From assembly GCF_003967015.1 (NCBI RefSeq), contig NZ_AP017560.1, forward strand, positions 1,612,001 to 1,676,000: a DNA stretch of 64,000 bases, in the 5' to 3' direction. Source of the DNA: Pseudanabaena sp. ABRG5-3. Lineage in GTDB: Bacteria > Cyanobacteriota > Cyanobacteriia > Pseudanabaenales > Pseudanabaenaceae. How positions within the stretch are numbered: position 1 is the first letter of the stretch; every line of letters begins with the position of its first letter. The notes under the pieces are model-generated. The model had not been told where the DNA came from. It searched no databases and saw only the letters and a program-made list of their open reading frames with translations. This document shows, piece after piece, positions 1 through 64,000 of the stretch. The translations under genes and the position numbers were made by a program.

Positions 1-2264
1 GCTAATTCATTCGCAGAATTCTCTACTGTCTGAGCATTCTCACTACTAAGATGAATCAAGACCATTTGCCCTTTAGGTGGATAGCGCAATGCTTCCCGCA
101 TTTCTAGTTCGGTTTGCATGAATTCTTCTAGGCGATATCTCTGAACTGCTTGGATGGCAGGATGTTCTGGAGTGTAGGTTTGCATAATGACTTTGCCATC
201 TTCTTCGCCACGACCCGCCCGACCTGCAACTTGTAAGAGAGTTTGTGCGGCTCTCTCCCCTGCACGATAATCGGAGAAGTTTAATAATCCATCGGCGGAA
301 ACTACGCCTACTAAAGTAACTTGAGGAATATCTAAACCCTTGGTTAACATTTGGGTTCCTACTAATAAATCGGCTGTACCTGCGCGAAACTGATCGATAA
401 GCAGACGATGCTGATCCTTGTTGCGGGTGGTGTCGCTATCAAAACGAATCAGGCGAATATTGGGAAAGAGCTTGGTAAGTTCCTGTTCTACTTTTTGAGT
501 GCCGCTACCAAAATATTTGAAATAGGGCGAATTGCATTGAGGACAGGATTTCGGCTGGATTTGGGTGTAGTTGCAATAGTGGCAGCGCAAATGTGCCGAT
601 TTCGGTTGATGGGCTGTGGGCGAGATGGGATCGTGATAGGAGAGAGAAACATCGCAATGGGGACATTCGGCGACATAGCCACAGGAGCGACAGGAAACGA
701 AGGTGCTATAGCCACGTCGATGGATGAATAGAATTCCTTGCTGCTTCGCTTCTAGCATTTCGGCGATCGCACCCTGTAACTTGCGACTCAAAATCGAGTA
801 ATTACCTGCCTTAAATTCATCACGCATATCCACAATGTCAATCGGAGGCATCGCTCGATTGCCAATGCGATTAGGAAGTTCCAAATAAATTAATTCCTGT
901 TGTTTCTGGGCAAAGACTAATTCTGCGGAAGGGGTTGCGGAACCCATGACAAGGGGAACTTGCTCTAACTGCGATCGCCATTGAGCTACCGTCCGTGCAT
1001 GGTAACAGGGTTGAGGCTGATCCTGCTTGAAGCTATTGTCATGCTCCTCATCCATCACAATTAAGCCCAAATTCGATAGTGGCGCAAATACTGCCGATCG
1101 CGTGCCAATTACTACTTGTGATTCCCCTGTTAGCATCAAGCGCCATGTATCAAAGCGTTCGCCATCGGATAGCTGACTATGATAGACATTCACCTTGGCA
1201 TCACCAAATCTTGCCCGAAAGCGATCTGTTAATTGTGGAGTCAAACCAATTTCAGGGACTAGCACTAATGCGGATTTACCAGCTTCGAGGACAGTCGCGA
1301 TCGCTTGTAGATACACTTCGGTTTTGCCTGAGCCTGTCACCCCATGCAGGAGAAAATGTGACGGGTTATTATTGGCGATCGCTTTTAAAATTGACTGTAA
1401 CGCTAAATCTTGATCGGGGGTAAGAGCTTTGGGGCGATCGCGAATGACTGTATGACTTTTGCCACCTAAGCGCAAAGATTCTCGTTTGGAGATTACAACA
1501 TACCCTTTATTCTCTAAGTTCTGAATTACGGAAGTAGAGGTTTTTGCTAATTTACATAACTGAGTTTTGGAACATTCTCCCCCTTGATGTTGCAAAATTG
1601 TTAAAACTTCTGTTTGTCTAGCTGTAATTTCATGATCGGGAACCTTGATTAAAACGACAATATCCTCATATTTTGGTTGTGGACGATTGGGCAATTCTAA
1701 AACCGTTTCAATCAAATCTAATTTTTGTAATTCCCTTAACCCTGCACCTGTATATCTACCAAGCTTTTGCTGGATATAGCGACGACTTAGCCCTTTAGAA
1801 TTCCCCTTATGCTCTTGCAAAAAATGCCACACCATTTGAGCTGACTTGGTAGCAACTAGATTCACCATAGGTGAATCTAGTTGCTTGATTTTGATGCGGT
1901 AATGGGACTGATCAAGTAATTTTGGAGGTAACGCCGTTTTCACCGTTTGCATGACAGGAGTACGATAATAATCAGCCGTGCGCGTTAACAGTTCCCAATA
2001 GGTCTTAGGAAAAATCCCCGAACTGACTACAGCGCTAATTTCCTTAATTTCTGTTTCGGGATCATCGATTTGAGAAGTGTCAGCAATTTGCAAAGCGATC
2101 GCCCCCACTTGGCGACTACCTAAGGGAACGCTGAGAATATCACCAACTTGTAGCTCGACATCTTCAGGAATCCGATAGGTCAGCAAATCATCAATACCAA
2201 TGCAATCAACGATCACCGTGACATAGCGATCGCTCGAAATGTTGCTTAAATCAAACAGAGTCAT
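1..2264 (-). CDS. priA: Primosomal helicase PriA, 3' end cut by window edge
   Basis: Replication-restart DNA helicase that reloads the replisome at stalled forks. The reading frame runs open on the minus strand from an ATG at 2264 to base 1, about 754 codons, so only the extreme C-terminus is missing. Visible features are an N-terminal DNA-binding region, a Walker A motif (GVTGSGKT, near 1320-1345), a DEEH box (near 1050), and eight zinc-binding cysteines as CxxC pairs (about 520-700) including CHYC and CPQC. The zinc module embedded in the helicase core is diagnostic of PriA. The upstream gap holds a long palindrome and then the divergent pyrG. Confidence 0.96.
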   Translation of the reverse strand, partial: MTLFDLSNISSDRYVTVIVDCIGIDDLLTYRIPEDVELQVGDILSVPLGSRQVGAIALQIADTSQIDDPETEIKEISAVVSSGIFPKTYWELLTRTADYYRTPVMQTVKTALPPKLLDQSHYRIKIKQLDSPMVNLVATKSAQMVWHFLQEHKGNSKGLSRRYIQQKLGRYTGAGLRELQKLDLIETVLELPNRPQPKYEDIVVLIKVPDHEITARQTEVLTILQHQGGECSKTQLCKLAKTSTSVIQNLENKGYVVISKRESLRLGGKSHTVIRDRPKALTPDQDLALQSILKAIANNNPSHFLLHGVTGSGKTEVYLQAIATVLEAGKSALVLVPEIGLTPQLTDRFRARFGDAKVNVYHSQLSDGERFDTWRLMLTGESQVVIGTRSAVFAPLSNLGLIVMDEEHDNSFKQDQPQPCYHARTVAQWRSQLEQVPLVMGSATPSAELVFAQKQQELIYLELPNRIGNRAMPPIDIVDMRDEFKAGNYSILSRKLQGAIAEMLEAKQQGILFIHRRGYSTFVSCRSCGYVAECPHCDVSLSYHDPISPTAHQPKSAHLRCHYCNYTQIQPKSCPQCNSPYFKYFGSGTQKVEQELTKLFPNIRLIRFDSDTTRNKDQHRLLIDQFRAGTADLLVGTQMLTKGLDIPQVTLVGVVSADGLLNFSDYRAGERAAQTLLQVAGRAGRGEEDGKVIMQTYTPEHPAIQAVQRYRLEEFMQTELEMREALRYPPKGQMVLIHLSSENAQTVENSANEL

Positions 2265-2276
2265 GGAGAGGTAGTA

Positions 2277-2339
2277 TAGCAAAAACCAAAATATAAGTTG
2301 CGGCGCGAAGCGCCGCAACTTATATTTTGGTTTTTGCTA
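2277..2339. repeat. Perfect 30-bp palindrome with GAA triloop
   Basis: Two perfectly complementary 30-nt arms (2277-2306 and 2310-2339) flank a GAA loop closed by GC pairs. It lies between the divergent starts of priA and pyrG, so it cannot be a 3' terminator for either. It is a member of the GC-NNN-GC palindrome family seen across the window. Confidence 0.9.
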
Positions 2340-2431
2340 CATAGGCAGATAAACAGTGGTTGCTAGCCCTGCTATATAATCACTTTGTTAAGTATTGTCT
2401 ACGAAATGATTAGGACAATACACCCTAATAA

Positions 2432-4135
<1,704 letters not shown>

Positions 4136-4144
4136 GAAATATGT

Positions 4145-4230
4145 CGTTTTGCGCCATATGTGCCGTGCTTCGCACGGCACATATGGCAAAACATTAAGAG
4201 ACAGTACCTAGTGCTGTCTCTTAATGTTTT
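4145..4230. terminator. Double hairpin downstream of pyrG
   Basis: The first hairpin (about 4145-4193) has a 21-bp stem with a 2-nt bulge and a TTC loop closed by GC, again the GC-NNN-GC family. The second (4188-4230) has a perfect 17-bp stem, arms 4188-4204 and 4214-4230, loop of 9 nt, ending in a run of T. The arms of the two structures overlap by a few bases, so they may be mutually exclusive. Terminator role for pyrG is inferred from position. The remaining gap to 4422 shows nothing else I can name. Confidence 0.6.
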
Positions 4231-4422
4231 GAGATGCAGTTATAGCTATATATAAGGTTTAGGCAGTTTTGTCATAACACCTAATAATTTTTAAGAATCT
4301 CAACGTTTTGCAGCGATCGCCCTGTAATTGAGCTTTACTCAAGATATAGCAAATTTTTATAGATGACGAGTAACGTTAGCGCTACTTGTAATCAGATGAC
4401 AAATACCTAAGGTTCGACAACT

Positions 4423-5256
4423 ATGTTCCAACAAATTTTATTGGCTGTTGATGGTTCAGGGCGATCGCGCGAAATGCTAAATATGCTGCTGGCCCTACCT
4501 AGCATCCAAAGTTCGCAAATTAATGTTCTTCATGTTATTCCTAACTCCACAAACTCCGAAGGAATTACCGAATATCGTCTTGCAGGTGAAAAGATTATTG
4601 AAAGAGAAATTAAAAGCTTGCGTCTGTCCTCAGGCAATAGCACTGTCTCTCTTCTCAAAGAGGGCGAAGCCAAAGACGTTGTTTGTAAAGTTGCTGAAGA
4701 ACTCAAAGCCAATCTGCTGATCATGGGATCGCGTGGCATGGGACGCTTGCAAGCAATTTTGGCAAATTCCGTCAGTCAATATGTTTTCCAATTGTCTGAT
4801 GTCCCCATGTTGCTCATTAAGGATGACGTATATATCAAAACCATCCGTAGCATCATGGTCTCCGTTGACGGCTCAGCAGCTTCCAATCACAGTCTCGATC
4901 TTGCCATTAAACTAGCTAGTGGTGCTAAGGATGTGGAAATTTTCTTAGCAAGGGTTGTAAAACGGAAGGATGAAAATACTGTAAGTACTGACCCAGTATT
5001 ACTTGAAGCTAGCGCTAAACTCAAGCGTTTAAATATTCCATCTCGCTCCTTTGTCGGTTCTGGTGATGTGGGTAAAGAGATTTGTCGGTTAGCAGATGAG
5101 TCGAATACCAGCCTATTGTTAGTTGGCTCGCCCGATCGCCGTCCCTCGATCGCCCGCAGTTTACCTGACCTCGATCGCCTACTCGGTAGCTCCGTATCAG
5201 ATTACGTGCGCGTCAATGCCACTGTACCTGTATTACTAACTCGCACTATCGAATAA
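4423..5256 (+). CDS. Tandem universal stress protein (two Usp domains)
   Basis: A 277-residue protein made of two UspA folds. The first domain (about residues 1-137) ends with the ATP-binding signature GSRGMGRLQAIL followed by SVSQYV. The second (about 145-277) has a looser version, GSPDRRPS then GSSVSDYV. Family members bind ATP or AMP and act in stress tolerance; the client here is unknown. It starts at the ATG after GTTCGACAACT and appears monocistronic, with hairpins on its 3' side. Confidence 0.92.
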   Translation: MFQQILLAVDGSGRSREMLNMLLALPSIQSSQINVLHVIPNSTNSEGITEYRLAGEKIIEREIKSLRLSSGNSTVSLLKEGEAKDVVCKVAEELKANLLIMGSRGMGRLQAILANSVSQYVFQLSDVPMLLIKDDVYIKTIRSIMVSVDGSAASNHSLDLAIKLASGAKDVEIFLARVVKRKDENTVSTDPVLLEASAKLKRLNIPSRSFVGSGDVGKEICRLADESNTSLLLVGSPDRRPSIARSLPDLDRLLGSSVSDYVRVNATVPVLLTRTIE

Positions 5257-5271
5257 TACTAATTCCCTCAT

Positions 5272-5351
5272 CCATATTGATTGTTGGATCACTTTAGAGG
5301 ACTAAACAATCAATATGGATATTCAAAAAGGTGGTGCAACGCGCCACCTTT
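5272..5351. terminator. Two hairpins between usp and response regulator
   Basis: The first is a perfect 14-bp stem (5272-5285 with 5305-5318) and an 18-nt loop. The second (5327-5351) has an 11-bp stem with one wobble and an AAC loop closed by GC (GC-AAC-GC), followed by TTTAGCTTTT. Position after the usp stop suggests termination. Confidence 0.55.
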
Positions 5352-5402
5352 AGCTTTTGATTAGCTAAAGATATAATTTGTTTATTTCTTGTCAGTGACA
5401 CC

Positions 5403-6272
5403 ATGCAACGGATTTTGGTAATTGAAGATGATGACGAAATTAGAGACGAAATCATCGATATTTTAGAGCTTAAAGGATTTGTGACTGAGGGGGCTAGTAA
5501 CGGTCGTATTGGTTTAGAGGCAGCGAAAAAAAAACATCCCGAATTAATTCTATGTGATGTTGATATGCCTGAATTGAATGGCTACGGTGTCTTAAAAAAT
5601 TTACAGCAAGATCCAGATCTAGAAGACATTCCCTTTATTTTCTTAACGGCTTTGTCTAGTATGGATAACCTAAGAAAAGGAATGAATCTTGGTGCAGATG
5701 ACTATCTCACAAAACCTCTGCAAATAGATCAGTTATTAACTGCGATCGCTACCCGTCTCCTAAAACAAGCAAAATCCAACAATCATAAAATTGGCAGCAT
5801 TCCCCATTCAAATACTACGCCGCAACAAGTTTCTGCAAGGCAGATTTCTGAAACGTCAAGGTTAACCCCTCGTCAGAGTCGAATTCTGCAATTAGTTAAC
5901 CAAGGCAAGCCAATAGTTGAAATTGCTGATGAACTTGCAGTGAGTATCGATGCTGCTGAGCTTCTAGCCGATATAGCGGTTCGATTGAATCATCGTCTTA
6001 ACTTAAATCAACATACAGAGATAGCGCCGCAATTACTAGTTCCCAAAATTGCTATTTCTATTCCTGATGATCTCTTAACACCACGTCAACGTGAAATTTT
6101 GAAGTTAGTGGCAAATGGAATGACAACTAAAGAAATTGCGGAGTTCCTATTTATTAGCGTTAAGACTGTGGAAACCCATCGCGGACAGTTAATGGATCGC
6201 CTCAATATTCATGACCTTGCGGGTTTAATTCGTTATGCGTTGCGAGTAGGCTTGATTAATCTAGATGCCTAA
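5403..6272 (+). CDS. Response regulator: REC plus two LuxR-type HTH segments
   Basis: NarL/FixJ-like transcription factor of 289 residues. The receiver domain (1-120) has the acidic triad in IEDDDE, the phospho-acceptor Asp in LCDVDMPE, the Thr in FLTAL and the Lys in LTKPL. The C-terminus (about 222-289) is a canonical LuxR HTH starting LTPRQREILKLVANG with VKTVETHR. Between them (about 155-200) lies a second, degenerate copy starting LTPRQSRILQLVNQG. No cognate kinase is adjacent. An NblA-like gene follows 113 bp downstream on the same strand, making it a plausible but unproven target. Confidence 0.9.
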   Translation: MQRILVIEDDDEIRDEIIDILELKGFVTEGASNGRIGLEAAKKKHPELILCDVDMPELNGYGVLKNLQQDPDLEDIPFIFLTALSSMDNLRKGMNLGADDYLTKPLQIDQLLTAIATRLLKQAKSNNHKIGSIPHSNTTPQQVSARQISETSRLTPRQSRILQLVNQGKPIVEIADELAVSIDAAELLADIAVRLNHRLNLNQHTEIAPQLLVPKIAISIPDDLLTPRQREILKLVANGMTTKEIAEFLFISVKTVETHRGQLMDRLNIHDLAGLIRYALRVGLINLDA

Positions 6273-6345
6273 GCTTGTACAACAAGAAGGTGGTTAAATG
6301 AATATAGTGGTTTTCCCTGATATTCAGAAGAAATAAATTTTGGTA

Positions 6346-6367
6346 GTTTATTAGTAGAGAAATAAAC
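6346..6367. promoter_or_regulatory. Interrupted palindrome GTTTATT-N8-AATAAAC upstream of nblA-like gene
   Basis: Perfect 7-bp inverted repeat separated by 8 nt, ending 18 bp before the ATG at 6386. Size and spacing fit a dimeric regulator operator or a 5' UTR hairpin. The binding factor is unknown; the upstream response regulator is one candidate. Confidence 0.35.
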
Positions 6368-6385
6368 TTAGAGAGGTAGAGAATC

Positions 6386-6562
6386 ATGAATATACGATTG
6401 CCTCCAGAAAAGCAGTTAGAGCATGATCTGTTTTGCCGAACAATCAAAGATATCGATATAGAGACAATGCAAATTGTCCTTAAAAAGCTACATATGATGT
6501 ATTTGCAAGAGCAAACCTTAGTAAATGAAATAGTCAGTAATGATCTATTGAGAAGTATTTAG
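6386..6562 (+). CDS. NblA-like small protein (phycobilisome degradation)
   Basis: A 58-codon ORF (MNIRLPPEKQ... ending LLRSI). Length, the leading L-x-x-E-x-x-L-E pattern, a central basic and amphipathic helix (TMQIVLKKLHMMYL) and the E-x-x-L-V-N-E end agree with the NblA family, small helical adaptors of 55-65 residues that bring phycobilisomes to Clp proteases during nutrient starvation. GAGAGG lies 10-15 nt before the ATG as a Shine-Dalgarno. It follows a LuxR-type response regulator; NblA genes elsewhere are response-regulator controlled (NblR). Assignment rests on pattern recognition alone. Confidence 0.6.
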   Translation: MNIRLPPEKQLEHDLFCRTIKDIDIETMQIVLKKLHMMYLQEQTLVNEIVSNDLLRSI

Positions 6563-6626
6563 AGTGTTGAATTAACTCAATTTATCTAATCAAATGAATG
6601 TATGAGGTTAACACAACTAACTAGTG

Positions 6627-6720
6627 TTGGGGGCATCCCCAATACCTCTCTTGTTTATAAGGGGCTGAGAGTATAGTGTTATTCTCGAGCGTGGGGGGAT
6701 GTCCTCCCGCCCTTTTTTTT
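6627..6720 (+). terminator. Structured 3' region ending in a strong intrinsic terminator
   Basis: Stem TTGGGG/CCCCAA at 6627-6642, a possible CTCTC/GAGAG pairing, then a stem of about 6 bp (GGGGGG with CCTCCC, 6692-6709) followed by CCTTTTTTTT at 6711-6720. The last unit is a textbook Rho-independent terminator on the plus strand. The segment is either the 3' UTR of the nblA-like gene or a separate small RNA. Confidence 0.6.
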
Positions 6721-6722
6721 GT

Positions 6723-6777
6723 AAAGCCCAAAACATGAATAGCAGCGCAAAGCGCTGCTATTCATGTTTTGGGCTTT
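6723..6777. repeat. Perfect 26-bp palindrome, AAA triloop
   Basis: Arms 6723-6748 and 6752-6777 are fully complementary around AAA, closed GC-AAA-GC. It directly follows the T tract of the terminator. Member of the window-wide palindrome family. Confidence 0.9.
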
Positions 6778-6838
6778 GATCTATCTTGGCTAAAGCCTTA
6801 CTATAACAGTGAAAGTTTTGCTTAGGACATAAAAACCA

Positions 6839-6877
6839 AATAAACAAAGACGGCGCTTCGCACCGTCTTTGTTTATT
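6839..6877. repeat. 18-bp palindrome with TTC loop, one mismatch
   Basis: Arms around a TTC loop at 6857-6859 (GC-TTC-GC). The flanking GCTTAGGACATAAAAACC resembles the flanks of the palindromes at 32783 and 32956 (GGACGTAAAACC), suggesting a larger shared element. Confidence 0.75.
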
Positions 6878-7102
6878 CTAGCTATCTATATAAGGTTGAA
6901 AGTAAATATCAGGGTATTCCCTGATATACATTAAATGGGAATGGCGATAGATTAGATACATAGAAAACGGGAGGGAAAAGATACTAAAGAGGGGGAAGAG
7001 AAAATCTAACACTCTGTATCAATTCTCAAAATTATCCAGTCAAGATTAGATTTACGGGTAGGAAAAGCTATCCATTCGAGACAAAAAAGAGAGGACAAAT
7101 AT

Positions 7103-7675
7103 ATGCTATCTATTACACTTCGCCGCGTTTTGGTTGCTTCTGGTCTTGCTGTTACTACATCTTTCATGACAGCTTTGTCAGCTTCTGCTGCTCCTACAAC
7201 AGCTAACGCTACTGCTGGCTTTACTGGAACTATCGATCCATCATGTGCTGTACAGACTGACTTCACCAATAATGCGGCAAATAAATTGGCTTACACAGCA
7301 GATGCTTACACAGGTTCGGGTTCTGGAGGTGTTTTAAAGCTTTCGGCAAACCAAAGCGCTGTATTTAACTGCAACAGTGTGTCAGTAGGCGTATCAACAG
7401 ATGTAACCTTGACTCAGCCCACAGCCGCAGCCACGCCTGGAGCTTTGCTTGTAGGTATTCATAAAACTACAATCACAGGCGCTAACAACGTTGCAAATAC
7501 AGCAAATGCTACTGGTTCAGGTACTGCTTTAGTTACTGGTACTGCTTGGGATACAGATAATCAAGGTAACATTAGCATTAATGTTGCGTCTGAATGGAAT
7601 CCACAAAGTGGTGGACAAGAGTTGTTGAATGGTATTTATACTGCTGTTGCCACTGTAACTGTGACACCTAACTAA
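7103..7675 (+). CDS. Secreted pilin-like subunit of chaperone-usher operon
   Basis: A 190-residue exported protein: Sec signal peptide with a basic start (TLRRVLVASG) and cleavage around ALSASAA (residue 30). The mature part is Ala/Thr/Asn/Gly rich, predicted all-beta, with exactly two cysteines (C48 and C90) suited to the disulfide of pilin subunits, and ends in an alternating hydrophobic strand (YTAVATVTVTPN). Family known: spore coat U/fimbrial-type subunits of archaic chaperone-usher systems look like this. The role as major pilin is inferred from first position and from the hairpin separating it from the other genes. Shine-Dalgarno AGAGAGGA precedes the ATG. Confidence 0.65.
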   Translation: MLSITLRRVLVASGLAVTTSFMTALSASAAPTTANATAGFTGTIDPSCAVQTDFTNNAANKLAYTADAYTGSGSGGVLKLSANQSAVFNCNSVSVGVSTDVTLTQPTAAATPGALLVGIHKTTITGANNVANTANATGSGTALVTGTAWDTDNQGNISINVASEWNPQSGGQELLNGIYTAVATVTVTPN

Positions 7676-7798
7676 TCAAGACAAATAACAAAGTCTAATT
7701 ACACTTTGTTAAATACCAAACAAATTCTAGGCTGAACTTCAATCACTCGTATAAAAAATAGTTAGCGAGTTTTGCCTTTAGCTAAAAGTAACAATTAA

Positions 7799-7832
7799 TA
7801 ACCGATAACCTGTACAAACAGGTTATCGGTTA
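7799..7832. terminator. 15-bp hairpin between first pilin gene and rest of operon
   Basis: Perfect stem 7799-7813 with 7818-7832 around ACAA, extended by AACAATT/AATTGTT flanks. No clean T tract follows. It could attenuate transcription into the downstream genes or stabilise the pilin mRNA. Confidence 0.6.
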
Positions 7833-7959
7833 CAATTGTTAAATGCTAAAGCTGTTTCTAGGGTATTAATAATATTTAAATTTCTTCTAGTCATCGCTCA
7901 ATATTTTCTCTAATAACATAGAAATTAAATTCGTTTCAGATTGCTATAGAAAAAGACAG

Positions 7960-8406
7960 ATGAGAAAACTAATTTTTGTAGCTTTTGTAATAATACCTAG
8001 TTTTAGTCCTTCTGAAGTATTTGCACAACTATCTTTAACCTGTCCTTCCACAGGAAGCCTAGCATTAAGTGGTCAATATACTTTTGTTACAGCAACCCCT
8101 GCACAATGTAGTCTAGTAGTTGATAATACTGTTAGCAGTATTGGGGTTACAATTAGCTTATCCAATGCCGTTTTAAATTCAATTAGTGGCTCAGCTAAGA
8201 TAGATCCCTCTGGTACTACAACAACAGCACAATTAACCTATAGCAATGGTGGGAACAAGAGTGTAAACCAGAATGCCAGTATAACCGATACCTTCTCAGG
8301 ATCTACTACTACTCCTATGGCAATAAGTATGCAATCAACAAGACCCAATAAATTCTTTGCAGGCACTTACACTTACGGAGTCACCATAAATATAACTGCA
8401 CCTTAA
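7960..8406 (+). CDS. Second small secreted subunit, pilin/tip-like
   Basis: A 148-residue protein with a signal peptide (MRKLIFVAFVIIPSF, cleavage near VFAQ), two cysteines (C28 and C50), Ser/Thr-rich beta-strand sequence and a C-terminal strand (TYTYGVTINITAP) parallel to the end of the first subunit. No confident family by eye; position 22 bp before the chaperone gene makes it a minor or tip subunit of the same system. Confidence 0.6.
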   Translation: MRKLIFVAFVIIPSFSPSEVFAQLSLTCPSTGSLALSGQYTFVTATPAQCSLVVDNTVSSIGVTISLSNAVLNSISGSAKIDPSGTTTTAQLTYSNGGNKSVNQNASITDTFSGSTTTPMAISMQSTRPNKFFAGTYTYGVTINITAP

Positions 8407-8428
8407 AACTATTAAGACGTAATAACTA

Positions 8429-9241
8429 ATGTTGACATTACCATACATCAAGCAAAGTATTTCTGTTATTACAAGTATTGGAATTTGTGGATTGTTACTA
8501 TCCCAAAAACCAGCCGCCGCTCAAGTTAATGTATCGCCTCTAGTCATCATTACTCAAGCCAAGCAGGGAACTGCTACAGGTTTTATTACCCTAGTTAATA
8601 CTGGTAATGCTGTCGTAAAAATGAAGTTATATGCCAATCCCTTTACCTACAGTTCTAAGGGTTTCCAAGTTGTAGAATCTAGTCCAAATGATTTATCGCC
8701 CTATCTCATTTTTTCTCCAACCGAAGTAGTTTTAGAACCCAAACAAACCCGTAGGGTTAGATTATTAGCCCGACTCTTGCCTAGCATGAAATTAGGGGAA
8801 TATCGATCTGTCATTTTTGCCGAACCTGTCAAGCCGCCAGATAATCTTAATAAGAAAGGAGGCTTGAGCATCAATACTCGCGTTGGAGTAGTGGTATATG
8901 TTCGGCAAGGTGAAACTCGTGAAAGCTTAATCGCCAAAGAAATTAGCTATGATCCTGAAACTAAACAACTCTACTTGTCAGTTCATAATGAAGGGAACGT
9001 TACTATCCGTACTCAAGGTAAATGGGAACTAAAGCAAGAGGGCAAACAAAGTTTAGAAGGGCAAATTTCTACTACTACTATTATTGCTGAAGGAATGAGA
9101 AACATCCCGCTCACCCTTTCCAAAGATCAGAAAAAAGAGACTATACCTTCTGGCAAATATCAACTTACAGGAGAATTGTCTTGGGGAGATCCGCTTAATC
9201 CTACACAAGTACCCTTCAATTTCCCAGTTACTATTCCATAG
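8429..9241 (+). CDS. PapD-like periplasmic chaperone
   Basis: A 270-residue exported protein (signal to about residue 32, PAAAQ). Mature sequence is two immunoglobulin-like halves. The first carries the chaperone pattern: VSPLVIIT near the start, FSPTEVVLEPKQTRRVRL (proline-rich turn then the basic strand), and RVGVVVYVRQG closing the domain. Such chaperones cap pilin subunits by donor-strand complementation and pass them to an outer-membrane usher. Its genes on either side (small secreted subunits, large barrel protein) fit that role. Confidence 0.75.
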   Translation: MLTLPYIKQSISVITSIGICGLLLSQKPAAAQVNVSPLVIITQAKQGTATGFITLVNTGNAVVKMKLYANPFTYSSKGFQVVESSPNDLSPYLIFSPTEVVLEPKQTRRVRLLARLLPSMKLGEYRSVIFAEPVKPPDNLNKKGGLSINTRVGVVVYVRQGETRESLIAKEISYDPETKQLYLSVHNEGNVTIRTQGKWELKQEGKQSLEGQISTTTIIAEGMRNIPLTLSKDQKKETIPSGKYQLTGELSWGDPLNPTQVPFNFPVTIP

Positions 9242-9269
9242 CGGCTGAGTTTATCAACAATCCATAAAC

Positions 9270-12074
9270 ATGAAGCTTGTATCCGAGACTCATACAAGGC
9301 TAGTTATTTTATGCCTAAATATATCGAGAATTTGCACAATTAGTGTATTTCTTAGCATTTTCTGTATGGATGTGCTAGTTAATGCCCAAGAGTTAAAGAA
9401 AGAGAACTCTAGTAATCAGCCTACAACTCTAAAAATTACGCTTCCAACAAATCAGCGAAATCTCACTTCTAAAACTCCTCCCGTTACTCCAACTAGTCCT
9501 ACACTTAGTCCTAAGTTGTCCCCAAAATTTTCCATTCTACCGATGGGGATTAATCTTGGGATAAATAATGTCATTCCCTCCGTAACAGTTAAAGGCTCAG
9601 AAAATGGTCAAGAAGCTATTGATTTTAACAACTGGCTAATTCCATTCGCAGATGTCACTAAAGCATTACAATTCAATGTGACTCCCAAAGATGACGGGCA
9701 ACTGGAATTACGATCCGTAGGTTCAATTATTACCATTGATCCCCAAGTCCTGATAAATGACCCAGATATTGGTCAAGCTATTTCTATCGAGCAAATTAGA
9801 AGTCTTTTAAAAACCCCCGTTGAATTTAATCTTGCAGAATATGCGATCGTTTTGTCTCCATCTTGGTTAACTGCCAGAATTAGTAATAGACCCTATCAGG
9901 AACAAGAAGCGCCAGTTAATTTAGAAGGATTACAACGAGTTACACCTCCTTTTTTAAGTCTTACAGGAATTTCTTTACGAACGAATTTAAATCAAACTCA
10001 AACTGTAAATTCTAATAATTTCAATAATAGTTCTAATAGCAATTTTAATGCTAATTCAGAATTTAAAACTATAGGTAGTATTGCTGGCGGAAGCTTATTC
10101 TCAAGGTCTCAGCAATTTAATAATAATGGAATTAATAGTTGGCAACTAAATGAACTGCAATATTTTCATCCTAGCCCTTATATAGACTATTTAATAGGTA
10201 CTCAGTCACCATTTTGGGGTAGATTTAATCGCAATCAAAGTGATTATTTTGGTGTGACATTAATTCAGAGGTTAGGTTATACAGCAGCTAATAATGCTAA
10301 TTTTTCCTATGGTGGTGTTACTCCTCAACAAAGACTTAGCGCCAACGAATTAGTCCGCAGCATTACAGGTGAAGCCCCCTTCGGAACTTTAGTTCAATTA
10401 GTTACCCAAAATGGCAACTTAATAGTTGCAGAAAAACTTGTAGATAGTTCTGGAAAATACAATTTTGATAATGTAGTGACTGCTAATAACTCTTTAACGG
10501 GTAATGGAAATATTAATTATAAGCTGCTACTTTATCCATCAGGAAACTTAAGTGCTACACCAGAAGAAGTTTCTTTAAATTACCGCAATTTGCAAAGTCA
10601 AGTTAGTGAAGGAAAATCAGCTTTTATTATTAGTGCAGGTGTAAGCCGTATTTCAGGAAATGATAATTTCTTCGGTAATCTTGGTGACTTTAAAGGTGGA
10701 GTAGCTTATTATTTGGGGCTGACAGATGAAATTACCTTTGGTGCTGGGTTAGTCTATGATTCCTATACTCAACCATATGGCGAAATACTTTACCAACCAG
10801 TGAATTCTCCTCTAACTTTGAGGGTTGGTGCATTAGCTGGTAACACAATCAATTTTAATGCTGATATTAGCTATATAACCGATAATTTTAGTTTGATACT
10901 AGGGGGTGACGAAAAGTCTTTTGTCTCCAACATATACTGGACATTAAGTCCACAATTTGCTCTGTTTTCTAATTGGTACTCTGGTGGAATAAATAATCGC
11001 TTAGAATCAGGATTTAACCTCAATCTAAATCCTATATTTTTAAGTTTGAGTTATGATGCTGATAAGGGGATTAACGGTGTTTTGCGTGGAAATTTAGCTC
11101 CATTTTTATTCGGTATACGCAAATATAATCAACAGATTTCTTCTGAGTTAATATATAATTTATCTAACAGACGTTCTTTTAATTCTAGTGATACTGCCAT
11201 TAGTATTAACTATGAGACTAGTGATAACAAATATTTAGGAAGTCTTAATTTAGTTTATAGGACTCCTTGGACGGATAGAGATGGCAAGAGTTTATTAGAC
11301 TTATCAATAGGTTATGGGATTGGTTCTCAAGGAAATGGATTGATTGCATCTGCATCTACATCTATTCTTCCAGGGATAGGATTAAGACTAGCCTATAGTC
11401 AAGTTGGCTTAAATAATAATAATTCTGCAATTAGTCTTAGTCTCTTCACTAGTGTGTTATTGCAATCTGGCGTAGATTTGAGTAGTGACGAATCAAAATT
11501 AGATAAGTTACGTACTCAGGGTGGTATCTTCTTACAGCCATTTTTTGATAAAAATAACAATGGTATTCGAGATGATGGTGAAGATCTTTATACTGAAGAG
11601 ATAGAATCACTATTCCTAATTAATAATCAAACCCTCAGTAGGTTTGGCATATCTCGTCCCAAAATAGTTGGTGAAGGAGTTTTATTTGAGCTACCACCAA
11701 ATACTTATCGATTAGACATAGATCCAGCAGGTTTCCCTCTTGGTTGGAAATCATTGCAGATAGGTTATGCAGTAACAGTTTCTGCGGGTACTTATACAAC
11801 TCTTTCAATTCCTCTTGTTCCATCCTATGTAGTTACGGGAAGAGCGATCGCTAAAGATGGAAAACCGATGATAGGTGTCAATGTAGAATTTGTGTCGCGA
11901 AGCAATCCGAAGAAGCGATTTACATCAATTACCAACAATGCTGGAATCTACTATCTTGAAGACTTGAAAGTAGATATTTATAAGTTATTCATTAATGGTA
12001 ACTCTGCCCAGCCCAGTACTTTGGAAATAAATTCAGGTTCTGAGAGTTTCCTAGAACTTAATATACAGCCATAG
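9270..12074 (+). CDS. Divergent fimbrial usher-like outer-membrane protein
   Basis: A 934-residue exported protein with an N-terminal hydrophobic segment, a soluble N-terminal domain (about 95-200), a long Asn/Ser/aromatic-rich beta-strand region typical of an outer-membrane barrel, and an embedded Ig-like insert about 365-430 (GEAPFGTLVQLVTQNG then DSSGKYNF) that matches the plug or middle domain of ushers. The C-terminus has a calcium-type loop (FFDKNNNGIRDDGED) and two beta-sandwich domains, the last a carboxypeptidase-regulatory-like fold (VVTGRAIAKDGKPMIGV). Known ushers export and assemble pili; usher identity is inferred from the plug domain and gene order, as overall similarity to PapC is low. 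Confidence 0.65.
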   Translation: MKLVSETHTRLVILCLNISRICTISVFLSIFCMDVLVNAQELKKENSSNQPTTLKITLPTNQRNLTSKTPPVTPTSPTLSPKLSPKFSILPMGINLGINNVIPSVTVKGSENGQEAIDFNNWLIPFADVTKALQFNVTPKDDGQLELRSVGSIITIDPQVLINDPDIGQAISIEQIRSLLKTPVEFNLAEYAIVLSPSWLTARISNRPYQEQEAPVNLEGLQRVTPPFLSLTGISLRTNLNQTQTVNSNNFNNSSNSNFNANSEFKTIGSIAGGSLFSRSQQFNNNGINSWQLNELQYFHPSPYIDYLIGTQSPFWGRFNRNQSDYFGVTLIQRLGYTAANNANFSYGGVTPQQRLSANELVRSITGEAPFGTLVQLVTQNGNLIVAEKLVDSSGKYNFDNVVTANNSLTGNGNINYKLLLYPSGNLSATPEEVSLNYRNLQSQVSEGKSAFIISAGVSRISGNDNFFGNLGDFKGGVAYYLGLTDEITFGAGLVYDSYTQPYGEILYQPVNSPLTLRVGALAGNTINFNADISYITDNFSLILGGDEKSFVSNIYWTLSPQFALFSNWYSGGINNRLESGFNLNLNPIFLSLSYDADKGINGVLRGNLAPFLFGIRKYNQQISSELIYNLSNRRSFNSSDTAISINYETSDNKYLGSLNLVYRTPWTDRDGKSLLDLSIGYGIGSQGNGLIASASTSILPGIGLRLAYSQVGLNNNNSAISLSLFTSVLLQSGVDLSSDESKLDKLRTQGGIFLQPFFDKNNNGIRDDGEDLYTEEIESLFLINNQTLSRFGISRPKIVGEGVLFELPPNTYRLDIDPAGFPLGWKSLQIGYAVTVSAGTYTTLSIPLVPSYVVTGRAIAKDGKPMIGVNVEFVSRSNPKKRFTSITNNAGIYYLEDLKVDIYKLFINGNSAQPSTLEINSGSESFLELNIQP

Positions 12075-12132
12075 GATTTCTGCTCATTAAGCAAGCATAT
12101 TAAGTAGTTGGGTGCAATTAAATATAAAACCC

Positions 12133-12161
12133 AAAAACCTGTGGTGATCGCCATAGGTTTT
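12133..12161 (+). terminator. Hairpin after usher gene
   Basis: AAAACCTGTGG paired with CCATAGGTTTT around TGATCG (11 bp with one wobble), U-rich on the 3' side. Likely terminator of the chaperone-usher operon. Positions 12165-12308 show nothing further apart from the AT-rich leader of the next gene. Confidence 0.6.
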
Positions 12162-12308
12162 GCTCTAGGTTTTAATTATTCCTAGCTACTTAATTAAATT
12201 AAGTTTTTTCTTTTGATACCAAGCATTGCCATAAGCGTTGTCAGTGCATAATTAAATTTGAGGTCATGACTGGAAACCACGATCTCAAAAATTACGTCCT
12301 AGCAATTT

Positions 12309-14576
12309 ATGAAATCGCCACAGCCGCCATCACATCCCCCGTCTAAAGCACCGAAACCACCTAAGTCAAAGTTGATGACCCAGATCAATCAACTGACAAA
12401 GGTAGTTAATGGGGTATTAAAAATTAATCCCAAAGAGCGTGTCCCCAAGCTAGAAGTGCGCCGATCGCAAAAGGATAAGCCTGAAATTTATGACTTAGTG
12501 GGCGATCGCTACATATTAGGACGTAGTACTAGTAAGTGCGATATTGTCGTACAAACGCCACTGGTGAGCCAAGTTCATGCCCAGTTGGTTCGCGATCGCA
12601 CCCAAAAGAAAGCACAATTTATTCTCCAAGATCAAGACTCGACTAATGGCATTTATCGCGATAAGCAAAGGCTCAAGTCTGTGCCACTACGTCACAAAAT
12701 GAAAATTACGCTGGGTCCGCCAGAACTAGCCGAAGCTGCCACAATTCGTTATCTCGATCCGCCACCTTGGTATATTCGCACGGTGCAATATACGGGTATT
12801 GGTATTGGCGCGATCGCAGGAATGATCGTATTAGCGATCGGTTATGAAGTGGGGCGTGTTCCCGATCTAAAACCATTACCCGTTACCCAACAAGGTCCCG
12901 TAGAAGTATTAGCAGGCGATGGCATTAAACGCCTTGATCCTACGGACATTGCTAACCATACGGAATACAATACTTTGGCGGAGTTTGGGAAGTTTATTCC
13001 CAATGCGGTAATCGCTTCTGAAGATAGTTCTTTTTATTGGAATATTGGCGTTGATCCTGTAGGTGTGGCAAGGGCTTTAGTCACTAATGTGCGTAGTCGG
13101 GGTGAGCGCTTAGAAGGCGCAAGTACGGTTACGCAGCAGTTAGCCCGCAACCTACTCGGCAAAACCTATGTGGGAACTGATGACTCCGCAGGACGGAAAT
13201 GGCGGGAGGCGGCGGCGGCGATCAAGCTTACCTTTACCTATAACAAAGAGGAAATCCTCCGTCTTTATCTCAACCGTGCCTATACAGGTAATGGAGTCTA
13301 TGGATTCAAGGATGCGGCTAAGCTCTATTTCGGGAAAGAAGCCTCAGAACTCAATCTTTCAGAAGCAGCTACTCTAGTCGGTTTGCTACCTTCTCCTGAA
13401 ACGATTAATCCATTTAAGAATAAAGATCTTGCCATCGAATATCGCGATCGCATTCTCAATCGCATGGCAGAGTTGGGAATGATCACTGATAAGGATGCGG
13501 ATCGGGCAAGGCGATCGGTATTAATCCTCAATGAAGCTGCGAAAACTAAGCTCCAAGGCTCCGTTGCACCCTACTACTACAGTTATGTTTTTGATGAATT
13601 AGAGGAAATTCTCGGCAAAAACTTTGCGCGAGAGGGCAATCTCATCGTTGAGACTAATCTTGATATCACCATGCAGAAAGCCTCCGATGCCGCTTTGCGC
13701 GATGCAGTAGATCGCGATGGCGCAAATTATGGATTTAGCCAAGGGGCGATCGTCACGGTCAATACAAGTGATGGCTCATTGCTAGCGATGACAGGTGGTG
13801 TCGATTACAAAACTAGTCAGTTTAACCGCGCCGCCCAATCTCTGCGGCAACCAGGTTCTACTTTTAAATTATTTAGCTACGCTGCGGCTGTCGATCAAGG
13901 AGTTTCCCCTAGTACTGCTTTTTCCTGTAGCCCCCACTCAGGAATTATTGGTTGTCACAATGGTGGTAGTGGGGCGATCGATATGTATCGTGGCTTTGCT
14001 CTATCTGAAAATGTGGTAGCAGTGCGTGTAGCTGAAAGAGCAGGGCTAGAGAATGTCGTTAAAATGGCAAGAACTTTGGGGATCACTGCTAAGTTAGATG
14101 CGTCTAGCAACATGGTTTTAGGTGGTAATGAAGTCAAAATCCTTGAAATGGCTGGAGCCTATGCCACGGTGGTCAATGAAGGTAAATACATTAAGCCCCA
14201 TGCCATTAAACGCATTCTCGATAGTGCTGATTGTAAAAATCCTAAGGATCGCCAAACCTGTCGCGTCATTTTTGATGCTAGTACCTTCATTAAGCCGCGT
14301 CAGGTAATTGATGCGGGTGTGGCTAGCACAATGGTGGATATGATGCGTGGTGTCGTCCAGTATGGTACAGGGCGATCAGCAGCCATTCCCCAAGGTACAG
14401 TCGTGGGTAAAACGGGAACCACTGACGAAGGGCGCGATCTCTGGTTTATTGGTGCGGTTCCTCGGCTTAATTTAGTCACTGCGGTCTGGTTAGGCAATGA
14501 TGAGGGTGTAACGAGAGGCTCAAGTGCAGTCGCCGCAGAGGTTTGGGGTAATTATATGCGTCAGGCTGTTCGCTAA
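12309..14576 (+). CDS. FHA-domain class A penicillin-binding protein (PBP1-type)
   Basis: Bifunctional peptidoglycan synthase of 755 residues. An N-terminal cytoplasmic FHA domain (about 65-130, YILGRSTSKCDIVV, SQVHAQL, DSTNGIY) precedes a membrane helix (about 155-180). The glycosyltransferase GT51 domain follows (SEDSSFYWNIGVDP, GASTVTQQLARNL), then a transpeptidase with the serine of STFK at 517, SEN (in LSENVVAVRV) and KTGTTDEG. All catalytic motifs are intact. FHA domains bind phosphothreonine, so Ser/Thr kinase control of wall synthesis is a reasonable inference. Monocistronic, with a terminator hairpin after the stop. Confidence 0.95.
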   Translation: MKSPQPPSHPPSKAPKPPKSKLMTQINQLTKVVNGVLKINPKERVPKLEVRRSQKDKPEIYDLVGDRYILGRSTSKCDIVVQTPLVSQVHAQLVRDRTQKKAQFILQDQDSTNGIYRDKQRLKSVPLRHKMKITLGPPELAEAATIRYLDPPPWYIRTVQYTGIGIGAIAGMIVLAIGYEVGRVPDLKPLPVTQQGPVEVLAGDGIKRLDPTDIANHTEYNTLAEFGKFIPNAVIASEDSSFYWNIGVDPVGVARALVTNVRSRGERLEGASTVTQQLARNLLGKTYVGTDDSAGRKWREAAAAIKLTFTYNKEEILRLYLNRAYTGNGVYGFKDAAKLYFGKEASELNLSEAATLVGLLPSPETINPFKNKDLAIEYRDRILNRMAELGMITDKDADRARRSVLILNEAAKTKLQGSVAPYYYSYVFDELEEILGKNFAREGNLIVETNLDITMQKASDAALRDAVDRDGANYGFSQGAIVTVNTSDGSLLAMTGGVDYKTSQFNRAAQSLRQPGSTFKLFSYAAAVDQGVSPSTAFSCSPHSGIIGCHNGGSGAIDMYRGFALSENVVAVRVAERAGLENVVKMARTLGITAKLDASSNMVLGGNEVKILEMAGAYATVVNEGKYIKPHAIKRILDSADCKNPKDRQTCRVIFDASTFIKPRQVIDAGVASTMVDMMRGVVQYGTGRSAAIPQGTVVGKTGTTDEGRDLWFIGAVPRLNLVTAVWLGNDEGVTRGSSAVAAEVWGNYMRQAVR

Positions 14577-14579
14577 TTT

Positions 14580-14610
14580 AACAGAAAGAATTTGACACAT
14601 TCTTTCTGTT
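14580..14610 (+). terminator. Terminator hairpin after PBP
   Basis: Perfect 12-bp stem AACAGAAAGAAT with ATTCTTTCTGTT, loop TTGACAC. The remaining gap to 14879 is AT-rich leader for HU and contains another small stem (GTTTTCAA/TTGAAAAC) but no ORF. Confidence 0.65.
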
Positions 14611-14879
14611 GATATAAAAACTTTTGCGAAACTTTTGTCAAAAGCGCTTGACGACTGCCATAGGTGCTGTAGTATTGATTCCGTCTCATCAATAAATTGG
14701 AATTAACTTAGTAGAAAATACTAAGCACAAATTCCTAATGTCACAGTTTTCAAATTGTTATAGACAGCTTGAAAACTCCAAAATCTATACTTTTCTTAGT
14801 TTTTGATTTTTGCTTTGGCATAGACAAAGTAAAAATCGCGGTAATACTTATTAATTAAAGCTACTTAGGAGCTATTGCG

Positions 14880-15155
14880 ATGAATAAAGGTGAACTAGTA
14901 GATGCGATCGCCGAAAAGGTAAATGTATCTAAAAAGAATATTGAAGTGATCGTTACTGCTGCCCTCGAATCAATTGTTGATGCTGTTGCTGATGGTGATC
15001 GCGTTACTTTAGTTGGCTTCGGTTCCTTTGAGCCACGCGAACGCCAAGAACGTGAAGGTCGTAACCCCCGTACTGGCGAAAAGATGGTCATTGCTGCTAC
15101 CCGTGTGCCTGCTTTTTCCGCTGGTAAGCAATTTAAAGAAAAAGTAGTTGAATAA
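14880..15155 (+). CDS. hup: DNA-binding protein HU
   Basis: Histone-like nucleoid protein of 91 residues, full length for the family. Starts MNKGELVDAIAEKVNVSKK and contains the HU/IHF signature GFGSFEPRERQEREGRNPRTG, the beta-arm that grips bent DNA with its proline at the tip. Shine-Dalgarno TAGGAG lies about 8 nt before the ATG. It is followed by a MITE-like repeat and converges with the NACHT gene. Confidence 0.97.
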   Translation: MNKGELVDAIAEKVNVSKKNIEVIVTAALESIVDAVADGDRVTLVGFGSFEPRERQEREGRNPRTGEKMVIAATRVPAFSAGKQFKEKVVE

Positions 15156-15159
15156 TAAT

Positions 15160-15322
15160 TAACGTCAGTTCGGTTTAAGCTGGCAAATTTTAAAAGCCAA
15201 AAAGTAAAAGCCTTGCGTAGCAAGGCTTTTACTTTTTGGCATTGAGAGATGGTTTGCGTAGCAAACCATCTCTCAATGCCCATTTCAAATAAAAAAAGAC
15301 GACGCGAAGCGTCGCCTTTTTT
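15160..15322. repeat. MITE-like element, copy A, with three stacked palindromes
   Basis: Begins TAACGTCAGTTCGG-like at 15160, nearly identical for about 35 bp to the copy at 27641. It contains a perfect 21-bp palindrome (15196-15240, GC-GTA-GC), a perfect 17-bp palindrome (15241-15277, GC-GTA-GC), then a third stem (about 15292-15321, GC-GAA-GC) that ends at the NACHT stop codon. The right terminal repeat seen in the 27641 copy is absent here, so this copy is decayed or truncated. It sits between convergent genes and may terminate both. Confidence 0.75.
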
Positions 15323-17621
15323 AGATTGGTAGTAGCAAATTTTGCTCGATTGCCTGTCTGACGGGTTGGCGCACATAGCAATCACTTTCTAGACATTCAA
15401 CGAGGAGGCGATTTGCCTCACAATATTGACGTAATTGCTCCAGTTGATTGGGATTAAGATTCCAGATTTGACCGATATTACGATAACTGATCGCTTGTTG
15501 GCGCAGATTACTTGCCCAATCTTGCCATTTGTGATCGCTATCAGCATCTTCAGGACAAGTATTAATTAATTCTGCGAGAGCTTTGGCTAATCGAGAATCG
15601 GACATTTCTTGGGCATATTCCAAGGCAAGGCTCAAATCCAATTCCAGATCAAGTCCTAAATCCTCGCCATCTTTAGTTTCCAATGCACGGGCTAGGTCAA
15701 AGGCAAGATCAAGATTGAGATTGCGGTTTTGGCAAAGATCGAGATCAAGAACAAGGATACGCGCTAGGACATTGGCTAGGTTCAGGGCATCACTTTGAGC
15801 GATCGCCCGACCAAGGGTGAGATAAAAAGCCCGTACTGACTGAATGCGATCGCTGACCTGAGCAGTATCAGCTTTTTGCTTAACCCATTGCAACAGATTT
15901 TGTAATTGATAATCATCGGCAATCAAGCGATCGCATTGATCCTTCATCGACTGTAATAAATCATCTGCTGATCGCATCATGCCAACGGCAAGGCGCAAGA
16001 CATCATGCCAACGACGGTCTTTGATCTTACTGGCTAGCAAGGTTAGGGTTTCAGGATTGCCATTGTAAACTAGCTCTCTCGCCGCCAAATATTCCTGAAA
16101 AGTTAAATGGGAAAAGGAATAAATCCCTTTAGCACGTTCCACAAATAAACCATGCTGAGACTCGATCGCCTTAATAATTGCTTCACTATCAAGTTGTAAA
16201 GCCTCTTCATCCGTATGGGCTTTAGGCAAATTGCGAATGTAATCGGTGATATAACTTTCCAAATCGACTTGCCGAAAGAAATAATCTCCTTGATAGAAAG
16301 TCGTACAGGCAACTTGCGCTAATAAGTCCTCTTTACGCTGCATCGAGAGATTTTTATAGATCTGATGGCGCTCAATATTGCGCTTAGCATCCCATTTCTT
16401 AAGCAGAACATCTAATCCTTCGCGATAGAGCTCGGAACGGTTGGTGGGGAAATCGCCATATTCATCAAACACGAGACAAAGTAATGTCAGTAATAAGGGA
16501 TTTGTCGCTAGCTCTTGAATGGGGCGATTTTCTTCTACTTTGCGTAAAAACAGTTCAATATGTCGAGCATTGCCACTAAACCAACGCTGGGCAAACTGAG
16601 AAATCTGTAATGGCTGAAAGTTAGCAACCTCAACCTCTGTAAACTTCTCAAAAACATATTCCTGCGCTCCCAATCGGCTGGTAATGACAAAGCGATTGGT
16701 ATAGTAATGTTCTGAGAAACTCCGCAAATCTTCGAGAACCCGATGCAAATCATCTTCACGAACTTCGTCGAGTCCATCTAAAAATAAAATTGCCCGACCA
16801 TGCTGCAACAAATGCTTGAGCGTTAGTTCATCACCAATGTTATAGGCGCGAAAGTCTTGAGAAATATAATCTAAAATATGCGATTGTGACTCTGAACCTG
16901 CATATTGCCGTAATGTCACAAAAATTGGCACTAAATCGCTAAAAATATCTCCCTGAGAGCATTTTAGGGCAGTATATTTTAAAAGCGTCGTTTTTCCAGC
17001 CCCGGGTTTACCCAGCAGCATCAATTTGCGATAGCGTTGCAACGCATCTATGCTGGAAACTCGACTCTCATCGATCGCTGAAGTCCCAAGACGATCGCGT
17101 CCGTGATAGGTAGCAAGCAGTTCAGCAATTCCTAAACGGCGGCGACTGGTGATTTTTTCTAAGACATCAGTTCCCGTATAGATTTCTTCTAAGCTAATCG
17201 GATGTGACATATCCAAAACCCGCATGGTGGCACAGCGTTCTTGGATAATTTGGCGACTGCGATAGCGTAATTGTTGGACAAGTTCTTCAATATCAATATC
17301 TAATGCCGAGGTGGCTAAGGCAGGAGTCGCAGACTTAGCAATAAGTGCGTTTTGATCATTTTGGGAATTGGTCTCTGCATCTAAATAATTCTGCAAAATA
17401 TGTAGGAGGCGATTATTTTTGCCAGGACCTTTGCCGCTAATGTCAAACTTGCGATAAATCTCCCCCATTCTCTTGCGGTAGGCTTCTTCGGAAATGCCTA
17501 AAAAGCTAGCAACTTCACGATCTTCACGGTTTTCCCCAAATCGTAATAGGAATACACTTTCCTGATCAGCCGAAAGCTGGTGGATTTGGGCCATTCGCGT
17601 CAGAAATTTTTGGGGAAACAT
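15321..17621 (-). CDS. NACHT-domain STAND NTPase with N-terminal HTH
   Basis: A 766-residue signal-transduction ATPase. The N-terminus (about 10-85) is a helix-turn-helix (SADQESVFLLRFGEN, REVASFLGIS) of the type preceding cyanobacterial NACHT modules. The NACHT domain has Walker A GKPGAGKTTLLKY, Walker B AILFLDGLDEV and the arginine of FVITSR. A helical region (HLTFQEYLAAREL) follows, then a C-terminal Leu/Asp-rich helical segment (LDLDL, LNLDLAFDL, LDLELDLSL) near 630-685. Bacterial NACHT proteins include antiphage sensors (bNACHT). No separate effector domain is obvious, so sensing and output are unknown. Confidence 0.88.
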   Translation of the reverse strand: MFPQKFLTRMAQIHQLSADQESVFLLRFGENREDREVASFLGISEEAYRKRMGEIYRKFDISGKGPGKNNRLLHILQNYLDAETNSQNDQNALIAKSATPALATSALDIDIEELVQQLRYRSRQIIQERCATMRVLDMSHPISLEEIYTGTDVLEKITSRRRLGIAELLATYHGRDRLGTSAIDESRVSSIDALQRYRKLMLLGKPGAGKTTLLKYTALKCSQGDIFSDLVPIFVTLRQYAGSESQSHILDYISQDFRAYNIGDELTLKHLLQHGRAILFLDGLDEVREDDLHRVLEDLRSFSEHYYTNRFVITSRLGAQEYVFEKFTEVEVANFQPLQISQFAQRWFSGNARHIELFLRKVEENRPIQELATNPLLLTLLCLVFDEYGDFPTNRSELYREGLDVLLKKWDAKRNIERHQIYKNLSMQRKEDLLAQVACTTFYQGDYFFRQVDLESYITDYIRNLPKAHTDEEALQLDSEAIIKAIESQHGLFVERAKGIYSFSHLTFQEYLAARELVYNGNPETLTLLASKIKDRRWHDVLRLAVGMMRSADDLLQSMKDQCDRLIADDYQLQNLLQWVKQKADTAQVSDRIQSVRAFYLTLGRAIAQSDALNLANVLARILVLDLDLCQNRNLNLDLAFDLARALETKDGEDLGLDLELDLSLALEYAQEMSDSRLAKALAELINTCPEDADSDHKWQDWASNLRQQAISYRNIGQIWNLNPNQLEQLRQYCEANRLLVECLESDCYVRQPVRQAIEQNLLLPI

Positions 17622-17694
17622 AAGCTATAGACGTTTTAGCAAGCCAATAGATTTAATTTATCAGAAATATCGTGCCGCCTCGTATTTCTACGGC

Positions 17695-18549
17695 TTATTG
17701 CATGTTTCGATCGCACCATTTCGCAATATCCGCTAACAAGCGATCGCCAATTTCCCAAGGCAATAAGTGCGCGGTATGGGGATAACAAATAAATTCGCAA
17801 TTGGGTAATAATTTGGCAGTCTCGGCGGTTGAATTAGCAGTGATATGCCGATCTTGCTCTGCCGCGATCGCTAAACATGGAATTTGAATCTTAGCTAAAT
17901 CCTGAGTGCGATCATAGCCTTGCCGCAGTGCCAGCATTAAGGCTCTGTGGGCATAGCGCGAAGTTTGGAGATAAGCCTTTGCACCTGTAGTGGCAATACG
18001 GTCATAGGCAGTTTTTGTATGCTGCTGGATTAAATATTTGATCAGAGATCGCTTCCCAAACCACTCAATATGCCATCGAGTATTGGGGGCGATCGGTGCT
18101 AAAGCTAGGTGTGAAATCACAGCCATCACTAAATTTGCATATTCCCACCAAGCAATTTTCGGCAAACTGCTACGGGGCTTAGCGGCTGTAGCAATCAAAA
18201 TTAGTCCTGCAATTTTGGGCTTGGTCACCGCTTGGGGATTTTGGCTCTCAAAAGTACGAAGCGCCAACTCGATCGCTAAAATCCCACCTAAAGACCATCC
18301 CAAAATCAAATATTCAGTATTTGGATGATCCTGCTCTCGTTCCAATAAATCCCAAAGATCTTGAATGTGATCAGACATAGCAAATGCAGAACTAGCTTTA
18401 GCCCTGCCGTACCCACGCAAATCTGGGGCGATCGTCTTGATCCCCATCTCCTGAAAATGCCTAACAAAGATCTGCATTGCTTCACTATTGCCAGGATGAC
18501 CATGCAGACAGAGAACCTTGAATTGACGTACTGGGCGATCGCTACTCAT
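17695..18549 (-). CDS. Alpha/beta hydrolase
   Basis: A 284-residue soluble hydrolase. The oxyanion motif CLHGHPGN, the nucleophile elbow GWSLGG, an Asp in AIAAEQDRHI and the catalytic His in PHTAHLLP give a complete Ser-Asp-His triad. There is no signal peptide. Substrate cannot be told from sequence. It is read in the same direction as the NACHT gene 73 bp downstream; co-transcription is possible. Confidence 0.88.
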   Translation of the reverse strand: MSSDRPVRQFKVLCLHGHPGNSEAMQIFVRHFQEMGIKTIAPDLRGYGRAKASSAFAMSDHIQDLWDLLEREQDHPNTEYLILGWSLGGILAIELALRTFESQNPQAVTKPKIAGLILIATAAKPRSSLPKIAWWEYANLVMAVISHLALAPIAPNTRWHIEWFGKRSLIKYLIQQHTKTAYDRIATTGAKAYLQTSRYAHRALMLALRQGYDRTQDLAKIQIPCLAIAAEQDRHITANSTAETAKLLPNCEFICYPHTAHLLPWEIGDRLLADIAKWCDRNMQ

Positions 18550-18572
18550 TTAACTACTCATTGGCAAACCTC

Positions 18573-18678
18573 GCTAGTCCCCCACTCCGCAAGGGACTAG
18601 CAATAATAAAATACTAGACTTTCGTGATTAAAAACCAGAGTGGAATCTGTGGCGCACGCGCAGCGTGCGCCACAGATT
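18573..18678. repeat. Hairpin and GC-GCA-GC palindrome between divergent genes
   Basis: A 9-bp stem (18573-18581 with 18593-18601) followed by a perfect 16-bp palindrome 18644-18659/18663-18678 with GCA loop. The gap lies between the divergent starts of the hydrolase and the chemotaxis operon. Confidence 0.75.
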
Positions 18679-18881
18679 TTGGTGTTTTATATGTAATTGC
18701 TCCCAGCTAATTACTGCAATTGGCGCTTAATTTGAAGAATGTATCTAAAATCACCAATCAAATTTGTCTGAGGTTGCTACGATCTAAAATGGAATAATCC
18801 GCATTGTGTAAATTTTTTGCAAACATTTTTTGTGAATATTTTTCTGTCCAATTTCTGTCCAAGCGCACCCAGCAAAAAAAC

Positions 18882-20123
18882 ATGATTGCTATGACAGGTT
18901 CCTTGCCTAACTCAGACCTCGTGTCAAACAATGCTCCAAACAACAATGTAGCTCCCAATTTAGCAGATGGACAGGTAGTGCGGAATGCCACATTGCATAT
19001 CCTGCTTGCTGCTATGCGTGTTATGAGTCGTTCTACTGGTGTGATCCAAGTAGAGACTAAACATCATCGATGGAAATTATTACTTAGGGGTGGAGGTTTA
19101 GTATTAGCAGAGGAAGAAGGTCAGGTAATACCGACATTAGTTCGTAAATATAATAATAAAGGGATTAATTTCTCGCGTATTCCTGAATGGGAGCAACGTC
19201 AGTCCAACCGTCCCTATTGCTATCCTTTTGTTAGCAATGTTTATAAAAAATATCCTGATATTACGAAAGAGGTTTTAAAAGAGATTGTTTTAGAAAATTT
19301 GCTAGCGCTACATTTAGAAGATAACTTTTCTTTTGTATGGCAACCTGCTCAAGATTTAAAAACAGATCTACCGATTTTGCAGCTATCCATGCTAGAAAAT
19401 GCGATCGCTAATGAAGTCAAGCAATGGCAAAAATTTGCATGTGTCAAGCATCCCTATCAAGTCGTGCAGCTTGTGGATGCCGCAAATTTGTTAGCTAGGG
19501 TTGGCAATGACAATTTCCCCGTGTTTGCCAAGGTCACAACGGGACAAGATCGCATCAGTGCGATCGCCGATACTTTTAAGCAGCCAACTTATCGGACAGC
19601 TCTATTACTAGATAAATTAGCCCAGAAAAATATTGTATCGATTTTGCCATTACAAGAACGCAGATCGGAGCATGAACTTGGTGCTCGTTATTTTGTAAAT
19701 CTACCAGTAGCTACTAAAAACGAGCCTAAGGTTTTTATTGTTGATGATTCGCCTGTATTACTACAACAAATGCAGCGTTTGCTGACAAATTGGGGATATC
19801 AAGTTGACTTTACCGATAATGCTGAAGCTGCGACTGAAAAAATTTTGGACTATAAGCCGAGCATTGTCTTTATTGATATCAATATGCCGAGTTTAAATGG
19901 CTTTGATTTGATTAAACAAATTCGTCGCCAAAGAGATCTATCGACCCTTTCTCTTGTGTTGGTTACTGCTGAAAATAGCATGACTAATAACTTTAGAGCA
20001 AGATGGGCAAACTGTAGGTTTTTGGCTAAGCCGAGATCGTCTTCAGATACACCAAAATTCCGCGACGAATTGCGTAATTTATTGCGAGAACTTGCACCTT
20101 TATCAACAGATACATTAGTCTAA
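18882..20123 (+). CDS. pilG: PatA/PixG-type response regulator (PATAN domain plus REC)
   Basis: First gene of a pilus chemotaxis operon. An N-terminal PATAN/DUF4388-like domain (ATLHILLAAMRVMSRSTG) is followed by an alpha-helical linker and a C-terminal receiver (from about residue 285) with IVDDSP, the phospho-Asp in FIDINMPSLNG and the Lys in FLAKPRS. I chose the ATG at 18882 (MIAMTGSL; 413 residues) over the in-frame ATG at 18804, whose extra 26 residues (rich in Phe/Cys) look non-coding. In Synechocystis, PixG and PilG head similar loci and govern phototaxis or pilus function. Confidence 0.88.
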   Translation: MIAMTGSLPNSDLVSNNAPNNNVAPNLADGQVVRNATLHILLAAMRVMSRSTGVIQVETKHHRWKLLLRGGGLVLAEEEGQVIPTLVRKYNNKGINFSRIPEWEQRQSNRPYCYPFVSNVYKKYPDITKEVLKEIVLENLLALHLEDNFSFVWQPAQDLKTDLPILQLSMLENAIANEVKQWQKFACVKHPYQVVQLVDAANLLARVGNDNFPVFAKVTTGQDRISAIADTFKQPTYRTALLLDKLAQKNIVSILPLQERRSEHELGARYFVNLPVATKNEPKVFIVDDSPVLLQQMQRLLTNWGYQVDFTDNAEAATEKILDYKPSIVFIDINMPSLNGFDLIKQIRRQRDLSTLSLVLVTAENSMTNNFRARWANCRFLAKPRSSSDTPKFRDELRNLLRELAPLSTDTLV

Positions 20124-20425
20124 AGCCCAGATATCATCGTATTTAGGCTTATTCAAGAAATATATAATGTAACCTTTATACCCAAAGATTGCTATTTCTT
20201 AAATATCTTAAATATTGATATCTATATTGGATGTTGTTATATGTTGATAGGCATTTTATATAATTGCAAATGGGGGACTATTTAATTAGCAAACTATTTA
20301 AGTAGTATTGAAAATCAGCTAAAAGACTGATTTCCTAATATGTAATCCTAACCGAGTATTTATCCAGACTAGATCAATAATTTCTATCAAAGTATTCTCA
20401 TTCAGATAGCAAGGCAACAAGAATT
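20124..20425. other. 302-bp AT-rich gap inside chemotaxis operon
   Basis: I see no ORF, palindrome or terminator. Its length suggests an internal promoter for the pilH-pilI-pilJ-pilL block. Confidence 0.5.
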
Positions 20426-20800
20426 ATGGCTGACCGTTTTTTAATAATTGATGACTCTGCAACTCAAAGGCATTTATTAAGCTCTTTCTTGCAAGATTTA
20501 GGTCATGCTGTAGATTTGTGCGAATCAACCATCGGGGCTTTAGAAAAAATTATTAACAACCATTACACGGCAGTTTTTCTAGATATTGTCTTACCTGATC
20601 AAGATGGTTATCGATTTCTTCGTGAAGTGCGATCGCACCATCAGACTGCTAATCAGTATGTGATCTTGTACTCAACTAAAACCACCAAGTTAGAAATAGA
20701 CTATGGCTTAAAGCGAGCCAAGGCTAATGACTATTTACCCAAGCCTGTAAGTCGTGAGTCATTGTCAGAAGTCTTACGGAAATTGCCTCAACATGTCTAA
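20426..20800 (+). CDS. pilH: CheY-like response regulator
   Basis: A 124-residue stand-alone receiver domain: acidic pocket IIDDSATQ, phospho-Asp in FLDIVLPDQDG, Thr in YSTKTT and Lys in LPKPVS. It corresponds to PilH/PixH, the diffusible regulator phosphorylated by the CheA-type kinase of the same operon. Its stop codon overlaps the start of the CheW gene (ATGTCTAA), implying translational coupling. Confidence 0.92.
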   Translation: MADRFLIIDDSATQRHLLSSFLQDLGHAVDLCESTIGALEKIINNHYTAVFLDIVLPDQDGYRFLREVRSHHQTANQYVILYSTKTTKLEIDYGLKRAKANDYLPKPVSRESLSEVLRKLPQHV

Positions 20801-21365
20801 GCCGCACCAATTCATGCCGCCGAATAATCGCTATATCATGGCAAAAGTCGGCGATCGCACAGTTACCTTTCCTGATGTTTTGGTGTCAGAAATTATGATT
20901 GTGGAGCGTAATGCTATTCTAGCTTTGCCTTTTTATGAAAATGTGATCGTGGGGGTCATCCATCACCAAGCTACTGTGATGCCTTTGCTATTATTAAGAT
21001 TATTAATTGGAGAACAACGGACTTTAATCAGTGAATCGCTGACGGTAGTGAGATTAAGTAAAGTTGCCGATGAGTTGAGTGATCAAAAGCTTGAAGGGGT
21101 GGGAATCATTGTAGACCGAGTTGTAGGTAGCCTTGAATCTCATGAATATCAACCTAGTAATGATTACAGCGATTATCAAAACTTGGAGCTAGATTCAGCA
21201 GATCAGATGAATCTAGGGAAATCAGATAGTATTGTTACAAAAAAAATAAATCAAACAGTAGCGAATATTAAGGAGAACGAGTATACTCCCATTGAAATTA
21301 TCCTATCGAGTATTCATACCCATATCTGGCAACCGCAACGCTGGGGTAAGTATAGTGTAGGATAA
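20793..21365 (+). CDS. pilI: CheW-like adaptor
   Basis: A 190-residue scaffold protein that links MCP and CheA. CheW fold pattern: FPDVLVSEIMIVERNAILALPF, then GVIHHQATVMPLLLLRLL and GVGIIVDRVVG. The start is set at the ATG at 20793, which overlaps the pilH stop by 8 nt; a further upstream in-frame ATG would lie wholly inside pilH. It has an acidic, Asp/Asn/Gln-rich insert near 130-160. Confidence 0.88.
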   Translation: MSKPHQFMPPNNRYIMAKVGDRTVTFPDVLVSEIMIVERNAILALPFYENVIVGVIHHQATVMPLLLLRLLIGEQRTLISESLTVVRLSKVADELSDQKLEGVGIIVDRVVGSLESHEYQPSNDYSDYQNLELDSADQMNLGKSDSIVTKKINQTVANIKENEYTPIEIILSSIHTHIWQPQRWGKYSVG

Positions 21366-21400
21366 TCCCACAAAAATATCTGATCCTTTCCCTATAGCGA

Positions 21401-24400
21401 ATGCATATGGCAAGCACACCTAAAACAAAAACAGCAACTTCTGTAGGCAAGAGCGCACAGGAAACTTCAAAGCGATCGCCTAAGTCTCCAGCCCCTAAAC
21501 AGAGCAAACCTAAAGGCTCTCTGGGGCTAGGCTTGTTGCTGATTGCAATTGGCACATCGCTTATAGGGTTAGGCGGCTTAGGGTACTTATTTTATCAAGA
21601 ATTGCTAAGTAGTTCAAAGCGGGAGGTTGATCGCTCTGCCGAATCCCAGACCCAACAGATTGCGGCTAAGCTCGACAATGTGCGTCAGTCTACCGATGGA
21701 GTCGCCAATGCAGCAAAAGCCTTATCTCAACAAGCACCAAAGCCTAAAACTGTAGAACAATATCAAAAGCTGCTGCTCGATGGGGTACAAAGGTCGGAAC
21801 AAGTTGCAGGTATTGGAATTGTCCAAAATGAAAACCTCCTGTTTGCTGCCCCAAAACCGACAGTTCCCTATGTTCTGAAGGAAAAATCTGGGCTTAAACT
21901 TGCAGGTTCAGCTCAGAAACTCGCAACACCGAATGATAAACTATTTGCGGGTAATCGTTCAGATGCGCAAAATATTCCTCCTTACAAATCACCAATTACC
22001 AAAGTAAAAGAGTCTTGGTCAGAGTCTTACAGCGCTCTAGGCAAGACCGTAATCACCTACAGCGCTCCAATTGTTGATGGGCAAAAGGTATTGGGTGTAG
22101 TTAATGCGGATGCGATCGCCAGCAACCTTGTGACTGTATCCACCAGCCCCAACAGTGACAGTAAAATTGGCTTTGTCGTTGTTAGTGCCAGTGGCAAAGT
22201 AATTACCGCCTCTGACCAGTTTCAAGAAACACAGGGTCAAAATCCTGCAACAGCCGAAGCTCTCAAAAATTTGGTACAGCAATCTAGCGCTCAAGCCGCA
22301 GGTATTGCTCAAGTAGGAGGAAATCTTTGGGCATATCGCAAAATCGATGGTACTGATTGGGTCGTGGCAACATATTTGCCAGAAGCAGAAATTACTAACA
22401 AGCTATTGGTTTTAGTCGGTGGCGCAGCGATCGGTATTAGCGCCATTTTAGCGATCGCGATATTAGGTTTTATTAATTCTCTGAAAAAACGTCTCCAGCC
22501 ACTTACCGAAGAATGCGATCGCTTTTTGAGCCAACAGGGTGCTAACAATGTCAATCTAGCAGGCAAGGATGAAATTGATCGCCTTAGCCTGTCCCTAAAA
22601 AGTACTTTGCAAAAAGCGAAAACCAATGAAGTAAGGTTGCGAAGTGAAGCTACTCAATCACCATCAAACTTAGACGACACAACCTCTGCACAGATGCAAC
22701 AGAGCGTTGCTGAGAGAGAATTGATGGAAGCGGAAGTTGGGGATCTGCTTGATGTTGTTTCCTCAATGGAGGAAGGTGATCTGACCATTGAAGCTCAAGT
22801 CAATGACCGTGCCACAGGACTAGTCGCCGATACCCTTAACCGTCTGCGCGAGAAGCTTGTAGAGATTATTTCGAGAGTCTTAGGTACAGCTCAACAAGTC
22901 GCACAGGGAGCCTCAGATCTCGAAGAAATGGCTCGAACCGTGGTGCTAAATACGGCTGAGCAAGCCCAGTCTGTTGCTCAGGGACAGGCTTTAACCGCCC
23001 AAGTAGCCGTGATCGCTCAGAGATCGTCAGAACAGATAAGTGTTGCTAACCAGTCACTGCAAGAAGTCCGTAATACTGTTACTTCTGGTCAAACGGCTAT
23101 TGATAACTTGACTGAAAGCATCAGTGTCTTGCAAACAGGTTCCGCTCAAATCGTGCAGAGGATGAAAACCCTCGGTGAGTTTGTGGGCTTAGCGGAGCAG
23201 TTTGTGCAGGATCAAGGACAAATTGCACAGCAAACGCAAGTCCTTGCACTCAATGCTACCCTCGTTGCCGCAAGCGCTGTTGAACAAAAAGATCCCAAGC
23301 AGTTTGCGGGAGTAGCCCGTCAATTTGAGTCGATCGCAGTTCAGGTCAATGACTTGGCAACCCAAACTAATCAAGGACTAACCGTTCTCCAAAATCGGAC
23401 TTCTCAAATCCAAACCGTTGTTACGGCAATTGATGCTGAGGTTCAAAACTTAAGTGGACTAGTTGCAGGTTTCACGACGGGTGTACAGTCTTCCCAATCT
23501 GCTTTCCAGAGCATTCAAGTTGCCACTGAAGAAGTTGTGCAAATTGGCCAAACTATTACGGAATCTAGTATTGAAATTACGGAAGTGGCGGAATCGACAG
23601 CTAGTTACATCAGTGAAATTGCCCAGCTAGCTGATCGTACTGCTGAACTCACGCGAGCAGCCCGTCAACAAGCCGAAGCTATGGGTAACCAAGCGCAACA
23701 GTTATTGCAGGGCATTCAATTTTTCCGCTTACCCGCATCTACTGGCTTACCCAATTCTGGGGATTATGCGGTGAATCCAGAAGTTAATGCCTTTACCGAT
23801 AGTCCTGATACTTCTATCAACAGTTTGGTTGATGTCTCAACGGAATCCAACGACACTGAGGCAAATAACAATATTGTTGTCCCTGCGATCGCGTTAGCGA
23901 CAGTAGCTACAGCAGTTGCAATTTCTCACTCAGGACAAGATGCCCCCGCAGAATACCATGCTCCGACTGAAGAGCAGGTAGATAATACTGTCGCTGATAG
24001 TCAATATCTTGAATCCCTGCTTGACGATGGTATTGATGATGAATTTTCAGAAAATGATCAAGCTAGCTACGCTGGAGAAATGGAAGCGCCACAGGAGCAA
24101 AATTTTGCGGCTATTTCCGATAACTTCAGTACTGAGCAGTCCGATCTCCATGCCTTTGTCGATACTAATGAATCTGATAATGCTTTAACTGGCTATGACG
24201 ATACCCCGATTCAATCGCCAGAAACAGCGTATGCAGAGCTAACAGATATATCGGTAATTGAAAAATCTCTACTTGATGATCTCAGACAGGAAATCTATGA
24301 AGATTTTGTCGATGATGACACTCCGCTCACTACAGATCTAGGCACAGAAACTGAGGCAACGCTCAAAAATCCGATGGAAGGGGTAGATGAATTTGCGATC

Positions 24401-27400
24401 GCAGAAGCCTCTAGTGATCCGATCATTGTCTCGGCAACATCTTCCTTTATGGAAGATACTGCTTTCGGTATTCCATTACCACTTTCTGAAGAAGCACTTG
24501 CCAATTTACCAACATCCGTTGATTTTACAATCCCTGATCTCGATGATCATGATTTTGAAATTCCTAAAATGGATATTCAATCCACTTTAGACAATTCAAA
24601 TTCATTCTTTGATGCTGATTCAGTTCAGTCAGTCGAGAATCTGGAGAGCAATGTCACTGACTTTGATGATCCCTTTGCTATGGAGCAAACCACAGGAACA
24701 AGTGATGATGCTATTAACGATGATGTATTTGCTCAAGACTTACAAGATGTAGATATCTCAGATCATTCAGATTATTCAGATGGGTTTGACTCTAATCAGT
24801 CCGATGATTACAACAACTATGTATCCAATCAAGAGTTTAATGACTCATTAGAATCTAATTTTGAAAGTACATCAAATGAAGATTTTGGGAACGCATTCGA
24901 TACATCTTTTGACGAGTCTCCCTTTGATCCTGAATTTGGGGAAGCGCTAACCATTTCTAATGGTGCAGATAATCAATTAGATCAAGCCTTTGACAATTCC
25001 TATGATAATTTCACAGAGGATGTTAGTTACGATCTTGATGCGTATGCTCAAGAAGATGAGAATAATCAATATGAAATAGAACAACTCCACGATATTCCCA
25101 ATGATTTGGTTGATGCTAATATCACCAATGCAATTGAATCGACAAATGCAATAGATATTGATAGTCCAGATAATCTAGCTGGCTTGCCAAATCAAATTCC
25201 TGATATTTATCTTGAAGAATTATCCGACGAAGCATTGTCAGATGAGGATGAGTTTGCATTTGATTTCCCAGAAAGCTTGTCAGTTACATCTAATTATGAA
25301 TCTGAGGATTTAGGCTCAAGCAACTTCTTTAATGAACCTAACTTGACTCAAGATGGTGTAGATTTCGGTAATGCTAACGAAGAGTTTGTTGATCCTTTTG
25401 ATATTAATAATGTAGGTATCTCAGAAGATACTTATCAAGAAGAGGATAATTTTGCTCTTGAGCAAAATTATCTATTTACAGAACCAGCGATCGCCCCAAT
25501 CTCTGATCTACAAAATGCTCCCGTCTTAGAAACACCAGTTTCGGATTTTTCCTTTGGATTAGAGGAAGATTTAGCGACTAGTTCTGATGATTTTTCTGAT
25601 CAATTAAATGATGATTTAAATGACTTAGATGGCTTGTCTGACCTGTCTGTGTCTGACTTGTCTGAAAACGTAGAGTCATCCCATGAATTTTTTGATAATT
25701 CTATTTCCTATCAAAATGTTGAAGAATCTACTGATCAATTTGCCGATCCCTTTGCTATTGATGAGGTGACACCAGAGGAAGATGCGTTTGGAGCAGAAAT
25801 TGCGATCGCATCAGATGCTGATCTCCAAAACTTGCCAGCCCTAGATTCGCCAGAATATTCTCTAGAATTGCCATCAACGGAATTTGCCTTTGAGCTAGAA
25901 GATGATTCACCAACCGTCGTAACTAGTTTTGATGAACTTGATGATTCTTCTAATATCTTTGATGGTTCTACCCTGCTCCAAAATGAGCTTGATGCCACTA
26001 ATTATGTTGATGATACTCATGATTTTGAGATTTCTCCAGTTCCTCAAGAAGAGAATATTCCAGAAGCAAGCTATTTTGATGATTTAGAGGAAGAGTCTAG
26101 TGGATCTCTATGGTCATCTGATGCGATCGCCCCTGATTTGGCGGCGCAGGAAGACCAAGATTCCTTTGAATTTGCCAATATATCTAGCTTGGATGAAAGT
26201 CCCAATGCAGAATTTGAATTTCCAGACTTCTCAGAGCTTACGGAAGAGGTTAAGCCAGATATAGGTTTGTCTCAGTTTACCCAAATCGAAGTAGCAATCT
26301 CTGAAGATTTATCTGAAGTTGAGCAAGTTGATATTCAAGATGATCTTGCTGAGCAATTAGACTTGTCTGATAGCTCTAGTCCAGAGTTTGAATTTCCAGA
26401 CTTCTCAGAGATACTAGCAACTGATGATGCTCAATTAAATGAGGTCAATGAAGGGTTTAGTGTAGAGGTATCTAATAGTTCTAATAACTTTGATGATCTT
26501 GACTCTTTCCCATCCTTAGATGACGAGGCGGTTGATTCTGTGCATAACCTGTTGAGTGATGAACTCAGCGATGAAGAATCAGATGTTAGCTTGCTCTTTA
26601 ATAACTTATCTATTGATAGTGCAAATGATGATGAGTTTGGTGGTGACGATGCATCCGCTATTTCTCAAGATCAATTCGCTCAGCAAGATAATTTTGATAT
26701 ATCTGAAGAGGGAAATACTGAATATGGGGATGAATATGGTGATAGCTTTGCAGATGGCTTTGCTGAATCATTGGAAACTTCTACTGGCTTACTAGATCTG
26801 AGTGAAACATCGGAAGAGACTCAGAATCCATCAGCAACTTTAGAGCTTGAAGATGCTGCAATTTTTGACACTTTAGCTGATGATCTGGATGCCTTCGATG
26901 CTCTAGATGCAGAATTTCCAGAGAATTCTTTAGAGACGATGACGGATGCCGTAAATTCAGAATTTCTAGAATTTTCAGGAGATTCTCTAAATCCATCAAT
27001 ATCAGAAATATCTGAAACTGATGCGCTCAATCTAGAGGATGGATTTACTGAGTTATCTGATGAGGATTCAGACACGTCAATGAATTGGTTAGATGAACTG
27101 ACAGTTGAGGAAGAGGATAATACAGGAGCCTTTGCTGATTTATCAATTGATCAATTTTCGCCACCTACAAATAACTTTCCCGATCTCTCTGCTGACCCAT
27201 TCGCTGACTCTAGCTATGGATTTGCTGATAATTTGCTAGATAGTTTAATGGAGGAGTCTGATCAGGAAGTTGCCAATTTGTCTACAGATTTTCCAGATCT
27301 ATCAATGGATGTTGACTTATCCTCCTCCAATTTGCCATCTTCTAGCTTTCCATCTGTTGATACCTTAAGTGCCGAAGAGTCTGACGATAGCGAGTCTGAG

Positions 27401-27643
27401 TTTGACTTTGACTTTGGTGCATTTGACGATTTTGATGATGATAGTAATGTAGATGCTTCTATAGGCAATACAAATAATGCAACTATTTCGGCTAGGGCAG
27501 AAATTGAGGATTTCCTCTCAGGTGCATTAGGAATAGAGGAATTTACTGATGATGCCCCTAACTCAGCTACCACAGAATCTGATCGGGTAATCCCCAATAA
27601 ACCTGATGCCAAATCTTCTAAGCCAGATGATTTGGCTAAATAA
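21401..27643 (+). CDS. pilJ: Giant MCP (PilJ/PixJ1 type) with acidic disordered tail
   Basis: Methyl-accepting chemotaxis-like transducer of 2080 residues. A basic N-terminus precedes TM1 (about 45-70). A periplasmic region of about 260 residues looks like a double Cache sensor (GIGIVQNENLLFAAP, YSAPIVDGQKVLGVV, DGTDWVVATYLPEAE). TM2 is about 333-358. HAMP-like and long coiled coil follow, with the signalling tip near 620-660 (GVARQFESIAVQVNDLATQTNQ) and end near 780. The rest, about 1300 residues, is Asp/Glu/Ser/Phe-rich and low-complexity, with recurring F-x-D-P-F motifs near residues 1087, 1329 and 1447. Family members are usually 400-900 residues. The stop codon is the first triplet of a MITE-like element. 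Confidence 0.9.
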   Translation: MHMASTPKTKTATSVGKSAQETSKRSPKSPAPKQSKPKGSLGLGLLLIAIGTSLIGLGGLGYLFYQELLSSSKREVDRSAESQTQQIAAKLDNVRQSTDGVANAAKALSQQAPKPKTVEQYQKLLLDGVQRSEQVAGIGIVQNENLLFAAPKPTVPYVLKEKSGLKLAGSAQKLATPNDKLFAGNRSDAQNIPPYKSPITKVKESWSESYSALGKTVITYSAPIVDGQKVLGVVNADAIASNLVTVSTSPNSDSKIGFVVVSASGKVITASDQFQETQGQNPATAEALKNLVQQSSAQAAGIAQVGGNLWAYRKIDGTDWVVATYLPEAEITNKLLVLVGGAAIGISAILAIAILGFINSLKKRLQPLTEECDRFLSQQGANNVNLAGKDEIDRLSLSLKSTLQKAKTNEVRLRSEATQSPSNLDDTTSAQMQQSVAERELMEAEVGDLLDVVSSMEEGDLTIEAQVNDRATGLVADTLNRLREKLVEIISRVLGTAQQVAQGASDLEEMARTVVLNTAEQAQSVAQGQALTAQVAVIAQRSSEQISVANQSLQEVRNTVTSGQTAIDNLTESISVLQTGSAQIVQRMKTLGEFVGLAEQFVQDQGQIAQQTQVLALNATLVAASAVEQKDPKQFAGVARQFESIAVQVNDLATQTNQGLTVLQNRTSQIQTVVTAIDAEVQNLSGLVAGFTTGVQSSQSAFQSIQVATEEVVQIGQTITESSIEITEVAESTASYISEIAQLADRTAELTRAARQQAEAMGNQAQQLLQGIQFFRLPASTGLPNSGDYAVNPEVNAFTDSPDTSINSLVDVSTESNDTEANNNIVVPAIALATVATAVAISHSGQDAPAEYHAPTEEQVDNTVADSQYLESLLDDGIDDEFSENDQASYAGEMEAPQEQNFAAISDNFSTEQSDLHAFVDTNESDNALTGYDDTPIQSPETAYAELTDISVIEKSLLDDLRQEIYEDFVDDDTPLTTDLGTETEATLKNPMEGVDEFAIAEASSDPIIVSATSSFMEDTAFGIPLPLSEEALANLPTSVDFTIPDLDDHDFEIPKMDIQSTLDNSNSFFDADSVQSVENLESNVTDFDDPFAMEQTTGTSDDAINDDVFAQDLQDVDISDHSDYSDGFDSNQSDDYNNYVSNQEFNDSLESNFESTSNEDFGNAFDTSFDESPFDPEFGEALTISNGADNQLDQAFDNSYDNFTEDVSYDLDAYAQEDENNQYEIEQLHDIPNDLVDANITNAIESTNAIDIDSPDNLAGLPNQIPDIYLEELSDEALSDEDEFAFDFPESLSVTSNYESEDLGSSNFFNEPNLTQDGVDFGNANEEFVDPFDINNVGISEDTYQEEDNFALEQNYLFTEPAIAPISDLQNAPVLETPVSDFSFGLEEDLATSSDDFSDQLNDDLNDLDGLSDLSVSDLSENVESSHEFFDNSISYQNVEESTDQFADPFAIDEVTPEEDAFGAEIAIASDADLQNLPALDSPEYSLELPSTEFAFELEDDSPTVVTSFDELDDSSNIFDGSTLLQNELDATNYVDDTHDFEISPVPQEENIPEASYFDDLEEESSGSLWSSDAIAPDLAAQEDQDSFEFANISSLDESPNAEFEFPDFSELTEEVKPDIGLSQFTQIEVAISEDLSEVEQVDIQDDLAEQLDLSDSSSPEFEFPDFSEILATDDAQLNEVNEGFSVEVSNSSNNFDDLDSFPSLDDEAVDSVHNLLSDELSDEESDVSLLFNNLSIDSANDDEFGGDDASAISQDQFAQQDNFDISEEGNTEYGDEYGDSFADGFAESLETSTGLLDLSETSEETQNPSATLELEDAAIFDTLADDLDAFDALDAEFPENSLETMTDAVNSEFLEFSGDSLNPSISEISETDALNLEDGFTELSDEDSDTSMNWLDELTVEEEDNTGAFADLSIDQFSPPTNNFPDLSADPFADSSYGFADNLLDSLMEESDQEVANLSTDFPDLSMDVDLSSSNLPSSSFPSVDTLSAEESDDSESEFDFDFGAFDDFDDDSNVDASIGNTNNATISARAEIEDFLSGALGIEEFTDDAPNSATTESDRVIPNKPDAKSSKPDDLAK

Positions 27644-27789
27644 CGTCAGTTCGGGTTAAGCTGGCAAATTTTAAAAGTCCAAAGGTAAAAGCCTTGCTAT
27701 GCAAGGCTTTTACCTTTGGACTTTGAGAGAGGGTTTGCTACGCAAACCCTCTCTCAAAGCCTGTTTCAAATTATTCCGAACTTGCGTTA
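27641..27789. repeat. MITE-like element, copy B, complete with terminal inverted repeats
   Basis: Terminal inverted repeats TAACGTCAGTTCGG (27641-27654) and CCGAACTTGCGTTA (27776-27789) match at 12 of 14 positions. Inside are a perfect 24-bp palindrome (27674-27724, GC-TAT-GC) and a perfect 18-bp palindrome (27721-27759, GC-TAC-GC). No ORF. The left end provides the stop codon of pilJ. Confidence 0.8.
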
Positions 27790-27821
27790 AATAGAATGGT
27801 TAAGCAAAATGGCTCATGACA

Positions 27822-27852
27822 CAAAAAAGCCGTGCTTTGCGCGGCTTTTTTG
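27822..27852. terminator. GC-TTT-GC hairpin
   Basis: Stem of about 14 bp with one wobble around TTT, flanked by A and T runs on both sides, so it could terminate in either direction. The rest of the 27644-27998 gap is leader for the next MCP gene. Confidence 0.6.
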
Positions 27853-27998
27853 GCTTGAATTTGTATTGACATTGTGGCGAAGCATACTCAATGGCAGTAG
27901 CACAAACCTGTATGTTGTTAACACACGCAGAGATTTGTGCTGAAAACAGAACTAAAATTTTTGCTAAAAATGTTGTACCGCGTTAAATATGGAAAGAT

Positions 27999-29639
27999 AT
28001 GGCAAATAAACCTCCCTTTTCGCGCAAAAAAGTTAGTGCTAAAAAAAAGAGGAAGGCTGTCGTTGCTGCTGCCCCGATATCCAGACAAGCTTCTAATAAA
28101 AGTAGTTGGTTAAATAATTTACCGATTAATACCAAAATTTTCTTAGCGATTGGATTAACAAGTTTTTTGCCGTTAATATGCTTTACGATCGCTGCTTTGT
28201 ATTTAGATATTAGCCTCACGCCAATTGTGAACCAAGAAGCTCAGGCTCAACTATCTAACGTCACATTTTTTGTGTTTGGCTTAGCCTTTATTGTGCTGTT
28301 AATTAGCTCCCTAGTGAGTTTGGTGATTGGTGGGACTCTCAGCAAACGGATTCGGAACTTGGAGGCGATCGCTAAAGAATATGCTACAGGTAACTTGGAT
28401 GCAGGTACTTTTGGGGCAAGGGTAGAGCTTGGTGCAACCGATGAGGTTGGTAAGTTAGCCGATGTCTTGAATTTAATGACGGTTAATTTGGCTCAAAATC
28501 GACAAGATCAGTCCGCCGCCCAGATGGAGGCAGAAGTCCAGAACAATATTTTTGAGGATGAAATTTCCCACTTGCTAGATGTGGTATCGGATTTGGAGCT
28601 AGGCGATCTCACCGCTAAGGCAGAGGTTAGCCCCCATGCGACAGGGCTGATTGCGGACACACTCAACCGTCTCTCAGAACAGTTAGCTGAGGTACTTGCA
28701 GCCGTTTTGAAAACTGCACAGCAAGTCACTATTCGCACCGATCGCCTTGAACAGTTAGCGATCTCGGTATCCCAAAATGCTGAGCAACAGGAGGCACTAG
28801 TTGTGCAAGCCCGTTTAGGCATTGAGGATGTCAACCAATTAGCACAGGATGCGGCTCAACAGGCGATCGCAGCAAATAGAGCGGTGCAAAGGGTTCGATC
28901 AGCCGTGCGACAAGGGGAAGAACAGATTATTTACCTCACTGCTTCGATTGAGTCACTCCAAGCTGCGACCGTGCAGATGGTACAAAGGATTAAAAATCTC
29001 GGTGAATTCGTTGCGCTTGCGAAACAGTTTGTATTGGATCAAAAACGCTTAGCGTCATTAACTCAGGTGCTAGCAACCAATGCTTCGATGGTGGCAACAA
29101 GAGCTTTAGAGCAGAGAGACCCCCAACAATTTGTGTCAGTGGCAAGGGAATTTGAAGCGATCGCCTCACAGGTAAATGCCTTGGCAACGCAGACTAATCA
29201 GGGGCTAGTGGTACTACAACAACGTACAGGATTTGTGGAAGTGGTAGTTTCAGGGATTGATCAGGACGTGCGCGACGTGAATAGCCTTGTGTCGGACTTC
29301 ACCAAGAGCGTTGATAGCTCTGAGCAATCTTTTACGAATATTGCTACGGTTACTGAGGAATTGGCGGATATTGGGATGTCTGTAACCGAGTCATCTAGCT
29401 TGATCGCTGAGGCTGTAAAATTTAGCTTAGCCTCGATCCAAGATATTGAGGCGATCGCTGAGCGTTCTGCTTCTCAGGCACAATTTACCCGCGATCAATC
29501 GGGCAAGATGGGTAAATTAGCAAGGCAATTGCTAGAAAGAGTACAGTTTTTCCGTTTGCCTGCAATTCTCCAATCCGATAATAATGAACTTGAAGATCTG
29601 GACTCCATCGAAGTTGAGAGTATCCAAGTAGCAAAATAA
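27999..29639 (+). CDS. Second MCP-like transducer (PixJ2 type), short
   Basis: A 546-residue transducer with a very basic N-terminus (KKKRKAV), two membrane helices (about 48-72 and 87-113) that leave almost no periplasmic domain, a HAMP segment (KRIRNLEAIAKEYATGNLD) and an MCP coiled coil whose tip (SVAREFEAIASQVNALATQTNQ, about 380-400) closely matches that of the preceding giant MCP. Lacking a sensor, it may form mixed arrays with pilJ. Its stop overlaps the next start (TAATG). Confidence 0.88.
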   Translation: MANKPPFSRKKVSAKKKRKAVVAAAPISRQASNKSSWLNNLPINTKIFLAIGLTSFLPLICFTIAALYLDISLTPIVNQEAQAQLSNVTFFVFGLAFIVLLISSLVSLVIGGTLSKRIRNLEAIAKEYATGNLDAGTFGARVELGATDEVGKLADVLNLMTVNLAQNRQDQSAAQMEAEVQNNIFEDEISHLLDVVSDLELGDLTAKAEVSPHATGLIADTLNRLSEQLAEVLAAVLKTAQQVTIRTDRLEQLAISVSQNAEQQEALVVQARLGIEDVNQLAQDAAQQAIAANRAVQRVRSAVRQGEEQIIYLTASIESLQAATVQMVQRIKNLGEFVALAKQFVLDQKRLASLTQVLATNASMVATRALEQRDPQQFVSVAREFEAIASQVNALATQTNQGLVVLQQRTGFVEVVVSGIDQDVRDVNSLVSDFTKSVDSSEQSFTNIATVTEELADIGMSVTESSSLIAEAVKFSLASIQDIEAIAERSASQAQFTRDQSGKMGKLARQLLERVQFFRLPAILQSDNNELEDLDSIEVESIQVAK

Positions 29640-32290
29640 TGGCACATTCTGAATTTGATGATATCCAACTGCACGAAGAACTGCGGCATCTATTTGAACT
29701 AGATACACAGAAATATTTGCAGCTCTATGTCCAAACTGTTAACCAATTAAATGCCGCTAACTGGCGCGAAGATATCCAACAGTTATATCGTTGTGTGCAT
29801 ACGATTAAAGGTGGGGCGGTGACAGTGGGGTTTCAATCCGTACTCCAAGTCTCTACTGTCTTAGAGGATTTACTATCAGATCTTCGCTATCTCGATGTGG
29901 CTCCTCCTTTGACGGATGGGGAATTGTCAAAGTCTTTGGTTGAGGCAGGGGAATTACTCATTGGTACAGTTCAAAAGGATAGCTCGCAAACTGGGGAATT
30001 GGGAGAGTCTGATTTTGCCGTGCGCTATATCCAAAGTTTGCGCGATCGCATTCAGTCGCAATATTTGCCTGAATGGAATGAAATGCGCCAAGTCCAGCAG
30101 GAATTTGCTGATCAAGGTTTTGACTTAGTAATCTTGGATCTAGAAATGGCGATCGAGGTTTTGCCAGCAACGGGGACAGTGCCAACAGAAATCTGTGAAA
30201 TCGCTCAGCAAACTATTGCTCAGTTACAGTCAATTGGTACAGAAATAAATTTAGCGACGGCTTGGCAGGATTTTTTAAAAACGGGACTAGATTTATGCGA
30301 TCGCCCCAATTGTGAACTGTGGCACACCAAGTGGATGCCCTTTCTGCGTAAGCTTAAGGACAGTGCTCGACAGGGTGGGGTTTTATCAATTGAAGAATCT
30401 GTTACTTCTTCAATTAGTAATTTAGCTGTTGAAAATGAGGCTATACCACTAATCAATACGCCTGTTCCTGCATCTGCGATTCAAATTCCTGTACCGCTCG
30501 ATCGCCTAGAGCGATCATCCCAATATCTTGTAGAAACTTTGATGGCAACCCGCGCTACGCAAGGCTTTTATCAATCGGTTTATGCCAATCTCTTACCGCT
30601 AGTCTCTCTGGCGCAAAATAGTGTGCAGTATATTACTCAGTTACGCGAAGTTCAAGATGACTATGCGTTGCTGGATATGGCAGGAGAACAGGATGGTCTG
30701 AAAGTTGAGCGCTATCGTCAAGGCTATACAGCGATTAACCGCTTACTAGAAATCAGTCTACGTTTGATTGAGCTAGGCTCAGAAACAGGAGAATCCGCCC
30801 GCAAAACCTCTGAAAGTATTCAAACTCTTGATCGCAGTTTACGCAATCTCCAACAAACCATCGAAGAGAGTCGTCTGGTTCCCTTTGAAACATTAGCCTT
30901 TCGCGCAAGGGGGATTTTGCGTGACCTGAGTACTCGTGTTGGTAAGGCTGTAGAGCTAACGATTATTGGCGAACAAATAGAATTAGATGCAGGAACTCTA
31001 CGCAATTTAGAACCAGTTTTACTCCATTTGTTGCGTAATGCCTACGATCATGGGATTGAAGAACCCGAGCAGCGTCAGCAAATCGGTAAACCCATGCAAG
31101 GGAAAATTGATCTTGCGATGCAAAGAAGAGGCAGTGTTTTTGAGCTTACTATTCGTGATGACGGTAGAGGTATAGATAGCGATCGCATTAGTCAAATTGC
31201 GAAATCTAAAGGATTGCCCCTCACGGATACGAGTACGCCTGAGAAATTAATCAATGTTTTAAGTCAATCAGGTTTTACTTCCACAAAATCTGTGAGCGAT
31301 ATCTCAGGTCGGGGTGTGGGTATGGATGTGGTGGCAAGTCAAGTCGCCTTAATGAATGGCAAACTTAGTCTTAATACTCAACTTGGTAAAGGTACAACCT
31401 TTACAATTCAGATGCCTGTCCCCCATTTGTTTGTACGTTGTATGCTCTTGCAAGCCGTAGATCGCCTCTTTGCGATTCCCACGACCGAAATTTATACAAC
31501 TACCTTAGTGGAAAGTCTCCTATGGCAAAAGACAGAACGCTCTGATTATAGTATGGAAGTACAGGAGGCTAATGGGAACGTACCCGCGATCGATCTTTAT
31601 CAGTATTGGCTAGGCTCATCGGAATCTAGACCAATTTTGCCGACGGCGATCGCTGTGCGGACAAAACAATCTGAAGGACAATTCGCAGGCGATCGCGGTG
31701 TATGGCTTATTGCTGACACCTTAATGGGACAGAGCGACTTATTAGTTAATCCCATTCCGTCACCTCTGATTGCTCCCATTGGTTTGATTGGCATGAGTCT
31801 AATGCCCGATGGCAAACTCATCCCTGTGCTTGATGCCCTTTCCTTTGTCGAAGCATTCTTCTCTTCAGATTTGGAACCAATTGCCACTGATTCGCTGGAT
31901 AATTCATCTTTCTTAGAAGTATCTAGCGATCGCCAAATTTTGGTAGTTGATGACGCAGCTTTGATGCGCCGCAGAATCGAAAGCAGTCTATCTCCACAGG
32001 GCTATGAAATTACCACCTGCGATGATGGAATGGAAGCTTGGCAATGGTTACAACGTCATAAGCAACCTGCTTTGCTAATTACGGATATTGAGATGCCGCA
32101 TATGGATGGATTTACCCTAATTGATCGCTGTCGGCAAGCAGGATTTGCGATGCCAATTCTGGTGGTTTCCTCTCGACTTGCCGAAGAGTGGTCGCGTGAA
32201 ACTCGCCGTCTTGGTGCAACTGATTATTTAACTAAAGGTTTTTCAACTTCTGAACTAGTTAATAAGGTAAGTTCGCTAATTTCTATCTAG
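29639..32290 (+). CDS. pilL: Hybrid CheA histidine kinase (PilL/PixL type)
   Basis: Output kinase of the operon, 883 residues. An HPt domain carries the phospho-His in VHTIKGGAV (about residue 51). Then come a dimerisation region, a CheA-type HATPase (LLHLLRNAYDHGIEEPEQR, RDDGRGID, SGRGVGMDV), a CheW-like regulatory domain (from about 590), and a C-terminal receiver with VVDDAALMRRRI, the Asp in LITDIEMPHMDG and Lys in YLTKGF. Such CheA proteins phosphorylate PilH and PilG to control type IV pilus motility. Start codon overlaps the upstream stop. Confidence 0.95.
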   Translation: MAHSEFDDIQLHEELRHLFELDTQKYLQLYVQTVNQLNAANWREDIQQLYRCVHTIKGGAVTVGFQSVLQVSTVLEDLLSDLRYLDVAPPLTDGELSKSLVEAGELLIGTVQKDSSQTGELGESDFAVRYIQSLRDRIQSQYLPEWNEMRQVQQEFADQGFDLVILDLEMAIEVLPATGTVPTEICEIAQQTIAQLQSIGTEINLATAWQDFLKTGLDLCDRPNCELWHTKWMPFLRKLKDSARQGGVLSIEESVTSSISNLAVENEAIPLINTPVPASAIQIPVPLDRLERSSQYLVETLMATRATQGFYQSVYANLLPLVSLAQNSVQYITQLREVQDDYALLDMAGEQDGLKVERYRQGYTAINRLLEISLRLIELGSETGESARKTSESIQTLDRSLRNLQQTIEESRLVPFETLAFRARGILRDLSTRVGKAVELTIIGEQIELDAGTLRNLEPVLLHLLRNAYDHGIEEPEQRQQIGKPMQGKIDLAMQRRGSVFELTIRDDGRGIDSDRISQIAKSKGLPLTDTSTPEKLINVLSQSGFTSTKSVSDISGRGVGMDVVASQVALMNGKLSLNTQLGKGTTFTIQMPVPHLFVRCMLLQAVDRLFAIPTTEIYTTTLVESLLWQKTERSDYSMEVQEANGNVPAIDLYQYWLGSSESRPILPTAIAVRTKQSEGQFAGDRGVWLIADTLMGQSDLLVNPIPSPLIAPIGLIGMSLMPDGKLIPVLDALSFVEAFFSSDLEPIATDSLDNSSFLEVSSDRQILVVDDAALMRRRIESSLSPQGYEITTCDDGMEAWQWLQRHKQPALLITDIEMPHMDGFTLIDRCRQAGFAMPILVVSSRLAEEWSRETRRLGATDYLTKGFSTSELVNKVSSLISI

Positions 32291-32322
32291 ATCAAGAGCG
32301 ACGCAAAACGCCACTCTATGAT

Positions 32323-32655
32323 TTAAAGGGGAACTTCGGTAAAGAAACAACTTCTTGCACCTGTGTGACAGGCAATATCACCAACCTGCTCAATTTTGAC
32401 CAAAATTACATCGCGATCGCAATCGTAATATAGCTTTTTAAGTTTTTGGATATGCCCTGAAGTTGCACCCTTATGCCATAGTTCCTGACGCGATCGACTC
32501 CAGTAATGTACTTCACCAGTATCAATGGTTAGCTCCAAAGCCTGACGATTCATCCATGCCATCATCAAAATTGTTCCATCTTGATAGTCTTGAGCGATCG
32601 CAGGAATCAATCCTTTCTCATCATACTTAAGACTATCAATCCAATTGTCAGACAT
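32323..32655 (-). CDS. hisI: Phosphoribosyl-AMP cyclohydrolase
   Basis: Third step of histidine biosynthesis, opening the purine ring of PR-AMP. At 110 residues (MSDNWIDSLKYDEKGL to FFTEVPL) it is a stand-alone HisI without the HisE domain found fused in many bacteria. Conserved motifs are VHYWSRSR, LWHKGATSG and the zinc cysteines in YDCDRD and CHTGARSCF. I place the start at 32655; an in-frame ATG at 32814 would translate through two palindromes and is unlikely. Confidence 0.95.
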   Translation of the reverse strand: MSDNWIDSLKYDEKGLIPAIAQDYQDGTILMMAWMNRQALELTIDTGEVHYWSRSRQELWHKGATSGHIQKLKKLYYDCDRDVILVKIEQVGDIACHTGARSCFFTEVPL

Positions 32656-32690
32656 ATATGCGCTAATTAATTTCAAATGTATCTTGATTT

Positions 32691-32744
32691 TAACGTCAGT
32701 TTGACAAAAGCGAAAAAAGGTAAGACTCGCTAAGCGAGTCTTAC
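32691..32744. repeat. Third TAACGTCAGTT element end with palindrome
   Basis: TAACGTCAGTT at 32691 matches the left ends of the elements at 15160 and 27641. It is followed by a perfect 11-bp palindrome 32720-32744 (GC-TAA-GC). The remainder of the element is not recognisable. Confidence 0.55.
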
Positions 32745-32753
32745 GATGAGTGA

Positions 32754-32868
32754 TATAGCTGCCGCCAAGTGTATCAGGACGTAAAACCCAAAAGAGAGTT
32801 GCGGTGCGTCGCACCGCAACTCTCTTTTGGGTTTTGATTTTGTCCTAACATGACTGGCGACAGCTATA
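32754..32868. repeat. MITE-like 115-bp palindromic element
   Basis: Ends TATAGCTGCCGCCA and TGGCGACAGCTATA are inverted repeats with one mismatch. The core is a perfect 25-bp palindrome (32783-32807 with 32811-32835) with GTC loop. Nearly the same core (AAAACCCA-A/G-AAGAGAGTTG) occurs at 40689. Confidence 0.8.
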
Positions 32869-32922
32869 ATTACGGCTACATCAAGATTTTGCGGGATATC
32901 CTAATACCAAAGCACAAAACAG

Positions 32923-33033
32923 CATAGCCATTTTGTCTTTTAAAATGCTTAGCCTAAAATACAAGGAACGGCGCTTTGCACCGTTCCTTGTATTTTGGGT
33001 TTTACGTCCTAAGCAAGCATTTTATTGCTATAC
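32923..33033. repeat. Second MITE-like palindromic element
   Basis: Outer ends ATAGCCAT and ATTGCTAT are imperfect inverted repeats; AAAATGCTTAG and CTAAGCAAGCATTTT form inner arms. The core is a 19-bp stem 32956-32974/32978-32996 around TTT with one mismatch. Confidence 0.6.
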
Positions 33034-33281
33034 CAACAAAAATTATAGAATTGTGTAAAATGTCGGTATTAAGAGTAAGACGACAAGTAGAATAATTTAT
33101 ATCAGCTTAACTTATGTCAAGGTCGTGAGAATTTATCTCAAATTAAAGTAGCTAAGTTTAAGTAAGCTTAAACCCTAAAAGCTTGTGTCGCTTGCTAAGC
33201 AGTCGATAAAAGCTCTAGTTTTGGGGATAACTATGCTGAACTACTTAGATCTTTTCGTATCATCTAAAAGAGTATGAGTAT

Positions 33282-36200
33282 ATGACAGACCAATTTTTCG
33301 ATGATTTGGGGGGAGAACTGCTACAAAAAATAGCGATCGCGGCATCAGGATGTCTTTATAGCCTTGTTCATCGGGTCGATGGTTATGTAGCATTTACCTA
33401 TATCAGCCCATATGTCCAAGAAATATATGAATTAACTGTTGAAGCAGTTATGGCGGATGCCAGCCTTGTGCTGAAGCAAATTCATCCTGATGACATCGCA
33501 GACTGTATTGCTATGGTTGAGCAGAGTCGAGAAACTCTGCAACCATTTAGTCATGAACATCGCATTATTACTCCATCGGGAAAGCTGAAATGGGTACAGG
33601 CAAGTTCTCGTCCTGAAAGATTATCAAATCAGGAGACAGTTTGGTATGGCATGGCTTTAGATGTCACTGCTCAAAAACAAACAGAAGCAGATAAGTTCCG
33701 TCTGTCATTTGACAATGCCAATATTGGGATGTGTCTGGTCGATCTCCAAGGCAACTTCTTGCGGGTTAATGAGAAGATGTGCCAGATATTTGGCTACAGC
33801 TCATCGGAAATGATCAAGATGAACGTTGGTACTCTGGCAATTCCTGAAGACAATCTAATTAGCCAAGAATTTATCCAAGGGGCAGTTGAGACTCATAAAG
33901 ACAGTGTGATATTTGAAAAACGCTATCGCCATAAGCTAGGTCATATCATTTATGGCGAGGTGTCATCATCACTTGTACGAGATGCTCATGGAACCCCCCT
34001 ATATTTTATCTCCCAAGTACAGGATATTACCAATCGTAAACTGCATGAGCAAGAACTGCGGAAAGCCCATGATGTGATTGCTCAAAACAATATTGAACTA
34101 GAAAGAAGGGTCTCCGAGAGGACATCGGATTTACAAAAGCGTCAAGAGGATCTCAGTCAGAACGAAAAGATATTGCGCCGTTATTTTGAGCAACATATCG
34201 TTGGCATGGCAATGACTTCTCCAAGTAAAAGATGGCTCAATGTTAATAAGCGACTCTGTGAGATTTTAGGATATTCCTTTGCAGAATTACAGGAATTGAC
34301 TTGGGATAAAATCACCTATCCTGATGATTTAGCCCTAGATCTGGAACACTTTAATCGAGTGATATCTGGTGAAATAGAAGACTATGAAATCGATAAGCGC
34401 TTTATTCATAAACGTGGGCAGATCATTCATACGAATCTGTCTGTTCAGGGGCATCGAAAACCAGATGGCAGCATTGATTTTTTTGTAGTGTTGATTCAGG
34501 ACATTAGCGATCGCAAACAAGCTGAACTTGCCCTTCAAGAAAGCCAGAACTTTTTGCAGCAAATTGCTGATGCTTCACCACATATTATTTATATCTACGA
34601 TCTTCAAGAACAGCGAAATATCTACGTGAACCGAGAAATCGGCACAATTCTAGGCTATCGTCCTGCCGAGATTCAGGCCATGGGTTCCGCCTTCTTTGCG
34701 ATGTTAATGCACCCTGAGGATCTGCAAAATATTCAAACCGAATATGAGCAATTAGCAAGGGCGGTAGATGGCAAAGTTTATGACTATGAATACCGCATGA
34801 GAAACACTCAAGGGGAATGGCGTTGGCTCTATAGTCGTCATTCTGTATTTAGTCGGGATGCGGAGGGACGGGTTAAATATACGATTGGCTCAGCTCAAGA
34901 TATTACCGATCGCAAACTCGCTGAGCAAGAAAATCAACGCCTCAAAGAGCGCTTGCAGTTTATTCTATCCTCCAACCCAGCAGTCATTTTTACCTGTACC
35001 GCCGATCGCAGCAATACTGTCACTTTCATCAGTGATAATGTCCAGAAAGTGTTGGGCTATAGTGCTGCTGAAGTCCTTTCAAGCCCAAACTTTTGGGTAG
35101 AGCATCTCCATCCTGAAGATATTCCTCAAGCAGTTGAAGGGGTCACTAAACTATTTGAGCAAGGCTATAACATTAATGAATATCGGTCTTTGCATCGAGA
35201 TGGCAATTATCGTTGGCTCAGGAATGAATTACGCTTAATGCATGATGCTCAAGGTAATCCATCGGAAATTGTGGGTTACTTTACCGATGTTGGCGATCGC
35301 AAAAAAGCTGAAATTGCTTTACAAGAAAGCCAAGAATTTTTGCAAAAGGTTGCTGATGCTTCGCCGAGTATCCTTTATATATATGACATTCAAGAAAATC
35401 GCAATGTCTATGTCAATGGTGAAGTCAAGGCAATTATGGGTTATACCCCTACCGAAATTCTAGAAATGGGTTCAGCATTCTTTGCTAATGTTCTCAAGCC
35501 TGAAGATTTGAGCCAATTCCTCGCAGAGCATGAACGCTTGCAATTATTGCAGGATGGCGAAATCTATAACGCTGAATACTATATGAAAACCGCTTGGGGT
35601 GAATGGCGTTGGTTCTTCACTCGCTTTACGGTTTTTAGTCGAGATGCGAAAGGACGAGTGAAATGTACCATTGCCTCAGCCCAAGATATCACTGCGCGTA
35701 AATTAGCTGAAGTGCAACTCCAACAGACCTATGAGGAACTAGTTCACGCCACTCGTCTGAAGGATGAATTTTTGGCAGCGATGAGTCATGAGTTGCGTAC
35801 TCCCCTGAATGCCATTCTGGGAATGACCGAAAGCCTTCAAGAGGAGATCTATGGTTCGGTTAATGAACGACAGATCAAGGCACTCACAACTATTGAAAGC
35901 AGTGGCTTACATTTGCTCGAACTCATCAATGATGTTCTGGATGTTGCCAAAATTGAATCTGGGCAAATGCATCTGGAACTGACACCTGTTTCGATCCATT
36001 CTCTATGTGAATCGAGTTTAGTCTTTATCCAACAACAAGCATTGAAAAAAAAGATTCAAGTCCAAACAATATTACCTCCACAACTACCGCCTATCTACTT
36101 AGATGAACGGCGTATTCGTCAAGCTTTAATCAATCTTCTCAATAATGCGGTTAAATTTACTCAGTTGAATGGTCAAGTGACCCTAGAGGTACTTTGGATC

Positions 36201-36458
36201 AGAGCATCTCCAAATTCTAAAGATTATCTGAGAATAGTTGTGAGAGATACAGGAATTGGAATTGCGCCCGAATCTATTCCCAAGTTATTTCAGCCCTTTA
36301 TCCAAATAGATAGTGCTTTGAATCGGAGGTATGAAGGTACAGGTTTAGGACTAGCGCTAGTAAAAAGAATTGTGGAAATGCACGGTGGTGAAGTTGGTGT
36401 GACTAGTGAGGTTGGAGTTGGTAGTTGTTTTATAGTCAATTTGCCTTGCTTTCAGTAA
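33282..36458 (+). CDS. Multi-PAS sensor histidine kinase
   Basis: A 1058-residue soluble kinase with no membrane helix. I count six PAS/PAC units (about 20-135, 140-262, 305-415, 416-548, 560-675 and 679-811), several ending in the usual DITDRK-type hinge, and a coiled coil at 262-305. The transmitter has HisKA with SHELRTPLNAIL, then HATPase boxes NLLNNAVKFT, DTGIGI and GTGLGLALVKRI. Units four and six are near-duplicates. No receiver domain or partner regulator is adjacent, so the pathway is unknown. Confidence 0.93.
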   Translation: MTDQFFDDLGGELLQKIAIAASGCLYSLVHRVDGYVAFTYISPYVQEIYELTVEAVMADASLVLKQIHPDDIADCIAMVEQSRETLQPFSHEHRIITPSGKLKWVQASSRPERLSNQETVWYGMALDVTAQKQTEADKFRLSFDNANIGMCLVDLQGNFLRVNEKMCQIFGYSSSEMIKMNVGTLAIPEDNLISQEFIQGAVETHKDSVIFEKRYRHKLGHIIYGEVSSSLVRDAHGTPLYFISQVQDITNRKLHEQELRKAHDVIAQNNIELERRVSERTSDLQKRQEDLSQNEKILRRYFEQHIVGMAMTSPSKRWLNVNKRLCEILGYSFAELQELTWDKITYPDDLALDLEHFNRVISGEIEDYEIDKRFIHKRGQIIHTNLSVQGHRKPDGSIDFFVVLIQDISDRKQAELALQESQNFLQQIADASPHIIYIYDLQEQRNIYVNREIGTILGYRPAEIQAMGSAFFAMLMHPEDLQNIQTEYEQLARAVDGKVYDYEYRMRNTQGEWRWLYSRHSVFSRDAEGRVKYTIGSAQDITDRKLAEQENQRLKERLQFILSSNPAVIFTCTADRSNTVTFISDNVQKVLGYSAAEVLSSPNFWVEHLHPEDIPQAVEGVTKLFEQGYNINEYRSLHRDGNYRWLRNELRLMHDAQGNPSEIVGYFTDVGDRKKAEIALQESQEFLQKVADASPSILYIYDIQENRNVYVNGEVKAIMGYTPTEILEMGSAFFANVLKPEDLSQFLAEHERLQLLQDGEIYNAEYYMKTAWGEWRWFFTRFTVFSRDAKGRVKCTIASAQDITARKLAEVQLQQTYEELVHATRLKDEFLAAMSHELRTPLNAILGMTESLQEEIYGSVNERQIKALTTIESSGLHLLELINDVLDVAKIESGQMHLELTPVSIHSLCESSLVFIQQQALKKKIQVQTILPPQLPPIYLDERRIRQALINLLNNAVKFTQLNGQVTLEVLWIRASPNSKDYLRIVVRDTGIGIAPESIPKLFQPFIQIDSALNRRYEGTGLGLALVKRIVEMHGGEVGVTSEVGVGSCFIVNLPCFQ

Positions 36459-36523
36459 ACGAGATCGTCAACTTTGTGTAATGTAAATCCAATAAATTAG
36501 CACCGTGTAAAGGCGCAAATGAC

Positions 36524-36564
36524 GCAAAATGGTAAAAATCACAAAGTGATTTTTACCATTTTGC
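36524..36564. terminator. Perfect 19-bp palindrome between convergent genes
   Basis: Arms 36524-36542 and 36546-36564 around AAA (closed by AC/GT rather than GC). Located between the convergent kinase and WD40 genes; likely bidirectional terminator. Confidence 0.65.
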
Positions 36565-36587
36565 ACTTTCGTCAAACTCATTTTTGC

Positions 36588-38495
36588 TTAGGGACAGTTC
36601 CAAATTTTAATATTATCGCTCCAACAACTTCCTGCGGCTAGCTGCTTGCCATCTCTAGAAAAATGTACACAGAGGATTGGATGCGCTCCTACTGCTAAAA
36701 TACCAATCTCCTCCGCAGTTTTGGTGTTCCATAGCCTCACGGTGTTATCGCTACTGCCACTCACTAAAATTTCTCCGTTAGGACTAAATGTTAGAGAGTT
36801 AATCCCTGCTGAATGTCCTTGCAAAGTAGAAATTAGTGTTCCCGTATCTGCTCTCCACAACTTAATGGTGCAATCTCGACTACCACTAGCTAACAAATCA
36901 TTGTTGGGATGAAAAGCGACACAGGTGACGTAATCGCTATGTCCTGTAAGAGTCATGTGTGATTTAGTCTTCCAAGAATTCCATATGCGAATAGTGCGAT
37001 CGTAGCTGCCGCTAGCCAAAAGATCACCTCTAGAATTAAATGCGAGGGCAGTTACATAGGATGAATGCTCAGTAAAAATGCGAAAGGTTTTATTTGACCA
37101 GAGATCCCAAATCCGAATGGAGTTGTCATAGCTACCACTCGCGAGCAATCGATTGTCTGAACAAAAAGCAAGGGAACTTACATAAGCAGAATGCTCAGTA
37201 AAAGCGATCGGTTCCTGTAGCTTGTCTAAGCTCCAGACTAGTACCTTACAATCACTACCACTACTAGCAAAATATTTATCATTTTTGCTCACCGCTACGG
37301 CAAAAATATCACCGACATGACCCTTTAAATTTAGGCTCGCCTTGCCTGTACTGGGATGCCACAAACGCACGATACTATCACTGCCACCACTCATCAAAAT
37401 ACTGCGATCGCTATTAAAGGCAAGATCGTGAATACAGCCTGAGTGACTGGTAAGTACAGTACTTAAAGACCATTCTTTGATTTTTTGTCTGAGCTTTTTA
37501 CTATCATCTTTTTGTTTTTCGGAAAATGTTTTTAATAGGTTATCGATGATAATTTTCTGCTGTTTCTGAGTCTCTTGAATAATATCGACATAGGGTTGAA
37601 TTAAATCTCTATTAAAATGTTGAGAACTTAATATTCTTTTAGACTGTAATAGCCTTGGTAAATAATAGGGATTTAAATGAAGATAATACCAATCAGCAAT
37701 AAATGCAGCTAAAAGCTCTTGGATGGAGATGATAATCTGCCGAATAATTCTAAAAGCTTCCTTTTCTTTTTTGCCTGAATCAACTAATAAATCATAGGCT
37801 TCTTCCCAATACCATACAGGCAATCTAAAGTCGAGGATACAGTTACTATAGGGCAACCAAAAATCACAACAAAAATAAGCTTTATAGTCACTGACACTAC
37901 TATGTAAAATTAATGTAGGAAGACAACTTAAGATAGGTTGTAGCTGGTGAATATCATTATTAGTAATGCTATGTCCAAAGTAGTCGCTATAAAACTCAAT
38001 AGGATATTCGTCACTTTCAAATGGATAATTATTACTTAAGAATGTCTTTAGGTCTTCTTCTAGCTCAATTTCAAGATTTTCCCTTAAGTCAGAAATGCAA
38101 CTGGGACTGATCTTTAAAGGTGCTGATAAAACTAATAGACGATGTTTTTTAGCGTTTTTAATAAGAATGCGATCGCTAATATTTAGATTGAAATTTGATA
38201 GAGTATTACTGTTGCCTGAAGTTGCTTTTAAAACATTATCTTTTTTGGTAAAAGTATTATATTGCCATTCCCCCAATATATCTAAAATAGTTTTGCTAAA
38301 TTCAGGAGTATTTTGATCTATCCCTTTGAAATAACGTGGATCGGTAAGAACCTCTTTAGGTATTAACAATATCTCTTGGTTAAAATGAAGAGACTCCTGT
38401 TCATTTATAAGTTCTTTAAGGTTTTTATCTAATGCCTCTATAGCACTATGTAATATCCTCGTTAAACCTTCTATAAACTCGGATGGAAGTGCCAT
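36588..38495 (-). CDS. WD40 beta-propeller protein with uncharacterised N-terminal domain
   Basis: A 635-residue protein. The C-terminal 280 residues contain seven WD40 repeats (GHVGDIF, EHSAYVSSLAF, EHSSYVTALAF, GHSDYVTCVAF, GHSAGINSLTF and so on, most ending xWD or xW), enough for one complete propeller. The N-terminal 330 residues contain no motif I recognise; they are rich in aromatic and acidic residues and end in a coiled coil (KQKDDSKKLRQKIKEW). I use the ATG at 38495; the upstream in-frame ATG at 38606 would overlap the neighbouring gene by 76 bp. It probably forms an operon with the M48-like gene 35 bp upstream. Confidence 0.85.
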   Translation of the reverse strand: MALPSEFIEGLTRILHSAIEALDKNLKELINEQESLHFNQEILLIPKEVLTDPRYFKGIDQNTPEFSKTILDILGEWQYNTFTKKDNVLKATSGNSNTLSNFNLNISDRILIKNAKKHRLLVLSAPLKISPSCISDLRENLEIELEEDLKTFLSNNYPFESDEYPIEFYSDYFGHSITNNDIHQLQPILSCLPTLILHSSVSDYKAYFCCDFWLPYSNCILDFRLPVWYWEEAYDLLVDSGKKEKEAFRIIRQIIISIQELLAAFIADWYYLHLNPYYLPRLLQSKRILSSQHFNRDLIQPYVDIIQETQKQQKIIIDNLLKTFSEKQKDDSKKLRQKIKEWSLSTVLTSHSGCIHDLAFNSDRSILMSGGSDSIVRLWHPSTGKASLNLKGHVGDIFAVAVSKNDKYFASSGSDCKVLVWSLDKLQEPIAFTEHSAYVSSLAFCSDNRLLASGSYDNSIRIWDLWSNKTFRIFTEHSSYVTALAFNSRGDLLASGSYDRTIRIWNSWKTKSHMTLTGHSDYVTCVAFHPNNDLLASGSRDCTIKLWRADTGTLISTLQGHSAGINSLTFSPNGEILVSGSSDNTVRLWNTKTAEEIGILAVGAHPILCVHFSRDGKQLAAGSCWSDNIKIWNCP

Positions 38496-38530
38496 AGAGA
38501 CCTCGGTATTATAAGAAATTTCAGCGACTT

Positions 38531-40591
38531 TTAGAATATCCGTGAAGTTAGCAGTAAAATTGACAGACCTAATAGAACTAAAATCGAACTGCCAATATTG
38601 TTCCAAAACTGGTGATAGCTAATCAGAGATGCGCGTTGATTGGGGCGATCCTCCATGATCGGTTGCAATGTTGATAAATCAATGATGGGGAACTTGCCGC
38701 GCCGAAACCAACCTGAAGCAAGTACCGAGCGATCGCATAGCAATTCTAAATTTTTAATCGTACTAGAAGGATCGATAATCCATTGGCGGAAGTTAGGAAT
38801 GTAGTTGAGAAAAGCTAAACCACCTTGATCTTCTAAACGCAATGAATAGCCAATGTAAAACTCATCAGTACCATAGCCAAGTAATTCCCCCGGGATTTGG
38901 ACGGGTGCGCCTTGAACATAGCTGGCATAGGGATCGGTTAATAAACTGACGAGATCGGTATCAGCAACTTTGCGAAAGTCGGGATAGCGTAAACTGCCTT
39001 GAAACATAAAGCCTAGCCCCAAGCCAATCAGAGAAAAGCTCAGGGGTAGCCATCGGTTAAAGAGTTGATGTAAAAGTGTTGATGCAATTATGGCGATCGC
39101 CACACCGATAAATGGAGAGATTTGAATTAATAAGTCGCGCCAAAAGTTGCGATAGAGACGATTTTTATTGAGCTTCTTCTCTTCCTTGAGTAATTCCTCA
39201 AAATCATATTCTGTTAATAGTCCTAACTGTTTGGAATATCCAGATAGAAACTTAAGACGTTTGCCAATTAAGGGATGCGTAGAATGGATCTCTAGCCAAC
39301 GCCGCCAAGGATTGAATAACTCCCATAGAAATACGCGATAGGGGTCTTGATCGGTTTGTCCGACATGGGCAATTTCCATTGCTAAACCGATCGCTGTCAT
39401 TGTTTGGCGATCGCAGATACCAATCGCTCTTGTTGATTCTAAAAGCCGATTGGTAGGCATAGCGGGCTGGTTGTAGGGCAGCATTTGTCTTGCCATTTTG
39501 GGCAAAGCACGGGCAAGGGCATTGGGGTTGCCTGTTACTTCTGAGGCAAAGCGATCGCTGACTATCGTACTGGCATGGGATAGCCAAACCAGCAAATAAT
39601 TACTTAGGGAGTAAAGAACATTGGCAAGGGTTGCCGCGATTTGCCAGACTTGTTTGGCACTTTTGGTTCGATAACTTCGGCGGCTTAGTAATACATAGAG
39701 GTAATAGAGAATTTGAACGGGGGCAGAAATAAAGGTCAGGACAGCAAAGCTTTTGTTCCGAATTCTTCCCAATTGATAGGCATAAACCGCCGCAATTTCA
39801 TCATCATCGAGACATTCAAATAAACCACGACTAACGATAATTCGCGCAGAATTGGAGATTACACCATAGGTAAAGGCGACAGGTGCATCGTCCTCAATCC
39901 ATCCTAAACGCGGTACAAAAATATTATATTTTTCGCAAAAATCCTCAATAATTTCCACAGCTTCAGGACTTTTCTCATCCAAATCTGCGAGAGTAATCCA
40001 TTGAATACGGTGATATTGCTTTTGGGTAATGTCGATGATCCAAGGCGACATGAAAAATACCAAAATGCTGATCACGAAGGTCACAACTGAAATGGCGATC
40101 AACCAAGTATTGGTAAAGGTATCAGTAAAAATCAGCGAAATTCCATAGCCAACTAAAAACTGCAATCCAACAATTGAAAGGATTGTGAATAGAATTGCAG
40201 CAATAAAAAAATAGGTGTAGCGCGAAGGAAGGGCAAGGGTAACGTTTTTTTTGCGATAACGACGCGGATTGGACTTAATTACCGAGGCAACATCTTCATT
40301 CCGCTTAATCCGATCATCGGGTGGCTCAGCCAGAATTGCTCGAAGGGTAATTAAAGATTTTTGCGCCCATTTTTGTAATTGTGGGTCAGTATAGGTTTCC
40401 AATTGTTCACAAATGGCGATCGCTTTATCGGCTCGTCCTGTCTTTTTGTATGCCGAAACTAGCCAGATTTGTGACTGCACATAATCTTTGGATGTGGGAT
40501 CGTCACAGTCTTGGCTATATTCAGTCAAGATAGCGATCGCCTCAGTATAGTGTTTTCGCAACAATGCCTCTTTCCCAGCTTTTAGTGACAT
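38531..40591 (-). CDS. TPR-linked membrane M48-like protein lacking the zinc site
   Basis: A 686-residue protein: TPR-like helices (1-85), a linker, two membrane helices (about 123-153 and 163-185), an M48/HtpX-like domain (about 200-450), further hydrophobic segments near 285-345 and 490-535, and a C-terminal region. The fold is recognisable from VAFTYGVISNSARIIVSRGL before the active site. The expected HExxH is replaced: the sequence is AYQLGR (residues 271-276), so His, Glu and His become Tyr, Gln and Arg, and the usual third ligand region reads STIVSDRFAS. It should be catalytically inactive. Co-directional with the WD40 gene. Confidence 0.8.
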   Translation of the reverse strand: MSLKAGKEALLRKHYTEAIAILTEYSQDCDDPTSKDYVQSQIWLVSAYKKTGRADKAIAICEQLETYTDPQLQKWAQKSLITLRAILAEPPDDRIKRNEDVASVIKSNPRRYRKKNVTLALPSRYTYFFIAAILFTILSIVGLQFLVGYGISLIFTDTFTNTWLIAISVVTFVISILVFFMSPWIIDITQKQYHRIQWITLADLDEKSPEAVEIIEDFCEKYNIFVPRLGWIEDDAPVAFTYGVISNSARIIVSRGLFECLDDDEIAAVYAYQLGRIRNKSFAVLTFISAPVQILYYLYVLLSRRSYRTKSAKQVWQIAATLANVLYSLSNYLLVWLSHASTIVSDRFASEVTGNPNALARALPKMARQMLPYNQPAMPTNRLLESTRAIGICDRQTMTAIGLAMEIAHVGQTDQDPYRVFLWELFNPWRRWLEIHSTHPLIGKRLKFLSGYSKQLGLLTEYDFEELLKEEKKLNKNRLYRNFWRDLLIQISPFIGVAIAIIASTLLHQLFNRWLPLSFSLIGLGLGFMFQGSLRYPDFRKVADTDLVSLLTDPYASYVQGAPVQIPGELLGYGTDEFYIGYSLRLEDQGGLAFLNYIPNFRQWIIDPSSTIKNLELLCDRSVLASGWFRRGKFPIIDLSTLQPIMEDRPNQRASLISYHQFWNNIGSSILVLLGLSILLLTSRIF

Positions 40592-40688
40592 CGTTTCGCC
40601 TCAATCTCGCAACGTTAAAGTTTATTTTGACATTTACCGCGCATGATTAACTACTCTGTAGTCAAGCAATTGCCAATATAGCAGTACC

Positions 40689-40741
40689 AAAACCCAGAAG
40701 AGAGTTGGGGCGCGAAGCGCCCCAACTCTCTTCTGGGTTTT
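40689..40741. repeat. Perfect 25-bp palindrome, GAA triloop
   Basis: Arms 40689-40713 and 40717-40741, loop GAA closed by GC. The outer half of the stem is almost the same as that of the 32783 palindrome, so the two share ancestry. Confidence 0.9.
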
Positions 40742-40770
40742 ATGTCTTATAGCTATAGATAGGTATTAAC

Positions 40771-40893
40771 ATACTTGATACACCAAATCTCTAAAAACCC
40801 CTCTAACTCCCCCTTAGAAGGGGGAGAATTTAACTTTTCCCACCTTTCAAGGGGGGATTAAGGGGGTAAAAATTTACACGGTGTGTCAGGTAT
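40771..40893. repeat. MITE-like element with CCCCCTTAGAAGGGGG core
   Basis: Terminal inverted repeats ATACTTGATACACC (40771-40784) and GGTGTGTCAGGTAT (40880-40893) match at 12 of 14 positions. The interior has CTCCCCCTTAGAAGGGGGAG and CCTTTCAAGGGGGGATTAAGGGGG, a motif style I associate with dispersed repeats in many cyanobacterial genomes. Confidence 0.7.
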
Positions 40894-40902
40894 ATGAATG
40901 CT

Positions 40903-40940
40903 TATAGATGCCCCTATTTGTAAGCAAACAGGGGCATCTA
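40903..40940. terminator. 12-bp hairpin with 14-nt loop
   Basis: ATAGATGCCCCT pairs with AGGGGCATCTAT, loop ATTTGTAAGCAAAC. It lies downstream of no plus-strand gene; role unclear. Confidence 0.5.
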
Positions 40941-41207
40941 TGCAAGCAGGCGATCGCGAGAAATCTTCCTTTTGGATGAACTAATTGATTTTGCCTCTCT
41001 ACACCAATTTGGCAACAATAGCGATATTGAAGGTAACAATCTTTACAGAATTTAATATTTAGATCGCCACAATTAGGTTAGCAATTAGCTCATATTGATT
41101 GCTACAACGCTATAGCTATTCTCAAGTTGTCTGTAGAGGCTGGTCAAAGCAACTACATCATCTTGAAAAATGCTATCAGTGTTTTATTCATATAACAGGA
41201 GGAGACC

Positions 41208-41414
41208 ATGTCTGATATCCCAACTGGTGGTCAAATGTGTTGGAGGCGCGAAAATGGCGAGCATGTCCTACATTTACGCCATAGCCCCTCGGAACAATGG
41301 CGAAACTACGAAGAATTTCCCGACTATGTTTTACAAGATCCCGACGGATTCTCTAAAGGCATCACCACATTTCGAGCATTACTAAAGAGAGATTGGATCA
41401 CTATTAAGTCCTAA
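41208..41414 (+). CDS. Small 68-residue protein of unknown function
   Basis: A short, soluble protein (MSDIPTGGQMCWRRENG to RDWITIKS) with no signal peptide or membrane segment, one cysteine, and many Trp, Arg and His residues. It has the strongest Shine-Dalgarno in the window (AGGAGGAG, about 5 nt before the ATG), which picks this frame over the overlapping 71-codon ORF at 41170. I do not recognise the family. Confidence 0.65.
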   Translation: MSDIPTGGQMCWRRENGEHVLHLRHSPSEQWRNYEEFPDYVLQDPDGFSKGITTFRALLKRDWITIKS

Positions 41415-41420
41415 TACCAA

Positions 41421-41517
41421 TTCACGAAAGTGTGACAACACTTTCGTGAAGTAAAAAACAAACCCAGTAAGGATTTTTAAAACTACTTACGGAGAGATGC
41501 TTAGCATCTCTCCGTAA
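41421..41517. terminator. Two hairpins between small ORF and SulP gene
   Basis: A perfect 13-bp stem 41421-41433/41438-41450 and a perfect 14-bp stem 41487-41500/41504-41517 with TTA loop (GC-TTA-GC). They lie between convergent genes and probably stop both transcripts. Confidence 0.65.
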
Positions 41518-41519
41518 AC

Positions 41520-43274
41520 CTATTCATCCCAATCCTTCCATTCAACTTTGTTGACTTCCAAATAAGCATCCACAGCTTGTCCAATTGTCGGAAAGAAGTT
41601 CTCTTTCCCCAATGTGTTAAAGATGCCATAGCGCTTGAGCCGATCCTTAGTAGGTCCTTTCATTTCCGCAAAGCATAGTTCTATTCCTGCTTGGCAGAGG
41701 GTTTTATCAAGCTCGGCGATCGCATCTGCTGCCGTGATGTCTATATCTGTAACAGGCTCAGCAGCAACTAGTACCCAATTAGTCATCGTTGGTGCAGTCA
41801 CTACTGACTGCATCACCCGCTCACAAAAGGTTTCTGCATTAGCGAAAAATAACGGTGCATCCCAACGAAAAATTACTAGTCCCGGAATACGTCTAGCGTC
41901 GGGATGGCGCGAAACATCGTGATAGCCTTTAATCCCATCCACACGTCCAAGGACTGCATAGTGTGGTCGCCATGCACTCCAAACAAATGCTAGTAGGGCT
42001 AAACCCACTGCTATAAATATCCCTTGAATTACTCCTAGAAAAGCCACGCCAGCAAAACAGACAATTGATAGCCCAAACTCAAATCGTCGTAGTTGATAGA
42101 GCCTTAATGTCCCTGCAATCTCAAAAATAGCAATACCCGATGAAATTACTACGGCACTGAGAGCTGCTTGGGGTAAATTTTGCAATAACATTGGGGCGAA
42201 CAATAAAACTAGGGCGATGCAAATTGTGCCGACCAAACCTGTAATTTGGGTCTTTGACCCTGCTGCCTCAGCAACTGGTGTCCGTGAGGCGCTACTACTC
42301 ACCGAAAATCCTTGAAATAGCCCTGCGCTGATATTGGCAATACCAAGGGCAATTAACTCTTGATTGCGATCGACTTTGTATCCCCCCCGAATTGCAAAAG
42401 TTCGTGATAGCAAGGTCATGTCTGCAAAGGAAACTAGGGCGATCGCTAAGGCACTAGAGAATAAGGTGTCAAATTTAACTGGGGCAATATTCGGAATCTG
42501 CCAAGTTGGTAAACCCTGTGGCAATATACCAACTACCGATACACCTTGGTGAGATAGGTCAAATAGGGAACTGACTATAATTGCACCAACTACTGCTATT
42601 AAAACCCCCGAAATCTTTGGTGCGAAATGTTTCAAGCCTAGAATCACAAACAAGCAAGATGAACCGATCGCTAAAGCCATGCTATTAGTTTTGCCATCGT
42701 GAACATGCTGTACTAAGGTGATTAATTCGTCCCAAATGGTATTTCCTGTAATCGATAACCCAAATATTTTCGGCATCTGTCCAATAATGACACTCAGTGC
42801 AATGCCATTTAGATATCCATAGCGGATCGGTTTAGAAATGAGATCGGTAATAAAGCCAAATTTGGCGATACCCGCAATAATGCACATGCCCCCCGAAAGA
42901 ATTGCTAACATGCCTGCGATCGCGATCGCTTTGGCGGGATCACCACCAGCAAGTGGTAACACCGTTGCCGAAATTAATGGAATTAAAGCTGAGTCGGGAC
43001 CTAATACCAAAATTCGACTGGGTCCAAAAATGGCATAGGCAATTAAAGGGACAATCGTGGCATAGAGTCCGTAAATAGCTGGTAGCCCTGCGGCTTCGGC
43101 ATAACCCATGCCTGCGGGAATGAGTATCGCTGTTAGTACTAGCCCTGCGCTGAGGTCTTGGAGTAGCCAAGCGCGTTTGTAGTTTCGTAATACGGCAATA
43201 ATTGGTAGCCATCGTGCTAATCCATGAGGGCGAGCTGCAAGGGGAAATGATGCGATCGGTGGAGGAGTTGTCAA
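41520..43274 (-). CDS. SulP-family anion transporter with STAS domain
   Basis: Inner-membrane transporter of 584 residues with about 12-14 membrane segments (residues 30-440) and a C-terminal cytoplasmic STAS domain (about 455-560). SulP signature: AGLVLTAILIPAGMGYAEAAGLPAIYGLYA. Family members carry sulfate, or bicarbonate in the case of cyanobacterial BicA with sodium. Sequence alone does not let me choose between them. No regulator or carbon-concentrating genes adjoin it. Confidence 0.92.
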   Translation of the reverse strand: MTTPPPIASFPLAARPHGLARWLPIIAVLRNYKRAWLLQDLSAGLVLTAILIPAGMGYAEAAGLPAIYGLYATIVPLIAYAIFGPSRILVLGPDSALIPLISATVLPLAGGDPAKAIAIAGMLAILSGGMCIIAGIAKFGFITDLISKPIRYGYLNGIALSVIIGQMPKIFGLSITGNTIWDELITLVQHVHDGKTNSMALAIGSSCLFVILGLKHFAPKISGVLIAVVGAIIVSSLFDLSHQGVSVVGILPQGLPTWQIPNIAPVKFDTLFSSALAIALVSFADMTLLSRTFAIRGGYKVDRNQELIALGIANISAGLFQGFSVSSSASRTPVAEAAGSKTQITGLVGTICIALVLLFAPMLLQNLPQAALSAVVISSGIAIFEIAGTLRLYQLRRFEFGLSIVCFAGVAFLGVIQGIFIAVGLALLAFVWSAWRPHYAVLGRVDGIKGYHDVSRHPDARRIPGLVIFRWDAPLFFANAETFCERVMQSVVTAPTMTNWVLVAAEPVTDIDITAADAIAELDKTLCQAGIELCFAEMKGPTKDRLKRYGIFNTLGKENFFPTIGQAVDAYLEVNKVEWKDWDE

Positions 43275-43359
43275 AAATGCACCTCAAGTTTAGTTTTTTG
43301 GTAGATCTTCCAGATTACCGAAAAACTGCACCCCCTTTGTTTTGTCTAACAAAAATACA

Positions 43360-44058
43360 TTAGTCAAACATTTTTAAAAATACTTTCAGTTCATCTAAAG
43401 CAGGATGCTCAAAATTCCAAATGTCTTTAGTCATTACATATTCAAATTTCGTCATACTACAATATTCACTAGCATTATTTTTCTCTTGATTAGTGCAAGT
43501 ATCATGTCGTATGTAATTACTAACCCAAAGCTTATTAAACTCTTTTGTGTTAATTGATTTATGAGTACTTGTTTCTACGCAGTTTTTCCATGCTTCAAGG
43601 CAATCCGCTTTTGGTGATGGTTGTGATTTAATTTCTTTGAGTAATGTTTCTAGTTCACCTACCCCATCTACGTTAGTCAAATAACAGGCTATCTGAATAT
43701 CTGAAATTTCTTCAGAACTAACAGTTATAAAATTACTAGTTTTTTCTATTTTATTTTGCTCTGTTGATGGAAATACATTTGTAATTGCCTCATTTATAAT
43801 CCCAAACCATTCTAACGGTTGTTTATAGTCCATATCTAGAACAATGCCAATTTTATTTATAGGATTTTTTTGAGCTTCATCTTTAATTTTACGCAGCTCA
43901 TTTTTTATCTTTGTAGAATCCGATCCACCTAAAGGCAAATAAGCATTTTCAGCTATATTAATTGCTGCAATATCTACACTATTTTTATTGAGATAATTGA
44001 CTAGAGACTGTATAAAAATTTTATCGTTTTTGCTCTCAACAATTAATCGGTTACTCAC
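43360..44058 (-). CDS. TOPRIM-domain protein (DUF3226/OLD-nuclease-like)
   Basis: A 232-residue protein with the TOPRIM glutamate near its start (RLIVESKNDKIFIQSL) and the DxD pair in GIVLDMDYK, as in the nuclease half of OLD-type systems. I assign a GTG start at 44058: it overlaps the ATPase stop by 8 nt (GTGAGTAA), has GGAGGGG as Shine-Dalgarno, and the conserved domain begins a few residues later. The upstream in-frame ATG at 44157 reads wholly inside the ATPase gene. Pairing with the ATPase points to a two-component defence or DNA-repair system; function unproven. Confidence 0.75.
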   Translation of the reverse strand: MSNRLIVESKNDKIFIQSLVNYLNKNSVDIAAINIAENAYLPLGGSDSTKIKNELRKIKDEAQKNPINKIGIVLDMDYKQPLEWFGIINEAITNVFPSTEQNKIEKTSNFITVSSEEISDIQIACYLTNVDGVGELETLLKEIKSQPSPKADCLEAWKNCVETSTHKSINTKEFNKLWVSNYIRHDTCTNQEKNNASEYCSMTKFEYVMTKDIWNFEHPALDELKVFLKMFD

Positions 44059-45157
44059 CTCTAACCCCTCCGTTACGAGACAAGCTATATTCAAGCGTTT
44101 CCATGTCACGTTTAATACCAATGATCTGCCCAGTTTTGATACTTCGAGCCATCTCAAAATGTGCAGCTAAATTACTAAACTCACTTTCTAATCCAACTTG
44201 ATTAAATGCTGTCAGCATTTCTAAACTATGAGTAGTTGCAAATATTTGTATGTTTAATTGTTTTGCTAAACGAAATAACAACCTCCACAAATCTGCTTGA
44301 ATAGTATAATGAATACCATTTTCTATCTCATCTAAAAGCAAAATATCGCTATTGTTATTTATGACATACAGTATTATTGCTGCAATACGATTAATAGCAT
44401 CTCCAAATAATGATATAGGTAATCTTTCTTCATTTTCTCTTTTTAAATAGAGTAATGGACTTCCGATATTAAAAGATTCAATTATTTTTATAGAAGGATC
44501 TATAATCTGAATACCTTTCAACACTTCTTGTTCCTGATTGTTTAGCCTAGCTCTATCATACTCAGAAGCTAATTGTGTATTGAGTACCCCCAAAATTGCT
44601 GGAATAAAAGATATTTTTTTTTGTCCTGTGAACTGAGTTTTTTTGTCTAAAACCCCTTGAAAAGTACCTTGATCTGTAGCTATTAAGTTGTATTCAAACA
44701 AATCATCATTATTAATAGTTATATTTGCCTGAAGCACCGATAATTTTGACTCATCGTTAGGAATAAAATCAACATATTTCTTGTCGAGAATATCACTTGG
44801 CAAACTTGATTCTATAGTAAACCTAATAGGAATATCATTAATAGATAAATTTAGTTTTGTTGATTGATTATCATCTTCATTAATCTGTATAAAAATATTC
44901 TTGGATTTATCTTGGTTGAAGAACAAACTGTCCCAAGTTCTTTCAGGCAGTGCTTTGTTAAATTCTTGTGACTCTCGCCGATGTTTTTTAAGAGCATCAA
45001 TTGCTTCTGCTCTAGGTAAACTACCTATTAGTAAAGCTTCTAGAAGTGCTGTTTTGCCTGCGTTATTTTTACCTGTGATGAGATTGACGGTTTTAAAACC
45101 AGAGATTGAGGTATTTTCAAAGCATCTGAAATTTTGGATTGAGATATCTCTGATCAT
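44051..45157 (-). CDS. AAA/ABC-type ATPase of OLD family
   Basis: A 368-residue SMC/OLD-like ATPase. The N-terminus IQNFRCFENTSI leads to Walker A GKNNAGKTALLEAL (about 29-42); the C-terminal half has Walker B DILLLDEIENGIH and the H-loop FATTHSLEML. The TOPRIM nuclease that single-chain OLD proteins carry is instead encoded by the next, overlapping gene. Both genes are more AT-rich than their housekeeping neighbours, a hint of horizontal acquisition. PARIS (AriA/AriB) and similar pairs share this ATPase-then-TOPRIM order. Confidence 0.85.
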   Translation of the reverse strand: MIRDISIQNFRCFENTSISGFKTVNLITGKNNAGKTALLEALLIGSLPRAEAIDALKKHRRESQEFNKALPERTWDSLFFNQDKSKNIFIQINEDDNQSTKLNLSINDIPIRFTIESSLPSDILDKKYVDFIPNDESKLSVLQANITINNDDLFEYNLIATDQGTFQGVLDKKTQFTGQKKISFIPAILGVLNTQLASEYDRARLNNQEQEVLKGIQIIDPSIKIIESFNIGSPLLYLKRENEERLPISLFGDAINRIAAIILYVINNNSDILLLDEIENGIHYTIQADLWRLLFRLAKQLNIQIFATTHSLEMLTAFNQVGLESEFSNLAAHFEMARSIKTGQIIGIKRDMETLEYSLSRNGGVRGE

Positions 45158-45203
45158 GGATTTTAGTGCCTAGACATTACAAAATATTTTAATCTGAAAA
45201 CAA

Positions 45204-45232
45204 GAAAGGGCAGCGCATTGCACTACCCTTTC
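45204..45232. terminator. GC-ATT-GC hairpin after PAP2-like gene region
   Basis: GAAAGGG arms with imperfect inner pairs around ATT. Located between the two minus-strand genes; probably terminates the PAP2-like transcript. Confidence 0.5.
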
Positions 45233-45268
45233 AATTGCTGGAAATAGCGATCGCAATCAAATCGCAAT

Positions 45269-45721
45269 TTATAGGAAAACCCACATTAATAAAATGCCTA
45301 GGAGCGAACCTGCAACAACTTGGGCAGGGGTATGACCTAATAACTCCTTAAGCGGATCATGCTCTTCCTCAAACACTTCCACCATGATTTGATTGAGAAC
45401 CTTTGCTTGCTTACCTGCGGCGCGGCGGATACCTGCGGCATCGTACATCACGATAAACGCGAAAACTGTAGCGATCGCAAACTGTGGTGTATCCCATCCT
45501 TGAGTACGACCGATCCCTGTAGCAAGTGCCGAAACCAAAGCTGAATGCGAACTAGGCATCCCCCCTGTTTCAAAGATCACCTTGGGTCTGATTTTGCCAA
45601 ACTGCGCTAGCTCAATAAATAACTTGAGAAGTTGAGCAGTTAGGCTAGAACATAAAGCAATTAGCAGAACTTGGTTATCGAGGATTTCGCCAACAGGATG
45701 TATGTTCATAATCAATTGCAA
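45269..45721 (-). CDS. Divergent PAP2-family membrane protein
   Basis: A 150-residue membrane protein with conserved GGMPSSHSALVSALATGIG, DAAGIRRAAGKQA, and GHTPAQVVAGSLLG, the pattern of the DUF212/acid-phosphatase-haloperoxidase-related family. The PSSH and GHTPAQV elements resemble PAP2 active-site motifs, so a lipid or isoprenoid phosphatase role is plausible. It lies 46 bp downstream of the prenyl diphosphate synthase gene on the same strand, supporting that guess. Confidence 0.88.
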   Translation of the reverse strand: MQLIMNIHPVGEILDNQVLLIALCSSLTAQLLKLFIELAQFGKIRPKVIFETGGMPSSHSALVSALATGIGRTQGWDTPQFAIATVFAFIVMYDAAGIRRAAGKQAKVLNQIMVEVFEEEHDPLKELLGHTPAQVVAGSLLGILLMWVFL

Positions 45722-45767
45722 CAGTTAAAGGGTAAGAAAAGGTCAAGAAATAGTTTGAGAATGTAGT

Positions 45768-46670
45768 CTAGTTTTTCCGAGCAGTGATGTAATCAGCAAG
45801 TGCCATAAGAGGTAAAGCCGCATCACCATAACTTACCAGTTGAGCTTTTGCTTGTTCTACCAATTCCTGAGCTTTTTGCTGAGAAACCTCAATTCCCCAT
45901 AGGCTAGGGTAAGTAACCTTTTGAGCAGCGAGATCTTTACCAGCAGTTTTGCCAAGCTCTTCAGAAGTAGCAGTGATATCTAAGATGTCATCAATGATTT
46001 GAAAAGCTAAACCGATATTATTAGAATAAGTGGATAAACGCTTAATGTCGGTATCATTTGCACCTGCTAGCAATGCTCCACAGATGACACAGGACTCTAA
46101 TAGAGCCGCCGTTTTATGTAAATGAATAAATGTGAGTGTGTCCGCAGTCACATCCTGCTTACCTTCACATTCTAAGTCAACCACCTGACCGCCAACCAAA
46201 CCCGTCGCCGCCACCGCATGACCAAGATGGGCGATCGCTTTTAAAACTCGCTCCGCAGGTACGTTTTTGGTTTGAGCCGCGATAAATTCAAAGGCATAGG
46301 CAAGTAAGGCATCCCCCGCCAAAATTGCAATATCATCACCATAAACCTTGTGATTGGTTGGTTTGCCGCGCCGAAAATCATCATTGTCCATCGATGGTAA
46401 ATCGTCATGGATTAAAGACATAGTATGCACCATCTCCATCGCGCAGGCCGTGGGCATGGCCCAAGCGCGATCACCACCGAGCAATTCACAGGCAGCAAGA
46501 CAGAGGATTGGTCGTAAACGCTTGCCACCAGCCATCAGCGAGTAGCGCATGGACTCATAAATTTTTTCGGGATAGGTAACAGCGATCGAAGCATCAAGAG
46601 CTGCCTCAACCTCCTGCTTGAGATCGCGTAAATACTTATCTAAATTGAATGCGACGGTTTGTGATGGCAT
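45768..46670 (-). CDS. crtE: Geranylgeranyl diphosphate synthase
   Basis: Trans-prenyltransferase of 300 residues that makes C20 diphosphate for carotenoids, chlorophyll phytol and quinones. First Asp-rich motif DDLPSMDND with the FARM region [11 protein letters not shown], and the second motif DDILD in [11 protein letters not shown], are both intact. GKRLRPIL marks the substrate-binding Lys-Arg. The crtE-folD arrangement is common in cyanobacteria. Confidence 0.95.
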
Positions 46671-46733
46671 AGCTGGCTTTAGTGATTTCGACAGTTATTC
46701 GACAATAATTAATTAAAGAATTTACTGGTTTTT

Positions 46734-46774
46734 GTTTAGATGTGGAGCAGGCAAAGCCCACACCACATCTAAAC
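46734..46774. repeat. GC-AAA-GC palindrome upstream of crtE
   Basis: Outer stem GTTTAGATGTGG/CCACATCTAAAC is perfect (12 bp); the inner part pairs partially around AAA. It lies between folD and crtE, in the leader of crtE. Confidence 0.6.
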
Positions 46775-46866
46775 GATGCGTAAGTCCTAATAATTGCTGG
46801 AATTGGGGCAGAATTCCAGACAGTATCCAGAATGTATATTATGCAACGTCTTGCGATCCTCATCTC

Positions 46867-46914
46867 TAGAATTTTTGAGTTTTAATACCTAAAGCATTAA
46901 AACCAAAAATTCTA
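46867..46914 (-). terminator. Hairpin at folD stop codon
   Basis: TAGAATTTTTGAGTTTTAAT pairs with ATTAAAACCAAAAATTCTA with one mismatch (19-20 bp), and includes the folD stop codon. Confidence 0.55.
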
Positions 46915-47781
46915 AGATTTAGTGAATTTTTGCTTGTAGCTCCATACAGTGTTGTGTAGGAGCATGGTTACGGTCATTGGACCAACTCCCCCCGGGACAG
47001 GGGTAATGTGGGAGGCAACTTCACTGACACTGGCATAGTCCACATCGCCAACTAAGCGGGATTTGCCTTCATAGTCAGTGATGCGGTTAATGCCCACATC
47101 GATGACCACAGCATCAGGCTTCACCATCTCGGCGGTCACGAATTCAGGTCTACCGATCGCTGCAATTAAAATATCAGCTTTGCGGGTAATTTCGGCAAGA
47201 TTCTTAGTACGGGAATGGGTGATCGTCACTGTGGCATTTTCTTCGAGTAGCATTAATGCGACGGGCTTACCCACAAGAATGCTACGCCCGATCACCACGG
47301 CATTTTTACCAGAAATATCAATTTTGGCTTCGGCTAATAGCTCCATCACTCCCGCAGGTGTGCAACTCCGTAGACCTGCTTCACCTCGCGCCAGTTTACC
47401 TAGATTATTGGGGTGCAAGCCATCGGCATCTTTGTCAGGATCAAGGCGATTTAACAGGGCGATCGCATCAAATTTGTCGGGTAAAGGTAATTGAATCAAA
47501 ATGCCATCAACGCGATCGTCGGCATTGAGTTCATCAATTACTTGCGCTAATTCTTGCTGGGTAACACTTGCAGGGAAATGCTTACCAAAAGATGCGATCC
47601 CCGCTTTGTGACAGGCAGTTTCTTTATTTTTGACATAGGCGGCACTGGCAGGATTGTCACCAACCATCAGCACAGCTAACCCCGGAGGACGACCATACTT
47701 TGTTTGTAATTGTGCGACCTCCTCTGCGATCGCGCTTTGCATTTTCTTAGCAAGTGCCTTGCCGTCAATAATTACTGCCAT
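46912..47781 (-). CDS. folD: Methylenetetrahydrofolate dehydrogenase/cyclohydrolase
   Basis: Bifunctional one-carbon enzyme of 289 residues interconverting methylene- and formyl-tetrahydrofolate. Diagnostic features are the catalytic Tyr-Lys in [25 protein letters not shown], the NADP-binding GRSILVGKP and the C-terminal signature [14 protein letters not shown]. Full length, monocistronic by appearance, upstream of crtE. Confidence 0.97.
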
Positions 47782-47836
47782 ATGCTCTAAATTTTTGCGA
47801 TACCCAACATGTAAACGATTGTATCGTTTGATGGCT

Positions 47837-47875
47837 CAATATGAGGAGGGGCGCACTGCGCCCCTCCTCATATTG
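47837..47875. terminator. Perfect 18-bp palindrome, ACT triloop
   Basis: Arms 47837-47854 and 47858-47875 (GC-ACT-GC), between ureF and folD on the minus strand. A second partial copy of the outer arm (CAATATG) recurs at 47890, allowing an alternative fold. Confidence 0.75.
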
Positions 47876-47902
47876 TTGCCGCGCAGCATAACAATATGTT
47901 TT

Positions 47903-48625
47903 TTAGCTACGAAATAGTCGTGAATATTGTGTTTCATGATTGGCACTAGCTAAACTTGCTCCCCAGCCGCACCATTCCAACTCACTATCTAGACGATCTA
48001 ATGCTAATTGTGAACTTTGCAAAATATCGGCATTGAGTCGAAAGATAATCTGCTGTCCTGTGGTTTGTCCAAAGGGAACCGATCGCACAGCCGCACTAAC
48101 TAAATTCGATACCCAGCTATGGATGTAGCCAAGGACTGTATTACTTGCATCAATTTCTAAATTAGCGGCGACGATGCCAAAGGCGATCGCATAGTTACAA
48201 CCCTGTCCTTCGGAATTATCTTTAGCGGTTGGCAAAATCTGATTTATTGATTGCGATCGCCTTAATTGCTCATCATCAAGCTGCACCCAGAGTTTCATCA
48301 ATGACTGCCCCATTTGCCAACTAGCGAGACGTACTTCTTCGGTTTCTCTTGTCGCTGACAGCCAACTATTCCAATAGTTAAGGGCAACTAGATCGTTATT
48401 GAGCATTGCTTGATGGGCGCGGAGAGCGATCGCTGCTTCGTTAGTGATAAATCCAAAGTGCATCTCTCTCTTTAACCAATTACAGAGATCTAACTCGGTT
48501 TGAATCACTCCCGAATTGCACAGGTACTCAATTCCTTCTGAATAGCTGTAGGCTCCCACAGGCAAAGCGGGACTCGTAATTTGCAAGAGTCGCAATATTT
48601 GCAAAGCATCGGGATTAATGATCAT
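47903..48625 (-). CDS. ureF: Urease accessory protein UreF
   Basis: A 240-residue all-helical chaperone that, with UreD and UreG, delivers nickel and CO2 to urease. Family landmarks are LLQITSPALPVGAYSYSEGIE at the start and SAAVRSVPFGQTTGQQI later. Its start overlaps the ureE stop region by 11 bp, so the two are translationally coupled. Confidence 0.95.
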   Translation of the reverse strand: MIINPDALQILRLLQITSPALPVGAYSYSEGIEYLCNSGVIQTELDLCNWLKREMHFGFITNEAAIALRAHQAMLNNDLVALNYWNSWLSATRETEEVRLASWQMGQSLMKLWVQLDDEQLRRSQSINQILPTAKDNSEGQGCNYAIAFGIVAANLEIDASNTVLGYIHSWVSNLVSAAVRSVPFGQTTGQQIIFRLNADILQSSQLALDRLDSELEWCGWGASLASANHETQYSRLFRS

Positions 48626-49070
48626 GGTGATGATGGTAAGCGCCAGTTTCAGGTTGGAATGGCTGAATTTCTTCGATTACATTCAATCCCATTTTGCGAA
48701 CCATATCTTCGAGAACAGGATCGGGGGATAGGCGCAAATAGCTTTCAGTAATTTCTAAGGCTATGTGGCGATTACCCAAATGATAGGCTGCGCGCAGAAA
48801 ATCAAGAGGGTGGTGAGTCGTGACAGTGACAACAGGTTCTGGTTTAGCGACAACTTTAGCGATCGCCTGACCATGTTCATCTGCAAGAAAATCTCCTTCC
48901 TTTAATACAGTTCCTCTAGGAAGTTGTAAATTCACCTCTTCTCCTTCCACTGTGGTAAAGCGATGACGACTACGGGTTCTATCTTCCGCAATTAGAGATA
49001 ATGTAAGTAAAGATTCTGCATTGAATAGTTGTTTTGCCTGTGAAGATAAACGTTGTGTGAGAATGTGCAT
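48615..49070 (-). CDS. ureE: Urease accessory protein UreE (nickel metallochaperone)
   Basis: A 151-residue nickel carrier: N-terminal peptide-binding domain (RTRSRHRFTTVEG, LPRGTVLKEGDFL) and C-terminal metal-binding domain with NRHIALEI. It ends in a His-rich tail (YHHHHDH) that binds nickel. Divergent from ureG across a 151-bp intergenic region. Confidence 0.96.
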   Translation of the reverse strand: MHILTQRLSSQAKQLFNAESLLTLSLIAEDRTRSRHRFTTVEGEEVNLQLPRGTVLKEGDFLADEHGQAIAKVVAKPEPVVTVTTHHPLDFLRAAYHLGNRHIALEITESYLRLSPDPVLEDMVRKMGLNVIEEIQPFQPETGAYHHHHDH

Positions 49071-49113
49071 AATTCCTAACCTATACTATTGTGGATAGCG
49101 CTCAACTTTCCAC

Positions 49114-49166
49114 AATTTAATATTTTTGATGGAACGGCAAAGCGGCTCCATCAAAAATATTAAATT
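49114..49166. repeat. GC-AAA-GC palindrome between divergent ureE and ureG
   Basis: A long stem, perfect over the outer 18-20 bp (AATTTAATATTTTTGATGG), two inner mismatches, loop AAA. It occupies the shared promoter region of ureEF and ureG. Confidence 0.75.
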
Positions 49167-49221
49167 AAATGCGAAGATCTAAGCGTTGCCCTTAAACAGT
49201 ATAGATTAAAGATAAATTTCT

Positions 49222-49815
49222 ATGTCACCATTTCGTGTTGGAGTTGCTGGTCCCGTCGGTTCTGGAAAGACTGCCCTCGTCGATTCGCTTTGTAAATCTA
49301 TGCGATCGCATTTTCAAATTGCTGTCGTTACCAATGATATTTATACTCAAGAGGACGCACAGTTCCTTGTCCGCAGTGAAGCACTAGATCGCGATCGCAT
49401 TGTTGGTGTAGAGACGGGAGGCTGTCCCCATACCGCCATTCGCGAAGATGCCTCCATGAACTTAGCAGCGATCGAGCAATTAGAACTTCGCTTTACTGAT
49501 TTAGATTTAATCTTTGTCGAAAGTGGTGGTGATAATCTTGCCTCTACCTTCAGTCCTGAATTGGTTGATTTAACTCTCTATGTGATTGATGTTGCCGCAG
49601 GTGACAAGATTCCACGCAAGGGGGGACCAGGAATCACAAAATCCGATTTATTAGTGATTAATAAAATTGATTTAGCTCCTTATGTTGGTGCAGATTTAGG
49701 AGTAATGGAACGGGATGCGCTGAAAATGCGTGGGGACAAACCTTTTGTCTTTAGCAACCTTAAGAATCAAGAAGGTTTAGACCGTATAACTGATTTCATT
49801 ATCAAAAGAATGTGA
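49222..49815 (+). CDS. ureG: Urease accessory GTPase UreG
   Basis: GTPase of 197 residues that drives nickel insertion. P-loop [12 protein letters not shown], the nickel-binding Cys-Pro-His in [13 protein letters not shown], GTPase motif FVESGGDNL and the specificity motif [12 protein letters not shown] are all present. Full length. The urtA promoter region follows. Confidence 0.97.
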
Positions 49816-50222
49816 AATATTAACTTCCCAATGCCCACCAATGAAGCAAATCAATTCCTAGAAAATACTAATTTATATTGATTTCCCAAGAAATTCTATA
49901 GAAAAATACGGGATAACTGCCCTAGCGAGTATTCCTTAAATGCAAGCTAGTTTTGGTTGAAGGATTTATGTCACAAACTGTTAACAAAAGATTCTGTTGT
50001 TTGTTTAATTGTAAAACGCTGCTAAATATGGGTTACGGGAAAGTCAGGGATTGAGAAAAGTAGTCTGTGATACAACCCGTCAAGTTTAACTATATCAGGA
50101 TTGTGAAGCTGCAATTGTAACTGATTCAGTGTGAGAGGAGTGAGGGTTAACCTCCATCCTAAGTTTTTTATGTCATGTTTCTTCAATAGAATTCATCAGT
50201 TGTTTGGAGGCGTTAAGGTTTA
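49816..50222. other. 407-bp regulatory gap upstream of urtA
   Basis: No ORF of note. Contains the NtcA box at 50060-50073 and a Shine-Dalgarno (GGAGG) before the urtA start. Confidence 0.7.
50060..50073 (+). promoter_or_regulatory. NtcA-binding site GTA-N8-TAC
   Basis: Exact match to the NtcA consensus (GTAGTCTGTGATAC), about 150 bp before urtA. NtcA is the cyanobacterial nitrogen-control activator and is known to drive urt operons under nitrogen limitation. A weak TATATC -10-like hexamer lies 17 nt downstream, closer than the usual spacing of about 22, so the precise promoter is uncertain. Confidence 0.7.
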
Positions 50223-51554
50223 ATGAGTAAGAAAATTAATCGTCGTAAGTTTATCGTTTATGGGTCTGCGGCCCTTGGTGTTAGTAGTTTAATCAAAGCC
50301 TGTACTCCAGCTACTCCCACAGCAACTACAACGACTGCGGCAACTACCGCTGCTTCACCTACGGCTACAACTACCGCCGCAGCTAAGGGTGGAACCATCA
50401 AGGTTGGTATCTTGCACTCCCTTAGTGGCACAATGGCGATTAGTGAGAAGAGCCTAGTTGATGCAACCCAACTTGCGATCGAAGAAATCAATAAGGCTGG
50501 AGGTGTGCTTGGTAAGCAAATCGAAGCGATCGTGGAAGATGGCAACTCTGACTGGCCGACATTTGCAGAAAAAGCCAAGAAATTAATCGATCAAGACAAG
50601 GTTGTGGTCGTATTTGGTTGCTGGACTTCTGCTAGCCGTAAAGCAGTACTTCCAGTATTTGAATCCAAGGATCATCTACTCTTCTATCCTGTTCAGTATG
50701 AAGGTCAAGAATGTTCTAAGAATATCTTCTACACTGGAGCCGCACCTAACCAACAGATCGAGCCTTCCGTAGAATGGCTCCTCAAGAACAAGGGCAAAGA
50801 GTTCTTCCTCGTTGGCTCTGACTATGTATTCCCTCGTACCGCCAATACCATCATCAAAGCACAATTGGAAGCTTTGGGTGGTAAGGTCGTTGGTGAAGAC
50901 TATCTACCCTTGGGCAATTCCGAAGTTACCCCAATCATCACCAAGATTAAACAAGCTCTTCCTAATGGCGGCGTAATCTACAACTCCCTCAATGGTGATA
51001 GTAACGTTGCGTTCTTCAAACAAATGCAAGGTGCTGGTTTAACCGCTGACAAATATCCTTCCATGTCCGTTAGTATCGCTGAAGAAGAAGTTAAAGCGAT
51101 CGGTCCTGAATTCCTCAAGGGTCACTATGCGGCATGGAACTACTTCATGACCGTTGATAACCCCGTTAACAAGAAGTTTGTCGAGGCTTTCAAGGCTAAG
51201 TATGGTGCAGATCGTGTAACCAATGACCCTATGGAAGCTGGATACATCGCTGTAAACATTTGGAAACAAGCAGTTGAGAAAGCTGGTAAGGCTGAAGATC
51301 TCGAAGCTGTGAGAATGGCTGCTCTCGGTCAAACCTTCGATGCTCCTGAAGGCAAGGTGACTATGGAAAATAGCCATCACTTGTCTAAGTTTGTCCGTAT
51401 TGGTGAAGTTACACCAGATGGTCAGTTCAAGGTGGTTTATGAAACCAAGTCCGCAGTTGCGCCATTACCTTGGAACCAGTTCGTAGCTGAGACTAAGGGC
51501 TATGCTTGCGATTACTCTGATAAGTCGAAGGGTGGCAAGTTCAAGAAGGCTTAG
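50223..51554 (+). CDS. urtA: Urea ABC transporter substrate-binding protein
   Basis: Periplasmic or membrane-anchored urea receptor, 443 residues. The N-terminus has an RRKF twin-arginine-like motif and hydrophobic stretch ending SLIKAC, a possible lipobox cysteine, then a Thr/Ala-rich linker. The mature protein follows the UrtA pattern: [54 protein letters not shown]. Family members bind urea with high affinity. First gene of the NtcA-linked urtABCDE operon. Confidence 0.97.
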
Positions 51555-51570
51555 ACTTTCTTTCTACAGG

Positions 51571-51707
51571 CAAGGGGCTTAAGCCCCTTGTCATGGCAGA
51601 GACGGGCATAGCTTAGCTTCATCCATCCCTGCTATCGATCAACTTTCAAACCTCAAAATAGTTTGCTGTGCAGGCAACGTCTGCGTAGCAAACTATTTTG
51701 ATTCTGT
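51571..51707 (+). terminator. Two palindromes between urtA and urtB
   Basis: A perfect 20-bp palindrome CAAGGGGCTTAAGCCCCTTG (51571-51590) and a stem of 15 plus 6 bp (about 51656-51707) around GCAACGT. Probable partial terminator or mRNA-stabilising structure that would raise urtA expression over the permease genes. Confidence 0.6.
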
Positions 51708-51754
51708 TCGGTATTTATTGCCGAATCTGCTCATGTTTTTTAGTAGATAGAGTC

Positions 51755-52924
51755 ATGAATGAAAATCTTCTCCGACTTCTAGAGGGAGTATTTAATGGTA
51801 TCAGTACGGGTTCGGTACTATTATTGGCTGCATTAGGACTGGCGATCGTCTTTGGACTGATGGGCGTAATTAATATGGCTCACGGCGAATTGATGATGCT
51901 AGGAGCTTATACAACCTTCGTGGTACAGAATGGCTTCAAAAAGTTGGGAGAACCTTGGACAGACTTTTATGTTTTTGCAGCCCTGATTGCCGCTTTTCTA
52001 GTGACCGCAGGAATCGGATTTCTCTTGGAAAAGGGAGTAATTCGTTATCTCTATGGGCGACCCTTAGAAACACTTTTAGCAACTTGGGGCGTAAGCTTGA
52101 TTTTGCAGCAATTTGTTCGCAGCGTAAATTGGGTGATTATTGCTGCCATATTGGTTTTTAGCCTGTTGTATTTTGGTGCTGTTTGGATTTTGCAAAAAAG
52201 ACCGAATTGGGAAGCGATTCGGAATTGGGCGATCGCGATCCTCTTACCACTATCCCTCGCTATTTCGGGAGCCGTGGCAGTATTTCTAGGTCAGACTTAC
52301 AAAATGGCAGTTACTCAACCTTGGTTTGGCGCTCAGAATGTGGACGTGACTGCGCCTAAGTGGTTAAGAGGCGGCATCGCGATTGGATCATTGCAATTAC
52401 CCTATGTGCGCCTATTCATCATTGTTCTGACGATCGCTTGTGTGGTTGGCATCTATCTATTCCTAGAGAAGTCGCCTTGGGGTTTACGCATTCGAGCTGT
52501 TACTCAGAACCGTCAAATGAGTTCTTGTTTGGGTATTCCTACCAAAACTGTTGATGCCCTAACATTTTCTCTTGGCTCAGGATTAGCAGGAATTGCGGGA
52601 TGTGCTGTAAGCTTCCTAGGCTCGGTGGGACCCAATACAGGACAAAACTACATCGTAGATACCTTTATGGTAGTGGTCGTTGGTGGTGTTGGTAAGTTAG
52701 TTGGTAGTATTGCCGCCGCCATGGCGATCGGGATTACGAGCTATCTCTTTGGTTCCCAAACCTTTGTTACTTTATTTGGCGCACAAAGTCCTGTTGCAGG
52801 ATTTTTCACTTTCTTTGGGACTACGAGTATGGCAAAAGTGCTGTTGTTCCTGATGATTGTTGCTTTCTTGCAATATAAACCTGCGGGAATGTTTCCTCAA
52901 AAAGGTCGTTCAGTGGAGTTGTAA
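51755..52924 (+). CDS. urtB: Urea ABC transporter permease UrtB
   Basis: LivH-type membrane permease of 389 residues. I use the ATG at 51755 (MNENLLRLLEGVFNGIS); the in-frame upstream ATG at 51698 falls inside a hairpin. Conserved GLAIVFGLMGVINMAHGELMM and SGLAGIAGC segments are typical of the branched-chain amino acid/urea permease family, and about eight membrane helices are visible. Confidence 0.95.
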   Translation: MNENLLRLLEGVFNGISTGSVLLLAALGLAIVFGLMGVINMAHGELMMLGAYTTFVVQNGFKKLGEPWTDFYVFAALIAAFLVTAGIGFLLEKGVIRYLYGRPLETLLATWGVSLILQQFVRSVNWVIIAAILVFSLLYFGAVWILQKRPNWEAIRNWAIAILLPLSLAISGAVAVFLGQTYKMAVTQPWFGAQNVDVTAPKWLRGGIAIGSLQLPYVRLFIIVLTIACVVGIYLFLEKSPWGLRIRAVTQNRQMSSCLGIPTKTVDALTFSLGSGLAGIAGCAVSFLGSVGPNTGQNYIVDTFMVVVVGGVGKLVGSIAAAMAIGITSYLFGSQTFVTLFGAQSPVAGFFTFFGTTSMAKVLLFLMIVAFLQYKPAGMFPQKGRSVEL

Positions 52925-52930
52925 ATTATT

Positions 52931-54136
52931 ATGAGTACGACAGAAGATATTTCTACGGTTCCGACTCCATCTACATCGAAAAATCCATCAAAGAACAAGT
53001 GGCGATCGCTTGGGATTGAAATTGGTGTCGGCTTAGCGATCGCTCTATTATTAATTTTCGTAATTCCTGCAATTTTCACTGCCACAGGACAAGCATTTAG
53101 AATCACGATGTTAGGGCGATTTTTGGCTTTAGCGATCGTCGCTCTAGGGATTGACTTGATTTGGGGCTATACAGGACTTCTTAGCTTAGGACATGGTGTA
53201 TTTTTTGGATTGGGTGGTTATGCCCTCGCCATGCACTTAAAGCTGCAATTTCCTCCCGATGCCACAGATAAGTTGCCTTCCTTCATGCCTCTCTATGGCA
53301 TTACGAAATTACCTGCATTGTGGGAGCCGTTTTACTCCTTTGAATTTACGTTGTTAGCGATCGTCCTGATTCCTGCGATCGTTGGTGCAATCTTAGGATA
53401 TTTAGTCTTTAGAAATCGCATTCGTGGCGTATATTTCTCGATTCTGACCCAAGCAACGACGATTATTTTCTTCAACTTCTTCAACGGTCAGCAGCAATAT
53501 ATCAATGGAACCAATGGACTTACGGACTTTAAAACTCTGTTTGGTTATGATATCAATGCTCCTGAAACTCAAAGAGTTTTCTATATTCTTACCGTTGTCT
53601 TTCTTGGTTTAGCCTATGCCCTTTGTCGTTGGCTTACCACTGGTAGATTTGGCAGACTATTAATAGCACTGAGAGACGATGAGAATCGGGCAAGATTTTC
53701 TGGCTACGATCCTACGGGTTTTAAAGTTCTCGTTTTTGCGATATCCGCAGTTTTAGCTGGTATTGGCGGCGCTCTCTTCACTCCGCAAACAGGTATCATT
53801 TCACCAAAATCAATGGATATTGGTTTATCAATTGAAATGGTAATTTGGGTTGCAGTTGGTGGTCGTGCCACTTTGGTTGGAGCATTAATTGGCGCGATTT
53901 TGGTCAATTTTGCTAAGAGTTTGCTCAGTGAACAGTTTCCCGAAATTTGGCTTTTCTTTCAGGGCGCAATGTTCTTGATTGTGGTGATGGTACTGCCCGA
54001 TGGTTTAGTCGGCTGGTTCCGTACAACTGGTGTATTGCTATTTAAGAGAGTCTTTGGTGGTAGACCGAAGGTTACATATCCCAGTCTTGAGTTAGATCCA
54101 GAGGTACAAAATGAGCGGCAGAATCTTAGAGATTGA
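52931..54136 (+). CDS. urtC: Urea ABC transporter permease UrtC
   Basis: LivM-type permease of 401 residues, starting 7 bp after urtB. Landmarks include LIWGYTGLLSLGHGVFFGLGGYA and the cytoplasmic loop ALRDDENRARFSGYDP that contacts the ATPases. It has about nine membrane helices and an N-terminal cytoplasmic stretch rich in Ser/Thr/Pro. Its 3' end overlaps urtD by 26 bp. Confidence 0.96.
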   Translation: MSTTEDISTVPTPSTSKNPSKNKWRSLGIEIGVGLAIALLLIFVIPAIFTATGQAFRITMLGRFLALAIVALGIDLIWGYTGLLSLGHGVFFGLGGYALAMHLKLQFPPDATDKLPSFMPLYGITKLPALWEPFYSFEFTLLAIVLIPAIVGAILGYLVFRNRIRGVYFSILTQATTIIFFNFFNGQQQYINGTNGLTDFKTLFGYDINAPETQRVFYILTVVFLGLAYALCRWLTTGRFGRLLIALRDDENRARFSGYDPTGFKVLVFAISAVLAGIGGALFTPQTGIISPKSMDIGLSIEMVIWVAVGGRATLVGALIGAILVNFAKSLLSEQFPEIWLFFQGAMFLIVVMVLPDGLVGWFRTTGVLLFKRVFGGRPKVTYPSLELDPEVQNERQNLRD

Positions 54137-54863
54137 AAATGTTACGGTAAGCTTCGATGGGTTTAAGGCAATTAACAACTTAAACTTTGATATGGAGCAG
54201 GGTGAATTACGAGTAATTATTGGTCCTAATGGTGCGGGTAAAACCACATTCTTAGATGTGATTACTGGTAAGACTAAACCCACTGAAGGACAGGTGCGAT
54301 TTAAAGGGAGAAATACGCGATCGCTATCTGAGCATAAAATTGCCAGAATGGGTGTAGGTCGTAAGTTCCAAACTCCTCGTGTATACCTCAATCTCACTCC
54401 CAGAGAAAACTTAGAGTTAGCGAGCAATCCTAATAAAAATGTTTTTTCTACCCTGTTTAAGCCACCATCGGTAGTCGAAAAGCAGAAAGTGAATGACTTG
54501 TTAAAGGTCATTGGACTGATGAACAAGTCGGAAATGAAAGCAGAGTTTCTCTCGCATGGCGAAAAGCAATGGTTAGAAATTGGGATGTTAATTGCTCAAT
54601 CTCCAGATCTATTGCTAGTAGATGAACCTGTAGCAGGCTTGACGGATGAGGAAACCGAAAAAACAGGCGAACTGCTGATGTCCCTAGCAGAATCCCATTC
54701 CATTATCGTTATTGAGCATGATATGGAGTTTGTGCGTCAGATTGCCCGTAAGGTGACGGTTTTACATCAAGGTAGCGTTCTTTGTGAAGGCAACTTTGAA
54801 GAAGTGCAGAATGATCCAAGAGTAATCGAAGTTTATTTGGGACATCAGGAAGAGGAAGAATAA
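54111..54863 (+). CDS. urtD: Urea ABC transporter ATPase UrtD
   Basis: LivG-like ATPase of 250 residues: Walker A GPNGAGKTTFLD, Q-loop KFQTPRVYLNLTPREN, a weak signature segment LSHGEKQWLEIG, Walker B LLLVDEPVAGLTD, and H-loop VIEHDMEFV. It overlaps the urtC stop by 26 bp and shares the A of its stop region with the urtE start (single-base overlap). Confidence 0.97.
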   Translation: MSGRILEIENVTVSFDGFKAINNLNFDMEQGELRVIIGPNGAGKTTFLDVITGKTKPTEGQVRFKGRNTRSLSEHKIARMGVGRKFQTPRVYLNLTPRENLELASNPNKNVFSTLFKPPSVVEKQKVNDLLKVIGLMNKSEMKAEFLSHGEKQWLEIGMLIAQSPDLLLVDEPVAGLTDEETEKTGELLMSLAESHSIIVIEHDMEFVRQIARKVTVLHQGSVLCEGNFEEVQNDPRVIEVYLGHQEEEE

Positions 54864-55585
54864 TGGAAGACACTTACGATCCGATTTTACGAATTAATAA
54901 TCTTAATGTTTATTATGGTGAAAGCCACATTCTTCGCAATGTTGATATGGGTGTGGCTTCTGGCAAAATGGTCTGTCTAATTGGACGCAATGGAGTCGGT
55001 AAAACAACTCTGTTAAAAACAATTATGGGTTTACTAAAGCCAAGACAGGGAGATGTTTCTTTTTTTGGCAAAGATATCACCCAATTTACTCCCGATCAAC
55101 GCGCCAGAATGGGAGTAGGCTATGTGCCTCAAGGTCGCGAAGTAATGCCCCGCATGACTGTGAGAGAAAATCTCTTACTCGGTTTAGAATCTCGTCCTGT
55201 TTCTCCTGCGGTTCGCAATAATCTCTTGGATATGGTCTATGAGCTATTTCCTGTATTAAAATCGATGCTCAATCGGATGGGTGGCGACCTTAGCGGTGGT
55301 CAACAACAACAATTAGCGATCGCAAGAGCTTTGATGGGACAACCCAGATTATTAATTCTTGATGAACCAACGGAAGGAATTCAGCCATCGATTATTTTAG
55401 AGATTGAATCGGCGGTTAAGCATATTGTGGCAACTACAGGAATTTCGATCTTGTTAGTGGAGCAGCATTTGCACTTTGTGCGCCAAGCTGATTGGTATTA
55501 CGCCATGCAAAAAGGCGGTATTGTCGCTTCTGGTAAAACAGCAGAGCTAAGTAACGAAGTAATTCAAAAATTCCTAGCAGTTTAG
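54863..55585 (+). CDS. urtE: Urea ABC transporter ATPase UrtE
   Basis: LivF-like ATPase of 240 residues: Walker A GRNGVGKTTLLK, signature LSGGQQQQLAIARAL, Walker B LLILDEPTEGIQPSI, and H-loop LVEQHLHFV. It forms a heterodimer with UrtD. Last gene of the operon, followed immediately by a strong terminator. Confidence 0.97.
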   Translation: MEDTYDPILRINNLNVYYGESHILRNVDMGVASGKMVCLIGRNGVGKTTLLKTIMGLLKPRQGDVSFFGKDITQFTPDQRARMGVGYVPQGREVMPRMTVRENLLLGLESRPVSPAVRNNLLDMVYELFPVLKSMLNRMGGDLSGGQQQQLAIARALMGQPRLLILDEPTEGIQPSIILEIESAVKHIVATTGISILLVEQHLHFVRQADWYYAMQKGGIVASGKTAELSNEVIQKFLAV

Positions 55586-55624
55586 AAAAAAGATGGGGCG
55601 TACTTTGTACGCCCCATCTTTTTT
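55586..55624 (+). terminator. Terminator of urt operon
   Basis: Perfect 18-bp stem 55586-55603/55607-55624 around TTT, GC-rich in the middle and ending in TTTTTT. Textbook intrinsic terminator, though symmetric, so it may work both ways. Confidence 0.85.
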
Positions 55625-55671
55625 ATGTTAGCCTCAAAATTAATTGCGAATAAAACTTTGAGGACAAGCTG

Positions 55672-56172
55672 ATGACTCAGACTTACTTAGAGACACAGGA
55701 TATCCACGAATCGGCGATCGCTAATAGTTCCCTTAATTCACTGAGCAATCTCTATGAATGTGACTTTAATCTATGGGTTGAAGCAACAGCCCAACTTTTG
55801 CGTGAGGGGAGATTAACGGAACTGGATGTGGTGAATTTACTAGATGAAGTGGAGTCGATGGGGAATAGTGATAAACATGCTTTAAGTAGTGATTTGGTCG
55901 TGGTTTTACTACATTTGCTTAAGTGGCAATATCAACCAAACAAACGAACAAGAAGTTGGGAAAAAAGTATCGCCGAACATCGTCGTCGGATTCGGAAGAT
56001 TTTTAAGAGTAGTCCTAGTCTAAAGAACTATTTTAAACAAACCTTTGATGAATGTTATCTAGATGCAAGAAAGCAAGCAAAAATTGAAACAAGATTACCG
56101 TTAGCTCATTTCCCTGAGATCTGCCCCTTTACTTCTGAGCAAGTGCTTGATGAAGATTTTTTGCCAGAATAG
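55672..56172 (+). CDS. DUF29-domain protein
   Basis: A 166-residue soluble helical protein. The pattern YECDFNLWVEATAQLLREGR, then LDVVNLLDEVESMG, HLLKWQYQP and SWEKSIAEHRRRI is that of the DUF29 family, very common in multiple copies in cyanobacteria and of unknown function. Start at 55672 with a GGACAAGCTG region upstream. Confidence 0.85.
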   Translation: MTQTYLETQDIHESAIANSSLNSLSNLYECDFNLWVEATAQLLREGRLTELDVVNLLDEVESMGNSDKHALSSDLVVVLLHLLKWQYQPNKRTRSWEKSIAEHRRRIRKIFKSSPSLKNYFKQTFDECYLDARKQAKIETRLPLAHFPEICPFTSEQVLDEDFLPE

Positions 56173-56253
56173 GCGATCTCAATAACAGTTGAAATTGCCA
56201 AATTTGTGTGAGTAATTTACAATTTACTATGTCGCAATCCTCGCTCTTATTTT

Positions 56254-57492
56254 CTATAACAATGGACTGACAAAATAGCTTGACACGACTTGCAAAACTT
56301 TTTCTAATTCAAGAGTTTTTTCGCTAGATAAGTCTTGATACATTTTTGCAATGCGATCACTAAAAGAATACATCAGTTTATTTTCCATGTATAAAGGATG
56401 ACCTATATAGCGAGAATATTTCAGTATTTTGTTCATCTTACTCAATCTTTTTGCTGGAATAATTATCCCAATCTTTTTTGCTATATTAGGAAAGACAGAG
56501 AGGAGTTCCATAAAACGATCAATTCTTGTAGTGATTGGAGTACTCTTTTCAACTTCAAACGCATATACAGGATTCTCCGACTCAAACCATATGATATCTA
56601 TTTGTTGGATTTTCCCCCTTTCCCATTCTGTCAAAGGTTTGTCAATTGGCAGGTTAGGCAAGGATAAATCACGAAAACTTTCTCCATTCCATTTACCTGT
56701 ACTTTGTTCTTGTTTGCCAATATGCACCTGTAATCCAATAGCTAAAGCAATTTTCGCCAAGACGTAAATGATCTGATTATGATCAATATCAGTGGTAGAA
56801 AAATGAATTTTAGGCAAAGGCGAGATTTGCTTTTCAATTAAAGTTTGCCAATCACTAGCAATTAAGTCATAACGTCCAAGTTTACGGAGTAGCATAACGC
56901 ATTGCTCTTCAGTTTCTTTCAGAATTTTATTCTTTACTTCATAGCAAAGTTCTGATTCATTAAATCTGCCTAATTTCTTAAGAACATCTCCTTTCCCTTC
57001 CCAAGCATTTTCATTATTTGGATCAACCTTAAGTACAAGGTTGTAGCTTTCAAGAGATTCTTCATATTTTCCAATCAAGTAAAGTTCTCCTGATCTGAGA
57101 TATATTGCCATTGGATAATAGCAATCATCAGGAACACAATTTTTTATTAAGTCATCATATGCAGCTATGAGATCTTCTTTAGTCTGTTTGTATTCATCAT
57201 CACCTTCCATGAAAGAGATCAACTCTGCTCTCTCAAACCATATTTCAGCACTACTTGGATCAATTTCTAAAGCCTTGTTATAGTTCTGAAGAGATATCTC
57301 CCAATCTCCTTCTTCTTTTTCTAAATAGGCTCGACTACACCAAGCATCAAAAAAATCTGGTTTATGTTTGATTGCTTTATCAAAACAATCTATAGCATCC
57401 TCATAGTTATTAGTATCTGCAAGTGCTAACCCTTTTTGATACAAGATGAAATAATAATTTGAGTTGTGAGGGTTGTCCATAATTTGCAACAT
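56254..57492 (-). CDS. TPR protein with C-terminal nuclease-like domain
   Basis: A 412-residue protein (start possibly 4 codons later at MDNPHNSNY). The N-terminal half has about five TPR-type helical repeats (NNYEDAIDCFDKAIKHKPD, GDWEISLQNYNKALEIDP, GKYEESLESYNLVLKVDP). The C-terminal half (about 240-400) has IDIIWFES then AFEVEKSTPITTRIDRFMEL, a D-x(n)-E-x-E-K arrangement resembling PD-(D/E)XK restriction-type folds. No known partner; convergent with DUF29. Nuclease activity is inference. Confidence 0.7.
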   Translation of the reverse strand: MLQIMDNPHNSNYYFILYQKGLALADTNNYEDAIDCFDKAIKHKPDFFDAWCSRAYLEKEEGDWEISLQNYNKALEIDPSSAEIWFERAELISFMEGDDEYKQTKEDLIAAYDDLIKNCVPDDCYYPMAIYLRSGELYLIGKYEESLESYNLVLKVDPNNENAWEGKGDVLKKLGRFNESELCYEVKNKILKETEEQCVMLLRKLGRYDLIASDWQTLIEKQISPLPKIHFSTTDIDHNQIIYVLAKIALAIGLQVHIGKQEQSTGKWNGESFRDLSLPNLPIDKPLTEWERGKIQQIDIIWFESENPVYAFEVEKSTPITTRIDRFMELLSVFPNIAKKIGIIIPAKRLSKMNKILKYSRYIGHPLYMENKLMYSFSDRIAKMYQDLSSEKTLELEKVLQVVSSYFVSPLL

Positions 57493-57555
57493 TTGAATTA
57501 ATCGATATCATTATTTTGTTAAAATAACATAATTAAGCTTGTGAGCAGAAATACC

Positions 57556-57774
57556 ATGCAAGCAACTGTAATTGATGCACAAATAGAACAAGAACTTGAG
57601 CCTCAAATTCGGCTTTGGTCGATCGCAGATTATCATCAAATGATTGAAGCAGGAATTTTGGATGAGGACGATCGCGTAGAACTTTTGGAAGAAAAAATCG
57701 TTTTGCAAGCTTTTTCTGATGTAGCGATCTCCTTAGATGCTATGTTTCCTATTGCCGAGAATTTACAAAGTTAA
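57556..57774 (+). pseudogene. Internally deleted Uma2-family remnant
   Basis: A 72-codon ORF. The first part matches the start of Uma2 proteins (WSIADYHQMIEAGILDEDDRVELLEEKIV) and the end matches their last 20 residues (QAFSDVAISLDAMF), while the central 110-130 residues with the PD-(D/E)XK catalytic residues are missing. It reads as an in-frame internal deletion. It lies just before ureD. A shorter intact relative is unlikely but not excluded. Confidence 0.6.
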
Positions 57775-57786
57775 CTAGATATTCCT

Positions 57787-58611
57787 ATGGCTTCACCTTG
57801 GGCGGGAGAATTAGAATTAGAATTTGCAAAACGGAATCAACAAACCGTACTAACCCGTAACTACACCGTAGCACCTTGGAAAATTCAGCGATCGCTTTAT
57901 CCCGAAGGTGACGAAGTTTGTCATTGTATTCTCTTGCATACCGCAGGTGGTCTTGTCGGCGGCGATCGCCTATCCGCCAAAATTCATTTACAGCCGAAAG
58001 CTCAAGCCCTAATTACTACTGCTGCTGCTAGCAAAATCTATCGCAGCACAGGTGCAGAATCCTTACAAAATGTCCACATTCGCCTTGATGAAGGGGCAAG
58101 TTTGGAATGGTTCCCACAAGAGACAATTGTTTTTTCAGAAGCACAATATCGTCAGCAAACTAGAATTGAGCTAGCGCCAGCCGCTACTTTGACGATGTGG
58201 GAAATTATTAGGTTTGGGCGCACAGCTAGAGGGGAGAAATTTCTGGATGGTAATTGGCGATCGCATACAGAGGTATGGCGCGACCAAATGCCATTGTGGA
58301 TTGATCGGCAATACCTAGAGGGAAATACCGAAATGTTAGGAAGTCCTAATGGATTAAATAACTACGCGATCACCGCAAATTTTATCTTTATCGGTGCAAC
58401 CGTAGAACCTGAATTAATTACGCGAATTCGTTCCACTTGGGAGCAAGGTAATTATCAGGGGGTATCGGGAGTCACGCGATCGCTAGCAGGTTTAGTTTGC
58501 CGCTATTGTGGGGACTCCTCTAGTGATGCGCGTAAATGGTTTCAACAAATTTGGCAGCTTTTGCGTGTATCCTATAGGAATAGAGCAATATGCGTACCTA
58601 GAGTTTGGTAA
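57787..58611 (+). CDS. ureD: Urease accessory protein UreD
   Basis: A 274-residue beta-helical urease chaperone through which nickel is delivered to the UreABC apoenzyme. Landmarks are [37 protein letters not shown] and GRTARGE. Its end (CVPRVW) fits the family. It starts 13 bp after the Uma2 remnant and ends 8 bp before ureA. Confidence 0.95.
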
Positions 58612-58618
58612 TTATCCC

Positions 58619-58921
58619 ATGCAACTTACGCCTCAAGAAAAAGATAAATTATTGATTTTTACGGCTGCGTTACTAGCAGAGCGTCGTAAAGCTAAAGGTT
58701 TGAAATTAAATTATCCTGAAGCGATCGCCTTTATCACTGCGGAGATTTTGGAAGGAGCAAGGGAAGGTCGCACGGTTGCTGAGCTAATGTCCTATGGTGC
58801 GACTTTGCTCACCCGTGATGATGTGATGGAAGGCATCCCTGAAATGATCCATGATGTGCAAGTAGAAGCAACTTTTCCCGATGGAACTAAGCTGGTAACA
58901 GTACATAATCCTATTCGCTAA
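58619..58921 (+). CDS. ureA: Urease gamma subunit
   Basis: Smallest urease subunit, exactly 100 residues ([23 protein letters not shown]). Conserved [16 protein letters not shown]-like [13 protein letters not shown] and the end VTVHNPI identify it. The ATG at 58619 lies 8 bp after the ureD stop; a longer in-frame reading from 58508 would be inside ureD and is rejected. Confidence 0.97.
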
Positions 58922-58953
58922 CCAGTAATCCAAATACTTTATGGAGGTCTGAG

Positions 58954-59598
58954 ATGATTGCGATCGCAACACCCCAAAACAAACAAAAGTTAGCAGATGG
59001 AAAACCCAAATTAACCTTTGATCAGTTTTTAGAAATTTGTCCAGAATATGGTCATTTTGAACTAATTGATGGCGAGATAGTTGAGATTTCTGAAATGGCA
59101 TTTACACGCAATCACGATGATGTTGGTGAATTCATTGACAGACGCTTTTATCGAGAGGTAGAACGTTTATCTCTTAACTATGTGGTCAAAAGAGCAATTC
59201 CTATTAGAACTATTGATCAACAGGGAAATGAACGCGGACGTGTACCTGATTTAAGTGTAATCGATGCAACTATTTGGCGCTCTAATCGGGGTGACTACAA
59301 AGGATTGCGTGAAAAGATTCAGTTAGCTGTCGAAGTTGCTTCAAACAATTGGGATGACGACTATATTGATAAATTTGATGAATATCAGTGTTTAGGAATT
59401 CCTGAATATTGGATTGTGGATTATTTAGCGATCGCTAGTCGTGAATTTCTTGGTAATCCCAAAGTCCCCACCGTGTTTGTAAATTTACTAGATGAAAATG
59501 GTAAATATCAAACAAATAAATTTACAGGAGATGACAAAATTATTTCGCGGACTTTTCCTGAACTAGACTTAACTGCTGCTCAAATTCTCAACATTTAG
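58954..59598 (+). CDS. Uma2-family endonuclease-fold protein
   Basis: A 214-residue intact Uma2 protein: [25 protein letters not shown], then [25 protein letters not shown] and PEYWIVD, the PD-(D/E)XK catalytic framework with its conserved Lys. Uma2 proteins are multicopy in cyanobacteria and of unknown biological role. It is lodged between ureA and ureB in the same orientation with its own ribosome-binding site (GGAGG), so it is transcribed with urease. Confidence 0.88.
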
Positions 59599-59624
59599 GA
59601 TGTAGTGCAAAGCGCTACATCCTA
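59596..59624. terminator. GC-AAA-GC palindrome within ure operon
   Basis: 13-bp stem with one wobble around AAA, starting at the Uma2 stop codon. Followed by the ureB ribosome-binding site; may be a partial terminator or processing site. Confidence 0.6.
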
Positions 59625-59648
59625 GCAATTAACAATGGAGGTAAATCT

Positions 59649-59960
59649 ATGATTGTTGGTGAAATCATTACTCAAGAAGGTGATATTGAATTAAATGCTG
59701 GGCGCGAAGTGATTACGCTCAAAGTTGCTAATTCAGGCGATCGCCCGATCCAAGTTGGTTCCCATTTCCATTTCTATGAAACCAATCGGGCATTAATCTT
59801 CGATCGAGATCGCGCCAAAGGTACACACCTTGATATACCTGCGGGAACTTCCATCCGCTTTGAACCAGGGGATGAGAAAGAAGTAAATCTGGTTCCCTAT
59901 GTGGGGACTCGTGAGATTTATGGATTTAATGCTCTCGTTGAAGGCAAGTTAGAGGACTAG
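59649..59960 (+). CDS. ureB: Urease beta subunit
   Basis: A 103-residue beta subunit of the urease trimer. Landmarks: [46 protein letters not shown] precedes the ATG. It is separated from ureA by the Uma2 gene and from ureC by the nuclease-like gene. Confidence 0.97.
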
Positions 59961-59963
59961 TTT

Positions 59964-60587
59964 ATGGTGACTACGTTTGCTGCGGAAAAATTGACACTCT
60001 ACGATTTAGAAAAGTCTTTCAATTTGACTTTGTGCGATTGCCCTGACTTTTTCCTAGAATGGAATATTGAGACTTTAACAATATCAGGAAAAGAAAAAGA
60101 GCAATTAGACCGTATCAAAACTAATTATCTCCATTTATCTAAGCGTCCAATGCTGGAAGAAATGGTGAAAATGGTTGTGTTGTCACCACTTCTAGACATA
60201 GCAGGATTTTACCAACCCCCATTTTATTCTGTTGCCGAAAAATCAGTTAAGGTTTCCGTTAAAGATGAAAACCTAACAATTCGCGGCAAAATTGATGTCT
60301 TGGTACTGCAAGATCGGTTTTGGATTTTAGTAATTGAATCCAAACAGGTGGGAGTTTCCTTGCAAAAAGGGATTCCTCAAGCTCTAGCCTATATGTTGGC
60401 TAATCCTAATCCCGCAAAAGATGTTTATGGAATGGTTACAAATGGCAGTAATTTTATTTTCCTTAAACTAGGATGGCAAGATCAACCTATGTATGGAACT
60501 TCCGATGAATATACGTTAATGCGTCATAAGAATGATCTATACGAGATCTTACAAATATTAAAAACTATTGGCAACGCAATTATCTGA
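59964..60587 (+). CDS. Type I restriction R-subunit-like nuclease-fold protein
   Basis: A 207-residue protein with the PD-(D/E)XK core GKIDVLVLQDRFWILVIESK, then QALAYMLANPNP and YGMVTNGSNFIFLKL. This matches the small cyanobacterial proteins annotated as restriction endonuclease subunit R, which consist of the nuclease module only, with no helicase. It starts 3 bp after ureB and is thus translationally linked to the urease operon. No HsdM or HsdS is nearby, so a restriction role is doubtful. Confidence 0.82.
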   Translation: MVTTFAAEKLTLYDLEKSFNLTLCDCPDFFLEWNIETLTISGKEKEQLDRIKTNYLHLSKRPMLEEMVKMVVLSPLLDIAGFYQPPFYSVAEKSVKVSVKDENLTIRGKIDVLVLQDRFWILVIESKQVGVSLQKGIPQALAYMLANPNPAKDVYGMVTNGSNFIFLKLGWQDQPMYGTSDEYTLMRHKNDLYEILQILKTIGNAII

Positions 60588-60613
60588 GAAAGATTGCGAA
60601 GCAATCTTTCTCA
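60585..60613. terminator. GC-GAA-GC palindrome upstream of ureC
   Basis: Perfect 13-bp stem around GAA at the stop codon of the nuclease-like gene. May limit read-through or process the mRNA ahead of ureC. Confidence 0.65.
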
Positions 60614-60643
60614 ATCTAAATACTTAATTAGGAAAACAACAAT

Positions 60644-62356
60644 ATGAGTTATAGAATGTCGCGCCGCGCCTATGCAGAAACCTATGGCGCAACCGTTGGT
60701 GATAAAGTTCGCTTAGCTGATACCGAATTATTTATTGAAGTAGAACGCGACTACACTACCTATGGCGATGAAGTGAAATTTGGTGGTGGTAAGGTGATTC
60801 GTGATGGCATGGGACAATCACCGATTACCAATGCCAATGGAGCCGTAGATGTCGCGATTACCAATGCTTTAATCCTCGACTGGTGGGGCGTGGTGAAGGC
60901 AGATGTGGGAATTAAAGATGGCAAGATTGTAGCGATCGGGAAGGCGGGAAATCCTTACATTCAGGATAACGTTAACATCATCATCGGTGCGGGTACAGAA
61001 ATCATCGCAGGAGAGGGACGAATTCTCACCGCAGGCGGCATTGATACCCATATCCATTTTATTTGTCCGCAACAAATCGAAGTAGCGATCGCCTCAGGCA
61101 TCACAACGATGATCGGCGGTGGTACGGGGCCAGCCGTTGGCACAAATGCTACTACTTGCACCCCAGGTCCTTGGAATATGTACCGCATGTTACAAGCTGC
61201 CGATGCCTTCCCGATGAATTTAGGATTTTTGGGCAAGGGCAATAGTGCTAAACCTGAAGGATTAGTCGAACAGGTGGAAGCAGGAGCGATCGGCTTGAAA
61301 CTCCATGAAGATTGGGGAACGACTCCCGCTACGATTGATACTTGTTTGGGCGTTGCCGATGAATACGATGTACAGGTTGCTATCCACACGGATACACTCA
61401 ACGAAGCGGGATTTGTGGAAGATACGATCGCTGCTTTTAAAAATCGCGTGATCCATACCTATCACACCGAAGGTGCAGGTGGTGGTCATGCTCCTGACAT
61501 TATCAAGATTTGCGGTGAAGCGAATGTACTTCCTTCTTCCACTAATCCCACTCGTCCCTATACCTTAAATACGCTCGATGAACATCTCGATATGCTGATG
61601 GTCTGCCACCATCTCGATCCGAGCATTCCTGAGGATGTCTCCTTTGCCGAATCAAGAATCCGTCGCGAAACGATCGCCGCCGAAGACATTCTCCATGATA
61701 TCGGCGCGTTTAGTATGATCTCCTCTGACTCGCAAGCGATGGGAAGAGTCGGTGAAGTAATTATCAGGACTTGGCAAACTGCTCACAAAATGAAGGTACA
61801 GCGAGGAGTTCTTTCTAGTTCTGAAAGTACCAGAGCCGACAATTTCCGCGCTCAGCGCTATGTGGCAAAGTACACGATTAATCCTGCAATTACTCACGGG
61901 ATTTCCGAATATGTCGGTTCCATCGAAGTTGGTAAAATCGCCGATCTTGTTCTTTGGCATCCTGCCTTTTTTGGAGTCAAACCCGAAATGGTATTGAAGG
62001 GAGGATTTATCGCATGGTCACAGATGGGTGATGCCAATGCCAGTATTCCCACACCGCAACCTGTATATATGCGTCCCATGTTTGGCAGCTATGGCGGTGC
62101 GATCGCGCCTACATCCTTTACTTTTATTTCTCAAGCTGCAATGGAACGCGATATTCCTACTCAATTAGGCTTGAAGAAACAAGTACTTACGGTTAAAGGA
62201 ACTCGTAATATTAGCAAACGTGACTTAAAGCTCAATGATGCTTTGCCAGTTATGGAAGTAGATCCAGAAACCTATGAAGTTCGTGCTGATGGCGAATTAT
62301 TGACCTGTGAGCCTGCGTCAGTATTGCCGATGGCTCAGCGATATTTCTTGTTTTAG
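60644..62356 (+). CDS. ureC: Urease alpha subunit (catalytic)
   Basis: Catalytic subunit, 570 residues, hydrolysing urea to ammonia and carbamate with two nickel ions. Nickel ligands and active-site motifs are intact: the His pair in GIDTHIHFI, the carbamylated Lys in [36 protein letters not shown] and the mobile-flap MVCHHLD. Full length and normal. Last gene of the ure operon. Confidence 0.98.
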
Positions 62357-62370
62357 AACTTCTATCCCTA

Positions 62371-62432
62371 TAAAAAGGAACCAATTTTTTGTAGCGCAGC
62401 TAAGCCACGCCACAAAAAATTGGTTCCTTTTT
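62371..62432. terminator. 22-bp hairpin between ureC and peroxiredoxin
   Basis: TAAAAAGGAACCAATTTTTT with its complement, plus an inner partially paired GC-rich part. Lies between convergent genes; bidirectional terminator likely. Confidence 0.7.
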
Positions 62433-62446
62433 AAATTGTAGAACCC

Positions 62447-62884
62447 TTACAATCCTAATGCAGCTAAAATATCACTGGCATGGGTGGATGTGTTGATTGC
62501 AGTATCGACAAGAATTATTTTCCCTTCGGGGCTAATTACATAGGTAACGCGCTTGGCATAACCACCACCATCAACATCAAAAGCTTGGATCAGCTCTTTG
62601 TTGGTATCCGCCAATAATGGAAAATTGAGGTCGTATTTTGCAGTGAAGGCTCGATGGGCGGCTTCATCATCAGCACTGACTCCTAGAACCACCACATCTT
62701 TACCTTCGTATTGAGGTTTAGCATCGCGGAAGCTACAGGCTTGTTTAGTACAACCGGGGGTATCGTCTTTAGGATAGAAGTACAATACTACGGTTTTACC
62801 AGCAAAATCAGATAAAGATACTGTATTGCCGTTGGTATCTTGGGCGGTAAATGCTGGGGCATCTGTACCTACTGCTAGAGGCAT
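62447..62884 (-). CDS. bcp: Peroxiredoxin, BCP/PrxQ type
   Basis: A 145-residue thiol peroxidase that reduces peroxides with thioredoxin. Peroxidatic Cys in YPKDDTPGCTKQACSF, with the second Cys five residues later as in PrxQ (CxxxxC). Full length, no signal peptide, so cytoplasmic. Monocistronic. Confidence 0.95.
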   Translation of the reverse strand: MPLAVGTDAPAFTAQDTNGNTVSLSDFAGKTVVLYFYPKDDTPGCTKQACSFRDAKPQYEGKDVVVLGVSADDEAAHRAFTAKYDLNFPLLADTNKELIQAFDVDGGGYAKRVTYVISPEGKIILVDTAINTSTHASDILAALGL

Positions 62885-62972
62885 AATTAACCTTTTTATA
62901 TTTTATGGATAATGTTGGGATTTTAGCACAGCTAAAATTTCAGACAGTGTTCGGTGATGTTTACGCGATTAA

Positions 62973-64000
62973 CTACGCAATTAACTTTTTCGCTGCTTCG
63001 ATTTGAATTTTGACCTGATCAAAACCAGTTCCACCATAACTATTACGAACTTTGACCACTTGTGCGGGCGCGATCGCATCGACAATATCCGCCTCAAACT
63101 GAGGATGGAAGGTTTTCCAACGCTCAACGGATAGATCCTTCAGCAAAATTCCTTCGCTAGTACAGGTTTTGACCAACTTCCCAACTAGTTGATATGCCTC
63201 ACGGAAAGGTACTCCTTTAGATGCGAGATAATCGGCAACATCGGTCGCATTAGAGAAGTCCTCAGCAACGGCTTCAGCAAGGCGTTTGGGCTGAAATTCA
63301 ATGCCTTCTTCAACGAGAATCGTCATTGCTTCCAAACAGGCGCGAACGGTTACTACGGCATCAAAAATTCCTTCCTTATCCTCCTGCATATCTTTGTTAT
63401 AAGCTAGAGGTAAACCCTTGATAATTGTCAGCAATCCTTGGAGATGTCCAAACACACGTCCAGTTTTACCACGTACTAATTCGGGAACGTCAGGGTTTTT
63501 CTTTTGGGGCATGATGCTAGAGCCAGTGCTGACGCGATCGCTTAGCTTTACAAAACTAAATTCCTGTGATGACCAAAGAATTACTTCTTCGGAAAGGCGG
63601 CTAAGATGTACCATGATCAAACTTGCCGCGCAGAGAAACTCCACCGCAAAGTCGCGATCAGAAACACCGTCAAGGCTATTGCGCCCCACAGACCCAAAGT
63701 TTAATAGTTCCGCAGTGTAATGACGATCAATTGGATGGGGTGTACCCGCCAAAGCACCCGAACCAAGGGGAGAAATATTGACTCGGTTATAAATCTCATC
63801 CAGCCTTGTCCAGTCACGCTGGGCCATCTCGAAATAGGCAAGGAGATGATGGGCGAGACTAATGGGCTGGGCGCGTTGTAGATGTGTATATCCGGGGATG
63901 AAAGTCTCAACATGTTGCTCAGCTTTACCAACTAGAGTTTGTTGCCAAGTTCGCAGATCCTCTTGGATTTTGCGAATTTGGTCACGCAGATATAAACGCA
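62973..64000 (-). CDS. argH: Argininosuccinate lyase, 5' end beyond window
   Basis: Final step of arginine synthesis, cleaving argininosuccinate to arginine and fumarate. The frame is open from 64000 to the stop at 62973, about 342 codons, so roughly the N-terminal quarter lies outside the window. Seen are [17 protein letters not shown], the signature [15 protein letters not shown] with the catalytic Ser loop, and [10 protein letters not shown]. An internal ATG at 63827 (MAQRDW) is not the start, since conserved sequence continues upstream. Confidence 0.97.

What the first reader, a model, noticed from the sequence alone, without database searches (positions are those of the whole stretch)
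7103..12074. Divergent chaperone-usher pilus operon in a cyanobacterium
Two small two-cysteine secreted subunits, a PapD-like chaperone and a 934-residue barrel with an usher plug-like insert are in the right order. Chaperone-usher systems are best known in Proteobacteria; archaic (sigma-type) ones have been reported outside them, but this usher is unusual, with a calcium-loop (DKNNNGIRDDGED) and carboxypeptidase-regulatory-like domain at its C-terminus. It may assemble a so far undescribed surface fibre.
Basis: partly seen in the sequence, partly recalled or inferred. Interest (0 to 1): 0.75.

Follow-up and report, generated by a model that had tools for sequence, protein, structure and literature searches.

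The report
Overlooked chaperone-usher fibre operon in cyanobacteria
A cyanobacterium carries four genes in a row for building a thread-like surface fibre in the same general way as bacterial adhesion pili, and close versions missed by standard family models occur in roughly one in ten cyanobacterial species sampled, so a widespread but unrecognised surface appendage may be waiting to be looked at.

Summary
Window 7103-12074 encodes two small secreted two-cysteine subunits, a two-domain PapD-like chaperone and a 934-residue usher.

The usher model (AlphaFold2, mean pLDDT 80) matches only FimD/PapC at the top. It has a plug after barrel strand six and two C-terminal domains. The chaperone model matches CU chaperones, but WxLIP ranks above them. 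The chaperone keeps the two residues said to mark non-classical chaperones, in 48 of 48 relatives. Profile comparison links usher and chaperone full length to recognised cyanobacterial CU proteins; subunits link more weakly.

The operon is not Pseudanabaena-specific. Ushers of this clade occur in 59 cyanobacterial loci, and in 28 of 291 sampled genomes of the class. Usher and chaperone co-evolve. Window proteins give no Pfam PapD or Usher match.

One correction: the carboxypeptidase-like C-terminus is the ordinary usher CTD2. The calcium-type loop is clade-specific (50 of 53 relatives, 0 of 19 other ushers checked).

Best reading: a divergent, archaic-like chaperone-usher lineage. The first subunit has a donor-strand extension and is probably the shaft pilin. 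The second lacks one and is probably the tip. Fibre formation itself is untested.

The parts
7103..7675 (+). Subunit 1 (190 aa): signal peptide of about 29 aa, then an N-terminal extension APTTANATAGFTGTIDPS before Cys48; second Cys90; C-terminal GIYTAVATVTVTPN. Likely shaft (major) pilin with donor strand.
   Evidence: orthologues 56-79% identical in the other three Pseudanabaena genomes that carry the system; tandem identical duplicate in G017/L068
7676..7959 (.). Intergenic gap with an inverted repeat (stem 16 bp, 7798-7833) that has no other copy in the genome; candidate attenuator between subunit 1 and the rest (inference)
7960..8406 (+). Subunit 2 (148 aa): signal peptide, mature N-terminus about QLSLTC, so no N-terminal extension; Cys28/Cys50. 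Likely tip or initiator subunit.
   Evidence: profile link to other operon subunits; extension-less subunit directly upstream of chaperone in several lineages
8429..9241 (+). PapD-like two-domain periplasmic chaperone (270 aa); Pro97, Arg126, Arg224 and Tyr244 invariant in 48 relatives; donor-strand-like stretch residues 146-152
9270..12074 (+). Outer-membrane usher (934 aa)
9531..9869 (+). Usher N-terminal periplasmic domain (residues about 88-200), boundary approximate
   Evidence: secondary structure; colinear profile alignment
9954..10274 (+). First six barrel strands (residues about 229-335)
10323..10577 (+). Plug domain inserted after strand 6 (residues about 352-436)
   Evidence: SdrD_B-like match inside it
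10617..11459 (+). Remaining barrel strands (residues about 450-730)
11511..11789 (+). C-terminal domain 1 (residues about 748-840)
11547..11582 (+). Calcium-type loop DKNNNGIRDDGE (residues 760-771), clade-specific
   Evidence: 50 of 53 clade members, 0 of 17 recognised cyanobacterial ushers, FimD, EcpC
11793..12071 (+). C-terminal domain 2 (residues about 842-934), carboxypeptidase-regulatory-like, as in EcpC

Best explanation
The locus is a chaperone-usher (CU) pathway operon of the non-classical (archaic-like) kind, from a lineage that existing models miss. Inferred mechanism: both subunits are exported through Sec into the periplasm. The chaperone's first Ig domain holds each subunit by lending it a beta-strand (residues 146-152) and anchoring the subunit's C-terminal carboxylate with Arg126. 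Chaperone-subunit complexes dock on the usher's N-terminal and C-terminal domains, the plug moves aside, and subunits polymerise through the usher pore when the N-terminal extension of one subunit replaces the chaperone strand in the previous one. Subunit 2 has no extension, so it can only receive a strand: it is the likely tip. Subunit 1 has an extension and can form the shaft. Shown by computation: usher fold with plug, chaperone fold, homology of usher and chaperone to recognised CU proteins, conserved operon, conserved anchor arginine and proline. Inferred: donor-strand exchange, which subunit is tip or shaft, fibre formation, calcium binding and adhesive role.
For: Usher model: the first 17 Foldseek hits are all FimD/PapC (E down to 7e-26). 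In VIA-align the first 15 entries are all FimD/PapC, best Z 16.7 (rmsd 4.3, 325 aligned), with alignments up to 595 residues reaching the last residue; the best non-usher scores 13.0. The plug follows strand 6. Chaperone model: CU chaperones Z 11.5-14.5 over about 170-200 residues, including archaic CsuC and alternative CfaA and EcpB. Profile-profile: usher 96.5% (E 7e-10, colinear full length) and chaperone 97-99% (E to 1.7e-16) against recognised cyanobacterial CU proteins; reversed and shuffled controls stay near 1% or below. In a scan of 291 genomes the chaperone profile picks out chaperone genes next to PF00577 ushers, e.g. G203:C3, G133:C1, G124:C62, G166:C1. Pro97 and Arg126 are invariant in 48 of 48 and align without gaps to EcpB Pro60/Arg89, the residues PMC4654587 gives as conserved in archaic and alternative chaperones. 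Usher and chaperone co-vary (Pearson 0.92, 0 of 2000 permutations). Subunits: profile match to SCPU pilins 82%, E 1.1e-5; six of nine PDB hits of the A4 profile are the CU subunit Caf1, the best at E 0.018; the two-cysteine layout resembles archaic pilins (PMC10104325).
Against: No Pfam PapD or Usher match for the window proteins even at E 1. The best structural match of the chaperone is WxLIP of Enterococcus (Z 16.9), above PapD-type chaperones. The second-domain tyrosine anchor of CsuC/EcpB is not conserved at the aligned position. No subunit structure was predicted. No expression, microscopy or pull-down data exist for this lineage. DSSP gives about 26 barrel strands in the model rather than the 24 of FimD/PapC.
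Confidence: 0.88

Rival explanations
1. The proteins use the chaperone-usher parts to secrete or display a non-fibrous coat or capsule-like layer (as proposed for spore coat U systems of Myxococcus and as with the Caf1 capsule) rather than a pilus.
For: Subunits resemble SCPU and Caf1 in profile comparisons, and CU pathways are known to make non-fimbrial coats (quoted in PMC7005997).
Against: Subunit 1 keeps an N-terminal extension suited to linear polymerisation and subunit 2 lacks it, as expected of a tip. Even Caf1 capsules are linear fibres at the molecular level, so the machinery is the same.
Confidence: 0.25
2. The chaperone-like protein is a WxLIP-type surface-linking protein, not a donor-strand chaperone, and the barrel is a porin-like exporter for it.
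For: WxLIP ranks first in both structure comparisons of the chaperone model (Z 16.9 against 14.5).
Against: The chaperone profile matches chaperones sitting next to PF00577 ushers and aligns full length to them. The CU proline and arginine are invariant. The barrel has the usher plug and C-terminal domains. WxLIP is described from clusters of cell-wall-binding WxL proteins with no usher reported.
Confidence: 0.04
3. A decayed or non-functional operon kept by chance in the window genome.
For: Patchy presence, 4 of about 25 genomes of the genus; one distant relative (G042) has an in-frame stop in its usher.
Against: All four frames are intact in the window and in L008 and L068, and key residues are conserved across the class.
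Confidence: 0.05

Closest known systems
Archaic (sigma-type) chaperone-usher systems: Csu of Acinetobacter, CupE of Pseudomonas, and recognised cyanobacterial cccS/cccP/usher-type clusters (SCPU + PapD + PF00577)
   Same: Same four roles and gene set, anchor arginine in chaperone domain 1, two-cysteine pilins, usher with plug and two C-terminal domains; two-domain subunit (368-386 aa) in the Trichodesmium and Prochloron relatives like two-domain tip adhesins CsuE/CupE6.
   Different: Window proteins not recognised by PF00577, PF00345 or PF05229; clade-specific calcium-type loop at the start of CTD1; extension-less single-domain subunit next to the chaperone; second-domain tyrosine anchor not seen at the aligned position.
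Alternative chaperone-usher systems (EcpABCD of E. coli, CFA/I)
   Same: Chaperone profile and model close to EcpB and CfaA; carboxypeptidase-regulatory-like/CooC_C C-terminal domain also in EcpC.
   Different: No profile match of the usher to EcpC (single-sequence target, weak test); subunits do not match EcpA.
Classical type 1 and P pili (FimD/FimC, PapC/PapD)
   Same: Usher fold, plug position and C-terminal domains; tandem-Ig chaperone.
   Different: No sequence-profile match to FimC or FimD (single-sequence targets); chaperone carries the non-classical arginine.
WxLIP (DUF916/DUF3324) of Gram-positive bacteria
   Same: Two-domain beta fold, best structural match of the chaperone.
   Different: No usher; functions with WxL cell-wall proteins (PMC10599100).

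Membership tests
Chaperone-usher superfamily | Outer-membrane usher: large barrel, plug between strands 6 and 7, N-terminal domain, two C-terminal domains | tested here: met
Chaperone-usher superfamily | Periplasmic chaperone with two Ig-like domains and the superfamily-invariant proline | tested here: met
   Pro97 in 48/48, aligned to EcpB Pro60
Chaperone-usher superfamily | Secreted subunits with incomplete Ig fold and N-terminal donor extension | tested here: inconclusive
   Sequence profile links to SCPU and Caf1 and extension present in subunit 1; no structure predicted
Chaperone-usher superfamily | Subunit, chaperone and usher genes clustered and co-inherited | tested here: met
Chaperone-usher superfamily | Polymerisation by donor-strand exchange into a fibre | not testable with these tools
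   needs biochemistry and microscopy
Non-classical (archaic/alternative) class | Super-conserved arginine in domain 1 strand F (CsuC/EcpB Arg89) | tested here: met
   Arg126 in 48/48, gap-free alignment to EcpB Arg89; residue role from PMC4654587
Non-classical (archaic/alternative) class | Domain 2 tyrosine and arginine anchors (EcpB Tyr169/Arg148) | tested here: inconclusive
   Aligned positions Thr217 (not a recurrent Tyr) and Arg194 (Arg in 17/48); alignment in domain 2 is weak; invariant Arg224 and Tyr244 could replace them
Archaic class proper (Csu/CupE/cyanobacterial SCPU type) | Groups with archaic ushers in a phylogeny | not tested
   too divergent for a reliable tree here; nearest profiles are recognised cyanobacterial ones
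Pfam Usher PF00577, PapD_N PF00345, SCPU PF05229 | Score over the curated cut-off | tested here: not met

The most novel reading that the evidence does not exclude
A separate fourth lineage of chaperone-usher pathway, found only in cyanobacteria, whose usher is controlled by calcium at its first C-terminal domain and which builds a fibre with a single-domain, extension-less tip made next to the chaperone, possibly important in colony or mat formation (Trichodesmium, Nostoc).
Probability: 0.2. Interest if true: 0.65.

Novelty: new variant of a known kind. Interest (0 to 1): 0.45.

Why it matters
Chaperone-usher systems in cyanobacteria are counted with Pfam usher and PapD models. In the sampled class those find an usher in 53 of 291 genomes. 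The lineage described here adds hits in 28 of 291 genomes, including many Nostoc relatives; relatives also occur in Trichodesmium and Prochloron. Most are genomes where the usual search found nothing. It gives named genes for knock-out and imaging in filamentous, mat-forming and colony-forming cyanobacteria, whose thin surface fibres are largely unassigned, and a specific residue set (anchor arginine, calcium-type loop) to test.

Tried and rejected
Single-sequence Pfam and NCBIfam scans of the four proteins gave no CU family, and sequence searches of the PDB gave only marginal chaperone and subunit hits; the usher profile gave only chance-level PDB hits. The larger subunit profile A5 lost sharpness in the PDB (top hit an unrelated human protein at 0.0085, Caf1 next at 0.081), so the PDB subunit evidence is called marginal. 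The idea that the carboxypeptidase-like domain is a new add-on was rejected because recognised ushers show the same match. The idea that canonical and new systems exclude each other within the genus (4 against 10 genomes, no overlap) was not pursued: by hand calculation the chance of no overlap is about 0.11. Upstream palindromes at 6727-6878 as operon regulators were rejected because they belong to dispersed repeats (58 matches in the genome). No Rfam match in 6200-12400. No relatives on PLSDB plasmids.

Full report
Observation. The window is from a 5.66 Mb cyanobacterial genome (G000). Its nearest relatives in the system include Pseudanabaena biceps PCC 7429 and Pseudanabaena sp. 'Roaring Creek'. 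Four genomes of the genus carry the usher, the window's included. Single-sequence Pfam scans give no chaperone, usher or pilin family. They give only a carboxypeptidase-regulatory-like domain at usher residues 855-923 and an SdrD_B-like match at 372-409. The genome holds no PF00577 usher and no PF00345 chaperone anywhere.

Relatives. A scan of 84,980 species genomes with two conserved peptide patterns found 59 loci encoding usher relatives, all named as cyanobacteria: Nostocales, Trichodesmium, Prochloron, Spirulina, Symploca, Coleofasciculus and others. In most of these loci the chaperone gene lies just upstream of the usher, and one to three small secreted proteins lie upstream of that. In 291 genomes sampled across the class, the usher profile hits 28 (19 of 130 genera), counting some partial or more distant matches, and the chaperone profile hits 33. 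Pfam's usher model hits 53 in the same sample, mostly different genomes. Usher and chaperone identities are correlated across 40 loci (Pearson 0.92, none of 2000 permutations as high), so the two travel together.

Usher. An alignment of 53 relatives gave a confident model (mean pLDDT 80). The strand order is an N-terminal domain, six barrel strands, a small beta domain, then the rest of the barrel, then two beta domains. The plug after strand 6 is the FimD/PapC arrangement (established knowledge). The first 17 Foldseek hits in the PDB are all FimD or PapC. VIA-align puts FimD/PapC first, with best Z 16.7, and extends alignments of up to 595 residues to the last residue; unrelated porins follow at Z 13.0 and below. 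A profile comparison with eleven recognised cyanobacterial ushers is colinear over the full length (96.5%, E 7e-10), while reversed and shuffled controls stay near or below 1%. DSSP gives about 26 barrel strands in the model rather than 24; the exact number should not be taken from a prediction.

C-terminus. The carboxypeptidase-regulatory-like match is not special to this protein. The same Pfam model hits the C-terminal domain of E. coli EcpC and of recognised cyanobacterial ushers, and ten of the 53 relatives weakly match CooC_C. It is therefore the ordinary second C-terminal domain. The loop DKNNNGIRDDGE is different. It is present in 50 of 53 members of this clade and absent from 17 recognised cyanobacterial ushers, FimD and EcpC. 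Calcium binding is an inference from its pattern.

Chaperone. The model (pLDDT 84) is a tandem-Ig protein. Its best structural matches are WxLIP of Enterococcus (Z 16.9) and then a long list of CU chaperones at Z 11.5-14.5, including archaic CsuC and alternative CfaA and EcpB. Profile comparison gives 98.7% and 97.1% against recognised cyanobacterial CU chaperones, 83% against EcpB and nothing against FimC. In a blind genome scan the profile finds chaperone genes right beside PF00577 ushers, for example G203:C3 (E 5.5e-17), G133:C1, G124:C62 and G166:C1. [quoted passage not shown] Both are invariant here (Pro97, Arg126, 48 of 48) and align without gaps to EcpB Pro60 and Arg89. The tyrosine anchor in domain 2 is not found at the aligned position; invariant Arg224 and Tyr244 might replace it. 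The stretch 146-152 aligned to the EcpB donor strand has alternating hydrophobic or small residues.

Subunits. The subunits across loci share a signal peptide, a start of the type V-D-V-P-F-x-G-x-V before the first cysteine, a second cysteine about 34-49 residues later and a GxYxYxVTxTxTP end. Their profile matches SCPU pilins (82%, E 1.1e-5; controls 0.09 or worse). In the PDB the profile's six best hits are all the CU subunit Caf1, but only at E 0.018 to 0.22, so this is marginal. PMC10104325 reports the same two-cysteine layout in archaic pilins. In the Pseudanabaena loci, Mastigocoleus, Richelia, Goleter and Calothrix PCC 7103, the subunit gene that touches the chaperone gene encodes a protein whose first cysteine lies within about nine residues of the apparent mature start, so it has no donor extension. 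In Prochloron and Trichodesmium that place is taken by a 368-386 residue protein that looks two-domain. Two loci, L035 and L049, break the rule. Two-domain tip adhesins without a donor strand are known from archaic pili (CsuE, CupE6). Hence subunit 2 (7960-8406) is the likely tip and subunit 1 (7103-7675) the likely shaft pilin. This is an inference; mature starts were estimated by eye and script, not by a signal-peptide program.

Place among known systems. Cyanobacterial CU systems of the SCPU/PapD/PF00577 type have been described (PMC4390875, PMC5853447, PMC7005997), and loss of the usher UshA in Synechocystis does not affect flocculation (PMC6755745). I found no paper on the lineage described here in the held library, which lacks most subscription journals. 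I file it as a chaperone-usher system of the non-classical kind, a new variant, without claiming membership of the Pfam families, whose cut-offs the window proteins fail.

Limits. No subunit structure, no complex and no tree were made. Nothing shows expression or a fibre.

Noticed in passing
window 6727-6773 and 6838-6878: Two long near-perfect palindromes upstream of the operon belong to dispersed repeats: 58 matches to the stretch 6720-6885 in the genome.
   Followed up: partly
G120:C41, G138:C41, G146:C60, G262:C3:6155089-6159467: More distant chaperone and usher relatives lie a few kb apart in the same contigs (usher E 1e-16 to 1e-20, C-terminal part only), suggesting a further sister lineage.
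   Followed up: no
L068:5956-6567 and L068:6935-7546: The shaft pilin gene is duplicated in tandem with identical predicted protein in another Pseudanabaena genome (G017).
   Followed up: no
L005/L066 (G042:C1:984877-987501): In-frame TGA in an otherwise intact usher relative: pseudogene, assembly error or recoding not resolved.
   Followed up: no
L011, L036, L038, L048, L054: A chaperone gene of this family on the strand opposite to the usher, facing away upstream, points to divergent arrangements or second operons.
   Followed up: no
m173adfe78656 (window 8429-9241): The cyanobacterial chaperone is structurally closer to Gram-positive WxLIP (Z 16.9) than to PapD-type chaperones, hinting at a possible common origin of the two.
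   Followed up: partly
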